From NCBI GenBank assembly GCA_902604695.1, contig CACKZT010000005.1, positions 1-57,660 on the forward strand: 57,660 bases of DNA, written 5' to 3'. Made by a program: the position numbers and the translations under genes. Of this stretch, positions 1 to 57,660 are shown piece by piece. The notes under the pieces were generated by a model. The model saw only the letters and a program-made list of their open reading frames with translations, was not told where the DNA came from and did not search any database. The DNA is from an uncultured Pelagibacteraceae bacterium (lineage in GTDB: Bacteria; Pseudomonadota; Alphaproteobacteria; Pelagibacterales; Pelagibacteraceae). Numbering within the stretch: position 1 is the first letter of the stretch; the number at the start of each line of letters is the position of its first letter.

Positions 1-331
1 TCCCGTATCCCGTTAACATTACAATTCTGCTATCTTTTTTAACCTTTGATAATTCTTTTACTACGTCTAAGCCGTTTCCATCTTCTAATCTAAGGTCAAT
101 TACTGCAAAATTAGGAGGGGTTTTTGTAACAAAATTCACTCCTTCTTCAACACTTTTAGCCTCTTTGACGGAAAAACCCTTTTTCTCCATAGCTCTCGAC
201 AGTCTTCCTCTTAAAGGATCGTCATCGTCGACTATAAGTAGTGATTTATCCTCAAAGTCAGAAATTTTGAGCTGATTTAATGATGTGTTTTGTGCCTTCA
301 TACTGGTTGATATGGTGGTTTTATTTTGCAT
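1..331 (-). CDS. regA: Response regulator RegA/PrrA/ActR (3' part missing)
   Basis: Global redox response regulator, partner of the RegB kinase found at 3.6-4.8 kb. The visible 110 residues form a receiver domain: acidic cluster LLIVDDDDP at 31-39, phosphoacceptor Asp79 in VIDLRLEDGNG, and conserved Thr107 in MLTGYG. The RLEDGNG sequence after the Asp is typical of the RegA/PrrA/ActR family. The C-terminal Fis-type DNA-binding helix-turn-helix lies beyond the left edge of the window. I chose the ATG at 331; a second in-frame ATG (codon 11) is possible because the family usually has a short leader before the receiver. It is divergent from the polyamine operon that starts at 460. Confidence 0.9.
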   Translation of the reverse strand, partial: MQNKTTISTSMKAQNTSLNQLKISDFEDKSLLIVDDDDPLRGRLSRAMEKKGFSVKEAKSVEEGVNFVTKTPPNFAVIDLRLEDGNGLDVVKELSKVKKDSRIVMLTGYG

Positions 332-459
332 TTCAATACCAATTGTGAGTTTTTTTTTCTTTACATAAAGGTAAAAAAACTTTAAATGCCGGTTAATAAG
401 GTTTTTTTATTAAAATTTTTTAGAAACCTTTCTGTGTAAACAAAAGAGGGACACATGAG

Positions 460-1635
460 ATGCGAAAATTTAAAGATGTTAACGAATTAGTTAACATATT
501 AAAACCAGATTACCCCGTATATTGTATACGGCCAAAATCAATAAAAATTTCTTCCGAATTTTTTAAAAAAAACTTTCCTGGAAAAATTTTATACGCAGTA
601 AAAACCAATCCAAACGAAAAAGTACTTAAACAAGTTATTTCTAATGGCATTGACCATTTTGATGTTGCCTCAATTAATGAAATTAAATTAATAAAAAAAT
701 TAAAGTCCGATGCAAAATTATACTTTATGCATACTATCAAAAGTAGAGAAAATATTGCAGAAGCTTATTTTGATTTAGGTGTAAGAGATTTTGCTTTAGA
801 CTCTAAGGACGAATTACAAAAAATTCTTGAATCAACTAATAGAGCTAAAGATCTGAACTTATACGTTAGAATTGCAATTTCAAATGAACATGCAGAAATA
901 GATTTGTCTAGAAAATTTGGAGCCCTTCCAGGAGAGGCTCTAGGACTTGTTAGACTTTGTAAAGAACATTCAAAAAAAACAGGAATAAGTTTCCACGTTG
1001 GTTCTCAATGTATGCATAAAATTTCTTTTTCAAAAGCAATAGCTGAAGTTGGAAATATAATAAAAAAAACAAAAATTATTCCGGATATTATTAATGTGGG
1101 AGGTGGTTTTCCTTCTATATATCCTGATTTAAATCCCGAACCTTTAATTAATTATATGGAAGAAATAAAAATTGCATTAGAAAAGTTAAAACTTCCTCAA
1201 ATGCCAGAATTGATTTGTGAACCAGGTAGGGCGATAGTAGCCGAAAGTGGGTCTGCAATAGTAAAAGTTATTTTGAGAAAAAAACAAAATTTATACATTA
1301 ATGATGGAACATATGGAACTTTATTTGATGCTGGTGTTCCAAACTTTGTGTTTCCAAGTAGATTGATTTCTAGCGGAAGAGTTTCAAAGAAACTAACACC
1401 TTTTAGTTTTTTTGGACCAACATGTGATAGTCTGGACTATATGAAGGGACCATTCTTACTTCCAAATAATATTAAGGAAGGCGATTACATAGAACTTGGA
1501 CAACTTGGTGCTTACGGCCTAACATTTAGAACAAAATTTAATGGTTTTTACTCAGACCAGATTGTTGAATTAAATGACAAACCAATAATGTCAATTTACG
1601 ATGATCCTAGAAAAGTTGACTTTTTGGTTGCTTGA
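460..1635 (+). CDS. PLP-dependent ornithine/lysine decarboxylase (fold type III)
   Basis: Decarboxylates ornithine to putrescine (or lysine to cadaverine) in the cytoplasm. It belongs to the alanine-racemase-fold decarboxylases that include eukaryotic ornithine decarboxylase. Visible motifs: PLP lysine in YAVKTNP (Lys48), SRKFGA (about 150-155), HVGSQ (His179), the phosphate-binding GGGFPS (214-219), EPGR (254-257), and GPTCDSLD (319-326), whose Cys322-Asp323 pair matches the cross-dimer active site of ornithine decarboxylase. Length of 391 residues fits the family. The ATG at 460 follows a purine-rich GAGGG. Its stop overlaps the next start by one base, so it heads a three-gene polyamine operon. 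Substrate choice between ornithine and lysine cannot be decided here. Confidence 0.9.
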   Translation: MRKFKDVNELVNILKPDYPVYCIRPKSIKISSEFFKKNFPGKILYAVKTNPNEKVLKQVISNGIDHFDVASINEIKLIKKLKSDAKLYFMHTIKSRENIAEAYFDLGVRDFALDSKDELQKILESTNRAKDLNLYVRIAISNEHAEIDLSRKFGALPGEALGLVRLCKEHSKKTGISFHVGSQCMHKISFSKAIAEVGNIIKKTKIIPDIINVGGGFPSIYPDLNPEPLINYMEEIKIALEKLKLPQMPELICEPGRAIVAESGSAIVKVILRKKQNLYINDGTYGTLFDAGVPNFVFPSRLISSGRVSKKLTPFSFFGPTCDSLDYMKGPFLLPNNIKEGDYIELGQLGAYGLTFRTKFNGFYSDQIVELNDKPIMSIYDDPRKVDFLVA

Positions 1636-2684
1636 TGAACAAAAAAAATAGTCCTTATATTGGACATAACAAAAAATCACTATTAAAAAATCCTGTAGAA
1701 CATATAGACATCACGTCTTTTGATGCTCGTAAAATTATTGACTCTATGAGTAAAATGTCTTTTACATCTAGAGATACCGCATCGGCAGCAAAAATTTTTA
1801 ATGAAATGTTATCGGACAAAGAGTGTACAATTTTTTTAACATTGGCTGGTTCTACTTCTGCAGGTGGTTGTATGAACCTTTACAAAGATCTTGTTAAATA
1901 TAATATGATTGATGCAATAGTCGCAACTGGTGCTTCGATTATTGATATGGATTTTTTTGAAGCTTTAGGATTTAAACATTATCAAGGTTCTCAATTTCAA
2001 GACGACACAGAATTAAGAAATAATTATATAGATAGAATTTACGATACTTACATTGATGAAGAAGAACTTCAGAAATGTGATAAAACTATTTGTGATATTG
2101 CTAATTCTTTAGAGCCAAAAGCTTATACTTCAAGAGAATTTATAAGAGAAATCGGAAAATATCTTAAAAGCAACGCAAAAAAAAGAGACTCTTTAATTGA
2201 AACTGCTTACGATAATAATGTTCCAATATTTTGTCCTGCTTTTACAGATAGCTCAGCAGGATTTGGTCTAGTGATGCATCAAGAACAAAATCCAAAAAAA
2301 CATCTTACCATAGACTCAATAAGAGAATTTAGAGAATTAACTGAGATTAAATTGCAGTCCAAACAATCAGGTTTGTTAATGGTTGGAGGTGGGGTGCCTA
2401 AAAATTTTGTTCAGGATACGGTAGTATGCGCTGAACTTTTAGGAAAAGAAGTTGATATGCATAAATATGCTATCCAAATAACAGTAGCCGATACTAGAGA
2501 TGGTGCTTGCAGCAGCTCAACACTTAAAGAGGCAAGCTCCTGGGGTAAAGTAGATATTACCAAAGAACAAATGGTTTTTGCTGAAGCTACTAGTGTTCTT
2601 CCTTTAATAGCGAGTGATGCATTTCATAGACAAAATTGGAAAGGTAGACCAAAAAAGGAATTTTCAAAAATTTTTAAGAACTAA
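1635..2684 (+). CDS. Deoxyhypusine synthase-like protein (probable homospermidine/aminobutyl transferase)
   Basis: 349-residue member of the deoxyhypusine synthase family. The nucleotide-binding segments LAGSTSAGG (70-78) and VATGASIIDMDFFEALG (96-112) and the C-terminal SSWGKVD carry the family pattern; Lys305 in SWGK aligns with the catalytic lysine that forms the aminobutyl-imine intermediate. Bacteria have no eIF5A to modify, and bacterial members are known or suspected to make homospermidine or related polyamines, which fits its place between a decarboxylase and an agmatinase. I take the ATG at 1635, which overlaps the upstream stop (TTGATG), rather than the TTG at 1632. Family assignment is firm; the exact product is inferred. 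Confidence 0.85.
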   Translation: MNKKNSPYIGHNKKSLLKNPVEHIDITSFDARKIIDSMSKMSFTSRDTASAAKIFNEMLSDKECTIFLTLAGSTSAGGCMNLYKDLVKYNMIDAIVATGASIIDMDFFEALGFKHYQGSQFQDDTELRNNYIDRIYDTYIDEEELQKCDKTICDIANSLEPKAYTSREFIREIGKYLKSNAKKRDSLIETAYDNNVPIFCPAFTDSSAGFGLVMHQEQNPKKHLTIDSIREFRELTEIKLQSKQSGLLMVGGGVPKNFVQDTVVCAELLGKEVDMHKYAIQITVADTRDGACSSSTLKEASSWGKVDITKEQMVFAEATSVLPLIASDAFHRQNWKGRPKKEFSKIFKN

Positions 2685-3577
2685 TGAAATATTTATCGCA
2701 AAAAAAAGGTTTTCTTGGATATGAAGCTGATTCTAAAATTGAAAATAAGGTTATAGTTGTTCCTTTCGGATTAGAAAAATCTGTGAGTTACGGTGGAGGC
2801 ACAAAGGATGGTCCAAAAGAAATTATTAAAGCATCCCATCAGGTTGAATTATTTGACGAAGATCTTAATAAAGAAACATATAAATATATTGGAATAAAAA
2901 CTTTAAAGTTTTTTCCAATAAAAAAAAATCTTAAAGCAGCAATTAATCAATTAAGTATGATAAATAAAAAAATCTCATCAAGCGGAAAATTTCCTTTGGT
3001 ATTTGGAGGAGAGCATTCAATTACACCTGGATCTATTGAACCATTTGCTAAAAAATATAATAAGCTTACTATTCTTCATTTTGATGCCCATGCAGATTTA
3101 AGAGAAAAATATAAAGGAGAAAAATTCTCACACGCTTGTGCAATAAAACGGTGTTTAGACTTTAAAAATGTTGAGGTGGTTTCTTTTGGTATTAGAAATA
3201 TTTCAACTAATGAAATGAAATTTTATAATAATAATAAAGGAAGAATAAAAATTTTTTGGGCCAAGGATAAGAATAAATGGAGTTTAAATAAAATATCTAG
3301 AATTTTTCTAAAAAAAAATGTTTATATTACTTTTGATGTTGATGGATTTGACTCAAGCATTATGCCAGCAACAGGAACTCCTGAACCAGGTGGTTTATTT
3401 TGGAATGACGTAATACCAATAATTAAAACTGTTTGTAAAAATGCTAATGTTGTTGGGGCCGATATAAATGAACTTGCTCCTATAAAGGATTTTAATTCTT
3501 ATAATTTTACCGTGGCTAAACTTGCTTATAAGATTCTATCCTACGCTTTTGAATTTAAGAATTCACGATCAGACTAG
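2684..3577 (+). CDS. speB: Agmatinase/arginase family ureohydrolase
   Basis: Hydrolyses a guanidino compound, most likely agmatine to putrescine plus urea. The 297-residue protein has the full binuclear manganese site: His111 in GGEHS, Asp134, His136 and Asp138 in HFDAHADLR, and Asp218 and Asp220 in TFDVDGFD, followed by the family PATGTPEPGG segment (228-237). It starts at an ATG that overlaps the previous stop (TAATG), so it is translated as the third gene of the polyamine operon. Its 3' end overlaps that of the convergent regB by 23 bases. Arginase, giving ornithine for the upstream decarboxylase, is an alternative that sequence motifs alone do not exclude. Confidence 0.85.
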   Translation: MKYLSQKKGFLGYEADSKIENKVIVVPFGLEKSVSYGGGTKDGPKEIIKASHQVELFDEDLNKETYKYIGIKTLKFFPIKKNLKAAINQLSMINKKISSSGKFPLVFGGEHSITPGSIEPFAKKYNKLTILHFDAHADLREKYKGEKFSHACAIKRCLDFKNVEVVSFGIRNISTNEMKFYNNNKGRIKIFWAKDKNKWSLNKISRIFLKKNVYITFDVDGFDSSIMPATGTPEPGGLFWNDVIPIIKTVCKNANVVGADINELAPIKDFNSYNFTVAKLAYKILSYAFEFKNSRSD

Positions 3578-4838
3578 AAGTTGACCAAGAGATTTGTACT
3601 ACAGCGCCGCCATATTTTATACTACTTGAGAAAGTTAGTTTTGCTCCAGATCTTTCTAAAAGTGTTTTTCCAAGAAAAGTTCCTACGCCAAGACCAGAGT
3701 TAGATTTAAATTCTTTCGACTTTATATATGGCTGACCTAAAACATCAATTATATCCTCGGGAAAACCTGGACCATCGTCTGCAATAATTATATTAATTTT
3801 ACTTTCATCGCTCGAAATTTGTACCTCTACTTTTTTATTTGAGAATTTTACAGCATTGCCTATAAAATTTCTTAGGCCATAAATCATTTCAGGCGATCTT
3901 GTTATGTTTATTTGATTTTTATTTTTTGCTGAATTTAATTTAATATCTTTATCAGAAGTTTCTATAAATGATCTTAAAATTTCTGATAAAAGATCCTCAA
4001 ACTTCACAGCACTCATAAATTTATCTTCTATAATTTCTTTTTGAGATATTTTTTTTAATATTTCACCACATCTTCTTGTTTGACTAATAAGCAAATCAAG
4101 GTCTTTAGCATGTTTTGAAGTTTCTCCAATTTCATTTTTTAATTCTTTAGCAACAACCATTATTGTTGATAGTGGTGTTCCCAGAGAATGAGCTGCTGCA
4201 GCTGCTTGACCACCTAGATTTTCTAATTCATACTCTTTGGCTATTACCTGCTGTAGTTTATTAAATGCTGAAGATCTTTTTTTTACTTCTCCAGCAAACC
4301 TAATTCCAAAATAACTTAGGAAGATAAGTCCTATCATTATTGCTAAAAAAAGTCCTACTAAGTAAAACTTTGGAAAAGTAAAAGAATTTTCATGAATACC
4401 CGGTAATGGATAATGAAAAATATTTAACAAAAATAAAAAACATAATGTCAAAATACCTAAAATTATAGTTGTTCCTTTGCTCAGAAAAGTTGATGAAACT
4501 ACGGTTGGTACAATAAGTAATATTATAAAAGGATTTGATATTCCTCCAGTTAAATAAAGTAAAACAGTAAGTTGAAATAAATCATAAATTAAAAGAGTTA
4601 AAGCACGAATTTCATTTACTTGGACTGATTTAAACTTAAATTGTAAAAATAAATTTGAAATTAAACCAAAAAAAATAACCACATGAGAAATTATTATTGG
4701 AAATTCAAGTTCAAGATAAAAGAAGACCACATTTATGGTAATCAGTTGACCAATTATGGCAATCCATCTTAGGTTAACTAAGGTATTTTTATCTAGATGA
4801 ACATCTTCTTCTAACCTGAATAGAGTAGAAAGATTCAT
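3555..4838 (-). CDS. regB: Redox sensor histidine kinase RegB/PrrB/ActS
   Basis: Membrane-bound sensor kinase for RegA. The N-terminal half has about six hydrophobic segments (25-180) and carries GGISNPF at 98-104, matching the GGxxNPF quinone-binding heptapeptide of RegB. The H-box AAAAAHSLGTPLST contains His217. Cys257 in QTRRCGEILKK matches the redox-active cysteine of the RegB dimerisation domain. The ATPase domain shows an N-box (GLRNFIGNAVKFS), DDGPGFP and GLGVGTFLGKTL. Thus both known redox inputs appear conserved. The gene is same-strand with regA but separated from it by the polyamine operon. It is 427 residues, close to family length. Confidence 0.93.
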   Translation of the reverse strand: MNLSTLFRLEEDVHLDKNTLVNLRWIAIIGQLITINVVFFYLELEFPIIISHVVIFFGLISNLFLQFKFKSVQVNEIRALTLLIYDLFQLTVLLYLTGGISNPFIILLIVPTVVSSTFLSKGTTIILGILTLCFLFLLNIFHYPLPGIHENSFTFPKFYLVGLFLAIMIGLIFLSYFGIRFAGEVKKRSSAFNKLQQVIAKEYELENLGGQAAAAAHSLGTPLSTIMVVAKELKNEIGETSKHAKDLDLLISQTRRCGEILKKISQKEIIEDKFMSAVKFEDLLSEILRSFIETSDKDIKLNSAKNKNQINITRSPEMIYGLRNFIGNAVKFSNKKVEVQISSDESKINIIIADDGPGFPEDIIDVLGQPYIKSKEFKSNSGLGVGTFLGKTLLERSGAKLTFSSSIKYGGAVVQISWSTSSLIVNS

Positions 4839-4847
4839 AGTTAATTA

Positions 4848-6338
4848 TTAAATATCTAAATTTTCAACATTTAAAGCGTTACTAGTAATAAAATCTTTTC
4901 TAGGAGCAACCTCATCTCCCATTAATATCTTTATTATTTTTTGATCATCTTTAGATTTATCTTTTGTTCCTTTAGTGTATTGTACTTTAAGCATAGTTCT
5001 GTTTTCAGGATTTAGAGTTGTTTGCCATAACTCCTCAGGATTCATTTCACCTAAACCTTTAAATCTTTGTATAGTTAATTTTTCCCTCTGTTCTTTCATT
5101 AATTTTTGAAAGGCAGGTGTATTTTTTTTAATGTTTTTTTCAGCTTTATCGGACATCTTCAGAATGAAGTCTTCAAGACTTTTTTCATCTTTTATATAAA
5201 CACTTTTATTTGCTTTTGTGACTTTAAATAATGGAGGTTGCGCTAAATATAAATGTCCATTTTCAATGAGTTGATTAAATGGGTGATTGTTAAAAAAAGT
5301 TAATAATAATGTTCTAATATGTGATCCGTCAACATCGGCATCTGTCATGATAACAATTTTATCATACCTTAAATTATCTATATTAAAGTCTTTGGAACCA
5401 GTTCCTAAAGCGTTTATTAAAGTAACTATTTCATTTGATGACATCATTTTAGCTAGTGCCTTGGTTTCTTGTTCGCCATTAGAACCGTTTCCTTTACCAT
5501 TGTTGTTCACATAAGTGTTGAGAATTTTTCCTCTTAAGGGTAAGACTGCCTGAAACTCTCTTACTCTACCTTGCTTTGCTGAACCCCCTGCTGAGTCTCC
5601 CTCTACAATAAAAAGCTCAGTACCTTCTCTTTTTTGAATTTGACAATCTGCAAGCTTACCAGGTAAACCTGAAAGTTCAAAAGTTCCTTTTCTTCTAACG
5701 CTATCTCTTGCTTTTCTAGCAACGTCTCTAGCTAATGCTGCTTGTGTAATTTTCTCAATTACATTACGTGTTACAGAAGGGTTTTGATCAAACCAAGTAG
5801 ATACTTTATCATTTATAATACCTTCTACAATTAGTCTCACCTCTGAAGAAACAAGTTTATCTTTGGTTTGAGATGAAAATTTTGGATCTGGCATTTTAAT
5901 TGATAAAACCGCAGTTAAACCCTCCTTAATATCTTCACCAGATAGTGTAAATTTATTTTTTTTATTCTTATCAATAGAATATTTATTAATAACTCTTGTT
6001 AGTGCACTTCTAAAACCCAAAAGGTGTGTTCCTCCATCTTTTTGAGGAATATTATTTGTAAAAGGGAGAACTTCCTCTGAATAGCCTGCATTCCATTCAA
6101 ATGAACATTCAACTGTTACATTGTTTTTAGTAGCAGTAACATATATGGGTTTTTTAAAAACTTCTTTTTCGTTTTTATTTACTAACTGAGGCTTCTTTTG
6201 ATTTATAAATTCTACAAATTCTAAAATACCACCGTCATATTTGTTTACAAATTCTTTTGGCTTAGAACTAGTTTGATCAATTAAAGTAATGCTTATCCCT
6301 TTATTCAGAAATGCGAGTTCCCTCATTCTTTTTTGCAA
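4848..6338 (-). CDS. gyrB: DNA gyrase subunit B, C-terminal part (after frameshift)
   Basis: Continuation of gyrB in a different frame from the N-terminal part (6344-6916). It begins within the transducer domain (LQKRMRELAFLNKGI) and runs through the Toprim domain: EGDSAGGSAKQGR, PLRGKILN and MTDADVDGSHIRTLLLTFF give the acidic metal site. The end has QRFKGLGEMNPEELWQTTL, the standard GyrB tail. Adding one base in the homopolymer upstream joins the two parts into one product of about 689 residues. This is shorter than the roughly 800 residues of many proteobacterial GyrBs; the long insert before the tail domain is reduced to a few dozen residues. The TTG at 6338 is probably not a real start. 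Confidence 0.9.
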   Translation of the reverse strand: MQKRMRELAFLNKGISITLIDQTSSKPKEFVNKYDGGILEFVEFINQKKPQLVNKNEKEVFKKPIYVTATKNNVTVECSFEWNAGYSEEVLPFTNNIPQKDGGTHLLGFRSALTRVINKYSIDKNKKNKFTLSGEDIKEGLTAVLSIKMPDPKFSSQTKDKLVSSEVRLIVEGIINDKVSTWFDQNPSVTRNVIEKITQAALARDVARKARDSVRRKGTFELSGLPGKLADCQIQKREGTELFIVEGDSAGGSAKQGRVREFQAVLPLRGKILNTYVNNNGKGNGSNGEQETKALAKMMSSNEIVTLINALGTGSKDFNIDNLRYDKIVIMTDADVDGSHIRTLLLTFFNNHPFNQLIENGHLYLAQPPLFKVTKANKSVYIKDEKSLEDFILKMSDKAEKNIKKNTPAFQKLMKEQREKLTIQRFKGLGEMNPEELWQTTLNPENRTMLKVQYTKGTKDKSKDDQKIIKILMGDEVAPRKDFITSNALNVENLDI

Positions 6339-6343
6339 AGTAT

Positions 6344-6916
6344 TTACGCTAAATTTAGTTGAAGAAAAAATTTTTTTGAAGGTAAGAAATTAATTTGTGT
6401 CCCTTTTTTCTTGGTTTTACCTATTTTTTTTAACGGTTTTATCGAATTACCATCTTTAAATGTAATAGCATGTTCATTGCCATCTCTAAAAATGTTTAAT
6501 TCTAATTTTTCAGACAGTGCGTTTACTACTGAAACACCAACACCATGCAATCCACCAGAAACTTTATAGGAATCATGATCAAATTTTCCACCAGCATGCA
6601 ACTGAGTCATTATAACTTCAGCAGCAGACATTTTTTCTCCTTTGTGCATATCTACTGGTATTCCTCTTCCGTCATCCTCTACTGTTACAGAATTATCTTT
6701 GTTCATTGTAATTAAGATATTTTTACAATACCCAGCTAGGGCTTCATCAATAGCATTATCTACCACCTCGAAAACCATATGGTGCAAACCAGAACCATCG
6801 TCGGTATCTCCAATATACATTCCAGGTCTTTTTCGAACTGCATCGAGACCTTTTAAAACCTTAATAGAATCGGCTTCGTAAGCTTTTGTGTTTATTTTTT
6901 CAGAATTTTTAGACAT
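6344..6916 (-). CDS. gyrB: DNA gyrase subunit B, N-terminal ATPase part (frame broken at its end)
   Basis: GHKL ATPase half of GyrB, the subunit that powers negative supercoiling. Motifs: [23 protein letters not shown] (Mg/ATP Glu-Asn), DDGRGIPVD, and the glycine-rich [15 protein letters not shown]. Up to [10 protein letters not shown] the protein matches GyrB, but then reads FFLQLNLA and stops. The minus-strand run of seven A followed by six T at about 6362-6374 sits exactly at the break. One additional base there would give FFSSTKFS and join the C-terminal part. GyrB is essential, so this is either a sequencing/assembly indel or a site rescued by slippage. A good promoter lies just upstream. 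Confidence 0.9.
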
Positions 6917-6937
6917 TTTTTTTTGAAAAAGAGACCA

Positions 6938-6967
6938 AGTATAGCATTTTTTTTAACTTATAGACAA
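6938..6967 (-). promoter_or_regulatory. Probable sigma-70 promoter of gyrB
   Basis: On the minus strand the sequence TTGTCT (-35, 6967-6962), an 18-base spacer, and TGC-TATACT (extended -10, 6943-6938) form a good housekeeping promoter. Transcription would start near 6931, about 15 bases before the gyrB ATG at 6916. The region lies in the 137-base gap between gyrB and dnaN and implies gyrB is transcribed separately from dnaA-dnaN. Confidence 0.5.
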
Positions 6968-7053
6968 TTATCACTACTAAGCACCTTAAATTATTCATTA
7001 ATACCAACGATTATAGATTAAAATCTAAAAAAAAAAGATGGTTTTAGGGTTTC

Positions 7054-8169
7054 CTAGATTTTCATAGGCATTATAACGAAATAGCTATTTTTATCCAAGT
7101 TGTCTTCTATCAAAACAGGGGAAACAGAGTCCTTAAAATTTAATTTTAAATTCTTATCTTCTATTTCTGATGAAATATCAATTAAGTACTTTGAATTAAA
7201 ACTTACTGTCAATTCTTCAGAATTAAAATTAGCTTTAATTATTTCATTTCCTTCTCCAGAATTAGTACTATTTACTGAAAGTTTAACGTTATCTTTATTT
7301 ATAACCAATTTAACACCTTCTTTCCTGTCAATTGATACAGTAATGACTCTTTCAATGGAGTTTATAAAATCTTTTGAAGAAACTATTAAAGATTTGTTAT
7401 TATTAGTAGGAACTACCTTGGTGTAATCTGGGAATTTTCCGTCAATTACTTTTGAAACAAGTTTTGTATTGCCAATTTTAAATTGTATTTTAGTCTCACT
7501 AGTTTGAATAACAACCTTATCATTTGTTTCTTGTAAAAGAGTACAAAGTTGAAAGACAGTTTTCTTTGGTATTATAAGGGACGAGATATTTTTTCCTTTT
7601 TCCACTTCAATACTGCTAGATGAAAGTCTATGACTGTCTGTAGCTACTGCTGTTAGATAAGATCTATTTTGGACTTCTGTCATATGTAAAAAAATTCCGT
7701 TTAGATAATGACGTGTATCATCGTTAGATATTGAAATTTTTGTTTTATTTAATAATGAGAGAAGCTTTGATTTATCTATTGTTAATGGATCATTCTCAAA
7801 ATTATCCGAGAAATTGGGAAAGTTGTCAGTAGGCAAACATAATAGGTTGAAATTTGCATTTTCAGTTTTTAAACTAAGTTTATTTTCACTCTTCAAATCA
7901 AAATTTATTTTTGAATTAGCTTCAATTTTTCTTAAAATATCATATAAGATTGTTGCAGATGTTGTTGTGCTTCCTTCTTTAATAACCTCTATATCTCTTA
8001 TTTCATCATAAAAAACTAAATCTAAATCTGTCCCTATAATTAATAATTTATTTTCTTTTACCTCAAGTAGAACATTAGAAAGTATAGGTAATGTATTTTT
8101 TTTTTCAATTACACCTTGAACTAAATTGAGAGATCTTAATAATATGTCTCTTTTTATCGAAAACTGCAT
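7054..8169 (-). CDS. dnaN: DNA polymerase III beta sliding clamp
   Basis: Ring-shaped processivity factor that tethers DNA polymerase III to DNA. The 371-residue product has the three-domain clamp length and familiar segments: N-terminal IKRDILLRSLNLVQGVIEKKNTLPILSNV-type start, RHYLNGIFLH, ATDSHRLS, and C-terminal DNLDKNSYFVIMPMKI ending in the PMRL-like tail that closes the hydrophobic partner-binding cleft. It lies four bases downstream of dnaA and is evidently co-transcribed. recF, which often follows dnaN, is not found between dnaN and gyrB. Confidence 0.95.
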   Translation of the reverse strand: MQFSIKRDILLRSLNLVQGVIEKKNTLPILSNVLLEVKENKLLIIGTDLDLVFYDEIRDIEVIKEGSTTTSATILYDILRKIEANSKINFDLKSENKLSLKTENANFNLLCLPTDNFPNFSDNFENDPLTIDKSKLLSLLNKTKISISNDDTRHYLNGIFLHMTEVQNRSYLTAVATDSHRLSSSSIEVEKGKNISSLIIPKKTVFQLCTLLQETNDKVVIQTSETKIQFKIGNTKLVSKVIDGKFPDYTKVVPTNNNKSLIVSSKDFINSIERVITVSIDRKEGVKLVINKDNVKLSVNSTNSGEGNEIIKANFNSEELTVSFNSKYLIDISSEIEDKNLKLNFKDSVSPVLIEDNLDKNSYFVIMPMKI

Positions 8170-8173
8170 TAAT

Positions 8174-9571
8174 TTATTCTTCTAATAATATAGCTTTAAT
8201 TTTATTTATATTATTTCTCATCTCCTCATCTTTTTCAGATAACCTAGTTATCGTTTTTACAGCATGTATAACTGTAGTGTGATCTCTATTTGCGAAACGT
8301 CTTCCTATCTCAGGAAGTGATCTAGTAGTCATTTTTTTTGCTAGAAACATTGCTATTTGTCTTGGTCTGGCTAATGGCCTTGATCTTCTTTGAGACAACA
8401 TCTCATTTAAAGGAAGATTAAAAAAATTAGAAACTGCATTTTGTATCTTATCTACCGTTATTATCTTTGCTTGATTGAAAACATCCTTAAGTATGTTTTT
8501 ACAATCGCTAATAGCTAATTTTTTTTTATGTATTCTAGTATAAGCAACAACTCTATTTAAGATCCCTATTAGTTCTCTAATGTTAGTTTTACTCTCATTA
8601 GCTATGAAATTGATTACTTCCTCGCTTATATTAGGATTTTCTTTAAATTGATTTTGAATGTCCTCTATTCGTCTTTTTATAATTTTAACTTTTAACTCTA
8701 AGTCTGGTTTTTCGATATCTACTATTAATCCACCAGATAATCTTGACTTTATTCTTTCTTGAACTCTATCCAATTTCATAGGTGCTCTATCAGCTGAAAC
8801 TATGATTTGAGAGTTTTTTTCTATAAGGCTATTAAATGTGTGAAAAAACTCCTCTTGAAGACTTTCTTTACCTCTTAAAAATTGAATATCATCTATAATA
8901 AAAACCGAGGATTTTCTAAAAAAATCCTTAAAATTCACCATATCATTTTTTTTAATAGATTTGATAAAATGGTACATAAATCTCTCAGCAGAAATAAACA
9001 TTACATTATTTTTATCTTGTAATTCTATTCCTATAGCATTTAATAAATGTGTTTTACCTAATCCAACTCCACCGTAAATATAGAGTGGATTATACCTAGA
9101 AGTATGCTCGCAAACCTTCTGGGCAGATGAAAGAGCTATTTCATTGCTTGATCCCTCAATAAAATTTTCAAAGTTTAAATTTGGATTAAGACGATTATAA
9201 TTTAAAATTGAGTCTTTAATTTCTGTTACTTTATTTAAAGTGTCAATTTTGAAATTTTCAGAATTAGAACTAGATTTATTTTCTTCTAATATTTTGAATT
9301 CAATCCTATTTAGACTTAATTTAAAGTTTTTTAATTGTTCTAATATTTTATCGAGATATCTAGATACTATCCAGTCCCTAAAAAAACGTGTTGGCACACC
9401 CAGAATTAAGTGATCATTATATTCTTTCAATAGTGAGATGTTTTTTAACCAGCTAGAATAGATCTCTTTACCAAAAATTTTTTCGAAAGCCTCTTGAACT
9501 TCAATCCAGTTTAAAGTTTTTTCTTCTTCAGAAACAAACTGATCTTTGGATTTTGTAGAATTTTTTTCCAT
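8174..9571 (-). CDS. dnaA: Chromosomal replication initiator DnaA
   Basis: AAA+ ATPase that binds DnaA boxes and opens the replication origin. Domain I at about 18-95 (SSWLKNISLL), a short linker, Walker A GGVGLGKTH (167-175), Walker B VFIIDDIQFLRG (about 228-239), sensor motifs around SADRAP, and domain IV with the RPLARPRQIAMFLAKK helix and the FANRDHTTVIHA signature for DNA recognition. Length 465 residues is normal. The recognition helix looks canonical, so binding to standard TTATCCACA-type boxes would be expected. A 251-base gap lies upstream; dnaN follows directly. Confidence 0.97.
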   Translation of the reverse strand: MEKNSTKSKDQFVSEEEKTLNWIEVQEAFEKIFGKEIYSSWLKNISLLKEYNDHLILGVPTRFFRDWIVSRYLDKILEQLKNFKLSLNRIEFKILEENKSSSNSENFKIDTLNKVTEIKDSILNYNRLNPNLNFENFIEGSSNEIALSSAQKVCEHTSRYNPLYIYGGVGLGKTHLLNAIGIELQDKNNVMFISAERFMYHFIKSIKKNDMVNFKDFFRKSSVFIIDDIQFLRGKESLQEEFFHTFNSLIEKNSQIIVSADRAPMKLDRVQERIKSRLSGGLIVDIEKPDLELKVKIIKRRIEDIQNQFKENPNISEEVINFIANESKTNIRELIGILNRVVAYTRIHKKKLAISDCKNILKDVFNQAKIITVDKIQNAVSNFFNLPLNEMLSQRRSRPLARPRQIAMFLAKKMTTRSLPEIGRRFANRDHTTVIHAVKTITRLSEKDEEMRNNINKIKAILLEE

Positions 9572-9822
9572 GTAATAATTATATTAAGAACTTAATGTCT
9601 AGTTTTTAATAAAGATTTAATCAAGAAAAAATTTAAAAAAATTAAAAAAAATTCAATTTAGGTTGTAATCTTTCAAGTTGTAATAGATTATAATTAAAAA
9701 AATATTTATTTCTTTTTAAAAAAAAATTAAAATTTAATTTCACAACTTTAAAGATAACTTGCCTAGATTTAGTCAATTTTAATTGATTGTCCTAAATATA
9801 ATTTTCGACAACTTTAAATTGA
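9572..9822. other. dnaA-rpsT intergenic region with repeated GTTGT/ACAAC motifs, possible origin or control region
   Basis: The longest gap in the window. It is extremely A/T-rich (poly-A blocks at 9628-9652). It holds two direct copies of GTTGTAAT (9662-9669 and 9677-9684) and two direct copies of ACAACTTTAAA (9742-9752 and 9808-9818); AAGTTGT and ACAACTT are inverse complements, so the four sites form an inverted array. No exact TTATCCACA or its complement is present. The next-to-dnaA position and A/T-rich tract would suit oriC or a dnaA control region, but this is only a candidate. Confidence 0.3.
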
Positions 9823-10080
9823 TTACTTTGATAGTTTTTTAGAAATTTTTGAAATTTTTCGGGAAGCAGTTCTCTTATTGATTGCACCAGACTTAGCAAC
9901 CTGCATGAGAATCGATTGAAATTTAGAAAAATATTTTTTTACTTCTGTTTTTTTTCCAGATTTTATTAATTCTTCCATATGTTTTACAGCGGACCTATAT
10001 TTGCTTTTTCTCAACCTATTAGTGATAGTTTGTTTTTTTACCCTTCTAACTCTTCTGATTGCTGACTTTGTGTTTGGCAT
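9823..10080 (-). CDS. rpsT: 30S ribosomal protein S20
   Basis: Small basic primary 16S rRNA-binding protein, 85 residues. It shows the S20 pattern: MPNTKSAIRRVRRVKKQT start, KSKYRSAVKHMEELI in the middle, and AKSGAINKRTASRKISKISKKL at the end. It lies between mutM and dnaA on the same strand, as in many alphaproteobacteria. No hairpin terminator is visible after the stop. Confidence 0.95.
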   Translation of the reverse strand: MPNTKSAIRRVRRVKKQTITNRLRKSKYRSAVKHMEELIKSGKKTEVKKYFSKFQSILMQVAKSGAINKRTASRKISKISKKLSK

Positions 10081-10123
10081 AATTTCAATTGGTATATATC
10101 TCTAATATATAAGGGTCAACTTC

Positions 10124-10990
10124 TTATTTTTGACATCTGATACAATAAAAAGTTGAACGATTTGAGATAATACTTTTTTTAATAATACCCTTGCAGTAGT
10201 TTTTAGTACATTTTTTGTTATTTCTACCATAAACCTTAAATTGTTGCTGGAAAACACCATCTTTTCCATCACTATTATTAAAATTTTTAATAGAAGAACC
10301 TCCCTCCAATATTGATTTTTTAAGAATTTTTTTTGTAAAATAAATTATTTTTTTTACATCTTTAATATCTAATTTTTTTATACTTTTATAAGGATTTAAT
10401 GAGGATAAGTGAAGAATTTCGTTCACATATATATTTCCCAATCCTGCAACAAAACTTTGATCCATTAAAATATTTTTTAAATTTTTTTTTTTATTTGAAG
10501 CTTTTTTTTCAAAATACCCTAAATTAAATTTTTTTGAAAGTGGCTCTGGTCCAAGTGTTTCTAAATGTTTGTTTTTTGATATATCTTTAGTTGATATTAT
10601 TTTTATAAAACCAAATTTTCTTATATCGTTATAAATTAATTTTGTATCGTTATTTAAGAAAAAAATAACATGATTATGTTTTTTATCTCTATTAGATATT
10701 TTGTAATAGAAACTTGTTTTACTATGAATTTTTTTTTTATCAACTAAGAAAAATTTTCCCGTCATACCAAGGTGAGTCAAAATAGTAATGTTTTTCTCTA
10801 GATTTATTAAGATATATTTAGATCTTCTATCAATAGATAAAATTTTTTTGTTAGTTATAATTTTGTTTAAATCTTTATTGATTGTATATCTAAGCTTATT
10901 AGTGTTAATTAAGACTTTTCTAAATGATAAATCTATTATTTTATTTTTTAAAGACTTTTTAACAACTTCAACTTCTGGTAATTCTGGCAT
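10124..10990 (-). CDS. mutM: Formamidopyrimidine-DNA glycosylase (MutM/Fpg)
   Basis: Base-excision repair enzyme that removes 8-oxoguanine and formamidopyrimidines and cuts the AP site. It begins MPELPEVE, where the processed Pro2 and Glu3 are the catalytic residues. The central part has LTHLGMTGKF and the helix-two-turn-helix region LMDQSFVAGLGNIYVNEIL. The C-terminal zinc finger is present with CTKNYC and CIRC cysteine pairs, and GGSSIKNFNNSDGKDG precedes it. Length 288 is normal. It is divergent from ubiE with only 11 bases between the two start codons. Confidence 0.95.
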   Translation of the reverse strand: MPELPEVEVVKKSLKNKIIDLSFRKVLINTNKLRYTINKDLNKIITNKKILSIDRRSKYILINLEKNITILTHLGMTGKFFLVDKKKIHSKTSFYYKISNRDKKHNHVIFFLNNDTKLIYNDIRKFGFIKIISTKDISKNKHLETLGPEPLSKKFNLGYFEKKASNKKKNLKNILMDQSFVAGLGNIYVNEILHLSSLNPYKSIKKLDIKDVKKIIYFTKKILKKSILEGGSSIKNFNNSDGKDGVFQQQFKVYGRNNKKCTKNYCKGIIKKSIISNRSTFYCIRCQK

Positions 10991-11001
10991 ATAATTTATT
11001 T

Positions 11002-11706
11002 ATGAAGACACATTTTCAAGATAAAACAAAACTAGTCAATAGTGTTTTTGACAAAGTTTATAAAAAATATGATTTTATGAATGACATTATGTCTTTTGGA
11101 ATTCATCGCATATGGAAAAAAAATATGATTGATTGGATGAATCCACAATTAGGAAGTAAATTAATTGACGTTGCGTCAGGAACAGGAGATTTAGCTAAAT
11201 TATTTTCTGAAAAAAGTAAAAATAAAAATGAAATTTTTTGTGTAGAACCCAATAAATTCATGTTGCAGGCAGGAAAAGAAAAATTATCTACTTACAAAAA
11301 TATTAAATGGTTTATCGCTTCAGCAGAAAAACTTCCTTTTAAAGACAATACATTTGACTTTTACACCATTAGTTATGGAATTCGAAATGTTACAAATATT
11401 AATTTATGTCTAAAAGAAGCTTTTAGAGTTCTTAAAACTGGAGGTCGATTTATGTGTCTAGAATTTTCAAAAGTAGAAAATGAAATTTTAAATAAAGCCT
11501 ACAGAGAATACTCGAAACTAATTCCATTAATTGGAAAATATGTAGTAGGTAATAAAATGCCTTATGATTATTTAATTTCAAGTATAAATAAATTTTATAA
11601 CCAAAAAGAGTTGTCTATGTTAATGGAGAAACATGGCTTCACAAAAGTAAACTATAGAAACTTATCTAATGGTATATCTGCAATTCATTCTGGGTGGAAA
11701 ATATAA
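11002..11706 (+). CDS. ubiE: Ubiquinone/menaquinone C-methyltransferase UbiE
   Basis: SAM-dependent C-methyltransferase of ubiquinone synthesis. The N-terminus (VFDKVYKKYDFMNDIMSFGIHRIWK) is the UbiE signature 1, the SAM-binding loop is IDVASGTGDLAKLF, and YGIRNVTN plus LKTGGRFMCLEFSK form the later motifs. Length 234 residues. It starts 11 bases from the divergent mutM, and its stop precedes the ubiB ATG by two bases, so ubiE-ubiB-coaBC-dut probably form an operon, an order common in alphaproteobacteria. Confidence 0.95.
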   Translation: MKTHFQDKTKLVNSVFDKVYKKYDFMNDIMSFGIHRIWKKNMIDWMNPQLGSKLIDVASGTGDLAKLFSEKSKNKNEIFCVEPNKFMLQAGKEKLSTYKNIKWFIASAEKLPFKDNTFDFYTISYGIRNVTNINLCLKEAFRVLKTGGRFMCLEFSKVENEILNKAYREYSKLIPLIGKYVVGNKMPYDYLISSINKFYNQKELSMLMEKHGFTKVNYRNLSNGISAIHSGWKI

Positions 11707-11708
11707 AG

Positions 11709-13274
11709 ATGTTTAAAAGAATATTTCATTTATTTAAAATTGGAAGAAAACTTTCTTCTTCAGGTGCTATAGAAACTATTGGCGAAATATATCAAATACC
11801 TTTATCTATAAAATTATTTTTTGATTTGATATCTATTGGGTCTAATAAAAAATTGCTTTCTACTTCAAAAAAACCTGGTGAAAAACTTTGTGATGCTCTT
11901 GAAGGTATGGGGACAACTTTCATCAAATTAGGACAATTTTTAGCGACAAGACCAGATATTATCGGAGAAGAATTGGCTGAAGATTTGGTTAAACTCCAAG
12001 ACAAACTTCCCGCCTTTAAAGTAAATGAAGCTAAAGAAATTATAAGAAAAGAGCTTGGTGAAAATCAATTTAAAAATATCTCTAATATAAGTGATCCAAT
12101 AGCTGCTGCTTCTATAGCTCAAGTTCACATTGCTAATATAAACTTCGAAGGTAAAAAAAAAGAAGTTGCTATTAAGATTCTTCGACCGGATATTGAAAAA
12201 TTATTTAATGAAGAATTAGATGCTCTTTTATTATTTGCATACATAATAGAAAATTCAATTTCTAAAACTAAAAGATTAAAACTCGTCGAGGTTGTTTATC
12301 TTTTAAAGGAAATTACCAATATTGAAATGGATTTAAGATTTGAAGCAGCGGCCGCTAATGAATTATACGAAAATACTAAAAATGACATTGGTTTTAATGT
12401 CCCTAAAATTTATTGGAATTTTACTTCTAAGAGAATTCTGACTTTGGATAAAGTAGAAGGTGTATCAATAAGAGAATATAGATTACTTGAAAATTCAGGC
12501 ATAGATCTAAAGCAGTTATCTGAAAATCTTATTCAACATTTTTTGAAACAAGCTGTAAGAGATGGTTTTTTTCATGGTGATATGCACCAAGGCAATTTAT
12601 TTGTTGATGAAAAAGGAAATATTATACCTGTAGATTTTGGAATAATGGGAAGATTAGATAGAAATAATAGAAAATATTTAGCTGAAATACTTTATGGATT
12701 TATACAAAGGGACTACATGAAAGTTGCTGAAGTACATTTCCAAGCTGGTTTAGTGCCAAAAAATGCTTCTAAAGAAGAATTTGCTCAAGCTCTCCGTTCT
12801 GTCGGAGAGCCTATTTTTGGCCAATCTATTAAAAATATTTCAGGTGGTAATCTTTTAGCTCAGTTATTTGAAATAACCGAAAAATTTAATATGGCAACTC
12901 AACCTCCTTTGCTATTACTTCAGAAAACTATGGTGGTAGTTGAGGGTGTAGCGAGAAAATTAAATCCTGAAACAAATATTTGGGAGGTATCAAGACCAAT
13001 TTTAGAAGACTGGATCAAAAACTTTAAAGGACCGAAAGCTAGTGTTGACAATGTTCTAAATACATCAACTGAAATTATAAAAAGGATTCCTGACTTGCCG
13101 GATTTTATGGACAAAGCAAATTATGCTCTTCAGTTAATTGCTGAGGGTAGACTTAATATTGCTATCAAAAACAATAAGAATTTAGAAATTGAAAAAATGA
13201 GGCTTAAAACTTTAAAGAATAATATTATTATTGGCATTTTAGCGGTTGTAATTATTATTTTATTAGTATTTTAA
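11709..13274 (+). CDS. ubiB: Ubiquinone biosynthesis kinase-like protein UbiB
   Basis: ABC1/ADCK/UbiB-family atypical kinase needed for ubiquinone synthesis, membrane-attached. Motifs: the family KxGQ-type segment IKLGQFLATRPD, the alanine-rich nucleotide loop AAASIAQVH, the lysine in VAIKILRP, the catalytic HGDMHQGNLF and metal-binding VDFGIMGR. A single hydrophobic segment closes the protein (IIIGILAVVIIILLVF), consistent with C-terminal membrane anchoring. I prefer the ATG at 11709 to the GTG at 11694, which would overlap ubiE. About 521 residues, normal for the family. Confidence 0.94.
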   Translation: MFKRIFHLFKIGRKLSSSGAIETIGEIYQIPLSIKLFFDLISIGSNKKLLSTSKKPGEKLCDALEGMGTTFIKLGQFLATRPDIIGEELAEDLVKLQDKLPAFKVNEAKEIIRKELGENQFKNISNISDPIAAASIAQVHIANINFEGKKKEVAIKILRPDIEKLFNEELDALLLFAYIIENSISKTKRLKLVEVVYLLKEITNIEMDLRFEAAAANELYENTKNDIGFNVPKIYWNFTSKRILTLDKVEGVSIREYRLLENSGIDLKQLSENLIQHFLKQAVRDGFFHGDMHQGNLFVDEKGNIIPVDFGIMGRLDRNNRKYLAEILYGFIQRDYMKVAEVHFQAGLVPKNASKEEFAQALRSVGEPIFGQSIKNISGGNLLAQLFEITEKFNMATQPPLLLLQKTMVVVEGVARKLNPETNIWEVSRPILEDWIKNFKGPKASVDNVLNTSTEIIKRIPDLPDFMDKANYALQLIAEGRLNIAIKNNKNLEIEKMRLKTLKNNIIIGILAVVIIILLVF

Positions 13275-13281
13275 TTAAAAA

Positions 13282-14511
13282 ATGGAAATAAAAAATAAAA
13301 AAATACTTTTAATTATCGGAGGCGGTATATCAGCTTATAAATCATTAGATTTAATTAGATTGTTAAAAAAAAATAATATTCAAATTAAAACTATCTTGAC
13401 GCAAAGTGGAAAAAAGTTTGTAACTCCGTTATCATTAGCCTCTCTATCAAATAGCAAAGCTTATGAAGATATTTTTGACGTAAATAATGAAACTGAGATT
13501 GATCATATTTCTCTTTCTAGGTGGGCAGATATTATAGTAGTAGTTCCAACCACGGCAAATCTAATGTCCAGATTATGTTCTGGAAAAGCTGATGATTTAG
13601 CAACTACAGTTATTTTAGCCTCAAATAAAGATACTATTTTAATCCCAGCAATGAATGTGAGAATGTGGCTTCATAAGGCTACACAAAGAAATAAAAAAAC
13701 ACTTTTAGATTTTGGTTATAAATTTTTAGGACCAGAAAATGGTGAAATGGCTTGTGGAGAATTTGGTGAAGGTAAAATGTCAAGTCCAAGACAAATTTAT
13801 ACCTTTTTAAATAATTATTTTAAAAATAAAAATATAGTTAAGAAAAAAAAAATTAGTGCTTTAGTAACTACTGGTCCTACAAGAGAATACTTAGATCCAG
13901 TCAGATTTATTTCTAATGAGTCTAGTGGAAAACAAGGATACGAGGTTGCCATAGCTCTTAAAAAACTAGGTGTTAAGACTACTCTAATCGCAGGACCTTC
14001 AAAGATTAATTTCTCAAAAGATATAAACGTAATTAATGTTGTGAGCGGTGAGGAAATGATGAATGAAGTCAAAAACTTACTACCAGTAAATATTGCTGTT
14101 TGTGCTGCTGCGGTTTCTGATTTTAAACCAAAAGTTAAAATTAAGTCTAAATTCAAAAAAAAAGAAAGAAATTTAAATAATCTTTATTTAGAGAAAAATC
14201 CTGATATCCTCGAATACTTAGGTAAACATAATAGGCTAAGACCAAAAATTTTAGTTGGTTTTTCAGCAGAGACTGAAAAATTGATAGAAAATTCAAAAAA
14301 GAAAATTAAGGAAAAATATTGCGATTTAATAATAGCAAATGATGTTTCAAAAAAAGATATCGGTTTTAATGTCGATTATAATAAAGTTTCGATCATAGAT
14401 AAAAAGGGAAGAGTAGAAAATATTCCAAAAAATAAAAAGAGCTTTATAGCAGATCGAATTGCCAAAAAAATAATAGATAAATTTTTAATTGATGACAAAA
14501 ATATTAATTAA
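13282..14511 (+). CDS. coaBC: Bifunctional phosphopantothenoylcysteine decarboxylase/ligase
   Basis: Makes 4'-phosphopantetheine for coenzyme A in two steps. The N-terminal CoaC flavoprotein part (about 1-185) has [27 protein letters not shown], the PAMNVRMW substrate clamp and the [11 protein letters not shown] segment. The C-terminal CoaB ligase part (about 190-400) has [32 protein letters not shown] and a KNPDIL dimerisation-region motif. Length 409 fits. It overlaps the start of dut by 20 bases, and the coaBC-dut pair is a widely conserved neighbourhood. Confidence 0.95.
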
Positions 14512-14932
14512 GCGATCTTCCGAAAAAGTAATAATTCCTAAATATGAAACACCAGGCTCTGCTGGAATGGATATAAATGCCTTCTTGAACAATTCTATAG
14601 AAATTAATCCAGGAGAAAGAAAAATAATACCAACTGGTTTTTCTCTATCAATACCAAAAGGGTATGAGGTGCAAATAAGACCTAGATCCGGGCTAGCTAT
14701 AAAAGAAGGGATAAGTGTATTAAACACTCCAGGAACCATTGACTCAGATTATCGAGGAGAGATTAAAGTTATATTAATAAATTTAAGTGATAAAAAATTT
14801 ATAGTTGAAAATGAGACTAGGATCGCTCAAATGATTATAGCTCCAGTAACTCAAGTAAGTTTGGAGGAAGTAAGTGAACTTTCTAACACAGTTAGGGGCA
14901 CTGGTGGTTTTGGCTCAACAGGAATAAAATAA
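14492..14932 (+). CDS. dut: Deoxyuridine 5'-triphosphate nucleotidohydrolase (dUTPase)
   Basis: Trimeric dUTPase that converts dUTP to dUMP, keeping uracil out of DNA and supplying dTMP synthesis. All five family motifs are visible: [42 protein letters not shown], and the C-terminal [10 protein letters not shown] arm that covers the active site. The ATG at 14492 is preferred over the TTG at 14489. About 146 residues. It overlaps coaBC by 20 bases and belongs to the same operon. Confidence 0.96.
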
Positions 14933-14937
14933 TTTTA

Positions 14938-15690
14938 ATGAAAATTTCTAATGCTGATTTTAAAAGATACTCAAAACAAATTATTTTAAAAAAAATCGGT
15001 ATTCAAGGACAAAAAAAAATTGCCTCGGCTAAAGTACTTGTAATTGGCGCAGGAGGTCTTGGTTGCCCTTTAATTTTATATCTTGCCTATTCTGGTGTTG
15101 GAACTCTTGGTATCGTAGACAATGATAAAATTGATATTTCAAATTTAAATAGACAAATTTTATTTACTTCGAATGATATAGGAAAATATAAAGTAGATCA
15201 GTCAAAAAAAATAGTAAAAAAAATAAATAAAAAAATTAATGTGAAAATATTTAAAGAAAAACTTAATAAAAAAAATATAAAAAAAATATTTCAAAAATTT
15301 GATATAATTTGTGACTGTTCAGACAATTTTAATACAAGATACATTATTAACGATCACTGCCTTAAATTTAAAAAAATTTTAATCTCAGCTGCAATTAGTA
15401 AGTTTGATGGCCAAATTTTCAATTTTAATTTTAAAAAAAAAGGCCCCTGTTTTAGATGTTTTATGCCTGAAGAACCAGAGAATGAAAACAATTGCGAAAC
15501 AGATGGAATAATGTCAACATTAGCTGGAATCGCTGGAACACTTCAAGCTAATGAAGTGATAAAAACCATTATAAGTAAGAAACAATTATGTACAAAAGAG
15601 ATTCTAATCTTCAATTCTCTATATTCTAATTTTCGAAAAGTAAAACTGACAAGAAATCCAAATTGTACTGATCAATGTTTAAAAAGATAA
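14938..15690 (+). CDS. ThiF/MoeB/HesA-family adenylyltransferase
   Basis: E1-like enzyme that adenylates the C-terminal glycine of a small sulfur-carrier protein (ThiS- or MoaD-type). The Rossmann loop VIGAGGLGCPL (about 35-45), DNDKIDISNLNRQILF, the catalytic Asp in CDCSDNFNTRY, and zinc cysteine pairs (CFRC near 177-180 and CTDQC near the end) are all visible. Length of 250 residues fits MoeB/ThiF without a rhodanese domain. It follows dut by five bases and overlaps the next gene by 16. ThiF versus MoeB cannot be decided without its carrier-protein partner, which is not in this window. Confidence 0.88.
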   Translation: MKISNADFKRYSKQIILKKIGIQGQKKIASAKVLVIGAGGLGCPLILYLAYSGVGTLGIVDNDKIDISNLNRQILFTSNDIGKYKVDQSKKIVKKINKKINVKIFKEKLNKKNIKKIFQKFDIICDCSDNFNTRYIINDHCLKFKKILISAAISKFDGQIFNFNFKKKGPCFRCFMPEEPENENNCETDGIMSTLAGIAGTLQANEVIKTIISKKQLCTKEILIFNSLYSNFRKVKLTRNPNCTDQCLKR

Positions 15691-16112
15691 TAATTATTTT
15701 TTATTTAATCTCCAATAACCTCCTTGCGGATGAATATTTTCTTACATTAAGGAATGAAAAGGTAAATTTAAGACAAGGCCCATCTTTTGAATATCCAATT
15801 AAAATATTTTATAAAAAAAAATATTTACCTGTTTTAATAGAAGATAAATCAGATAATTTTAAAAGAATCAGAGATCATGAGAATAATTCGGGCTGGATAC
15901 ATGTTTCCCAACTTTCTAAAAAGAAAGCAGGTATTACAATAAAAGATGATCTGTTAATTTTTGATAAACCTACTATTTACTCCAAACCTTTAGTAGTTTT
16001 AAAAAAAGGAAGATTATGTATAGTAAAAAAATGTAAAGGTAATTGGTGTAAAGTAAAAGTAGATGAATATGTTGGTTGGATTAAAAAAGATGATCTTTGG
16101 GGAAGATTATAG
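15675..16112 (+). CDS. Exported SH3-domain (SH3b) protein
   Basis: 145-residue protein with an N-terminal signal peptide (MFKKIIIIFYLISNNLLA) and a bacterial SH3-type repeat beginning VNLRQGPSFEYPI, with GWIHVSQL and a second GWIKKDDLWG-like module at the end. Such domains bind peptidoglycan or cell-wall peptides in the periplasm. It overlaps the thiF-like gene by 16 bases and ends one base from the convergent dioxygenase gene. The specific role is unknown. Confidence 0.75.
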   Translation: MFKKIIIIFYLISNNLLADEYFLTLRNEKVNLRQGPSFEYPIKIFYKKKYLPVLIEDKSDNFKRIRDHENNSGWIHVSQLSKKKAGITIKDDLLIFDKPTIYSKPLVVLKKGRLCIVKKCKGNWCKVKVDEYVGWIKKDDLWGRL

Positions 16113-16113
16113 A

Positions 16114-16743
16114 TTAATGAAAAGGATTTTCTAAAATACAAGCAACTAAATGAATTCGGGGTTGCTCTCCTCCATTAAAGAAATTATGGTATTTGGTGTT
16201 GTTAGTAATTGTAACAGAACCATCTGCCGGCATATGCTTACTTACGTCTTCAATTACCATTCTGCAACCATAATTAGTAATTATAGGAATATGAAGCCTT
16301 GGTTCAGGGTCTCTGTGCCAACTCAATGTAGATCTGGGTTCTTTTAATAAAATTCTTACTCTTCCAAGTTTGAAATGTTTTTTTAATGTATTATAAACTT
16401 CCTCAAAATATGTTCCTTTAAATTCAGATACCAATTCAGTGTATTCTGACTCTTCAATAGGTTTGTCTCTTTCTTCCTCTTTTCCAGTCTCATCTGGAAT
16501 AGTCCAATATGTGCCTCTTACATTGTGGCCTTCTGTTGAAAATTTATCTCCAGGTATTTGGTTTAAAGAAATTGCACCAAAACACTTAATACCCAAAGTG
16601 TTAAATTCTTTTTTTTGCAAAATTTTTTCTAAATCTGATCTCAATCTATTAATATCAAATTTGAGACCTGGAACTCTATAAAAGTCACCTAATTTATTCT
16701 TATTTAATGTTTCGATATTTTCTTTTATTTTTAAACTGCCCAT
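16114..16743 (-). CDS. Aspartyl/asparaginyl beta-hydroxylase-like 2OG-Fe(II) dioxygenase
   Basis: 209-residue protein resembling the Asp/Arg hydroxylase-like dioxygenases. The segment SWHRDPEPRLHIPI (about 144-157) supplies an HxD iron pair, and YHNFFNGGEQPRIHLV near the end supplies a distal histidine and the arginine that binds 2-oxoglutarate. No signal peptide, so cytoplasmic. It follows katG by two bases on the same strand and could be co-transcribed with it. Substrate unknown; the family call rests on motif pattern, not on a database hit. Confidence 0.65.
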   Translation of the reverse strand: MGSLKIKENIETLNKNKLGDFYRVPGLKFDINRLRSDLEKILQKKEFNTLGIKCFGAISLNQIPGDKFSTEGHNVRGTYWTIPDETGKEEERDKPIEESEYTELVSEFKGTYFEEVYNTLKKHFKLGRVRILLKEPRSTLSWHRDPEPRLHIPIITNYGCRMVIEDVSKHMPADGSVTITNNTKYHNFFNGGEQPRIHLVACILENPFH

Positions 16744-16745
16744 AT

Positions 16746-18938
<2,193 letters not shown>

Positions 18939-18979
18939 TTAATATAATAATTTTAACTTGAAATAAAAGCGACAATCTG

Positions 18980-19393
18980 TCAATTTTTTAAATTTATAAA
19001 CACCTCTAAATTCTTTATTTTTTTTCCATTTGGTGCTTTTGGAATTTTTTCAAAAACCACCTCATCCTCGTTAATATCAATTAGTTCTGAAGTTTCTGTA
19101 TCATAAAAATGATGGTGATTTTTTACATTAGTATCAAAATAGGTTGTTTTTTTTTTACCTCTAACATCTACCTCACTTAAGTGTCCAGCAGTTTTAAAAG
19201 CATGAACAGTATTGTAGATGGTTGCTAATGCAAATTTATTTGTAGTTTTTTTTGTTAAAAGTTTATTTAAACTTTCTACAGTAAAATGAAATGTTTTTTC
19301 TCTGTCGAATAAAAATTTAGCAATTTCAACTCTTTGCTTTGTTGGTCTTAGTCCTGAGGATCTTAATTTTTTTAAAATATTTGTTTTTTTCAT
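18980..19393 (-). CDS. irr: Iron response regulator Irr (Fur superfamily)
   Basis: Fur-superfamily repressor/activator that senses haem status in alphaproteobacteria. The winged helix is at 11-75 (GLRPTKQRVEIAKFLF, LATIYNTVHAFKTAGHL), then TYFDTN and the histidine run HHHF (93-96) followed by LIDI. This HHH site is characteristic of Irr and its haem binding; the Cys pairs of zinc-Fur are absent. The gene is divergent from fabA-fabB-fabI, an arrangement conserved in rhizobia and relatives, which strengthens the Irr call. An ICE-box-like palindrome sits in the gap at 19418-19434. 137 residues. Confidence 0.88.
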   Translation of the reverse strand: MKKTNILKKLRSSGLRPTKQRVEIAKFLFDREKTFHFTVESLNKLLTKKTTNKFALATIYNTVHAFKTAGHLSEVDVRGKKKTTYFDTNVKNHHHFYDTETSELIDINEDEVVFEKIPKAPNGKKIKNLEVFINLKN

Positions 19394-19417
19394 GTTATTT
19401 TACTATATTTTACTTAG

Positions 19418-19434
19418 TTTATAATCATTCTAAA
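19418..19434. promoter_or_regulatory. Candidate Irr box (iron control element)
   Basis: TTTATAATCATTCTAAA in the 90-base irr-fabA gap is an inverted repeat, TTTATAA-3-TTCTAAA. It differs at one position from the published ICE consensus TTTAGAA-N3-TTCTAAA bound by Irr. It overlaps a perfect -10 element TATAAT at 19420-19425, so bound Irr would cover a fabA-direction promoter. It could also serve irr itself, divergently. The site is seen directly; its function is inferred. Confidence 0.5.
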
Positions 19435-19446
19435 ACACAAATATAT

Positions 19447-19500
19447 ATGAAACCTTTCTTAAATCAAGTAAAAGAGTTTTTAAATGATGCAAAAAAATAG
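19447..19500 (+). other. 17-codon upstream ORF overlapping the fabA start
   Basis: ATG at 19447 opens a 17-residue frame ([17 protein letters not shown]) that ends at TAG 19498-19500, past the fabA ATG at 19484, in another frame. It could be a leader that couples translation to fabA, or chance in A/T-rich sequence. There is no independent support. Confidence 0.2.
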
Positions 19501-19990
19501 CTATAGTTTTGAGGAATTAATTGAGTGTGGAGAAGGTAAACTTTTTGGTAAGGGAAATGCAAAATTACCATTACCACCAATGCTAATGTTTGATAGAATA
19601 ACAGAAATAAGTAAAGATACCGGAAAATTTAAAAAAGGATTAATTAAAGCTGAGCTAGATATAAAAGATGATCTTTGGTTCTTTAATTGTCATTTTCAAG
19701 GTGACCCAGTAATGCCAGGGTGTTTAGGTTTAGATGCGATGTGGCAATTGGTTGGTTTTTATTTGGGTTGGGTAGGTGAGCCTGGAAAAGGAAGAGCGTT
19801 AGGAGTTAATTCTGTTAAATTTACAGGTGAGGTATTAAAAAAAATAAAAATGGCTACTTATGAAATAGATATGAAAAGAATTTTAAAAAAGGAAGGAACA
19901 GCTGTAGGTCTAGCTAACGGAACCTTAAGTGCAGATGGAAAAATTATTTATACAGCAGAAAATTTAAAAGTAGGGTTATTTAGATCATGA
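19484..19990 (+). CDS. fabA: 3-hydroxydecanoyl-ACP dehydratase/isomerase FabA
   Basis: Introduces the cis double bond at the C10 stage of unsaturated fatty-acid synthesis. The active-site His70 lies in [16 protein letters not shown] and Asp84 in [11 protein letters not shown], both as in the family. Length 168. Two tandem ATGs (19484, 19487) are possible starts. Its stop overlaps the fabB start (ATGA), and the three genes fabA-fabB-fabI form one operon divergent from irr. Confidence 0.96.
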
Positions 19991-21198
19991 AAAGAGTAGT
20001 TATAACTGGAATTGGAATAGTTTCTTGTTTAGGCAATAATCAAGAAGAAGTTTATAAATCATTGCTGAATTCTAAATCGGGAATATCATATTGCGAAGAA
20101 TACAAAGAGCATAACCTAAAAAGTCAGGTTCATGGAAAACCAAATATTAAAATTTCTGACCATGTAGATAGAAAGATTATTAGATTTATGGGATCAGGCT
20201 CAGCATATAATTATATTGCTATGAAAGAAGCTGTGCAAGACTCTGGGTTAGAAGATAAAGATGTTAGTAATTTTAATACAGGAATAGTTATGGGTTCAGG
20301 AGGACCTTCAATAGAAAATGTAATTTTAGCTGCAGACAAAACTAGAGCAAAAACACCTAAATTGATGGGGCCATTCATTGTTCCCAGGACGATGGCTAGT
20401 ACCGCATCTGCTACTTTGGCTGTGCCTTTTAAAATAAAGGGAGTTAATTATACAATGAGTTCTGCTTGTGCAACTAGTGGGCACTGTATTGGTAATTCAG
20501 TAGAACTAATACAATCTGGAAAACAAAAAATTATGTTTGCTGGAGGAAGTGAAGAAATTCATTGGGCGATGACGGCTATGTTTGATGCAATGACTGCATT
20601 GTCATCAAAATATAATGACACGCCAGAAAAAGCATCAAGGGCCTACGATAAAACTAGAGATGGTTTTGTAATAGCCGGAGGTGGGGGTGTTTTAGTACTT
20701 GAAGAATATGAACATGCAAAGGCAAGAGGAGCTAAAATATATGCTGAAATTACTGGTTATGGAGCTACGTCAGATGGTTATGATATGGTAGCACCTTCTG
20801 GAGAGGGAGCAGTAAGATGTATGAAGCTAGCATTAGCGACAACGAGAAATAAAATTGATTACATCAATACACACGGAACATCCACTCCTGTTGGAGATAT
20901 AACAGAACTTAAAGCAGTTAAAGATACATTTAAAGAAAATATTCCTAAGATTAGCTCTACAAAATCTTTATCAGGCCATCCATTAGGAGCAGCTTCAGTA
21001 CATGAGGCTATTTACTGTTTAATAATGATGAAAAATAATTTCATTACTGGATCTGCAAATATAAATGAAATGGATGAAGAGGCAAAGAAATATCCTATTG
21101 TAACTAAAACTGAAAATAAAGTGTCTTTAAATTCAGTTATGTCTAATAGTTTTGGTTTTGGTGGAACTAACGCAACTTTAATTTTTGAGAAAGTGTAA
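19987..21198 (+). CDS. fabB: 3-oxoacyl-ACP synthase I (FabB)
   Basis: Condensing enzyme that elongates unsaturated acyl-ACPs, partner of FabA. The catalytic triad is visible: Cys161 in [10 protein letters not shown], His in [10 protein letters not shown], and His in [12 protein letters not shown]. The glycine-rich end [12 protein letters not shown] is the family C-terminus. Length 403. The overlap with fabA and the two-base gap to fabI indicate co-translation. Confidence 0.96.
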
Positions 21199-21200
21199 TC

Positions 21201-21986
21201 ATGGACTTGATGAAAGGTAAGAAGGGATTAATAATGGGCGTAGCTAATGAGCGCTCAATAGCCTGGGGAATCTCTAAAAAACTTTCGGAAGCAGGGGCTG
21301 AATTGGCATTTACCTATCTAGGTGATGCTTTAAAAAAGAGAGTTATTCCCTTAGCTGAAAAATTGAATTCAAATGTAACTTTTAGTTGTGATGTCGAAAA
21401 AAAAGACGAAGTATTAAAACTTTTTAACGACATAAAAGCTAAATGGGGACAAATAGATTTTGTTGTTCATGCGGTGGCATTTTCAGATAAGTCTGAACTA
21501 TCAGGTGAATATTTAAATACTAGCAGAGATAATTTTTTAAGAAGTATGTTAATATCTTGTTTCTCTTTTACTGAAGTGTCTAAAGAAGCATCAAAAATTA
21601 TGAAAGAAGGTGGTAGTCTGCTTACTCTGACTTACGAGTCAACTAAAGCGATACCAAATTATAATGTTATGGGTGTCTGTAAATCAGCTCTAGAGGCAAG
21701 TGTCAAATATATAGCGAGAGATCTCGGAAAGAAAAAAATAAGAGTTAATGCTATAAGTGCCGGACCAATAAAGACATTAGCTGCCTCAGCTATTGGAGAT
21801 GCAAAATTTTTATATAAATGGAATGAAGACCATTCATTTTTAAAAAGAAATGTTGATATCAATGACGTTGGAAATTCAGCATTATATTTATTAAGTAATC
21901 TTGCCGCTGGAGTTACCGGTGAAATTCACTATGTGGATGCTGGATATAATAAAGTAGGAATGCCAGATCCTAAAAATATCACTTAA
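21201..21986 (+). CDS. fabI: Enoyl-ACP reductase (NADH) FabI
   Basis: Final reduction step of the fatty-acid elongation cycle. A short-chain dehydrogenase of the FabI type: nucleotide loop GVANERSIAWG (13-23), the Tyr145/Tyr154/Lys161 set in YESTKAIPNYNVMGVCK, and NAISAGPIKTLAA after it. Length 261. It is the last gene of the irr-divergent fab operon. I prefer the first ATG at 21201, although MKGKKGLI three codons later would give the more usual family start. Confidence 0.96.
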   Translation: MDLMKGKKGLIMGVANERSIAWGISKKLSEAGAELAFTYLGDALKKRVIPLAEKLNSNVTFSCDVEKKDEVLKLFNDIKAKWGQIDFVVHAVAFSDKSELSGEYLNTSRDNFLRSMLISCFSFTEVSKEASKIMKEGGSLLTLTYESTKAIPNYNVMGVCKSALEASVKYIARDLGKKKIRVNAISAGPIKTLAASAIGDAKFLYKWNEDHSFLKRNVDINDVGNSALYLLSNLAAGVTGEIHYVDAGYNKVGMPDPKNIT

Positions 21987-21991
21987 GTATT

Positions 21992-22105
21992 TTGTCAAAA
22001 AGATATAGCGGTAAATCATTTAAAGATTCAAGCGTAATGAAAAAAGCTAAACTTTCTTTAAAGGAAAAAAGAAGATTGAAAAAAGAAAAAAAGAAAAATA
22101 AATAA
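21992..22105 (+). CDS. Possible small lysine-rich protein
   Basis: An open frame of 37 codons from TTG (21992), or 22 codons from the ATG at 22037, ends at TAA 22103-22105. The product is highly basic (SLKEKRRLKKEKKKNK at the C-terminus). It occupies nearly all of the 145-base gap between fabI and the convergent pnp. Poly-A tracts easily create lysine-rich frames, so coding is uncertain; conservation in relatives would decide. Confidence 0.3.
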   Translation: MSKRYSGKSFKDSSVMKKAKLSLKEKRRLKKEKKKNK

Positions 22106-22131
22106 AAGATGTATAACTTTTATAAGATTAA

Positions 22132-24204
22132 TTAAATAGCAGCTTGTTTCATTGACAATTTAACTTTACCTCTATCAAATCCAACTACTTTAACAGAAAC
22201 TTCGTCTCCTTCTTTTACGACATCTCCTACTTTAGCAACTCTTTTTTCTGCTAGTTCCGAGATATGAACTAATCCATCTTGTTTTCCCAAGAAGTTAACG
22301 AATGCGCCAAATTCCATTATTTTTACAACTTTTCCCTTGTAAATTTTTCCCATTTCAGGTTTTGCAACTAAGCTTTTTATAAATTCAATTGCTTTATTTC
22401 TAGACTCTTCATCAGGTGCTGCAACAGTAACTTCTCCTGTGTCTTTTACATCTACTTTTGCCCCAGATGTTTCAACTATTTCTCTAATTGTCGCGCCACC
22501 TTTTCCTATTACAGTAGCAATATCTTTTTTATCAACTTGAACTGTTTCTATTTTAGGTGTGTGTTTTGAAAATTCTTTTCTTGAAGATTTTATAGCTTTA
22601 TTCATTTCAGATAATATTTTTTCTCTTCCATCTTTTGCTTGATTCAAAGCTTTTTCCATTATATCAAATGTAATACCGGTAATTTTAATATCCATTTGCA
22701 GTGAAGTAATTCCATCTTTTGTTCCAGCTACTTTAAAGTCCATATCCCCTAAATGATCTTCATCACCTAAAATATCGGATAATACTGAAAATTTATCATC
22801 TTCTTTGATTAAACCCATGGCTATACCAGCTACTGACTCCTTAATTGGCACTCCAGCATCCATTAGCGATAAAGAAGTTCCACAAACAGTGGCCATTGAA
22901 GATGAGCCATTAGATTCAGTTATTTCTGAAACAACTCTGAGAGTATAGGGAAAGTTTTCTTTTTTTGGTAAAGAAGAATTGATTGCTCTCCAGGCTAATT
23001 TTCCATGACCTATTTCTCTTCTACCTGTACCAATTCTTCCGCATTCGCCTACTGAAAATGGAGGAAAATTATAATGAAGCATAAAATGAGATCTTTGCAT
23101 ACCGTCTAGGCTTTCTAATCTTTGTTCATCATCTGACATTCCTAGGGTTGTCACAACTAAAGCTTGTGTTTCGCCTCTCGTAAATAAAGCAGAACCGTGT
23201 GCCCTAGGTAATACGCCAACTTCACATTTAATTTGCCTTACATCTGCAAGACCTCTTCCATCTATTCTTTTTTTATCTTTTAAAATTGCAGTTCTAACTA
23301 TATCTTTTTCTAATGACTTTAACTGTGCCATAGCTTGATTTTCAGTTACGTTTTCATCTTCTGCAAACATTTCTTTACATTTTGTATTTATTTCTGATAT
23401 TGCAGTTGATCTCTTCTTTTTATCAATTTCTTTAAACGCTTTCCTTAAATCTGTCTCAAAAGCACTTGCTATTTTCTTTTTGACGTTGGAGTGATCTACC
23501 TCTTCTATTTCCCACTTTGGTTTGCCTGCTTTTTCTGCCAAAGACTCAATTGCTTTTATTACAGGCACGAAATTCTCATGCCCAAATTTTACAGCGTCTA
23601 ACATTATCTTTTCTGACAGACCTGATGTCTCAGACTCTACCATCAATACAGCATCTTTTGTTCCAGCTACAACTAAATCTAATTCGGACTCCTTTAATTC
23701 CTCTGGAGTAGGATTTAATATATATTTATTATCTTTATATCCAACTCTACTAGCTGCTATTGGACCTTGAAACGGAAGTCCAGATATAGCTAAAGCTGCG
23801 GAAGATGCAATTATTGATAATATATCAGGTTGATTTTCTCCATCATAAGATAAAACGGTAGGTAAAACTTGAACCTCGTTCATAAAACTTGATGGAAATA
23901 ATGGTCTAATAGGTCTATCAATTAATCTTGAAATTAAAGTTTCCGACTCTGTTGGTCTAGCTTCTCTTTTAAAGTAACCTCCTGGAATCTTACCCGCTGC
24001 ATAGTATTTTTCTTGATAGTTAACTGACAAAGGGAAGTAATCTTGCCCCTCCTTTAAATTTTTTGCACCGACAGCAGTTGCAATTACAACTGTTTCTCCA
24101 CAAGTAGCAATAATTGCTCCGTCTGCTTGTCTGGCAATTTTACCTGTTTCTAACGTGATTTTTTTATCATTAATTTTAATTTCTTCTTTGTGAATTTTAA
24201 ACAT
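22132..24204 (-). CDS. pnp: Polyribonucleotide nucleotidyltransferase (PNPase)
   Basis: Phosphorolytic 3'-5' exoribonuclease and RNA turnover enzyme. Two RNase PH-like domains (about 1-220 and 300-540) with FFRTEG-type segments [17 protein letters not shown] and [22 protein letters not shown]-type core ([17 protein letters not shown]), then a KH domain ([12 protein letters not shown]) and a C-terminal S1 domain ([26 protein letters not shown]). Length 690. It follows rpsO directly on the minus strand, as is standard. Confidence 0.97.
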
Positions 24205-24464
24205 TATTTCCTTAAATTTAATTGTTTTAATACTTTATTATAAGACTCCGGATTTTTTCTTTTCAAATAACTTAAAAGTTTTTTTCTTCTATTAACTGAT
24301 TTTGTAAGCCCAACCGTCGAATGTTTATCTTTTTTAGCTTTTTTAAAATGTTCAGCTAACTTTGTTATTTTATCTGTTAATAGACCTATTTGAATCTCAG
24401 CAGATCCGACATCTTTACTATGAAGGGCTAAAGAATTAATTGTATCTTTTTTTTTCTGTTTCAT
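24204..24464 (-). CDS. rpsO: 30S ribosomal protein S15
   Basis: Primary 16S rRNA-binding protein, 86 residues. The typical [16 protein letters not shown] helix, [15 protein letters not shown] and [13 protein letters not shown] motifs are present. It overlaps rbfA by 29 bases and pnp by one, so it is part of a continuous nusA-infB-rbfA-rpsO-pnp unit. The usual truB between rbfA and rpsO is missing. Confidence 0.95.
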
Positions 24465-24834
24465 TTTCTTTATTTTTTTTAATCAATCTTTCTATTTTTT
24501 CAGCATATTCAAAGGAATTATCTTCTACAAATGCAAGTTTAGGAAGAAACTTGATATCAAGTTTTTTTGATAGTGCTTTTCTAACAAGATGTGCGTATTC
24601 AGTCAAGACTCTTACAGTTTCAGTCGTTCCTTCTCCTCCTAATGGAATCACATATGCTCTGGCAGTTTTCAAATCAGGAGTCATTCTTACTTCAGTAACA
24701 GTTATTATCTTAGTATTAATAAAAGGAATCTTTGCCTCATTTCTTATGAAAATCTCCCCTAAATTCTGTTTGACCATTTCTCCAACTCTTAACTGTCTTT
24801 GAGAATAAGCCGTATTTTTATTATTTTTATTCAT
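24436..24834 (-). CDS. rbfA: 30S ribosome-binding factor A
   Basis: Late 30S maturation factor with a KH-like fold. The family start SQRQLRVGEMVKQNLGEIF, the TVTEVRMTPDLKTARAYV strand-helix, and LKFLPKLAFVEDNSFEYAEKIERLI are clear. Length 132. It starts by overlapping the infB stop (TAATG) and its end overlaps rpsO by 29 bases. Confidence 0.94.
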   Translation of the reverse strand: MNKNNKNTAYSQRQLRVGEMVKQNLGEIFIRNEAKIPFINTKIITVTEVRMTPDLKTARAYVIPLGGEGTTETVRVLTEYAHLVRKALSKKLDIKFLPKLAFVEDNSFEYAEKIERLIKKNKENETEKKRYN

Positions 24835-27026
24835 TATATTTTTCTCTCTATTTTTTCTGCATTATAAGCTTCAATTATATCTTTTTCTTTAAAATCTATA
24901 AAGTCTTTAAGGCTTATACCGCATTCCAATCCATTCTTTACTTCCTTAACTTGATTTTTTTCTCTAAAAATACTGGAGATCTCACCGTCATGCACAACTA
25001 CACCGTCCCTAATTAATCTAGCCTTAGATTTATTTTTTATTTCTCCATCTATAACTTTTGAACCTGCAATTTTACCAGCATTAGAAACACTAAAAATTTT
25101 TTGAACTTCAGCAGAACCTGTTACAGTTTCTTTTATGTCCGGCTCTAGCAACCCTGATAATCCTTTTTCAACAAATTCTAGGGCTTCATAAATTATATTA
25201 AAAAATTTTATTTCAACATTTTGCTCTTCAGCTAATTTTTTCGACTCTCTATTTGGTTTTACGTTGAAACCAATGAGTAAAGCATTAGATGCTTTGGCTA
25301 GTGTTACATCAGTTTCATTTATCATACCAATGTCTGAAAGAATAATTTTAGGCTTTACTTCTTCATGTGTAATTTTGTTAATTGCAATCTTTAATGCTTC
25401 ACTTGATCCTTGTACATCTGATTTTATGACAATGTTAAGTTCTTCTTTTTTGTTATCTGTTTCTTCAAATAAAGTGGTTTTGTCTTTTACAATTAATTTT
25501 TTAGTTTGTCCTGAGTTGCTCTTTCTAAATTTGGCTATTTCTTTTGATTTATCTTCATCTTCTGTTACTAAAAATTCCGCGCCAGCAAAAGCTGTATCAT
25601 TCATACCCAAAATTTCTACTGGCATGGAAGGTAAAGCCTCATCTATAGTTTTACCTTCGTGATTTATCATTGCTCTCACTTTCCCATAGGTATCTCCACA
25701 AACAAAATAATCTCCTCTATTTAATTTTCCATTTCCAACTAATATAGTTGAGACTGGTCCTTTGCCTTTGTCAATTTTTGACTCTAATACCACTCCAGAA
25801 GCTGGACCTTCAACTGCTGCTTTTAAATCTAAAAGTTCTGCTTGAAGTAAAATATTTTCTTTAAGTTTATCAAGATTAGTTTTTTTAGTAGCAGAAACTT
25901 CTACGAAAAGTGTGTCACCACTTAAATCTTCTGCAACTAATTCATATTTCATTAATTCATTTTTAATTTGGCTTATATTTTTAGTAGGCAAATCACATTT
26001 ATTTATGGCAACAATAATCGGAACTTTAGCAGCTTTTGAATGTTGTATTGCTTCAATTGTCTGTGGTTTTATTCCATCGTCAGCCGCAACTACCAATATT
26101 ACTATGTCTGTTACTTTAGAGCCTCTAGCTCTCATCTCTGTAAACGCGGCATGTCCAGGAGTATCTATAAATGTTATTGCTTTATCTTCAACTTTGACTT
26201 GATAAGCTCCTATGTGCTGAGTAATTCCACCATGTTCTCCTGAAACCACATTTGTATCCCTTAGAGAATCTAAAAGAGAAGTTTTTCCATGATCTACGTG
26301 ACCCATAATTGTAACTATTGGAGCTCTTTTTTTTGTTCCCTTAACTGATTGAATATTTTTTTTATCAATTTTTAAAGCAGGAACTTCTTCAACTACTGGT
26401 TTATGACCAAACTCTTTGACAATGTACTCAGCTGTATCTTTATCAATAATGTGGTTTATTGTGGCTATTACTTTCATATTAAATAAAAACTTAATAATGT
26501 CATTAGATCTCTCAGCCATTCTATTTGAAAGTTCTTGAATTGAAATTTGTTCTGGAATTTTTACGTCTCTAATTATTTTTTTAAATTCTTTTTTCTCTTC
26601 TTGTCCAGTGTTAGTTTTTTTGTCTTTTAATCGTGCTCTTTTTACTGAAGCTAAACTTCTTTGTTTAATTTCTATTTCCTCTACATTCATTGCTCTAGCA
26701 ACCGTTAATTTAAAGTCTCTTTTTCCTATTGGACCTTTTAATTTTAGTTTACTTTTTGGCGGTGATTTCTCTTCTTTTTTAATAAAAGCTTTAGTTGCCT
26801 GCTGCTCAATAAATTTTCTATTAATATTTTTTTTATCTTGATTAGGACGAGGGGCAACACCTTTATTATAAAAGTTTTTTGAAGTATCCCTATTAGATTT
26901 TACTGTTTTCTTTTTTTCGATTGAAAAAGATTTTTTTCCACTTTTATCTAATTTAGAAAAATCTATTTTTTTTGAAATTGTATTAGATATCGTAAGAGTT
27001 TTCTTTTTGTCTTTATTTTTTTCCAT
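24834..27026 (-). CDS. infB: Translation initiation factor IF-2
   Basis: GTPase that places initiator tRNA on the 30S subunit. A lysine-rich N-terminal region (1-150) is followed by an IF2-N domain, then the GTPase: GHVDHGKTSLLDSLR (G1), DTPGHAAFTEMRARG (G3), NKCDLP (G4) and SATKK (G5). The C-terminal domains II-IV end with CGISLKDFIDFKEKDIIEAY. Length of 730 is on the short side, with a reduced N-terminal region. It lies between nusA and rbfA, as expected. Confidence 0.97.
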   Translation of the reverse strand: MEKNKDKKKTLTISNTISKKIDFSKLDKSGKKSFSIEKKKTVKSNRDTSKNFYNKGVAPRPNQDKKNINRKFIEQQATKAFIKKEEKSPPKSKLKLKGPIGKRDFKLTVARAMNVEEIEIKQRSLASVKRARLKDKKTNTGQEEKKEFKKIIRDVKIPEQISIQELSNRMAERSNDIIKFLFNMKVIATINHIIDKDTAEYIVKEFGHKPVVEEVPALKIDKKNIQSVKGTKKRAPIVTIMGHVDHGKTSLLDSLRDTNVVSGEHGGITQHIGAYQVKVEDKAITFIDTPGHAAFTEMRARGSKVTDIVILVVAADDGIKPQTIEAIQHSKAAKVPIIVAINKCDLPTKNISQIKNELMKYELVAEDLSGDTLFVEVSATKKTNLDKLKENILLQAELLDLKAAVEGPASGVVLESKIDKGKGPVSTILVGNGKLNRGDYFVCGDTYGKVRAMINHEGKTIDEALPSMPVEILGMNDTAFAGAEFLVTEDEDKSKEIAKFRKSNSGQTKKLIVKDKTTLFEETDNKKEELNIVIKSDVQGSSEALKIAINKITHEEVKPKIILSDIGMINETDVTLAKASNALLIGFNVKPNRESKKLAEEQNVEIKFFNIIYEALEFVEKGLSGLLEPDIKETVTGSAEVQKIFSVSNAGKIAGSKVIDGEIKNKSKARLIRDGVVVHDGEISSIFREKNQVKEVKNGLECGISLKDFIDFKEKDIIEAYNAEKIERKI

Positions 27027-27031
27027 AATAT

Positions 27032-28582
27032 TTATTTATAAGCTATTTCCCTCGCCGACATTATTAGTTGATCTGCCTCTTCTCTAGACAGTGAAAACTC
27101 CTCTAAATATCCTTCTATTCTAACCTTCTTACCTTTAATCTCGTCAAATCCACCTATTAACTCATCTGAGGAAAGGTCCGCAAAATCACTTATAGTTTTT
27201 ATATTTCTACTACCTAATAAAACTAACATACCTTGAGTTATGCCTTTAAGATTAGTTAAGGACTCTTCCATACCAAGTTCTTTAAGTTTTTTGGAAACTT
27301 CTTCTTTTTCTTTAATCAAATTTTCTTTTGATCGTTCAATCAATTCTTTTGCGGTATCTTCGTCTATACCTTCAATTTTAGCTATATCATCTACATTAGC
27401 TTGAGATATTTCTTCGATACCTTGGAAACCTTCCGACACAAGTAGCTGACCTAAGGTTTCATCAACTTCAAGTCCTTTAATCAAGTTTTCAGTTCTATCT
27501 TTAAATTCAGCTTGTCTTCTTTCTGAATCCTCTTTATCAGTTAAAATATCAATTTCAAAATTGGTTAATTTAGATGCTAGTCTAACATTTTGACCTCTTC
27601 TACCTATTGCTTTACTTAAATTTTCTTCTGTTAAAATTACATCAATTCTTTTATTATCCTGATCAATAAGAACTTTTTGTATTTCTGCAGGAGATAAAGA
27701 CTCAGAAATTAAAGTTGGTAAATCTTCAGTCCATTTAATTATATCAATTTTTTCACCATACAGCTCATTTACAATAGTTTGAACTCTACTTCCTCTCATA
27801 CCTACACATGCTCCAACAGGATCTATCGAGTTATCTTTCGATGAAACACAAATTTTTGCTCTACTACCCGGGTCTCTTGCCACAGATTTTATCTCTATTA
27901 CTCCTTCGTAAATCTCTGGCACTTCCTGAAAAAATAATCTAGCTAAGAATTGTGGGTGAGCTCTTGATAAAAATATTTGATGACCTTTTATTTCTTTTTT
28001 TACTTCGTAACAATAAGCTTTTACTCTATCACCAGTCTTTAAAATTTCCCTGGGAATTAATTCGTCTTTTTTAATAACCCCTTCTGCTTTTCCTAGATCA
28101 ATAATTACATTTCCATATTCTAACCTTTTGATAATTCCGCTTAATATCTGGCCTTGTTTATCAATAAAATCCTGGTATTGCCTATTTTTTTCTGCCTCTT
28201 TAACTCTTTGACTTATAACTTGTTTTGCGCTTTGAGCTGCTATCCTGCCAAAATCTACTTGCGGCAACTCTTCAAAAATTTTATCTCCTACTTTTAAATC
28301 TTTATTTTTCTTGTTTATTGATTTAGCTTCATCTAAAGAAATCTCTCTGTTCGAGTCTTCTATAGTTTCAACTATATCTAATACTTTTTGAATTTTAATT
28401 TCGCCAGTTTCCCTATCAATAGTAACTTGTATATTATTATCATTACCAAATTTAGTAAGTGCAGCTTTTTGAATTGCTCCTTCCATGGACTCTATAACTA
28501 ACTCTTTATCAATAGATTTTTCGTTAGCTACAGCTTCTACAATTCTCAATAATTCTAATTTATCTAGTCCTCTATTTAACAT
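27032..28582 (-). CDS. nusA: Transcription termination/antitermination factor NusA
   Basis: RNA polymerase-binding elongation factor. N-terminal domain (LELLRIVEAVANEKSIDKELV), S1 domain (about 135-200), two KH domains (CVGMRGSRVQTIVNEL, IGRRGQNVRLASKL), and two C-terminal helix-hairpin-helix repeats around 360-515 for alpha-CTD or NusG contacts. Length 516. It leads the nusA-infB-rbfA-rpsO-pnp unit. rimP, which normally precedes it, is absent, and the metK terminator lies just upstream. Confidence 0.96.
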   Translation of the reverse strand: MLNRGLDKLELLRIVEAVANEKSIDKELVIESMEGAIQKAALTKFGNDNNIQVTIDRETGEIKIQKVLDIVETIEDSNREISLDEAKSINKKNKDLKVGDKIFEELPQVDFGRIAAQSAKQVISQRVKEAEKNRQYQDFIDKQGQILSGIIKRLEYGNVIIDLGKAEGVIKKDELIPREILKTGDRVKAYCYEVKKEIKGHQIFLSRAHPQFLARLFFQEVPEIYEGVIEIKSVARDPGSRAKICVSSKDNSIDPVGACVGMRGSRVQTIVNELYGEKIDIIKWTEDLPTLISESLSPAEIQKVLIDQDNKRIDVILTEENLSKAIGRRGQNVRLASKLTNFEIDILTDKEDSERRQAEFKDRTENLIKGLEVDETLGQLLVSEGFQGIEEISQANVDDIAKIEGIDEDTAKELIERSKENLIKEKEEVSKKLKELGMEESLTNLKGITQGMLVLLGSRNIKTISDFADLSSDELIGGFDEIKGKKVRIEGYLEEFSLSREEADQLIMSAREIAYK

Positions 28583-28602
28583 TTTTTTTTTTCCTGTTTC
28601 CC

Positions 28603-28629
28603 AAAAAAAAATGGGCTAGTGCCCATTTT
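28603..28629 (-). terminator. Rho-independent terminator after metK
   Basis: AAAATGGGC (28608-28616), loop TAGT, GCCCATTTT (28621-28629) form a perfect 9-bp stem. Read on the minus strand the hairpin is followed by a run of nine T. It sits 54 bases past the metK stop and just before nusA, separating the metK block from the nusA operon. Because of this spacing, the nusA promoter must overlap or follow it. Confidence 0.88.
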
Positions 28630-28682
28630 GTAAATTTGGTGATTTAAAAGACTTTTAATAAATAATTAAGGTTTTTTCAAGA

Positions 28683-29849
28683 CTACAGTTTAAAAACTTC
28701 TATTTTATCAGTTTTTTCCCAAGAAAAATGCCCCTTATCAGTGGGTTCTCTTCCAAAATGACCATAGGAAGAGGTAATTTCATAAATAGGTTTATTTAAA
28801 CCCAATATTTCTCTTATACCTCTTGGTGATAAATCAAAATTTTGTTCAATTAGTTTTTTTACCTCTTCATTCTTATGCTGATCTTTTTCAGCAAGCCTAA
28901 CATATATTGATAGAGGTTTTGAAACACCTATCGCATAAGCCAATTGAATCAAACATTTTTCTGAAACCTTTGCTGCTACAATATTTTTTGCAATATATCG
29001 CGCAACATACGCTGCTGATCTATCAACTTTTGTAGGATCCTTACCCGAGAAAGCACCACCACCATGAGGAGAAGCTCCACCATAAGTATCAACTATAATT
29101 TTTCTTCCTGTTAAACCAGCATCTCCGTCAGGTCCGCCGATTATAAACTGTCCAGTTGGATTAACGTAAATATCTTTGTCATCTAAATTAGATATAAATT
29201 TTTCTGGAATAGATTTTTTTATATAAGGATAAACTAAATCTTTTACTTGCTTTTGGTTTAAGTCTTTTGAATGTTGAGTTGAAATTACGACTGAAGTAAC
29301 TTCTTTTGGTTGTTCATTCTCGTATAACATGGAAACTTGACTTTTCGAATCAGGTTCTATTCCTTTTAAAAGTCCACTTTTTCTATCTTGAGCCATAAGT
29401 CTTAAAATTTTATGAGAGAAATGTATTGGTGCTGGCATAAGTTCTTTTGTCTCTGTGCATGCAAATCCAAACATAATACCCTGATCTCCAGCTCCTTCAT
29501 CTTTATTACCTGATGAGTCTACTCCCATCGCAATATCGGTTGATTGAGGATGAAGATGACTTTCAATTTTTGTAGCATCTCTCCATGTAAACCCATCCTG
29601 ATCATAGCCAATATCTTTTATAGTGTTTCTTACCTTTTCGATTAAATCATCTTTTTTAATTTCAGGTCCTCTAACTTCACCAGCTAAAACAACTTTATTG
29701 GTTGTAGTTAAAGTCTCACAAGCTACCCTCGAAAAAGGGTCAGCAGACAAATAGCTATCGACAACCATGTCTGATATACGATCTGATACTTTGTCCGGAT
29801 GTCCTTCTGAAACAGACTCACTTGTAAATAAATAATTATTTTTTTTCAT
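28683..29849 (-). CDS. metK: S-adenosylmethionine synthetase
   Basis: Makes SAM from methionine and ATP. Motifs: [17 protein letters not shown] (N-terminal ATP/Mg site), [10 protein letters not shown] (about 120-129), and [21 protein letters not shown] (about 239-259), with a C-terminal [17 protein letters not shown] end. Length 388. The ATG overlaps the end of lnt by 14 bases. No SAM riboswitch fits in front because lnt coding sequence runs into the start. Confidence 0.97.
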
Positions 29850-31416
29850 TATTAATTTTTCTTATCGTAAAAAAGATGAGCATATATGTAATTAAAAGTA
29901 TAAAAAATATCAAATCATTTTTATTTTTTAATTTATTGTTAATAAATGGTACATTTAATTCTATGCTTCCGGCTTCATTTGAGGCTAGTTGTTTGATTAT
30001 ATTTCCATTGTTATCAATAAAAGCACTTATTCCTTTATTTGCTGATCTTATTAAATAACTATTGTTTTCTATTGCTCTATAGATCGATTTTACAAAATGT
30101 TGGCTTGGACCAATAGTTCCACCAAACCAAGCATCTTCTGAAATATTTATTATAAGATTCGTTTTGTCAGGAGCATTTTGAGTTAATTTTGGAAATATAA
30201 TCTCATAACAAATTAAGGGAAGGATTTTTAGTTTATCAATATCAAAAGTTTGTTGCTCTTTTCCTCTAAGGAACGAACCATATCCTTCTGTAACTTTTTT
30301 TAAATCAAATTTACCCAGTAAGCTTTCAAATGGTAGAAACTCTCCAAACGGAACTAGTTTCTTTTTATTATATTGATAGATAACTTCGAATTGATTATTT
30401 ACTGCTACCATACTATTAAATAATCCACCTGAATTTTCTTCTCTGGTGTTTATCCCAAAAAAAATAATATGTTTTTCAGAAAAATTTTCTTTGATTATTT
30501 CTTTGAAATCTTCAATTTCAGACAACTCATATCCAGCAAAAACTCCTTCGGGCCAAATAAATATTGTTTTTCTTTCCTTATCTGGCTCACTGTATTTAAC
30601 CAATTTAATTAATAATGATCTTATTTCTTCGACTGATAAATTATAGTTTAGCTCAAAGTTCGGTGAAATAATTTTGAAATTAGTAAAATTTTCTTGATTA
30701 ATTTTAAGATTATTATGTGTTTTCTCATTTTGATTTAATTTGACCGAACCATAGATGTAATTACTAAAAAAAAGTAAAGCTAAAAACGTAAATATTTTAT
30801 AGTTAAATTGATTCTTTTTAAAAACTAATAACAAAGGCAAACAAAATATTGTAATAGATAATATGTTAAAAGCATATAATCCAATAGGGTTCAAAATTTG
30901 TATAACTTCAGGAAACCAAGACCAGCTATAGGACCATAAATTCCATGGAAAGCCTGTCATAATATTACTCCTTAAATAATCAAAGATAGATAATGAGCTA
31001 CAAAAAATTAATATTGATGAAAAATTATTTGAAATAAAAGGTCCAGAAATCAAAGTAGCAAAACCAAAAAACAAACCTAGAAACATTGGAATAAATATTG
31101 TTGCTATTGGTATTAAATGTCTTAAGTTTTCATCAAAAGTCAGAGAAGTTGAAATCCAATAAATTCCCGACAAAAAAAAACCAAAACCAAAGAAATATCC
31201 TATAAAAAATAAATTACTTAGGTATGGTTTTTTCCTAAATTTACTTTTAGATTTTTTGTTAACGTAGCTAAGTATTAAGAATAAAGACGGAATTATTATA
31301 AAATTTATAAAAATAAAATTATAAGGTTGAAAACTGAAAGAAGACAATAATCCAAGAACAAAAGGAATAAAAAAAACCATTAAAGTTCTATTGTGTAAAA
31401 TGGAGTTAAGATTCAT
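29836..31416 (-). CDS. lnt: Apolipoprotein N-acyltransferase
   Basis: Inner-membrane enzyme that adds the third acyl chain to lipoproteins. The N-terminal half has several hydrophobic spans; the C-terminal nitrilase-like domain shows Glu in [10 protein letters not shown], Lys in [13 protein letters not shown], and Cys in LICYEIIFP, the expected triad, then [19 protein letters not shown] final hydrophobic span closes the protein. About 526 residues from the ATG at 31416, which overlaps the ybeY stop (TTGATG); the TTG at 31419 is less likely. Confidence 0.94.
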
Positions 31417-31883
31417 CAATTTATAGATCTAAAGAATTTGTCTTCTAGATTTTTCATTATAAAAAAGTCCTTGTTACTTTTATGTCTCCCACCAAGCAAA
31501 TGAATTAAACCATGAATCCATAATTTATCAAATTTAGATTTAGTTTCATATTTTTTCTCATGTTTTTTTATTATTTTATTTAAATTTATAATTATATCTC
31601 CTAAATAAATAATTTCTTTCTTTTTTAATAATTTTTTTAAATCTCTTTTTTCATGAAATGGGAATGATAAAATGTCAGTAGTTTTATTTTTTTTTCTAAA
31701 ATTTTTGTTAAGCTTTTTTATTTCTTTATCTCCAGAAAGTAAAATAGAAAACTCTAATCTTTTTTTTTTAAAAAAATTATTAGAAAAATTAAGAGTTTTA
31801 ATTTTTTTTTGTAAATATTTTTCTGGATTAATAATTATTTTTTTCCATTTTTTATGATTGATAATAACATTAACTTTTATCAT
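31416..31883 (-). CDS. ybeY: Endoribonuclease YbeY
   Basis: Zinc-dependent RNase of rRNA maturation and ribosome quality control. The metal site HGLIHLLGGRH matches the family HGxLHLxGYDH, and TDILSFPFHE and YLGDIII precede it. About 155 residues, strongly lysine-rich. The ATG at 31883 lies inside the end of phoH; the TTG at 31886 is less likely. The gene order phoH-ybeY-lnt is conserved in alphaproteobacteria, here without the usual corC-like gene. Confidence 0.9.
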   Translation of the reverse strand: MIKVNVIINHKKWKKIIINPEKYLQKKIKTLNFSNNFFKKKRLEFSILLSGDKEIKKLNKNFRKKNKTTDILSFPFHEKRDLKKLLKKKEIIYLGDIIINLNKIIKKHEKKYETKSKFDKLWIHGLIHLLGGRHKSNKDFFIMKNLEDKFFRSIN

Positions 31884-32874
31884 CAATATTTTTTTGATAA
31901 GCTTTAATAATTTTTGATACTAAAGGATGCCTCACCACGTCTTTATGATCAAATTCGATTACTTCAATTTCTTTAATATTTTTTAAGATTTTTTTTGACT
32001 TTACTAAGCCGGAATGGGACTTATTAACTAAATCTATTTGCGATGGATCTCCATTAACTACAAGTTTTGAATTTTCTCCTATCCTTGTTAAAAACATCTT
32101 AATTTGAGTTTCTGTTGCATTTTGAGCTTCATCCAAAATAGCAAATGAATTTTTTAAGGTCCTTCCTCTCATAAATGCTAGAGGAGCTATCTCTATCTCT
32201 CCACTTTCAATTTTTTTTTGTATCGGTTCAAAACCAAATAAATCGTAGAGAGCATCGTATAATGGTCTTAAATATGGATCAACTTTGTCTTTCATATCAC
32301 CAGGTAAAAAACCAAGTTTTTCTCCAGCTTCAACTGCTGGCCTTGAAAGAATTACTCTCTCAACTTTTTTTTCCATAAGATAAGTAATAGCTACAGATAC
32401 TGCGAGAAAACTTTTACCGGTCCCAGCTGGTCCAAGAGCCATTACTATATCCTTTTCCTTTAAGGCTTGCATGTACTCTGCTTGTTTTTCAGATCTTGCT
32501 ATTACTGATTGTTTAGGAGTTTTAATAAGTTGATTAAATGACTGAATATTTGAATTATTTTTTGTTATGATGTTTTTTTTCACTGAAAGATTTATATCAC
32601 TAGTTTCAATTATATTTGTCAATAAAAATTTATTTGTAAGGAATTTTATTGCCTCACATACTTTGATAACGTTATCAGATTTACCTTTTATTGTGATTGA
32701 ATTGCCTCTAAAAAATAAAGAGGTATTAGTTTGCCTCTCTAATTTTTTTAAATTAGTATTAAACTCTCCTAAAATTGCCATTAAAACGTCATTGTCAAAA
32801 ATTTGAATATTTGAAGTCTCACTATCTATTTTTTTTATAGAAAAATTTTGCTTTAATTTACTTATTTCTGACAT
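31870..32874 (-). CDS. PhoH-like ATPase
   Basis: P-loop ATPase of the PhoH family, linked to RNA metabolism by its partner YbeY. Walker A GPAGTGKSFLAV (about 142-153), SRPAVEAGEKLGFLPGD, and the Walker B AILDEAQNAT are all visible, with an N-terminal nucleic-acid-binding-like region (KH-type, about 30-90). Length 334. It overlaps ybeY and follows miaB by two bases. Confidence 0.93.
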   Translation of the reverse strand: MSEISKLKQNFSIKKIDSETSNIQIFDNDVLMAILGEFNTNLKKLERQTNTSLFFRGNSITIKGKSDNVIKVCEAIKFLTNKFLLTNIIETSDINLSVKKNIITKNNSNIQSFNQLIKTPKQSVIARSEKQAEYMQALKEKDIVMALGPAGTGKSFLAVSVAITYLMEKKVERVILSRPAVEAGEKLGFLPGDMKDKVDPYLRPLYDALYDLFGFEPIQKKIESGEIEIAPLAFMRGRTLKNSFAILDEAQNATETQIKMFLTRIGENSKLVVNGDPSQIDLVNKSHSGLVKSKKILKNIKEIEVIEFDHKDVVRHPLVSKIIKAYQKNIDDKS

Positions 32875-32876
32875 CT

Positions 32877-34214
32877 TTAAGCAGCTATTACCTTTTTTTT
32901 ATTATTAATTAATATTATATCTCCAAATAAAGTATTTCTATTGAAATTATTTATTTCTACATCATTAATTTTACCTACTAAGTCTATTTCACTTTTCACA
33001 ATAACAGAATTATGATGTTCATCTCTACCAAAATATAAATTTTCATTTTTTATCTTATTTTCAAATAAAACTTTTACTTTATTATTTAAAATATTTTTTC
33101 TATAAGAATTTTTTATTTCATTAGATATTTTTTGAAACTCTTCTAGTCTTTTTTTTGACAAAGATAAGTCTGGAATAATTAAATTTGAAGCAGGAGTGCC
33201 TGGTCTAACACTATAAATAAATGAGTAAGAGTTGATAAATTTTACTTTTTTTACAAGGTCTATTGTTTCTTGAAAATCATGACTTGTTTCTCCAGGATAA
33301 CCAATAATAAAATCACTTGAAAATTTTAATAACTTATTTTTCTTCTTGAGTTTTTCTACTATATTTAAATAATATTCTATATTGTGTTTTCTGTTCATGG
33401 CCTTTAATATTTTGTCAGATCCACTTTGGACTGGAAGATGAAGAAGAGGCATCAATTTATCACAATCTCTGTGAGCATCCATCAAATCATCAGACACATC
33501 TCTTGGATGTGAAGTCGTATATCTTATTCTTTCTAAACCTTTAATATTGCTGAGTTTATTAATTAGATCTGAAAGTTTGTATTTATCATATTTATAAGCA
33601 TTTACATTTTGTCCTAAAAGTGTGATTTCTTTTGAACCGTTATTTACTAATTGTTTAGCTTCTAAAATAATTTCTGAGAAAGAACGAGAGAATTCTGGAC
33701 CTCGTGTATAAGGCACTACACAAAAATGGCAAAATTTATCACATCCCTCTTGAATAGTTAAATAAGAAGATACTTTTGAATTTGAATTTTTTATTATTTT
33801 CAAATGATCAAATTTTTCAATTGTATTAAAATCTGTACTATTAAATTTATTTTTTTTGATCTCAGCTCTTTTTATTATTCCAGGTATATCGTGATATGAT
33901 TGTGGACCAACAACACCATCAATATAATTTTCTTTTTTTAACAATTCTTCTCCTTCAGCTTGAGCAACACAACCTGTAACAATTAATATAGGTTTTTTTT
34001 TATTTCTAAAATTTTTTTTCACTCGCCCTATATCGTGAAAGACTTTTTCTGTTGCTTTTTCTCTGATATGACAAGTATTTAAAACATAGCAGTCAGTTTC
34101 TGCTAAATTAGTTGTTAAACTATAATCAATCGTTTTTACCAAATCAAGAATACGGTTACTATCGTATTCGTTCATCTGACATCCAAAAGTTTTGATAAAT
34201 ATTTTTTTAGACAA
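32877..34214 (-). CDS. miaB: tRNA-2-methylthio-N6-dimethylallyladenosine synthase
   Basis: Radical-SAM methylthiotransferase acting on A37 of tRNAs reading UNN codons. N-terminal UPF0004 cluster site starts KTFGCQMNEYDS, with further cysteines in LNTCHIR and VTGCVAQ. The radical SAM motif is EGCDKFCHFCVVPYTRG (CxxxCxxC). A TRAM domain closes the protein (about 380-445). Length 445. It sits between fur and phoH as usual. Confidence 0.96.
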   Translation of the reverse strand: MSKKIFIKTFGCQMNEYDSNRILDLVKTIDYSLTTNLAETDCYVLNTCHIREKATEKVFHDIGRVKKNFRNKKKPILIVTGCVAQAEGEELLKKENYIDGVVGPQSYHDIPGIIKRAEIKKNKFNSTDFNTIEKFDHLKIIKNSNSKVSSYLTIQEGCDKFCHFCVVPYTRGPEFSRSFSEIILEAKQLVNNGSKEITLLGQNVNAYKYDKYKLSDLINKLSNIKGLERIRYTTSHPRDVSDDLMDAHRDCDKLMPLLHLPVQSGSDKILKAMNRKHNIEYYLNIVEKLKKKNKLLKFSSDFIIGYPGETSHDFQETIDLVKKVKFINSYSFIYSVRPGTPASNLIIPDLSLSKKRLEEFQKISNEIKNSYRKNILNNKVKVLFENKIKNENLYFGRDEHHNSVIVKSEIDLVGKINDVEINNFNRNTLFGDIILINNKKKVIAA

Positions 34215-34215
34215 A

Positions 34216-34641
34216 TTATTTTTTAATTTTTGAACCGTAAAGTTCTAATTTATGATCAACTAATTTATAACCAAGTTTTGTAGCAATTTTATTTTGAAGC
34301 TCTTCAATTTCTTTGTCAACAAATTCTATTATTTCTCCATTATTAATATCAATAAGATGATCGTGATGTTCATCCGTAGATGGCTCATATCTAGATTTAC
34401 CTTCTTTAAAATCATGCCGTTCGATAATACCTGACTCTTCCAGTAATTTAACTGTCCTATAAACCGTAGCGATACTAATCTTCTTGTCAACTAAACTTAC
34501 TCTTTTGTGTAACTCGTCTACGTCGGGATGATCTTTAGAACCATATGTCATTTTTGACTCTGACATTACTTTGGCTATAACTTTTCTTTGATCAGTTAAC
34601 CGAACACCCTTTTCTTTACATTTATCTTCTATTTTACTCAT
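34216..34641 (-). CDS. fur: Ferric uptake regulator family protein (Fur/Mur)
   Basis: Metal-dependent transcription regulator. The winged helix includes GVRLTDQRKVIAKVM and ISIATVYRTVKLLEESGII; the metal/dimerisation part has RHDFKEGKSRYEP, DEHHDHLIDI and a C-terminal helix. The CxxC zinc pairs are absent, as in many alphaproteobacterial Fur/Mur proteins, so manganese or iron sensing cannot be decided. Length 141. It is distinct from Irr, which carries the HHHF site. It lies between tsaB and miaB, with rimI missing. Confidence 0.9.
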   Translation of the reverse strand: MSKIEDKCKEKGVRLTDQRKVIAKVMSESKMTYGSKDHPDVDELHKRVSLVDKKISIATVYRTVKLLEESGIIERHDFKEGKSRYEPSTDEHHDHLIDINNGEIIEFVDKEIEELQNKIATKLGYKLVDHKLELYGSKIKK

Positions 34642-34656
34642 AAAAATTACGATAAT

Positions 34657-35046
34657 TTAACTTATATATATAGGTTTAATCAATTTATTTTCTAAAAGAT
34701 TTTTTTCAATTAAAATTTCTATATTTTTAAGGTCAAATTTAGCTAATTGAGAATCTTTATATCCAAAAATCTGGGCTCCTTTCGATATTTTTATGCCCTT
34801 TGCTATAGAAAGCGATATTCTTATCCCCGAAAAACTACCTGGACCCATATTAATAATTATGGAAAAATTTTTGTCAACAATGACTTTTTTTTGATGAAGA
34901 AAATCTATTATGCTATTAATTAGAGTATCTTTATTTTTATTAATATTGGTTTCAATTTTTTGTATGAAAAAATTTTTTTTAATTTTCAAACCTAAAGCAT
35001 CTTCTTTTTTACCAATGCAGTTTATTATTAAAAAATCATTAATCAT
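34657..35046 (-). CDS. tsaB: TsaB-like tRNA threonylcarbamoyladenosine partner, shortened
   Basis: Non-catalytic partner of TsaD in making t6A37 in tRNA. The signature NMGPGSFSGIRISLSIAKGI (about 66-85) is the TsaB glycine-rich loop, and the C-terminal KPIYIS resembles the PxYxR tail of the family. At 129 residues it is about 100 shorter than typical TsaB, with the middle of the second ASKHA lobe missing. Neighbours (nfu, fur, miaB) match the conserved tsaB locus. Its 5' end overlaps the divergent deacetylase gene. Confidence 0.75.
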   Translation of the reverse strand: MINDFLIINCIGKKEDALGLKIKKNFFIQKIETNINKNKDTLINSIIDFLHQKKVIVDKNFSIIINMGPGSFSGIRISLSIAKGIKISKGAQIFGYKDSQLAKFDLKNIEILIEKNLLENKLIKPIYIS

Positions 35047-36058
35047 GTTTTTATTTTTAGCTTTTATCTATATCCCTAATAATTCTCATTCTGCCTCAAA
35101 CCATATTGAAGATTTTGGAATTATATCTTTAATGTACCACAGGTTTGAAGAAAATAAATACCCTTCAACTAACATACGAATTGATGATTTTATTAAACAT
35201 ATTGAAATGATTAAAGAAAATAAACTTTCATTTATTAATCCTAAAAAATTTGAAATTGACCTGACTGAAAAAAGGAAGAATAGAAAAATTTTACTAACGA
35301 TTGATGATGGCTTTACATCTTTTTATAACAATGCTTGGCCAATATTAAAAGAGAGAAAAATACCTTTTATTTTATTCGTTAGTACAAGAGAGGTGGGAAA
35401 ATTTAATTATATGACCTGGGATCAAATAAGAGAAATAGATAAGGAAGAATTTGTAGAAATAGGAAACCATAGTCATACACACGAATACCTAGTTGATTTG
35501 AAATCTGAAGAAATTAAAAATGATATTAAAAAGTCAATTGAGATATTTAAAAAAGAACTTGGGTATAACTCTAATTTTTTTTCATATCCGTTTGGAGAAT
35601 ATAGTAATGAATTTAAAAAAATTATAAAAGATCTGGGTTTCCAATATGCATTTGGTCAACATTCTGGAGTGATAAGTGATAAATACAATTTTTATGAATT
35701 GCCTCGATTTCCTATTAATGAAAAATACGGTGAACTCAAACGATTTAAGTCTCTTTTAAAAAATATTCCATTTAATTATGAATATGTCAATCCAGAAGAA
35801 AGATATTTAAAAAACAAAAAAAATCCACCTGATGTAACAATCAAATTTTCTGAAAGTATAAAAAATTTAAATTTAACTAATTGTTATTCTAATGAAGAAA
35901 ATAAATGGAGAAAATCAAAAATTATTTTTATAGATAAAAATACATTAAAAATCGAACTTCAAGGTAAGTTTACGTCTGAACGTGGACGTATAAATTGTTC
36001 TTTACAAGATGAAAGTGGTTATTGGAGGTGGTTAGGATTGCAATTTGTAGTTCCTTAA
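35015..36058 (+). CDS. Polysaccharide deacetylase (NodB-homology, PgaB-like), exported
   Basis: Metal-dependent de-N-acetylase of an envelope polysaccharide. The NodB motifs are LTIDDGF (catalytic Asp97, metal Asp98), NHSHTH (151-156, metal His pair) and FSYPFGEYS. A signal peptide starts at the ATG at 35015 (KK then a hydrophobic run to about residue 20, cleavage near SHSAS). The ATG at 35045 would lose the basic n-region. About 347 residues. The first 32 bases overlap the 5' end of tsaB on the other strand. A C-terminal region of about 100 residues follows the catalytic domain and has no motif I recognise. Confidence 0.8.
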   Translation: MQFIIKKSLIMFLFLAFIYIPNNSHSASNHIEDFGIISLMYHRFEENKYPSTNIRIDDFIKHIEMIKENKLSFINPKKFEIDLTEKRKNRKILLTIDDGFTSFYNNAWPILKERKIPFILFVSTREVGKFNYMTWDQIREIDKEEFVEIGNHSHTHEYLVDLKSEEIKNDIKKSIEIFKKELGYNSNFFSYPFGEYSNEFKKIIKDLGFQYAFGQHSGVISDKYNFYELPRFPINEKYGELKRFKSLLKNIPFNYEYVNPEERYLKNKKNPPDVTIKFSESIKNLNLTNCYSNEENKWRKSKIIFIDKNTLKIELQGKFTSERGRINCSLQDESGYWRWLGLQFVVP

Positions 36059-36064
36059 AATTAA

Positions 36065-37525
36065 CTACAAGTTCAATTGTTTTTTTATAACTGAATTAGT
36101 TAGTTTAACATTCTCAAAATCATCTAAATTATTTTGATTGATAATCTGCTCTAGAATTTTAGTGTATTCTTCTCCTGTTTGAGCGTAGCTATCAAGTGTG
36201 TGAATTAAAGAAAGTCCTCTAACTGAAATATTTTTATTTCTTGCTTTTGACCTTTTTTCTCTAAATTGTTTATAACTTTTATGAGTATTTAAATTATTTT
36301 TATAAGCTTTAACCGAAGCTCTTAGTATGGGAAATCTTAAAATTTTATGACTTTTTTCGTTAGATCTGTTTAAAGGTTCAATACCAGAACCACTCCATGT
36401 CCATTGGCCGAAAATAGCATTACCTTCAAGAGCAAATCTGGATGTACCCCAACCACTTTCTTTAGCAGCTTGAGCTAGAGCGATTGATACAGGAATTATA
36501 TCCATTCTTTTTTCTAACTCTGATATGTTTCCATTTTTTACTTTATATTCTTTTAATTTACTTCTCAGCCATAACTTCTCTTTTTCAGAAGTCATCTTTT
36601 TTGATGTTATTCGTAATAATTTTATTCTGTCAGCAAGAATTTTTTGGTTTTCTGCAACAACTAATGGCAAAACTATTTTAATAAAAGTTTCTTTTTTTAA
36701 TTGGACATTAGTGATTTCTATCAAGTCTTTTGGAAACTGAGTGAAGTAAATTGGTTTCACAAGTTTATTATTTCTTACATTTGATAGATCATACTCAACA
36801 TCCTCGAATAAACTTAGTACAGTTTCTGTTTTCAAGTTTAAGTTAGGTAAAACAAATTCAGAAACGTTATTAGATTTCTTCTCTTTTTTTGGAAGTTTAG
36901 CTACACTTTCAGGTTTTTTCTCTTCAACCTTGTTTTGAATCTTTTTTTCTGGTTTTACTTGTTTTTTTACAACTTCTGGATTTTTTTTCTTTTCAATTTT
37001 TTTTGTATCAACTGTTAAATTTTCTTTTTCAACTACATGGTCCATAATTTTAATAGTTGAAATGGCAATCAAAAAGATTGCTATAAAAGATGTGACTAAA
37101 GTTACTACTCTATTGGCTTTTTTCTCTTGAACCTTAAAATTATAGACACTATTTAGAGAGTTTATTGTAGTTCTTGCTATCCACTTAAAGAAATTGATAA
37201 CTGAATTAAAGATAAACTGAATAAAGCTTTTTATCTTTTTAAAAATAAAGTTAATTGATTTTAAAATTCTATTAGTTGATGAGTCTACGCTATCTTTAAA
37301 TGCTGACCCCGCTGAAAAAAAAGGCTTTGTAATTTTTTTAGAATGAATTTCTAAAACACTTTTATTTAACTCACTCGGAATTGGAACTTTATTTTTTTTT
37401 AAAAGCAATTCTATCTGAGAAGTAGTTAAGTATTTTTTATTTTTAGTGTACTGAATAATTTCATTTATTCTATAAATTGTACCTAATTCTAATAATTTTT
37501 CTCTGTAGCTTAAGTTTTTTTTCAT
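36065..37525 (-). CDS. Bax-like glucosaminidase with one membrane span
   Basis: Peptidoglycan hydrolase-like protein. An N-terminal cytoplasmic region (1-138), a membrane span at about 140-160, a lysine/proline-rich linker (170-220), and a C-terminal glucosaminidase domain related to E. coli Bax: IALAQAAKESGWGTSRFALEGNAIFGQW with the catalytic Glu, then FPILRASVKAYKNNLNTH and LDSYAQTGEEY. Length 486. It follows nfu by one base (same strand) and faces the deacetylase tail to tail, so two envelope-polysaccharide enzymes are adjacent. Confidence 0.8.
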   Translation of the reverse strand: MKKNLSYREKLLELGTIYRINEIIQYTKNKKYLTTSQIELLLKKNKVPIPSELNKSVLEIHSKKITKPFFSAGSAFKDSVDSSTNRILKSINFIFKKIKSFIQFIFNSVINFFKWIARTTINSLNSVYNFKVQEKKANRVVTLVTSFIAIFLIAISTIKIMDHVVEKENLTVDTKKIEKKKNPEVVKKQVKPEKKIQNKVEEKKPESVAKLPKKEKKSNNVSEFVLPNLNLKTETVLSLFEDVEYDLSNVRNNKLVKPIYFTQFPKDLIEITNVQLKKETFIKIVLPLVVAENQKILADRIKLLRITSKKMTSEKEKLWLRSKLKEYKVKNGNISELEKRMDIIPVSIALAQAAKESGWGTSRFALEGNAIFGQWTWSGSGIEPLNRSNEKSHKILRFPILRASVKAYKNNLNTHKSYKQFREKRSKARNKNISVRGLSLIHTLDSYAQTGEEYTKILEQIINQNNLDDFENVKLTNSVIKKQLNL

Positions 37526-37526
37526 T

Positions 37527-38075
37527 TTAATTGGCCTCGACAGATTTTACTTCTTTCACATAATGACATAATAAATTTTGTACACCTTTTTTTAAAGTCA
37601 TTAAAGAACTAGGACAACCTGAGCAGCTTCCTTGAAGTTCAACTGTAACAACGCCATCCTTAAAGGAAATAAATTTAATGTCACCGCCATCATTAGCCAC
37701 GGCAGGTCTTATTTTGTTATCTAACACCTCTTTTATTTGTTTTACGGTATCATCAGAATCAATATTTGTTGATTTAATGTTTAATTTTTTATCTAAAATC
37801 GGACTTTCATTTTTTTCAAAATAATCATTCATGTGTGAGATGACCATTGGCTTTAGGACCTCCCAAGAGACATCATCGGTTTTTTTTACTGATAAAAAAT
37901 TTTCTGAGAGCAAAACTAGTTCTACGCCTTTAAAATTTAATAACTCTTTAATAAAGTTGTTATTAATATTTTTATTATTTTTCTTTTGAAACTCCTCAGT
38001 GCCAATAGAAGAGATTTTTTTCTCTGATAAAAATTTCAAAGAGTTTGGATTAGGAGTTGGTTCAGTTAATATCAT
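37527..38075 (-). CDS. NifU-like Fe-S cluster carrier (Nfu)
   Basis: Iron-sulfur cluster scaffold/carrier. The N-terminal Nfu domain starts TEPTPNPNSLKF; the C-terminal NifU domain has RPAVANDGGDI and the cluster cysteines in GSCSGCPSS (Cys151, Cys154). Length 182. It lies between trpS and a Bax-like gene, and the trpS-nfu-tsaB-fur order is conserved in alphaproteobacteria. Confidence 0.93.
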   Translation of the reverse strand: MILTEPTPNPNSLKFLSEKKISSIGTEEFQKKNNKNINNNFIKELLNFKGVELVLLSENFLSVKKTDDVSWEVLKPMVISHMNDYFEKNESPILDKKLNIKSTNIDSDDTVKQIKEVLDNKIRPAVANDGGDIKFISFKDGVVTVELQGSCSGCPSSLMTLKKGVQNLLCHYVKEVKSVEAN

Positions 38076-38091
38076 TATGCGAGAGACTATA

Positions 38092-39096
38092 TTATAATAG
38101 TCCTACAATTTCACGTATCTTTTTTAAGTTTTCCTCAGCTTTAATACTAGCCTTTTCAGTACCTTTTTTTAAAATTTTTTCTAAAAAACTGCTGTCATTC
38201 GTTAGTTCTTTAATAGACTTGCCTATAGGTAGAATTTTTTCAATTAAAATATCAGCAAGTTTTGACTTTAAATGAGAAAAATCTTTTCCAGCCATCTCAC
38301 TTAAAACAAATTCTAGATTTTCTTCGATTGTATCTGCGTAGATATTGATAAGGTTTAAAGCTTCAGGTCTATCTTTAAGTTCTCTCTCATTTTCTGGAAT
38401 TGGTTTTGAATCTGTTTTTGCTTTTTTTATTTTTTTTACTATTTCGTCAGCATTATCTTTGAGATTTATTCTTGAGTAGTCAGACTCTTCAGATTTACTC
38501 ATCTTTTTAGTTCCATCTCTTAAACTCATAACTCTTGAAATATTTTTTTGAATTAAAGGCTCTGGTAGTGGAAAAAAGTTTTCTTTTTGAAAATCATTAT
38601 TAAATTTTTGAGCTATATCTCTTGAGAGTTCAAGATGTTGCTTTTGATCTGCTCCAACTGGAACATGAGTGGCTTTATATAAAAGTATATCAGCAGCCAT
38701 CAGATTTGGATAAATATAGAGTCCAACACTAGCTTTCTCCTTATCTTTGCCAGCTTTATCTTTAAATTGTGTCATTCGATTAAGCCACCCAATTCTAGAA
38801 ACGCAGTTTAAAATCCAAGCCAACTCAGCATGACCACTTACAGATGATTGGTTAAATATTATACTTTTTTCTGCGTCAAGCCCTGAAGCTAAAAAACCTG
38901 CTGTAGTTTCTAAAATATTCTTTCTAAGATCTTTTGGGTTTTGAAAAGTAGTAATAGCATGTAAGTCAACCACACAATACATACAATTCATTTTTTTTTG
39001 CAAAGAAACAAAGTTTTTTATTGCACCTAAATAATTACCTAGATGTAAATTACCAGTTGGTTGTACTCCTGAAAAAACTAATTTTTTATCACTCAT
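38092..39096 (-). CDS. trpS: Tryptophanyl-tRNA synthetase
   Basis: Class I aminoacyl-tRNA synthetase. The HIGH-equivalent is [13 protein letters not shown] (about 14-26), [15 protein letters not shown] binds tryptophan/ATP, and KKMSKSEES is the KMSKS loop. Length 334. It follows murJ by one base, as in related genomes. Confidence 0.96.
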
Positions 39097-39097
39097 A

Positions 39098-40624
39098 TTA
39101 ATTTATTTTATAATTTTTTAATTTTAAAATACCTATTAAATAGCATGTTACAAAATATATTGTTGCCGCAAAACTTACAATAAATATAAGATAAATTGAC
39201 TTAAATTTATTGGTGAAGTGAAGACTTTCTCTGAAAAAGTCTAATCCATATAACAATATTAGTGACATTAATATTGTGCATAAAATAATTTTAAAAGAAC
39301 TTTTCAAAAGGTAATTTTTAAATATTAAATATTTTCGTTTCTTTAATAAAAGAATATATATTATAACTCCAATCCATGTTGAAATAGAAGTGGCTATTGG
39401 AATAATTATAAATCCCACATTTTTAAAAAAACTTAAACTGATAATTATATTTAAAAAAACAGTTAATAAAGAAATGTGAAATGGAGTTAGAGTATTGTCT
39501 CTGGCAAAGAAAAAATTTGAGAGAACTTTTATTAAGGCAAAAGCTGGTATTCCGTAGCCAAAAAATTTCAAAGCCTGTGAAGTTGTGATTACATCTTCTT
39601 GTAAAAAAGAACCATATCCAAAAAGAGCATTTATAATTTGCTCTGAGGCAATGATAATACCAAAACACGCTGGTATCGATAAAAGCATAGATAATTCTAA
39701 TGATCGATTCTGAATAGAAGAAACTTTATTTATATTATTATTTTTGACTGCCTTAGAAAGAATAGGAAGTGAAACAGTTCCTACAGCTATCCCCGCTATA
39801 GCAAGATTAATTTGATAAACTCTATCAGCATAATACAAATAGGAAACAGCACCAGACTCAAAAGATGCAATTATAGTACCGATTAAAATATTTATCTGAG
39901 TTACACCTGATGAAAAAATGCTTGGTAGAAGTTTTCTTATAAAAAACTTTAATTTTGAACTTATCTTTATTTTAAATTTTATTGAAGGCCTATAATATTT
40001 TTTGGTAAAATAAATCAAAAAAAACATTTGAATTATACCTGCTAATGTCACCCCGTAAGACAAATTTCTTGCATAGTTTAATTCTTGTGATTGAGAAATT
40101 GTAAAGCTTAGAATTAAGATAATATTTAGAATTATTGGAGCTGCGGCTGCGGCTGCAAATTTATTATTTGAGTTTAAAATTCCTGAAAAAAAAGATGATA
40201 GGCTTACAAACAATAAAAATGGAAAAGTTATACGAGTAAACTCTACAGCAATATCAAATTTATCTGTATTACTATAGAAGCCTGGGGCTATCAAATAGAC
40301 AAAATAAGGTGTAAAAATTTCAACAGTTAAAACTATAAATAAAAGTGATATTGTTAAAAATAATAAAACTTCGTCAGCAAATATTTTACCTTTTTTTTTA
40401 TTTTTGATCTTTTCGGAAGTATAACCGGGAACAAAAGCTGCGTTAAAAGTTCCCTCTGCGAATAAGCGTCTGAAAGTATTAGGCAGTCTAAAAGCCACAA
40501 AGAATGCGTCTGCATAAATTGAAGCACCAAGGAAAACAGCTATCAATATGTCTCTTACATATCCAAGCACCCTGCTTACAAGTGTATAAAAACTAAAGAC
40601 TGAGGCTGAAAATAATAAATTCAT
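39098..40624 (-). CDS. murJ: Lipid II flippase MurJ
   Basis: Multi-span inner-membrane flippase that moves lipid II for peptidoglycan synthesis. The N-terminus has [20 protein letters not shown] and the [22 protein letters not shown] signature; about 14 hydrophobic segments follow. Length 508. It is the first gene of the minus-strand block that runs murJ-trpS-nfu. Confidence 0.95.
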
Positions 40625-40691
40625 AATAATTCTTAATTACGCCATAAATTAATAGTGATCTAATCAAATTTATATTACATTCAAAATTTAA

Positions 40692-42977
40692 ATGACAAAA
40701 AAATCGAAGATTGATCATTATACTGATAAAGAAGCGCTAGACTTTCATATTAAAGGAAAGTCTGGCAAAATTGAGGTCATTTCTTCAAAATCTCTTACAA
40801 CCAAAAGAGACTTATCACTAGCTTATTCACCTGGTGTAGCTGCTCCAGTCAAAGAAATAGCAAAAAACCCCGATGCAGCCTATGATTACACAAGTAAAGG
40901 AAATTTGGTTGCAGTAATAAGTAATGGCTCAGCCATTCTCGGACTTGGAAACCTTGGGTCTCTGGCTTCAAAACCAGTCATGGAGGGAAAAGCAGTTTTA
41001 TTTAAAAGATTTGCCGATATCGACTCAATAGATATTGAAATAAACAACTCTGATGTAGATGAAATTATTAGTACAATTAAAAATATAGGTGATACATTTG
41101 GTGGGATAAATTTAGAGGATATTGCTGCTCCCAGTTGTTTTATTATTGAGCAAAAACTTAAAGAAGTTTTAGATATACCCATTTTTCACGACGACCAGCA
41201 TGGTACTGCAATTATTACTACTGCTGCTTTGATTAATGCTTTGGATGTTTCAAATAAAAAAATAGATAAAGTTAAAATAGTTGTTAACGGCGCAGGCGCA
41301 TCTGCTCAGGCTTGTACAAATTTATTTAAAAGTTCAGGTGTGAAAAGTGAAAATATTATTATGTGTGATAGTAAGGGGGTTATTTATAAAGGAAGAGATA
41401 ATATAGACCAATTTAAATCAGCTTTTGCATCTAACACTAAGCTTAGAACTCTTCAGGAAGCTATGAAAAATGCTGACGTTTTTCTAGGTTTATCTGCAAA
41501 AGATGTGGTTTCAAAAGAAATGGTAAAATCTATGGCGAGGAATCCAATTATATTTGCTTGTGCAAATCCAGATCCTGAAATTAAGCCAGAAATTATTAAT
41601 GAAGTTAGATCAGATGCAATTATAGCAACTGGTAGATCAGATTATCCAAATCAAGTAAATAATTTAATTGGCTTTCCTTATATTTTTAGAGGGGCTTTAG
41701 ACGTAAGAGCCAAAGAGATTAATGAAGATATGAAAGTTGCAGCAGCTAAAGCTATAGCTTTGTTAGCTAGAGAAGATGTTCCTGACGAAGTGGTGTCAGC
41801 ATACGGAGGGGATAGACCAAAATATGGGAAAGATTATATTATTCCATCAACTTTTGATCCAAGACTAATAAATGTTATTCCTGTCGCTGTAGCTAAAGCT
41901 GCTATGAAAAGTGGTGTTGCTAAAAAAACAATTACAGATTTAGATTTATATAAAGATCAATTAACAAATCGTTTAGATCCTTCAATGTCTCTTATGCAGG
42001 GAATAAATGCTAAAGTAAGGAAAAATCCCAAAAGAGTAATATTTGCGGAAGGTGAAGATGAAAATATGCTTAAAGCTGCAATAGAATTTGGAAAAAATAA
42101 ACTTGGAACTCCAGTTTTAATTGGAACTGAAAAAAGAATAAGAGAACAATTAAAAAAAATTGGATTGGATGAAAATCACAAAATTGAAATTGTAAATTCA
42201 ACAGATAAAGAAAAAAGAGAAAAATACGTAAAACATTTATACAAGAAACTGCAACGTGAGGGTCAATTAGAAAGAGATGTTGATCGATTAGTTAGAAATG
42301 ATCGTATTGCATGGGGTTCGTCCATGATTGCATGCAAAGATGCAGACGCAATGGTTACAGGTAATATAAGACATTATGCAGCTTCTATAGAAAAATTAAA
42401 AAAAGTGGTCGACTCAAGGCCAGGAGAAGAAATTTTTGGTATGACGATGATTAATTCAAAAGGAAAAACTATTTTAGTGGCTGATACCAATGTTCAAGAT
42501 TTTCCTTCGTCACAGCGTTTAGTAAATGTATCTAAATCTTGCGTTCGTGTTGCAAGATTATTTGGTTTTGATCCCAAAGTCGCGTTTCTTTCCCATTCTA
42601 CGTTTGGCAAACCTGTCTCAAAAAATACAAAGCATGTAAGAGATGCTATTGAAATTTTAAAAAAAGAAAAAGTAGATTTCGATTTTGACGGAGAAATGCA
42701 ACCAGATGTCGCTTTAAATCCTATTTATCAAGAGATCTACCCTTTTTCAAAAATTGTTGGCAAAGCAAATATTTTAATTATGCCAGCTTTACATAGTGCC
42801 GCTATCTCGACAAAACTTATGAAGGTGTACGGAGGCGCTAAATTGATAGGTCCTTTATTAATTGGATTGGGTTTGCCTATTGAAGTTGCTCCATTAAGAT
42901 CAAGCACATCTGATATTTTAAATCTAGCCTCAGTGGCAGCTTATTCGTCAGACGTTATAGATTATAAAAAAAATTAG
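40692..42977 (+). CDS. maeB: NADP-dependent malic enzyme with phosphotransacetylase-like domain
   Basis: Converts malate to pyruvate and CO2. The malic domain (about 1-425) shows LAYSPGVAAPVKEI, IEQKLKEVLDIPIFHDDQHGTAI (metal site) and VVNGAGASAQA (NADP loop). A linked phosphotransacetylase-like domain (about 440-761) carries RVIFAEGEDENMLKAA and the C-terminal GLGLPIEVAPLRSS. Length of 761 fits the long proteobacterial MaeB. In these proteins the second domain is mostly regulatory. It ends with a four-base overlap with the convergent lipoprotein gene. Confidence 0.95.
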   Translation: MTKKSKIDHYTDKEALDFHIKGKSGKIEVISSKSLTTKRDLSLAYSPGVAAPVKEIAKNPDAAYDYTSKGNLVAVISNGSAILGLGNLGSLASKPVMEGKAVLFKRFADIDSIDIEINNSDVDEIISTIKNIGDTFGGINLEDIAAPSCFIIEQKLKEVLDIPIFHDDQHGTAIITTAALINALDVSNKKIDKVKIVVNGAGASAQACTNLFKSSGVKSENIIMCDSKGVIYKGRDNIDQFKSAFASNTKLRTLQEAMKNADVFLGLSAKDVVSKEMVKSMARNPIIFACANPDPEIKPEIINEVRSDAIIATGRSDYPNQVNNLIGFPYIFRGALDVRAKEINEDMKVAAAKAIALLAREDVPDEVVSAYGGDRPKYGKDYIIPSTFDPRLINVIPVAVAKAAMKSGVAKKTITDLDLYKDQLTNRLDPSMSLMQGINAKVRKNPKRVIFAEGEDENMLKAAIEFGKNKLGTPVLIGTEKRIREQLKKIGLDENHKIEIVNSTDKEKREKYVKHLYKKLQREGQLERDVDRLVRNDRIAWGSSMIACKDADAMVTGNIRHYAASIEKLKKVVDSRPGEEIFGMTMINSKGKTILVADTNVQDFPSSQRLVNVSKSCVRVARLFGFDPKVAFLSHSTFGKPVSKNTKHVRDAIEILKKEKVDFDFDGEMQPDVALNPIYQEIYPFSKIVGKANILIMPALHSAAISTKLMKVYGGAKLIGPLLIGLGLPIEVAPLRSSTSDILNLASVAAYSSDVIDYKKN

Positions 42978-43561
42978 TTTTTATTTCTACTTAAATCAGA
43001 AACTAAATAAATAGTTGGTATAACTTTTTTTACTCCATATATCTTATTTGCCTCGTTCACAACTTCAATTTTTTCATTTTCATTTAAAGCTATTCCAAAA
43101 ATATAAATTTTTTTATTAATTGTTTCCAAAGTGTAATTTGATGATTTAATATTTTTTTTAATTATCATGGCAGTTCTTAATTGAGAAGTGATCAAAATGT
43201 CGTTTGCTGAGCTTTTAAAATTACTTTGACCTTTAATTTCCACAGCATTTTTAACTGACCTCACACCTTTTGTCTCCCATGCTAATTTTGTTATCTTTAT
43301 TTTCTCTTCTGGTTCATCAACTTTTCCAGTAACAAATATTCGACCGTCTAATACTTCAACTTGAATAGATAAAAAATATTTTTTTTCTGTCAATGAAAGT
43401 CTGGCTATTAAGTTCTTTTGCATAATAGTGTCATCTATTTGCATACCTACTGTCCTTGGATCAAAAGAGACTGTCACACCTTTTCCAAATGGACCCATGT
43501 TTTTAAAACCACAAGAATTTAAAAAAAATAAGAGTAATAATATGTTAATTGTTTTTTTCAT
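42974..43561 (-). CDS. BON-domain lipoprotein (DolP/YraP-like)
   Basis: 195-residue lipoprotein. From the ATG at 43561 a signal peptide reads MKKTINILLLLFFLNSCGFK, with a lipobox ending at Cys17. Two BON-type repeats follow (about 50-115 and 120-190; RIFVTGKVDEPEEK and KIYIFGIALNENEK are matching strands). In E. coli the DolP/YraP gene also lies in the rsmI-lpoA cluster. As read here the frame is continuous with rsmI, because eight A before TG put the lipoprotein in the rsmI frame. One A fewer would give the usual stop/start overlap. I annotate it as a separate protein. Confidence 0.8.
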   Translation of the reverse strand: MKKTINILLLLFFLNSCGFKNMGPFGKGVTVSFDPRTVGMQIDDTIMQKNLIARLSLTEKKYFLSIQVEVLDGRIFVTGKVDEPEEKIKITKLAWETKGVRSVKNAVEIKGQSNFKSSANDILITSQLRTAMIIKKNIKSSNYTLETINKKIYIFGIALNENEKIEVVNEANKIYGVKKVIPTIYLVSDLSRNKN

Positions 43562-44386
43562 TTTTTTTAGGTCTAAACAAATATTATAAACCTCTTTCTT
43601 TGAAATTTTTTCTTTTTTAGAGATAAGTTCTACAACATCTTTTAGAGAATATTTTTTTAAATATTTTAAAGCTTCTTTTTTAATATCTATATTTAGCACA
43701 TTTTTATTGATATTGTATTTCTTAGAAATTACAACTGTTAATTCACCCTTCAATTTAGTCTTAAAAAATTCAATATCTTTTATTTTATACCTGTAAAAAG
43801 TTTCATGTATTTTAGTCATTTCTCTAGCAATAAATATTTTCCTATCACTAAAATATTTCTTAAAACTTTCCAGATAAAAATTAATTTTCACAGCTGGAAT
43901 AAAAAAAATGATTGCAAAATCATTTTTTTGAATTTTTGAGAGAACATTATTTAATTCTTTTTCTTTTTTAGGTAAAAAACCATAATACATAAATTGGTCT
44001 TCAAATCCTGAAATACTATAAGATGCTGTAATTGATGACGCGCCTGGCACAGGATATATGTTTATTTTTTTTTCTATACATTCTTTAACTAATAACAGTC
44101 CAGGATCCGATAAAGTGGGAGTGCCCGCATCTGAAACTAATGACAAAATTTTGCCCTCTTTTAAATATTTTATCACAAGTGTAAGTTCTTTTTTTTCATT
44201 AAATTTGTGATAAGGAACGAGTTTTTTTTTAATTTTGAAATGATTTAATAATTTTAAAGTACGACGGGTATCTTCGCATAAAATGATGTCAGATTTTTTT
44301 AATATATCTAATGATCTTAATGTTATATCATCCAGATTACCGATTGGAGTTGCCACAATGTATAAACCTGGTTTAAAAGTATTCAT
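43562..44386 (-). CDS. rsmI: 16S rRNA 2'-O-methyltransferase RsmI (in frame with the downstream lipoprotein)
   Basis: SAM-dependent methyltransferase for C1402 of 16S rRNA. N-terminal LYIVATPIGNLDDITLRSLDIL, CEDTRRT, SDAGTPTLSDPG and PVPGASSI are the RsmI signature. The normal C-terminal helix ends near VYNICLDLKK, about residue 275, close to the family length. No stop follows in this sequence: the frame runs through a poly-A stretch into the BON lipoprotein, giving a 470-residue fusion ORF. It is divergent from the LpoA-like gene with three bases between starts. Confidence 0.92.
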
Positions 44387-44389
44387 TAA

Positions 44390-45544
44390 ATGATAAAAAT
44401 AATTTTTACACTTTTATCTTATATAATATTATTTTTTAATACTAATGTATTTTCTTTTGAAAAAAGTGATGAACTAAAGATCGGTTTATTAGCGCCCTTT
44501 TCTGGAAAATATAAAAATTTAGGTAATTCCCTAATACTTTCCACACAACTTGCATTAGATGAAATTAATAATGATAAAATTAAAATTATTCCAAGAGACT
44601 CTGGATCTAACGATAAAGAAAAATTAAACAACGCAATAAAAGAAATAATTGATCAAGGAGCAAATATTATTATTGGACCAACTGACTCCAAAGATTTTGA
44701 TCAATTAAGCAAATACAAAGATACAATATTTATTTCTTTATCTAACATGCATCCGGAGACAGTTAATAATATCATAAGTATTGGAATTAGTTTGGACTCA
44801 CAGCTAACAGCCATAGAGAATTTAATAAAAAAAGAAAAGAGAACTAAAACTTTGATAATGTATCCTATTAATGAATATACTAAATTTATTGACGAAAAAA
44901 TAAAAACAATAAACCTAAAAAATTATAAAATTTTTAAATATAATCCTGATCCAAAAGTGTTAACTGGTGAAATTGAAAAACTTACAAACTATTCTCAAAG
45001 AAAAAGGAATTTAGAATTTAGAAAAAAATTGCTTGAAGAAAAAGATGATGAGGCCTCAAAAAGAGAGCTGGCTAAACTAGAGCAAATTTATACTTTAGGT
45101 AAAGTGAACTTCGATTCATTAATTATAATTGATTTTGGAAATAGTTTAAAAAGTGTACTTGCTTCTTTAGTTTTTTCTGATGTCGACGAAAATCAGGTTC
45201 TTTACACTACAGTCAATCAATGGTTTGATGAAAGTATTTTTTATGAAAATTCTGTAAAAAATTTGTACTATCCATCAGTAAACTTTAAAAATTTTAATAA
45301 ATACAATGATAAATATTTTTCTAGCTTTAAAACTCAACCGAATGAAATTACCCTTTTAGCTTACGATGCAATGGGTTTAATTTACTATATTTGGAAAACA
45401 AATAATGGAATAGGCTCTATCAATGATTTTTTTATAAAAGAAAAGATCAAAGGTAAAATAGGAAATTTTAAATTTGAAGGAAAAAAAATTACCCAAGAGT
45501 TAAATATTTACAAAACTCATGAAAATTCATTTAAAAAATATTAA
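44390..45544 (+). CDS. LpoA/LppC-like penicillin-binding protein activator
   Basis: 384-residue exported protein with a signal peptide (about 1-22) and a type 1 periplasmic-binding fold: IGLLAPFSGKYKNLGNSL, ANIIIGPTDSKDF, then DSLIIIDFGNS and TLLAYDAMGLIYYI. This matches the LppC/LpoA family that activates peptidoglycan synthases in the periplasm. The N-terminal TPR domain of E. coli LpoA is absent, as is usual in alphaproteobacteria. There is no clear lipobox cysteine. Adjacency to rsmI supports the call. It overlaps rdgB by 14 bases at the 3' end. Confidence 0.78.
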   Translation: MIKIIFTLLSYIILFFNTNVFSFEKSDELKIGLLAPFSGKYKNLGNSLILSTQLALDEINNDKIKIIPRDSGSNDKEKLNNAIKEIIDQGANIIIGPTDSKDFDQLSKYKDTIFISLSNMHPETVNNIISIGISLDSQLTAIENLIKKEKRTKTLIMYPINEYTKFIDEKIKTINLKNYKIFKYNPDPKVLTGEIEKLTNYSQRKRNLEFRKKLLEEKDDEASKRELAKLEQIYTLGKVNFDSLIIIDFGNSLKSVLASLVFSDVDENQVLYTTVNQWFDESIFYENSVKNLYYPSVNFKNFNKYNDKYFSSFKTQPNEITLLAYDAMGLIYYIWKTNNGIGSINDFFIKEKIKGKIGNFKFEGKKITQELNIYKTHENSFKKY

Positions 45545-46136
45545 TTTTTTTTCTTAATTTTTTAAAAGCTATGAATCTATGATCCATTAACATTTTCTTT
45601 TTTTTAGACATTTGTCCGAAAGTTAATTTATAATTATTTGGTATAAAAATTGGATCATAACCAAAACCATTTTTTCCAATAATTTTTTTCGATATTTTTC
45701 CTTTTATTTTTCCCTCAGCAATTACAAGCTTTGAATTACTTAATCTTAAAGATAAACTACAAACAAAAATAGCTTTTCTGTTTTTTTTCTTTTTATTAAT
45801 ATTTTTTTTATCAATCATTAATAAAATTTTTTTCATGGCATTTTTAAATCCTCCATTTTTAATAGCCCATCTAGCAGAATTTATACCTGGCCTACCTCCT
45901 AAACAATTAATTGATAAACCTGAGTCATCTGAAATAGAAACTATTTTAGATCTTTTATAAAAATAATTTACTTTTAATTTTGAATTGGCACTAAAAGTTT
46001 TACCTGTTTCTTTTGGGCTTCTAATTCCTATAGATTTTGGAGTAATTTTCTTTAAGTTTTCAGGTAATAGATAGCTTAATTCTTTAAATTTACCTTTATT
46101 ATGAGTTCCAATTAATATTTTACTAATTTTTGACAT
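45531..46136 (-). CDS. rdgB: dITP/XTP pyrophosphatase RdgB (HAM1)
   Basis: House-cleaning nucleotide pyrophosphatase that removes dITP and XTP. Motifs: IGTHNKGKFKEL, SDDSGLSINCLGGRPGINSARWA, and GFGYDPIFIP, all standard. Length 201. It is convergent with the LpoA-like gene (14-base overlap) and divergent from grpE (31 bases). Confidence 0.94.
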   Translation of the reverse strand: MSKISKILIGTHNKGKFKELSYLLPENLKKITPKSIGIRSPKETGKTFSANSKLKVNYFYKRSKIVSISDDSGLSINCLGGRPGINSARWAIKNGGFKNAMKKILLMIDKKNINKKKKNRKAIFVCSLSLRLSNSKLVIAEGKIKGKISKKIIGKNGFGYDPIFIPNNYKLTFGQMSKKKKMLMDHRFIAFKKLRKKINIF

Positions 46137-46167
46137 TATACCTAGTAATTAAAATTTTAAATACTAT

Positions 46168-46776
46168 ATGTCAATTATGGATAATAAGAATACACAAAAT
46201 AATGATCTCGAAAAAGAAGACAAGGAAAGTGCTGCTGAGGAAAAGAATATTGTTACTGAAAAAGAAATTAAAGAAGTTTCTTTAGAGGAAAAACTAAAGG
46301 AAACAGATGAAAAATTACTTAGATCTTTAGCAGAACTAGAAAATCAAAGAAGAAGATTTGAAAAAGAACTTAAAGATGCCTTTGAGTTTGGAGGTTTTAA
46401 TTTTGCAAAGGAAAGTTTAGCCTTATTAGACAACCTTCAAAGAGCAAAACTGTCCGTTAAAGGTGACGAAAAATTAAAAGAGAGTAAGGATCTAGATACA
46501 TTTTTAAACAATTTTGAAATACTAGAAAAGGATTTGATTTCAATTTTTGAAAAAAATAACATTAAGAAAATTGACTGCTTAAAAGAAAAGTTTGATCCAA
46601 ATATACATCAAGCAATGCTTGAAATTGAGGATGATAAAGCCGAGCCAGGTCTGATAATTCAAGAAATTCAACCAGGTTATATGTTTGGGGATAGGTTGCT
46701 GAGACCCTCATTCGTAGGGGTTTCAAAGAAAAAAAGTGAACAAAAATCTGAAAAAAATGAAAAAAAAGAGAACTAG
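46168..46776 (+). CDS. grpE: Nucleotide exchange factor GrpE
   Basis: Nucleotide exchange factor for DnaK. An acidic, lysine/glutamate-rich N-terminal region and long coiled coil (30-95), RSLAELENQRRR, and the C-terminal beta domain FDPNIHQAM...GYMFGDRLLRPSFVGVSK pattern. Length 202. It starts the grpE-dnaK-dnaJ cluster; the hrcA repressor gene often found upstream is absent. Confidence 0.94.
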   Translation: MSIMDNKNTQNNDLEKEDKESAAEEKNIVTEKEIKEVSLEEKLKETDEKLLRSLAELENQRRRFEKELKDAFEFGGFNFAKESLALLDNLQRAKLSVKGDEKLKESKDLDTFLNNFEILEKDLISIFEKNNIKKIDCLKEKFDPNIHQAMLEIEDDKAEPGLIIQEIQPGYMFGDRLLRPSFVGVSKKKSEQKSEKNEKKEN

Positions 46777-46838
46777 AAGACTTGTAGAAATGGAAAAAAC
46801 CCCCATATAGGAACTAACTAACTATAAGGATAAAAATT

Positions 46839-48767
46839 ATGAGCAGAGTAATAGGTATAGATCTTGGAACTACAAATTCATGTGTAGCAATAATGGATGG
46901 TTCGCAAGCTAAAGTATTAGAAAATTCAGAAGGAACAAGAACGACTCCATCTGTTGTTGCTTTTTTAGAAAAAGAGGAAAAATTAGTCGGCCAAGCAGCA
47001 AAAAGACAAGCAGTAACTAATGCTGTTGATACCATTTTTGCGTCTAAAAGATTAATTGGAAGAAGTTTTGAGGATGAAACAGTAAAAAAAGATGTAGGTA
47101 AAGTACCTTTTAAAATTATTAAATCTGAAAATGGAGAAGCTTGGGTTGAGGGAAAAGGAAAAAAATATTCTCCTTCACAAATTTCAGCTTTTGTTTTGCA
47201 AAAAATGAAAGAAACTGCAGAAAAATATCTGGGTCAAGCTGTTACAAAGGCAGTAATAACAGTTCCAGCTTATTTCAATGATGCTCAAAGACAAGCAACA
47301 AAAGATGCGGGTAAAATTGCAGGGCTAGAGGTTTTAAGAATTATAAATGAACCAACGGCTGCGGCATTGGCATATGGTTTGGACAAAAAAAATGGTCAAA
47401 AAATTGCTGTATATGATTTAGGTGGGGGAACTTTTGATGTTTCAATCCTAGAAATAGGAGATGGCGTTTTTGAAGTTAAGTCTACTAATGGAGATACATT
47501 TTTAGGTGGAGAAGACTTTGATGACGAGATAGTAAATTATTTAGCAGATGAATTTAAAAAAGATAACGGTATCGATTTAAAGAACGACAAGCTAGCATTG
47601 CAAAGATTAAAAGAAGCAGCTGAGAAAGCAAAAATTGAACTTTCTTCAGCAACACAGACAGAGATTAATCTACCTTTTATTACAGCTGATAAAACTGGTC
47701 CAAAACATGTAAATTTAAAATTTACTAGAGCCAAGCTTGAAGCTTTAGTGTCAGGTCTTGTGGAAAGAACTCTTGAGCCATGTAAAATAGCATTAAAAGA
47801 CTCTGGTTTCTCAGCAGCTGAAATAAATGAAGTTGTTTTAGTTGGTGGAATGACAAGGATGCCAAAAATAATTGAAACTGTTAAAAATTTCTTTGGAAAA
47901 GAGCCAAACAAAAGTGTTAACCCTGACGAAGTTGTGGCAATGGGTGCTGCGATTCAGGCTGGTGTATTACAAGGTGATGTAAAAGATGTTCTTTTACTAG
48001 ATGTTACTCCATTATCTCTAGGCATAGAAACCCTAGGTGGCGTTTCGACAAAATTAATAGATAAAAACACGACTATTCCAACTAAAAAAAGCCAAGTCTT
48101 TTCAACTGCAGAAGATAATCAGCCGGCGGTTTCTATAAGAGTTCTTCAAGGAGAAAGAGAGATGGCATCAGATAACAAAATATTAGGAAATTTCGAACTT
48201 GTTGGGATTCCTCCAGCACCAAGGGGTACACCACAGATTGAGGTTACCTTTGATATAGATGCAAATGGTATTGTTAATGTCTCAGCAAAAGATAAGGGAA
48301 CTGGAAAAGAGCAAAAGATTCAAATTCAAGCCTCAGGTGGATTATCTGAGGAAGAAATTCAGAAAATGGTTAAAGACGCTGAGGCTAATAAAGAGGCAGA
48401 TAAAAAGAAAAGAGAAGGTGTAGATGCAAGAAATCAAGCAGATAGTTTGATATTCTCTACAGAAAAAAGTCTCAAAGAACATGGTGATAAAATTAGCGAA
48501 GAAGAGAAGAAAGCAATTGAGTCTGGAATTTCTGAATTGAAAAAATCTCTTGAGGGAACAGACTCCGAAGACATTAAAAAGAAAACACAAAATTTAATTC
48601 AGGCTTCAATGAAATTAGGTGAAGCGGTCTACAAAAGTCAACAAAAAGATCAACCAAAAACTGGTAACGATAAAAACACAAAACCTAACGATCAAGATCA
48701 AGATAAAGAGAACGTTGTTGATGCAGATTTTGAAGATGTAAAAGAAGATAAAGAAAAAAGCGCCTAA
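46839..48767 (+). CDS. dnaK: Molecular chaperone DnaK (Hsp70)
   Basis: ATP-driven chaperone. Actin-like ATPase domain with [27 protein letters not shown] and [10 protein letters not shown]; substrate domain (about 385-610) with [17 protein letters not shown]; an acidic disordered C-terminus ending [10 protein letters not shown]. Length 642. It follows grpE after 62 bases and precedes dnaJ by 26. Confidence 0.98.
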
Positions 48768-48793
48768 GATACAATAAATAAAGGAGACGTCCT

Positions 48794-49912
48794 GTGGCTA
48801 AAAGAGATTGTTATGATGTCTTAGGTGTTACTAAGTCAGCTTCTAAAGATGAAATTAAAAAAGCTTATAGGAAACAAGCTTTAAAATACCATCCTGATAA
48901 GACCAAAGGCGATAAATCCTCTGAAGAAAAGTTTAAGGAAGCTAGTGAGGCCTATCACATTCTTTCTGACGATAAAAGAAAAGCAAATTACGATCAATTC
49001 GGGCATGCTGCATTCGAAGGTTCTGGTGGTGGTCAAGGATTTGGTGGTTTTGACTCCTCATCTTTTTCAGATATTTTTGAAGATTTTTTTGGGGACTTTG
49101 GAAGTTCAAGTACTTCAAGAAGATCCAATAATAGAGGAAACGACCTTAGATACGATCTCAATATTAATTTAGAAGATGCTTACGTAGGAACAGAAAAAAA
49201 CGTAAAGTATACCACTTACAAAAAATGTTCCGGTTGTCAAGGAAGTGGAGCGGCTAAAGGATCAAAACCAATTAGCTGTAAATATTGCAATGGGAAAGGT
49301 AAGGTTAGAACAAATCAAGGATTTTTTACAATACAACAAACATGTCCACAGTGTAGTGGTTACGGTGAAGTAATTAGCAAACCTTGTGGGGATTGTAGTG
49401 GAAATGGGAAAGTTCAGAGCAATGAGAACGTTACTGTAAAAGTTCCTAAAGGAGTAGATGATGGAACTAGAATCAGGCTTTCAGGAAAAGGAGAAGCTGG
49501 TTCTAAAGGTGGTTCGAATGGAGATTTGTATCTTTTTATATCAATAGATAGTCATCCAATCTTTAAAAGATCTGAAGAAAATATTTACTACGAACTTCCC
49601 ATAACTTTCTCAGATGCAGCTTTAGGCACAACAGTAGAAGTTCCATCTATTGATGGAGGAAAATCAAAAATAAAAATACCTTCTGGAACTCAGAATGGCA
49701 AACAATTTCGGTTAAAGGGAAAAGGTATGCCTGTGCTTAGAAGATCTATTTTTGGAGACTTGTACATAAGAATTATAACAGAAGTTCCAACTTCTTTAAC
49801 AAAAAGGCAGAAAGAGCTTTTAGAGGAATTTAAACAACTAGAGGATAACAAACCTAATCCTGTTATAAAAAATTTTTTTGAAAAGGCAAAGAAATTTTGG
49901 AAAAATTCCTAA
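48794..49912 (+). CDS. dnaJ: Co-chaperone DnaJ (Hsp40)
   Basis: J-domain co-chaperone. The J domain has [12 protein letters not shown] with the HPD tripeptide, then a Gly/Phe-rich linker, four CxxCxGxG-type zinc repeats ([32 protein letters not shown]) and the C-terminal substrate domains. Length 372. It starts at GTG 48794, preceded by a good Shine-Dalgarno AAGGAG. Confidence 0.97.
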
Positions 49913-49917
49913 TTTAG

Positions 49918-50085
49918 ATGGAAACTAGTCAAATAATGTCTGCAATTTTTTTAGTTGCAGTACTAGTTCTAATCTTACCAGGGTTTTTATCTGCTAATAA
50001 CAATATAAAAAAAATTTTAAATAATTTGTCTATTTGGACTATAATTGTCCTCGTTATTATTGTAATTATTTACTTAATTAACTAA
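49918..50085 (+). CDS. Small two-span membrane protein, unknown
   Basis: A 55-residue frame, ATG 49918 to TAA 50083-50085, with two hydrophobic helices (about 8-23 and 38-53) separated by a short loop NNNIKKILNN. It fills the whole dnaJ-dapB gap and its stop overlaps the dapB ATG by one base, a pattern of real co-translated genes here. I do not recognise the family. The exact fit and hydrophobic composition make coding likely. Confidence 0.6.
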   Translation: METSQIMSAIFLVAVLVLILPGFLSANNNIKKILNNLSIWTIIVLVIIVIIYLIN

Positions 50086-50861
50086 TGAAAAAAATCAAAT
50101 TATCCATAACCGGATGTATGGGAAGAATGGGACAACAACTCATTAGATCTGCAAAAAAAGATAAAAATTTTAAAATCGTATCCCTGACAGAAAGTGAGAT
50201 AATAAATAAAAAAATATTTGGTATTAAGCCTAATTTGAATACAGCTGCTGCTTTTAAAAAAACTAATGTTATTATCGATTTTACAGTTCCAAAATGCACT
50301 TTGGAAGTTTTAAAAATTGCAATCAAACAAAAGAAAAAAGTAATTATAGGAACAACAGGTTTTACAAAAAGAGAGGAAAATTTAATTAAAAGATACTCAA
50401 AGAAAATTCCAATTCTTAAGGCGGGAAATATGAGTTTAGGTGTAAATTTACTGATGTATTTAGCTGAAATAACGGCGAAATCACTTAGTAATAATTTTTT
50501 AAGCAAAATTTTTGAAGTTCATCATAAAAATAAAAAAGATCATCCATCAGGTACAGCTTTAATGCTTGGAAAAGGAATAGCTGTTGGAAAAAACAAAAAT
50601 TTTTACAAACTGATAGGAAAAAAATATATTAATAAAAAAACTTTTCCCTACGGAAAGAAAATTAATTTTAATTCTCTTAGAAAAGGATCTGTAGTTGGCA
50701 AACACGAAGTTTCTTTCTCAAGTGGCAAAGAAATTGTTACTTTAAATCATGAAGCTTTTGACAGAGCACTTTTTTCTGAGGGAGCTTTAACCGCTGCTAA
50801 ATGGATAATAAGCAAAAAACCTGGCTTATATTCAATGAGAAACGTTTTGAATTTCAAATAA
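50085..50861 (+). CDS. dapB: 4-hydroxy-tetrahydrodipicolinate reductase
   Basis: Reduces hydroxytetrahydrodipicolinate in lysine and diaminopimelate synthesis. NAD(P) loop TGCMGRMGQQL (about 8-18), GTTGF, the catalytic HHKNKKDHPSGTAL (His, His and Lys), and GEHEVSF-like GKHEVSFSS. Length 258. It is the gene after the chaperone cluster, coupled to the small membrane protein. Confidence 0.95.
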   Translation: MKKIKLSITGCMGRMGQQLIRSAKKDKNFKIVSLTESEIINKKIFGIKPNLNTAAAFKKTNVIIDFTVPKCTLEVLKIAIKQKKKVIIGTTGFTKREENLIKRYSKKIPILKAGNMSLGVNLLMYLAEITAKSLSNNFLSKIFEVHHKNKKDHPSGTALMLGKGIAVGKNKNFYKLIGKKYINKKTFPYGKKINFNSLRKGSVVGKHEVSFSSGKEIVTLNHEAFDRALFSEGALTAAKWIISKKPGLYSMRNVLNFK

Positions 50862-50881
50862 ATTTTAAATAGAATAATTCA

Positions 50882-51175
50882 ATGTTTACAGCATCACTGC
50901 TACTAATTGTTTTGACAATTACATGGAATTCTCTCTCTAATTATATAAAAAAAATACGAACTGGTGATCCAAATGAAAATAATGAAAATTATTGGATGAT
51001 GTCTTATGACTTTAAATCTAATAAAAAAAAAGATTTTGTGCCCGAAGAAATTGAATTAAGAAAAAGAAAAAGATCGAGAAATAACTTAATATTTCTGCTC
51101 TATATAAATGTATTTTTAATTTTTATTACTTTTAATAATTTTATGGCTCATTTTTTGAAAATAATAGTCAGTTAA
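50882..51175 (+). CDS. Small two-span membrane protein, unknown
   Basis: 97 residues with a hydrophobic N-terminal helix (about 2-18), a charged middle that contains GDPNENNENYWMMSY and an R/K-rich stretch (KRKRSRNN), and a second hydrophobic helix (about 68-92). It ends one base before the nth start. I do not recognise a family. Position within an operon and a non-random composition support a real gene. Confidence 0.6.
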   Translation: MFTASLLLIVLTITWNSLSNYIKKIRTGDPNENNENYWMMSYDFKSNKKKDFVPEEIELRKRKRSRNNLIFLLYINVFLIFITFNNFMAHFLKIIVS

Positions 51176-51176
51176 A

Positions 51177-51830
51177 ATGAATAAAAAAGAAAAATCAAAG
51201 ATTATTTTAAAAGTACTAAATAAAACTTATCCGAAAGTACCAATACCTTTGAATTATAAAAATACGTTCACTTTACTTATATCTGTTTTACTTTCTGCTC
51301 AGTGCACTGATGTTAATGTTAACAATGTAACTAAAAATATTTATCCTAGGTTTAATCATCCTAAACATTTCGTTAAATTAGGAAGAAAAAATATTGAAAG
51401 ATTGATAAGAAAAATAGGTATTTTTAGAATAAAAGCCAAAAGTATTTACTACTTATCTAGGACGTTGGTTGCGAAATATAAAGGCAAAGTGCCAAAAACT
51501 TATGAAGAGTTAGAACAACTTCCTGGAGTTGGTCACAAAACTGCAAGTGTTGTTATGTCTCAAGGTTTTGGATTTCCTGCTTTTCCAGTAGACACCCATA
51601 TTCATAGATTAGCTCAAAGATGGGGTTTAACTAATGGAAAAAATGTTGTTCAAACTGAAAAAGATTTAAAAGCAATTTTTTCAAAAAAATATTGGAATAA
51701 GCTTCATCTTCAAATAATTTGGTATGGAAGAGAGTATTGTAGAGCCAGAGAATGTTATGGAATTACTTGTAAAATTTGTAAAAGCTGTTATCCAAACAGA
51801 AAGAAACCAGTAAAAACTAAAAAAGCTTAA
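51177..51830 (+). CDS. nth: Endonuclease III
   Basis: DNA glycosylase/AP lyase for oxidised pyrimidines. LSAQCTDVNVN, the helix-hairpin-helix LPGVGHKTASVVMS with the catalytic Lys, and VDTHIHRLAQR with the catalytic Asp are clear. The C-terminal Fe-S region has five cysteines (CRAREC, CKIC, C) whose spacing differs from the usual C-x6-C-x2-C-x5-C. Length 217. It abuts the PfkB kinase gene without a gap. Confidence 0.94.
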   Translation: MNKKEKSKIILKVLNKTYPKVPIPLNYKNTFTLLISVLLSAQCTDVNVNNVTKNIYPRFNHPKHFVKLGRKNIERLIRKIGIFRIKAKSIYYLSRTLVAKYKGKVPKTYEELEQLPGVGHKTASVVMSQGFGFPAFPVDTHIHRLAQRWGLTNGKNVVQTEKDLKAIFSKKYWNKLHLQIIWYGREYCRARECYGITCKICKSCYPNRKKPVKTKKA

Positions 51831-52760
51831 ATGAAAATAATTGGAATCGGAAACGCTATAGTTGATGTACTTTGCAAAGTTGATGAGCAATTTCTCGCAA
51901 AAAATAATTTAATCAAAAGTACAATGAAGCTTGTTGGTGAAAAAGAGTTTCAAAATTTGATATCAAATCTGAAAATAGAAAAAACGATAGCTGGGGGTTC
52001 TGTAGCTAATTCTGTAGTTGGTTTATCCCAGCTAAATAATGAAGTTTCTTTTATAGGTAAAGTAAACGATGATAAACTTGGTATTGAGTATGAAAAAAGT
52101 CTTACAAATGAAAATGTGAAATATTGTTACAAAAAGAGAAAGGAAGATATACCAACTGGTACATGTTTAATTTTAATTACTCCAGACTCAGAAAGAACGA
52201 TGTGTACCTTTTTAGGTATAGCCGGAAAAATTACACCTAGTGATATTGACGAAAAATCAATTAAAGAAAGCGGATTAGTTTTTTTAGAAGGATATCTGTG
52301 GGATGAAGGAGAGCCTAAAGCTGCATTTGATAAAGCTATATCTCTTTCTAATAAATCTGCTATGTCGCTGTCTGATAAATTTTGTGTAGATAGACATAAA
52401 AAAAATTTTTACGAGCTTGTTAAAAATAAATTAGATATTACTTTTGCTAATGAACAGGAAATATTAGAATTAACTAGTGGCAAAACTTTTGAGGACGTAA
52501 TTGAATTTGGAAAAGAATTAAATAAGTTATTAGTCATAACAAGATCTGAAAAAGGTAGTGTAGCAATAAAAGGTTCAGAAGTTATAGAATGTGAAAGTAA
52601 AAAAAATCTTAAAATTGTTGATTTAACTGGAGCAGGAGATCTTTTTGCAGGTGGTTTTTTACATGGATATATTAATAATATGTCACTAAAGAAAAGTTTA
52701 GAAGAGGGCACCAATTTAGCATCAAAAATTATTCAAAAAATCGGCGCTAGATTAAATTAA
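51831..52760 (+). CDS. PfkB-family carbohydrate/adenosine kinase
   Basis: Ribokinase-fold kinase, probably adenosine kinase-like. GNAIVDVLCKVD at the start, GGSVANSVVGLSQL (PfkB signature 1 region) and DLTGAGDLFAGGFLHGY (signature 2, catalytic Asp) near residue 265. Length 309. It directly follows nth, an order seen in other alphaproteobacteria. The last four bases overlap the convergent pseudoazurin gene. Substrate is inferred from family resemblance only. Confidence 0.85.
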   Translation: MKIIGIGNAIVDVLCKVDEQFLAKNNLIKSTMKLVGEKEFQNLISNLKIEKTIAGGSVANSVVGLSQLNNEVSFIGKVNDDKLGIEYEKSLTNENVKYCYKKRKEDIPTGTCLILITPDSERTMCTFLGIAGKITPSDIDEKSIKESGLVFLEGYLWDEGEPKAAFDKAISLSNKSAMSLSDKFCVDRHKKNFYELVKNKLDITFANEQEILELTSGKTFEDVIEFGKELNKLLVITRSEKGSVAIKGSEVIECESKKNLKIVDLTGAGDLFAGGFLHGYINNMSLKKSLEEGTNLASKIIQKIGARLN

Positions 52761-53191
52761 AGTTGAGGAATTAATTGAGAAGCTACTTTCTTTGATAATC
52801 CCATATATTTGATTTTTTTAATAGCTTCTAAATTAGATTTATCATTTCCAACTACTACAAAACCGATCATACCCATAACTTTATGAGGTGTGCATTGATA
52901 TGCGTAGATACCCGGTTTATCAAATTTGTACTCAGCATCCTTGCTCATATTAGATCTAAAATCAGATACACCTTCTGGAACGCCGCCTGGTATAAATTCA
53001 ACGTTATGACCCGGATCTGTAGATTTCCATAGAACTTTTTCACCGACATTTATTCTTATGATTTTTTTTGAGTAAACCATTACTTCATCACCTTGCTTAT
53101 TTAACATCTCAACAGTAATGTCTTGAGCAAAACTAATATTCGAAAGTAAAAGCAAATGGATAAACAAAAATGATTTAATAATATTTTTCAT
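52757..53191 (-). CDS. Pseudoazurin-type blue copper protein
   Basis: Periplasmic type 1 copper electron carrier. Signal peptide 1-22 (ends SFAQ), then the cupredoxin with ligands His62 (PGHNV), Cys100, His103 and Met108 (C-x2-H-x4-M), the spacing of pseudoazurin. A C-terminal helical tail after residue 115 is also typical. Length 144. Pseudoazurins often feed nitrite or N2O reductases, neither of which is in this window, so its partner is unknown. Confidence 0.88.
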   Translation of the reverse strand: MKNIIKSFLFIHLLLLSNISFAQDITVEMLNKQGDEVMVYSKKIIRINVGEKVLWKSTDPGHNVEFIPGGVPEGVSDFRSNMSKDAEYKFDKPGIYAYQCTPHKVMGMIGFVVVGNDKSNLEAIKKIKYMGLSKKVASQLIPQL

Positions 53192-53257
53192 GAGATGTTT
53201 TAATGTTATTAGATTATAGAAAAATAAATTTATTTCGTCAATTAAGAAAAATATAAA

Positions 53258-53368
53258 TCATCTTTTTTTTCTCTTAAAACTACCTTTTCCTTTCTTAGGT
53301 CTAACAACTCTTTTTCTATATTTTCTTGAGAATAAATCAATCGCAAATTTATTTCTTTTTTTTGTCAA
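53258..53368 (-). CDS. arfA: Probable alternative ribosome-rescue factor ArfA
   Basis: A 36-residue frame from TTG 53368 to TGA 53258-53260. The sequence DLFSRKYRKRVVRPKKGKGSFKRKK resembles the conserved core of ArfA, [21 protein letters not shown], that recruits RF2 to ribosomes stalled on non-stop mRNA. The start overlaps the stop of the winged-helix regulator (TTGA), so the two are translationally coupled. The protein ends soon after the core, which is what truncated active ArfA looks like. The match is by eye, so the call is probable, not certain. Confidence 0.6.
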   Translation of the reverse strand: MTKKRNKFAIDLFSRKYRKRVVRPKKGKGSFKRKKR

Positions 53369-54003
53369 ATCGAGTAGCCTACCTTTTCGCTAATTAAAAA
53401 CTTTTCATCTTGGAACTCATCCATAATTTTTTTTCTCAATCTATAAATATGTGTTTCAACAGTGTGTGTATCCGCATCCGAAGCATAACTCCAAACCTCT
53501 TTTAAAATTTGTTTTTTGCTAATTGGTTTTTTTTTCGTGAGCAAAGTTTCTAGTAGTTGAATTTCTTTCTCAGTCAACTCAATAAATGAATTATTTTTTT
53601 TTAATTTTCTCTCATTTTTATCAAGTAGATATCCTTTTATTTCAACAGAGGAATTTTCATTGAAAATTCTACTAGTTATCTTTTGAAGTATCAGTTTATT
53701 TAAGTTTGAAATATTTAACGGTAAATTAATTAACATATCATGCTTAAAATTTATATTTGATTTTGAATTAGATATAACGATCTTCAAGTTTGATTTTAGT
53801 GAATTAACTTGATTTATTTTTGATGTATCTTTTAAAGAATTTAGCTCTACAAGAAGCGGTTTATTCTCATTTATGCCCTTATCTTGATAATCTTTCAAAG
53901 GAACAATGTTAAATTTTAAATCTTCTTTAAGTTCCATCATTGAATTGATAAAGTCATCAGAACCAATAAAATAAACATCTGGCTTATTTTTTTGCATATG
54001 CAT
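53365..54003 (-). CDS. OmpR-type winged-helix regulator with degenerate receiver
   Basis: 212 residues. The C-terminal domain (about 125-212) is an OmpR/PhoB winged helix: ELTEKEIQLLETLLTKK, KKQILKEVWSYASDADTHTVETHIYRLRKKI, and EKVGYSI. The N-terminal half has a receiver-like pattern (VYFIGSDDFI, LLVELNS, LKIVISNS), but the phosphoacceptor Asp is not present; Glu or Asn sits at its expected place. It may act without phosphorylation. Two starts are possible (54003 or 53997) inside a palindrome shared with the divergent gene. It overlaps the ArfA candidate at its 3' end. No kinase is adjacent. Confidence 0.8.
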   Translation of the reverse strand: MHMQKNKPDVYFIGSDDFINSMMELKEDLKFNIVPLKDYQDKGINENKPLLVELNSLKDTSKINQVNSLKSNLKIVISNSKSNINFKHDMLINLPLNISNLNKLILQKITSRIFNENSSVEIKGYLLDKNERKLKKNNSFIELTEKEIQLLETLLTKKKPISKKQILKEVWSYASDADTHTVETHIYRLRKKIMDEFQDEKFLISEKVGYSI

Positions 54004-54489
54004 ATTAAATTAATAAATAGAATACTACACTTTAGTAGATATAAAGTAAAATGTGCTATTGGTAAAAAGGGTGTTGTTGGCAAAAAAAGAGAGGGTGATT
54101 TGTCAACTCCAAAAGGTAAATTTAGCTTTAACTCAATTTATTACAGGAGTGATCGAGTAAAAAAAATTACAAGTAAACTAAATGTTTATAAAATAAAAAA
54201 GAATATGGGTTGGTGTGATGACTCCGCCTCAAAAGATTACAATAAATTAATTTATTTTCCTTATAAGTATAGTGCAGAAAAACTATATTTAAAAAAAAAT
54301 ATATATGACATTATTATTGTCATTAATTACAACACACGAATAATTAAAAAGAAAAAAGGCAGTGCAATATTTCTTCACATATCCACAAAAAAATATTCTC
54401 CTACAAAGGGTTGCATTGCTGTAAAAAAACAAGATATGAAAAAATTAATAAAATTTATTAATAAAAAAACAAAGATTCAAATTCTCTAA
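53998..54489 (+). CDS. L,D-transpeptidase (YkuD-domain) family protein
   Basis: About 163 residues. The YkuD motifs are KREGDLSTPKGKFSF at the front and AIFLHISTKKYSPTKGCIAV with the catalytic Cys near residue 140. These enzymes make or edit 3-3 peptidoglycan cross-links or attach lipoproteins. No signal peptide or membrane span is visible, which is unusual for a periplasmic enzyme, though alphaproteobacterial members of this subgroup often lack one. I take the ATG at 53998 rather than the TTG at 53992. It ends with a four-base overlap with yggS. Confidence 0.82.
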   Translation: MHIKLINRILHFSRYKVKCAIGKKGVVGKKREGDLSTPKGKFSFNSIYYRSDRVKKITSKLNVYKIKKNMGWCDDSASKDYNKLIYFPYKYSAEKLYLKKNIYDIIIVINYNTRIIKKKKGSAIFLHISTKKYSPTKGCIAVKKQDMKKLIKFINKKTKIQIL

Positions 54490-55124
54490 GAACGATCTCC
54501 AAAAATTATACTACCTAATCTAAGATGGGTAGCTTTATATTTTATTGCAGTTTTATAATCTGCAGACATCCCCATACTCAAATCTTTTAAACCCAGGGAA
54601 GCACTCGCTTCATATAAAAATTTAAAATGTTTATCCTCATTTCCATCATTTGGTGGAATAGCCATTAATCCAAGAATTTCTAAATTTTTTTCTTTAGTAC
54701 AATAATTATAAAAACTATCTATTTCGTTAGGAGGTATCCCGGATTTTTGATTTTCCATACCCACATTAACTTGAATGAAATATTTTAGTTTCTTATTTAA
54801 ACTTTTTTCATATTTTTCCAAACTATCGGCAAGTTTTTGAGAATCTAAGGAGTGTATATAATCAAACAATTCTACAGCCTTTTTGGATTTATTAGATTGC
54901 AGTTTCCCAATTAAATGGAGTTTAATTTTATTTGGTTCAGATTTTAATTTTTTCCACTTAGTTTCAGCTTCTTGAACTTTATTTTCACCAAAGTGTAAAT
55001 GTCCTGCTTCTATTAATGGAGCTATATAATCGAATGAAAAAGTTTTGCTAACGGCTATAATAGTAATATCTTCATTATTAATATAAGATTTTATTTTATT
55101 AAAACGATCAACTATTATGCTCAT
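54486..55124 (-). CDS. YggS/PLPBP pyridoxal-phosphate homeostasis protein
   Basis: Single-domain PLP-binding protein that buffers pyridoxal phosphate. Family features: the PLP lysine in IIAVSKTF (Lys27), HFGENKVQEAETK, HLIGKLQSNK, VNVGMENQKSG, SMGMSADY and LRLGSIIFGDR. Length 212. It starts two bases from the divergent ThiE-like gene and converges on the L,D-transpeptidase gene. Confidence 0.94.
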   Translation of the reverse strand: MSIIVDRFNKIKSYINNEDITIIAVSKTFSFDYIAPLIEAGHLHFGENKVQEAETKWKKLKSEPNKIKLHLIGKLQSNKSKKAVELFDYIHSLDSQKLADSLEKYEKSLNKKLKYFIQVNVGMENQKSGIPPNEIDSFYNYCTKEKNLEILGLMAIPPNDGNEDKHFKFLYEASASLGLKDLSMGMSADYKTAIKYKATHLRLGSIIFGDRS

Positions 55125-55126
55125 AA

Positions 55127-55696
55127 ATGTTTGCTTTTAAAAATTATTATTATTTATACATCGAGAATACAAAAATATTAAATCTTAATTCAATAAAAAA
55201 AAGAAATAGATTTATAGTAATATATAGAAATGCTCGAAAAAATGAGTCAATTGAGGCTCTTATAAAGTTTAGAAGAAAATGTAAGGAAAGAGGCGTACTT
55301 TTTTTTGTAGCTAATGAATACAGATTGGTTAATAAACTAAATGCAGATGGAATATATTTATCTGCCCATAATAAAAGTTTTAAATATCTTAATTACAAAA
55401 ATCATAAATTGATCATCGGATCTGCTCATAATTTCAAAGAAATTTCAAATAAAAGAACGCAAGGTTGCAAGAAAGTAATTCTTTCGAGACTTTTTAAAAC
55501 TGACTACAAAAATAAGAGGGGGTATTTAGGTGTTATTAGATTTAACTTAATTATAAATAATGAAAAAAATAATATAATTCCACTAGGTGGAATTAGACTA
55601 AATAATCTAAATTATCTTAAGATTGTTAGAACGAACTCTTTTGCTATTTTAAGTGAGATAAAAAAAAAGCCGGCTATTTCTAGCCGGCTTTTTTAA
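55127..55696 (+). CDS. ThiE/TenI-like thiamine phosphate synthase family protein, diverged
   Basis: 189 residues of TIM-barrel type. RGVLFFVANEYRLVNKLNADGIYLS matches the ThiE strand that carries ADGVHLGQ, IIGSAHNFKEI matches IGVSTHN, and IIPLGGIRLNNL matches the phosphate-binding GGI loop. Some ThiE active-site residues look changed, such as the Gln/Asp after HLG. Thus it may join HMP and thiazole phosphates or be a TenI-like relative. Its last eleven codons form one strand of a strong terminator hairpin. It starts two bases from yggS. Confidence 0.7.
   Translation: MFAFKNYYYLYIENTKILNLNSIKKRNRFIVIYRNARKNESIEALIKFRRKCKERGVLFFVANEYRLVNKLNADGIYLSAHNKSFKYLNYKNHKLIIGSAHNFKEISNKRTQGCKKVILSRLFKTDYKNKRGYLGVIRFNLIINNEKNNIIPLGGIRLNNLNYLKIVRTNSFAILSEIKKKPAISSRLF
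55663..55694. terminator. Bidirectional terminator inside the end of the ThiE-like gene
   Basis: A 14-bp perfect stem, AAAAAAGCCGGCTA (55663-55676), loop TTTC, TAGCCGGCTTTTTT (55681-55694), with T-runs on either strand. It is the most G/C-rich hairpin in the window. It lies in the last codons of the ThiE-like ORF (encoding about KKKPAISSRLF) and 17 bases past the stop of the convergent porin gene, so it can stop transcription from both sides. Confidence 0.92.
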
Positions 55697-55711
55697 ATAG
55701 TTTAAACTATA

Positions 55712-56812
55712 CTAAAACGCCATAGCCATAGTAAAGATTGTTTCTTTATTATCTTTACCTAATGCGTATGCATCATTCTCATATTCTTCATGAGTTATCG
55801 CTAATGTTGCTCCACCAATAGTGTAAGCAGCTTGTATAGAAGTTATTTCAAGCTCTACAGCATTATCTGTGTGCGCTGCGTTTGCTTTAGTAATCGTTCT
55901 TTTATTGGCTTCTGATTTTTCAATATCGTAAGATAGTGAAAGATTGTCATTAACTGCAAAACCAATAGATAAAGCGTCGTTTTCAAAAAACTCAACGGCT
56001 TTTAAAGTTGTTGAGCTTAATGCAGTACCAGATGCAACTGTTGTGAACGCTGTAGATCCTGGTGCGTAGTAGTTTTTGTTATAACCCACTGAGAAAGCTC
56101 CCATTGAGTATTTAGCAAAATATCCACCAGACTCATCTTCTTGTTTTGTGTCCGCATCGTCGTCATCTTTTAAGTAAGAAGCTCCGATAGATAATCCATC
56201 CATTGGTGCAGCCATTACTTGGTAAGATACTACGTTGTTATTTTTTACGCCACCGTTAGCTCCGGGATTAGCCATTCCGTGTGCCATTTGACTAGCTTGT
56301 TGTCCTGGTGCGTAACCAACAGCTACACTCATTCCTAATGGAAGTGCATCTGCAGCAGTTTTGAATTGAATGTTATTGTAACCATTCAAACCGTTACCGT
56401 AAGTGATTCCACCACCGTAACCGTTATCAGAACCGATACCGTATGCTGAGCCAGCGTGTTTGTATTTTGTTGATAGGTTTCCTTCTGAAGTCATAATACC
56501 AATTGTACCAAAGTCTGTAGTTAGTACTAATTGAGTATCGTCAGATGTTGTTGCTCCACCAGCAGCAGGATCCATTTCAGTTTGCCATTTCCATGACATT
56601 CCGTTGTCCAACTCGCCAGTACCAACAAATGTTATTTCGTTCGATAGACCGATTGCTTTACCTCTATCATTACCGCCAGTGTCTGAGTCAGTAGATGAGA
56701 TATTGTAAGAAGCCTTTGCAGAACCTGTTACAGATAGTTCACCAGCGTTTACTGAAGAAATAATTGCAAAAGAACTAATAAGAACGAACATTAGTTTCAT
56801 TATGTTTTTCAT
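55712..56812 (-). CDS. Outer-membrane porin
   Basis: 366-residue beta-barrel protein. Signal peptide 1-23 (ends SVNA), alternating strand pattern such as LSVTGSAKASYNIS, GMSWKWQTEMDP and LVLTTDFGTIGIMTSEG, rich in Gly, Asp and Asn, and a C-terminal phenylalanine (TMAMAF) as needed for outer-membrane insertion. It resembles the general porins of alphaproteobacteria. Codons are richer in G/C than those of its neighbours, as often seen in highly expressed genes. A Shine-Dalgarno AAGGA lies eight bases before the ATG. Substrate unknown. Confidence 0.88.
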   Translation of the reverse strand: MKNIMKLMFVLISSFAIISSVNAGELSVTGSAKASYNISSTDSDTGGNDRGKAIGLSNEITFVGTGELDNGMSWKWQTEMDPAAGGATTSDDTQLVLTTDFGTIGIMTSEGNLSTKYKHAGSAYGIGSDNGYGGGITYGNGLNGYNNIQFKTAADALPLGMSVAVGYAPGQQASQMAHGMANPGANGGVKNNNVVSYQVMAAPMDGLSIGASYLKDDDDADTKQEDESGGYFAKYSMGAFSVGYNKNYYAPGSTAFTTVASGTALSSTTLKAVEFFENDALSIGFAVNDNLSLSYDIEKSEANKRTITKANAAHTDNAVELEITSIQAAYTIGGATLAITHEEYENDAYALGKDNKETIFTMAMAF

Positions 56813-56835
56813 ATTTATCCTTTGTTTGTTTATCT

Positions 56836-56851
56836 TAAGTTAATTAACTTA
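56836..56851. promoter_or_regulatory. 16-base perfect palindrome upstream of the porin start
   Basis: TAAGTTAATTAACTTA is its own reverse complement. It lies 24 bases before the porin ATG, between it and the rest of the 222-base porin/DUF3576 gap. Its position would suit an operator or a leader-mRNA element. The rest of the gap is plain A/T-rich sequence that should hold the promoters for both genes. Confidence 0.4.
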
Positions 56852-57034
56852 TAACAATGGATTTATATTAAAATTTGATGCTGAAATGGTCGAAAAACTT
56901 ATATAAACCGCTTTTATTTTATTATTTGTTGCAATTTTATCACACCTAAAAACCGCTGTAAAAGGCTGAAAATCGTAGTTGTATTATTGTTTGCTTTTAT
57001 TTGGCCAATTTTTCAAATAATGCTAATAGATACT

Positions 57035-57568
57035 ATGAAATTTTCCAAGAAAATGAGACCTTTTTTGCTTTTACCACTGTTAATATTTCTTTTAAATTGC
57101 GAAGCTATAAAACCAAAAAAAGTTAATGTTAAGGAAACCCCTATAAACGCACAAGAAAGAGCAAAAAAAAATGTTAAAGAAGGAAGAGGTGTTTCTATTG
57201 GTACAGTTATTGGAAGAGGAAGAGGAGGTGGTAGCTATGAATTTAGTTCTTCAAATCCAATGTGGAGAGCTTCTTTAGAAACCTTAGATTTTTTACCTTT
57301 AACAACAGTTGATTATTCGGGAGGAGTAATAATCTCGGATTGGTATAATGACTCGGCTAATAAAGATGACTCGATAAAAATTACAGTGAGATTCCTTTCT
57401 AATGAAATATTATCAAATAGCTTAAAGATTATAGTACATAAAAAATCCTGCGATGCTAATAATAGATGTCAAATAAATATAATAGACTCAAAGATTAAAG
57501 AGGAATTAGTAAAAGCAATTTTGAGTAGAGCAGCAGTCTTTGAAAAAGAAAAAAAGAAAAAAAAATAA
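57035..57568 (+). CDS. DUF3576-type lipoprotein
   Basis: About 177 residues from the ATG at 57035. Signal peptide with lipobox LLNC (hydrophobic LLLPLLIFLLNC), then a conserved-looking core GVSIGTVIGRGRGGG, NPMWRASLETLDFLPL and SGGVIISDWYND, which I recognise as the alphaproteobacterial DUF3576 protein found just upstream of leuS. Outer-membrane or periplasmic; role unknown. An upstream TTG start at 56987 would bury the signal peptide, so I reject it. Confidence 0.8.
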   Translation: MKFSKKMRPFLLLPLLIFLLNCEAIKPKKVNVKETPINAQERAKKNVKEGRGVSIGTVIGRGRGGGSYEFSSSNPMWRASLETLDFLPLTTVDYSGGVIISDWYNDSANKDDSIKITVRFLSNEILSNSLKIIVHKKSCDANNRCQINIIDSKIKEELVKAILSRAAVFEKEKKKKK

Positions 57569-57577
57569 TATATTTAA

Positions 57578-57660
57578 ATGGAAAGAGTAAATTTTCATTC
57601 GATTGAAAAAAAGTGGCAATCAAATTGGAATAAAAAAAAATTATATAGACCTAAAAGTAG
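57578..57660 (+). CDS. leuS: Leucyl-tRNA synthetase, first 27 codons
   Basis: ATG 57578 opens MERVNFHSIEKKWQSNW, the characteristic LeuRS N-terminus (NxxxIExKWQ-type). The gene runs off the right edge. Its place after a DUF3576 gene is the standard alphaproteobacterial order, so the call is strong despite the short length. Confidence 0.85.
   Translation, partial: MERVNFHSIEKKWQSNWNKKKLYRPKS

Follow-up and report, generated by a model that had tools for sequence, protein, structure and literature searches.

Between irr and fabA lies a short palindrome, and the question it raises is which protein would bind there and which of the two flanking genes would come under its control. In the window, by which we mean the whole 57,660-nucleotide stretch of DNA that was analysed, the 17-mer TTTATAATCATTCTAAA is read on the plus strand at 19418-19434 inside the 90-bp irr-fabA gap. 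We refer to it as site A and, on the grounds of one mismatch to the ICE and of its conservation, predict it to be an Irr operator of a variant ICE type, assigned to no strand. The mismatch with the consensus TTTAGAANNNTTCTAAA (TTTAGAA-N3-TTCTAAA) is a T for G at base 5 (position 19422), and this T creates a TATAAT at 19420-19425. The ICE-type layout of the site is an 8-1-8 palindrome, and its right half-site, TTCTAA, is the half-site that was mutated in S. meliloti mbfA. The earlier note had described a one-mismatch Irr-consensus palindrome between irr and fabA, and both its sequence and its neighbours were confirmed.

On one side of the gap, irr (18980-19393, minus strand) encodes a Fur-family iron response regulator of 137 aa whose best NCBIfam model is IrrA. 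The protein scored 136 bits with IrrA, 123 with Irr and 62 with PerRA; the first two values are below the cut-offs of the NCBIfam Irr models (150 and 170, respectively), as was the case for two other SAR11 Irr proteins (128 and 148), and two class-level Irr proteins passed with 209-211. The window protein was accordingly filed as an Irr-family homologue and not as a curated equivalog. It contains zero cysteines and thus has neither a PerR-type zinc site nor a Bradyrhizobium-type haem regulatory motif. Its HHH motif, which is of the putatively haem-binding HXH type, is invariant in the SAR11 alignment used and also occurs in class-level Irr, and a YFDTN...HHHF signature was common to the window protein and alphaproteobacterial Irr in the alignment. 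The haem regulatory motif is dispensable for Irr, as the Brucella protein is also devoid of it (PMC3413700). On the other side of the gap, fabA (19484-19990, plus strand; above the NCBIfam cut-off) is the first gene of the putative target operon. It overlaps by 4 bases with fabB (19987-21198, plus strand), which encodes a beta-ketoacyl-ACP synthase I that also scored above its NCBIfam cut-off, and a 2-base gap separates fabB from fabI (21201-21986, plus strand), an enoyl-ACP reductase gene whose best NCBIfam models are all FabI. The three genes form a tight run. A 17-codon upstream open reading frame at 19447-19501, overlapping the fabA start out of frame, was rejected as a gene because its ATG is not conserved; in a few relatives this reading frame is in frame with fabA.

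Conservation is the decisive evidence that the palindrome is real. Among named genomes, the nearest to this one are single-cell genomes and MAGs of Pelagibacteraceae; we counted relatives as close if their Irr is at least 70% identical. The earlier note had made its reading depend on the palindrome being kept in related irr-fabA gaps, and site A, at no more than two mismatches, was found in this gap in 48 of 48 close relatives. Across 49 aligned gaps, conservation averages 0.96 over the palindrome. Both arms are conserved at 0.94-1.00, save one column that is split by an alignment gap in an A run, and the centre base and the irr leader beside the palindrome each reach 0.65. The T at 19422 that breaks the perfect symmetry is itself conserved at 0.98. 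Such fixed arms around a free centre have the look of a dimer operator, as judged from the alignment. Site A was also found in other genera of Pelagibacteraceae. At class level, irr and fabA are near each other in 7 of 29 Irr loci, with gaps of about 240-430 bases and no clear ICE in them, and in one class-level locus (L088) an ICE-like site precedes irr, with no fabA nearby.

The position of the palindrome relative to the two promoters suggests what it might control. TATAAT (19420-19425, plus strand), conserved in close relatives, coincides with the left half-site and is the putative -10 element of the fabA-fabB-fabI operon; a consensus scan recognised no clear -35 for this promoter. One clade (g2) retained TATAAT though the right arm of its palindrome had decayed, which fits an independent role for this hexamer as the fabA -10. 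The proposal that a promoter -10 lies under the palindrome thus finds support for fabA. For irr, the putative -10 is TATATT (19440-19445, minus strand; conservation 0.98 over the 49 gaps), and the putative -35 is CTTGAT (19463-19468, minus strand; conservation 1.00 over the same gaps), 17 bases from it. The CTTGAT/TATATT pair was also listed by the simple consensus scan for promoters, and AATCAAG is retained in almost all genomes of the family, even those without the palindrome. With these elements, irr transcription would start at the edge of the palindrome, and the operator would cover about +1 to +17 of irr.

Taken together, these features make it probable that the palindrome is an operator of the Irr encoded next to it and that one dimer blocks both the irr and the fabA-fabB-fabI promoters. 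Its parts differ in strength. Site A is with high probability an Irr operator, a prediction well supported by conservation, by a twin site beside irr and by the absence of such sites from katG and fabA promoters in genomes that lack irr; autoregulation of irr through site A is likely, and control of fabA-fabB-fabI through it is plausible. Iron or haem may, by inference, control fatty-acid synthesis. An Irr dimer would cover 19418-19434. It would thereby occupy the putative plus-strand -10 of fabA and, for minus-strand irr, roughly the first 17 transcribed bases (about +1 to +17), such that a single binding event could block both promoters together, resulting in autorepression and repression of the fab genes. 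By analogy with studied Irr proteins, haem-free Irr would bind DNA when iron or haem is scarce, and haem, and in Bradyrhizobium H2O2 as well, would remove it. The Irr proteins studied so far bind ICE boxes in their haem-free state, and repression results where such a box lies over the core promoter (PMC7762939, PMC7540006, PMC3413700). The ICE of S. meliloti mbfA overlaps the -35/-10 region, and mutating it derepresses the gene (PMC7540006); in R. sphaeroides, the Irr box of mbfA includes the start (PMC3413700). The position of site A over a putative promoter matches these cases of Irr repression.

A rather unlikely reading is that the operator serves autoregulation only, with its overlap with fabA due to the short gap and with fatty-acid synthesis not meaningfully regulated. 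The irr promoter elements are the most conserved part of the gap, none of FabA, FabB and FabI is known as an iron enzyme, and the missing clear -35 of fabA points the same way, as do clades that drop site A yet keep fabA and irr. Of the 32 named relatives at greater distance, 21 have lost site A while retaining irr and a second site (site B), which indicates that control of fabA or irr via site A is dispensable. However, the 98% conservation of the T that completes TATAAT towards fabA, together with the persistence of TATAAT without the other arm in clade g2, implies that the operator exactly overlaps the fabA -10.

Site B, which is absent from the earlier note, is the more widely conserved of the two. 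It lies in the gap downstream of irr and was found, at no more than two mismatches, in 80 of 80 named Pelagibacteraceae relatives. The gene that follows it is katG in most relatives and rubrerythrin in seven, so that this site points to peroxide as much as to iron. Here, too, the TATAA half-site stands where a -10 for the following gene would be, and many relatives have a TTGAC-like -35 to go with it. In five loci where rubrerythrin replaces katG (L061, L064, L054, L057 and L058), the gap contains a pair of Irr-like sites that enclose a TTGAC -35. KatG and rubrerythrin are iron enzymes of peroxide defence, and in the relatives Irr would hold down one or the other via site B until haem or peroxide signals need. 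In the species of the window this Irr-katG link would have been lost. Its catalase-peroxidase gene katG (16746-18920, minus strand; above the NCBIfam cut-off), to which site B belongs in most relatives, is preceded in the irr-katG gap by a decayed remnant, GTTAAAATTATTATATT (18941-18957, minus strand), with 5 mismatches and by no site at two mismatches or fewer, making the window the only one of 81 without an Irr site at the katG or rubrerythrin promoter. The window KatG is 91-92% identical to that of the distant L264, L265, L266, L268 and L274 and about 69% identical to that of the close relative L261, which suggests that the katG allele may have been replaced by recombination with loss of control; these five possible donors themselves carry site B.

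katG and rubrerythrin are classical PerR targets, and the site A operator presumably stands midway between the ICE and the PerR box TTATAATNATTATAA. It is nonetheless unlikely, in our judgement, that the Irr homologue is used in a PerR-like manner, that is, as a sensor chiefly of peroxide with katG/rubrerythrin and its own gene as targets. Conservation is indeed highest (80/80) for the site at katG or rubrerythrin. Bradyrhizobium Irr is degraded upon exposure to H2O2 (PMC4902296), and an R. sphaeroides irr mutant is H2O2-resistant (PMC3413700). In iron-limited Ca. P. ubique, irr was unresponsive to iron: its mRNA tracked stationary phase, with no significant change in the Irr protein, and rubrerythrin increased 1.57-fold, the strain's own irr-rbr arrangement being outside this comparison (PMC2864753). 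This rise is opposite to simple repression at low iron. Against the PerR-like use, the protein is far better described as Irr than as PerR (136 versus 62 bits) and has no cysteine zinc site, and Irr identity and peroxide sensing are not mutually exclusive. In view of the P. ubique data, a peroxide-weighted role is a serious alternative that would be compatible with a site most conserved at katG/rubrerythrin. The earlier proposal that iron or haem controls the fab genes, irr or both stood in part: a target that is irr, or both, is reasonable, as the conserved -35/-10 of irr itself adjoin the site, but as to the iron signal, the one relevant data set found, on Ca. P. ubique, shows no iron-responsive irr (PMC2864753).

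Whichever signal it carries, the operator pair appears to belong to Irr and to no other regulator, as judged from where the sites occur. Among the 76 matches to the hybrid motif TTTATAANNRTTCTAAA listed for the genus, in a listing that extends through genome G061, 70 directly flank irr (24 just 5' and 46 just 3') and six lie elsewhere. The hybrid pattern was present in 125 of 125 irr-positive versus 6 of 44 irr-negative genomes of the genus, a contrast that is partly trivial since the sites lie right beside irr and many of the assemblies are not complete. Complete or near-complete genomes that lack irr and have both katG and fabA (e.g. G172, G176, G188 and G204) contain no site with two or fewer mismatches in the 250 bases upstream of either gene. 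In L150 (G169), irr has apparently been lost, katG and fabA are direct divergent neighbours, and both sites are gone. A search for rubrerythrin in the irr-less genomes found none, with no positive control for the search. The window encodes a Fur-type paralogue (Fur/Mur, 34216-34641), and ATAATCATT resembles what we take to be part of a Fur box, but that this protein rather than Irr owns the site is very improbable: among the matches listed, the sites flank irr and nearly nothing else, and three irr-less genomes in which the Fur-family paralogue is still found (G176, G188 and G204) are without the site at katG and fabA, which means that the palindromes track irr and not Fur.

The genome scan for further copies that the earlier note had proposed was carried out on the SAR11-type assembly (815 kb, 79% complete). 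The exact 17-mer TTTATAATCATTCTAAA occurs once in it, and the remaining three one-mismatch sites are all inside coding sequence, leaving site A as the sole intergenic one-mismatch site found in this 79% complete assembly; in complete relatives, most of the further one-mismatch sites inspected were also coding. At up to three mismatches the motif was at background in the window (39 found versus 40.7 expected), and the whole-genome motif count was no higher than that of the control, the reversed pattern being at least as frequent. Because the loose motif and the control pattern are equally frequent, the sequence match alone is weak, and a wide Irr regulon derived by ICE counting was rejected as unsupported for lack of enrichment over controls in the window or genome. 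A chance product of AT-rich DNA and a -10 element, which such background-level loose matches in window and genome would favour, is a negligible prospect and already contradicted by the comparison: when the 90-bp gap was dinucleotide-shuffled 20,000 times, a site with at most one mismatch arose in just 0.1% (frequency 0.001), both arms are conserved in 48 of 48 relatives around a free centre, and a twin site lies at the next promoter. Two further observations concern the motif in other genomes. In L166 (~1505), L167 (~1533) and L169 (~1517), a gene for a TRAP-type substrate-binding protein is preceded, at a distance of about 65 bases, by the 17-mer TTTAAAATWATTCTAAA. This 17-mer is also present in G040 and G042, genomes without a detected irr; it could be a further site or an unrelated element. 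In L176 (1468-1613; G192:C1:76167-76312), from a complete SAR11 genome, five ICE-like palindromes are spaced by about 32 bases with no listed open reading frame.

SAR11 bacteria, which rank with the most abundant cells on Earth, live with scarce iron, sunlight-made peroxide and few regulators. The conserved operator pair around irr offers a concrete, testable wiring through which haem/iron or peroxide state could act on irr, on catalase-peroxidase or rubrerythrin, and possibly on membrane lipids. Irr here seems to have shrunk from a genome-wide iron regulator to one mainly of its own neighbourhood, and SAR11 irr would be a case of a global regulon shrinking in this way. We propose, tentatively and as a possibility short of an expectation, that SAR11 Irr has turned from a global iron regulator into a local haem and/or peroxide switch, whose flanking operators use a half-site that is the -10 of the target and would couple katG/rubrerythrin, irr and unsaturated fatty-acid synthesis in one gene island.

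The PerR regulon comprises katG/rubrerythrin and the regulator gene, and the half-site of the PerR box is TTATAAT. The SAR11 system is alike in both respects and differs in that its protein groups with Irr and has no cysteine zinc site. Irr operators, Irr autoregulation and a small Irr regulon (R. sphaeroides) are already known. A SAR11 operator pair, a half-site doubling as a -10 and a fabA-fabB-fabI target were not found in the Irr literature examined, and an earlier SAR11 prediction is possible because a 2006 computational study of alphaproteobacterial iron regulons (Rodionov) may touch on Pelagibacter. What is variant here is the hybrid form of the operator, the local extent of the regulon and the putative fab target. 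With the ICE/Irr box of rhizobia and Rhodobacter (S. meliloti mbfA; R. sphaeroides mbfA and ccpA), site A shares the TTCTAA half-site, a 7-3-7 palindrome, the overlap with a core promoter or start and a place beside iron and peroxide handling genes. It differs in its other half, which is TTATAA for TTAGAA and doubles as a -10, and in its putative target, a fatty-acid operon plus irr. Brucella abortus irr is autoregulated, according to a title in the reference list of PMC2864753, and as far as a title can tell, irr in both organisms would have an operator at its own promoter. Relative to that title, SAR11 would differ in that the operator is shared with a divergent fabA operon, that the protein has no haem regulatory motif and that the regulon seems limited to the flanks of irr. 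The R. sphaeroides Irr regulon is small, with two predicted sites, at mbfA and ccpA, and katE not bound (PMC3413700). SAR11 resembles it in having few targets that are tied to peroxide handling, and differs in that its sites flank irr itself and lie at katG or rubrerythrin.

Follow-up and report, generated by a model that had tools for sequence, protein, structure and literature searches.

The right end of the window, by which we mean the whole stretch of 57,660 nt that was analysed, raises the question of why a terminator-like hairpin lies inside the last codons of a protein-coding gene, and which of the two transcripts that converge on it needs the hairpin. A preliminary description of this DNA had assigned the hairpin both to the C-terminal codons of a thiE-like gene and to the end of the convergent porin transcript, and had suggested that the last codons were annexed through loss of a stop codon.

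A hairpin in the last codons of the thiE-like gene

The window is part of the draft genome G000 (815 kb, 78.6% complete), whose named relatives in our search are Pelagibacteraceae (SAR11). At its right end the thiE-like gene and the porin gene are convergent (Table 1), and the distance between their ends is so short (15 bp) that the proposed terminator falls within the final 11 codons of the thiE-like gene. The order of elements over this gene end is A9 - GCCGGCTA TTTC TAGCCGGC - T6, and it is correct, as had been described, that the hairpin forms the last codons of the gene: A9, a perfect GC-rich stem and T6 at 55660-55696 fall inside KKKPAISSRLF and the stop.

Table 1. Features of the thiE-like/porin junction (positions in the window).
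Feature	Position	Strand	Remarks
thiE-like gene (TMP-TENI, 189 aa)	55127..55696	+	ORF; PF02581 profile; TIM-barrel model; last 11 codons contain hairpin
Codons 179-189 (KKKPAISSRLF) and TAA	55661..55696	+	AAA AAA AAG CCG GCT ATT TCT AGC CGG CTT TTT TAA
A9 on plus strand, U9 tract of the proposed porin terminator	55660..55668	-	run of exactly 9 in 111/112 T-tract-class loci
GC-rich stem-loop core GCCGGCTATTTCTAGCCGGC	55669..55688	-	proposed terminator hairpin of the porin transcript
T6, U tract in thiE direction	55689..55694	+	its final T opens the stop codon
Stop TAA of the thiE-like gene	55694-55696	+	
Spacer between the two stop codons, 15 bp	55697..55711	none	holds the small palindrome atagtttaaactat (55698-55711)
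Convergent porin (Porin_4)	55712..56812	-	PF13609, E 5.2e-9

As the stem of an intrinsic terminator we accepted a GC-rich helix of at least 5 pairs with a short loop. The porin-strand hairpin is GC-rich by this definition, with 14 pairs (6 G-C), a loop of 4 and an energy of -21.4 kcal/mol (z -6.1), and none of the other three terminator-like sites in 53000-57660 has a stem as long as this one at 55663-55694. U tract and position are also those of an intrinsic terminator, with U9 directly after the stem on the porin strand and 17 nt between the porin stop and the stem. The core is a perfect palindrome in G000 and so folds on the plus strand too; the fold z-score lies between -5.1 and -6.1 for both strands, a value that no dinucleotide shuffle out of 200 equalled. 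The scan of 53000-57660 listed the hairpin on the minus strand only, whereas the canonical-terminator scan and both folds gave terminator anatomy on both strands.

The pattern AAAAAGCC-N6-20-GGCTTTTT has no second copy in the 815 kb draft, and an Rfam scan of 53000-57660 gave no match at gathering score. The canonical-terminator scan covered 297,660 bases (36.5% of G000; the window and L122-L133) and yielded 6 sites, among which only the thiE-like/porin hairpin overlaps an ORF of at least 80 aa; the baseline for overlap of terminators with coding ends refers to this sampled part of G000 alone. Because canonical hairpin-plus-T-tract terminators are this rare in the sampled part, most transcripts of G000 probably end otherwise. 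A search for the alpha tmRNA, which would bear on the rescue of thiE RNAs truncated ahead of their stop, gave no match in the 78.6% complete draft.

The thiE-like protein and its C-terminal tail

The encoded protein matches the TMP-TENI family profile PF02581 at residues 30-178 (E 3.2e-14, 53.1 bits, cut-off 27). Against TIGR00693, the NCBIfam ThiE equivalog, it reaches only 43.3 bits with a cut-off of 145.1, and we therefore name it thiE-like only. The AlphaFold2 model is a TIM barrel (mean pLDDT 83.6), the best PDB structure matches of which are thiamine phosphate synthases (Z 15-17); superposed on B. subtilis ThiE it gives Z 16, with residues 5-189 on 23-225, and thus has the ThiE fold. A short final helix is placed over the tail at a pLDDT of about 52, so the C-terminal helix itself is weakly predicted.

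The preliminary description had considered that the normal C-terminus of the family may be shorter. The Pfam domain does end at 178, but the other evidence runs on: the TIGR00693 match reaches 188 of 197, with 9 profile positions still beyond, the model has its final helix there, and the alignment to B. subtilis ThiE continues to the last residue. Relatives in the genus without an in-frame hairpin moreover have a tail of about equal length. Based on these observations, we regard the hairpin as covering an ordinary C-terminal element and not an addition. L081, L087 and L089, three relatives at a greater distance, encode a shorter protein and have the hairpin past the stop, and given these an annexation of the hairpin by the thiE-like end is possible in other lineages.

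A second, more distant ThiE homologue was found in a number of genomes of the family (about 24-33% identity, ORFs mostly 207-256 aa), and the gene in the window is thus perhaps not the canonical ThiE. The thiE-like copy of genome G144 (L010:1501-2067) has an intact 3' hairpin, yet four in-frame TAA codons fall among its codons 1-22; either the N-terminus has decayed or translation starts later.

Distribution of the overlap among relatives

In total 169 genomes of the genus were searched, 137 of which gave a good thiE match; 111 of these were examined and 26 left out. Of the 111, 99 show the in-frame overlap, and a stop-codon loss in a single strain is not supported by this distribution. The 12 genomes without overlap form two groups nested on the tree; 11 of them have the hairpin past the stop, and in one no hairpin was found. 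Orthologues with the hairpin after an upstream stop, which the preliminary description had named as the observation that would point to such a loss, are thus a minority, nested state. If only the A run is considered, the count becomes 100 genus loci, as L178 retains an A8 run without hairpin; from the 11 genus loci without A run a GCCG...CGGC hairpin near the stop is absent. The porin was also sought in 23 genomes without a strong thiE match and was found in one, near a contig end (12 further hitless genomes were outside this search); thiE and porin are absent together, perhaps through assembly gaps.

Over genus and family we scanned 178 junction loci, 162 of them distinct. The thiE-like reading frame stops in the T tract in 113, past the tract in 27, before the core in 14, in the right arm in 2, in the loop in 1 and in the left arm in 1, while 4 were scored as lacking a hairpin; one of the four, L182, was missed by the finder since its loop exceeds the limit of 9, and has an in-frame GCCGGC hairpin. 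L073 and L086, from different lineages, have their stop codon inside the terminator stem-loop (loop and left arm). A related lineage of 21 loci carries a GCCGGC- or GCCGGT-type hairpin in another frame, with DKKKAGKYMPAFLKNNF-like tails, and translation ends past the hairpin. Other stems (CCGGCC, CGGCC, GGCCCC) occur in more distant relatives, with the stop before, inside or after the stem.

For comparison of stems we used 108 distinct overlap loci of the GCCG type, comprising the 99 of the genus, L006, L009, L013 and L014 (coded as other genus) and L047, L048 and L050-L052 (further genome records). The pattern that selects these loci fixes the outer bases (GCCG, CCGGC), so their invariance is in part by construction, and because of this bias codon and pair-4 counts were redone from the stop codon, free of any pattern, over the 111 genus loci. 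L079, L082, L083, L084, L088 and L090, of the T-tract class but from other genera, are outside the 108, and five of them are inside the 112 loci used for tract counts. L033-L053 may be biased towards overlap, as the scan that yielded them used the tail peptide as one of six patterns; the genus count excludes them.

Phylogenetic history of the proposed terminator

Both a FastTree phylogeny of 150 proteins with the tail removed (12 of the 162 loci were omitted, the match being short or starting after residue 20) and an IQ-TREE phylogeny of 58 place the loci without overlap as two groups inside the overlap group. From this topology the overlap would seem to date far back in the genus, and the terminator would have left the codons on two later occasions with a new stem (GGGGCG or GGGGGCC). 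In the AU test the constraint of all overlap rows to one clade was not rejected (p-AU 0.244); relocation of the terminator out of the codons is favoured, not proven. L178, a member of one of the non-overlap groups, carries A8GGCC at the former site as a relic. At L129:290-308 of G000 we noted a terminator core, GGGGCGAAAAAATCGCCCC, which matches the core of the relocated porin terminator in L178 letter for letter; it follows a 618-aa gene that we take to resemble a solute symporter. The identity hints at copying or at a shared optimum.

In the after-stop group of five loci the tail still holds Pro in 4/5, R-x-F in 4/5 and K-K-P in 2/5, written with CCA/CCT for Pro and CGT/CGC/CGA for Arg, so the codons seem to have relaxed ahead of the amino acids. 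In the other after-stop group the tail amino acids have drifted too. The stop-to-stop spacer has a median of 18 bp in the T-tract class (range -48 to 23, n=111, the loci with usable porin among 114) and of 71 bp where the hairpin is past the stop (48-79, n=11), which is about 50 bp longer.

Constraint on reading frame and codons

All 108 GCCG-type loci carry the hairpin in the same frame. Core lengths of 23 nt (61 loci) and 20 nt (47 loci) are the only ones that occur, and the core length thus changes by multiples of three. Where the hairpin is past the stop, in the 11 nested loci, the core has 16 to 19 nt, in any frame, and only two fall into the same class (108/108 vs 2/11, Fisher p = 5.7e-12, calculated on loci that are not independent). 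In 99 of 99 overlapped genus loci Pro is written as CCG, Arg as CGG and KKK as AAA AAA AAG. CGG is the rarest sense codon sampled, with 16 occurrences in 87,889, and CCG makes up 7% of Pro codons.

Strand asymmetry of stem variants

A G.U pair on the RNA of one strand appears as a C.A mismatch on the RNA of the other, and we used this wobble asymmetry to ask on which strand the hairpin is kept. Within the outer seven core pairs of the 108 loci, C.A or A.C on the plus strand was found in 43 and G.T or T.G in none. In the porin RNA these 43 variants still pair, as U.G or G.U wobbles, whereas the thiE RNA is left with a mismatch, and the structure that G000 has on both strands is therefore not kept on both in its relatives. 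G.T on the plus strand was likewise absent from the outer eight pairs (0/108), and a finder treating both kinds of mismatch alike gave 49 vs 0 loci (n=112). As the loci are related, variant and frame counts are non-independent events; on the tree the C.A state must have been gained or lost 19 times or more, and a ratio of 19:0 has p = 3.8e-6 under equal chance.

The asymmetry leans on pair 5, which is C.G in 63, C.A in 40 and T.A in 5 of the 108 loci. Tolerance of a Ser to Asn exchange could favour C.A at this pair, an objection that pair 4 and the tracts answer in part. The plus-strand base of pair 4 is the third position of a Ser, Asn, Arg, Asp or Gly codon; a change from C to T there is silent, would leave G.U on the thiE RNA and is favoured by codon usage in this AT-rich genome (AGC is 28% of AGY, AAC 19% of AAY). 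All 99 overlapped genus loci nevertheless have C at this base. The exceptions among stems are one locus with a T.C mismatch at pair 6 and one with G.T at the loop-side pair 9.

A similar difference was found for the two tracts. The A run is exactly A9 in 111 of 112 loci, while the plus-strand T run has 6 bases in 93 and is shorter in 19; among the first five T-tract bases on the plus strand, C occurs in 8/108 and a final A in 6/108. Of the 11 nested loci whose hairpin is past the stop, 10 have A9 as well. The mean core energy over the 108 loci is -14.07 kcal/mol on the minus and -12.06 kcal/mol on the plus strand, and the core is better by more than 0.5 kcal/mol on the minus strand in 68 loci and on the plus strand in 16. 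Strand asymmetry, constancy of U9 and codon choice across the relatives support the earlier proposal that this coding end is under selection for RNA structure. The proposed connection of the hairpin with the convergent porin likewise agrees with the variants, which favour the porin RNA; that the porin transcript ends here we infer from anatomy and comparison.

Discussion

With a probability of about 0.8, and judging by sequence comparison, we consider the hairpin to be the intrinsic terminator of the porin gene, which selection maintains on the porin strand, within codons whose frame is maintained by selection on thiE. RNA polymerase transcribing the porin gene would meet the hairpin shortly after the porin stop and would be released by hairpin and U9, whereas thiE ribosomes would read through the same bases to the TAA. 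Because the terminator lies within codons, two constraints would fall on one stretch: pairing and U tract on the porin RNA, frame and stop on the thiE strand. Termination in the thiE direction would be at best secondary or dispensable, since many relatives have a mismatched stem or a broken U tract on that side.

A true bidirectional terminator, selected on both strands so that thiE RNAs end at or just past their own stop, is what G000 alone would suggest with its perfect stem on both strands, T6 on plus and U9 on minus, and the T run of 6 is indeed the common state. The mismatches in the thiE RNA of 43 of 108 loci, together with the lack of plus-strand G.T in the outer pairs and a T tract that is broken by C or ended by A in a number of loci, argue against it, and a ribosome trailing the polymerase would be expected to cover the left arm; we consider selection on both strands unlikely, though it deserves to be kept in mind. 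In G000 itself transcription may nonetheless stop in both directions. It is improbable that the hairpin instead stabilises the 3' end of the porin mRNA or shields it from nucleases. Such a function would give an equal strand asymmetry, and the porin may be strongly expressed, but a near-invariant U9 just past the stem is characteristic of intrinsic terminators and recurs with unrelated stems.

Two further explanations concern the codons themselves and have very little in their favour. A recent stop loss in this strain, by which thiE annexed an intergenic terminator, would fit the Pfam domain ending at 178, where the hairpin starts, and the three distant relatives that end earlier with the hairpin past the stop. 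It is very improbable given an overlap common to most of the genus, after-stop forms that are nested on both trees and a tail that aligns with the normal ThiE C-terminus. Even less credible is a conserved protein tail with the palindrome as a by-product of its amino acids. Such a tail would be consistent with the Pro and R-x-F that persist in the five-locus after-stop group (K-K-P less so), yet the same group writes these residues with other codons, AAA AAA AAG, CCG and CGG are fixed in all overlapped genus loci although CCG and CGG are rare, and another lineage reads a GCCGGC hairpin in a different frame as a different peptide.

Within the reading of the hairpin as porin terminator, the Ser/Asn variation might act as a switch of terminator direction: C.G at pair 5 would stop both genes, C.A the porin only, and the thiE RNA would then run antisense across the porin. 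We regard this as a speculative extension that is probably wrong. In the S. aureus sbrB terminator, which faces lexA, a single A.C mispair leads to read-through and antisense RNA (PMC8745188), and because one such mispair sufficed there, antisense thiE RNAs into the porin would be expected in the species with C.A. The sbrB hairpin lies between genes on opposite strands like that of SAR11; as described there, its mispair weakens the terminator of the gene that it serves, whereas the SAR11 mispair is on the strand that seemingly does not depend on the hairpin. If the switch is true, about four in ten sampled loci have a one-way terminator and an excludon-like antisense link, with the direction set by an amino-acid substitution in another protein.

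Rickettsia prowazekii is an alphaproteobacterium. Its convergent gene pairs resemble the present one in belonging to a reduced genome and in having terminators of A-tract, stem and T-tract, with read-through antisense RNA reported there (PMC3027695). In contrast to SAR11, the intergenic regions in the table rows compared measure 137-1910 bp, and codon overlap does not appear in the passages considered. Bidirectional intrinsic terminators between convergent genes and compensatory evolution through G.U are described in the survey of B. cereus (PMC5381666). As in that survey and in TransTermHP (PMC1852404), the SAR11 element has A-tract, GC stem and T-tract tail-to-tail, with G.U wobble as a tolerated intermediate; it differs from the bidirectional terminators reported there in lying wholly in a coding end, in the restriction of outer-stem wobbles to one strand and in selection that acts mostly one way. 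The terminator in the bmrB leader of B. subtilis also lies within a translated reading frame, but it serves attenuation on the same strand sensed by the ribosome, and a role for a gene on the opposite strand does not occur in the relevant passages (PMC4191407). In the literature searched, which left most subscription papers outside and is weak evidence of absence, we found no report of a genus-wide terminator inside the codons of a convergent neighbour. The component parts are of known kinds, and for the genus-wide combination we found no published counterpart.

The wobble-asymmetry test tells which strand depends on a hairpin that lies between convergent genes and is applicable to any such pair, and the present locus shows that two layers of selection are separable by comparison alone. 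Elements of this kind would be missed by searches for structured RNA that are confined to long intergenic regions, as was the Pelagibacter survey of 2009, and the median intergenic length in the Pelagibacter genome is 3 nt (PMC2704228). The junction shows the reach of genome streamlining in these bacteria, in that a putative control element is accommodated entirely in the codons of the neighboring gene, with about 50 bp less spacer than its free-standing form.
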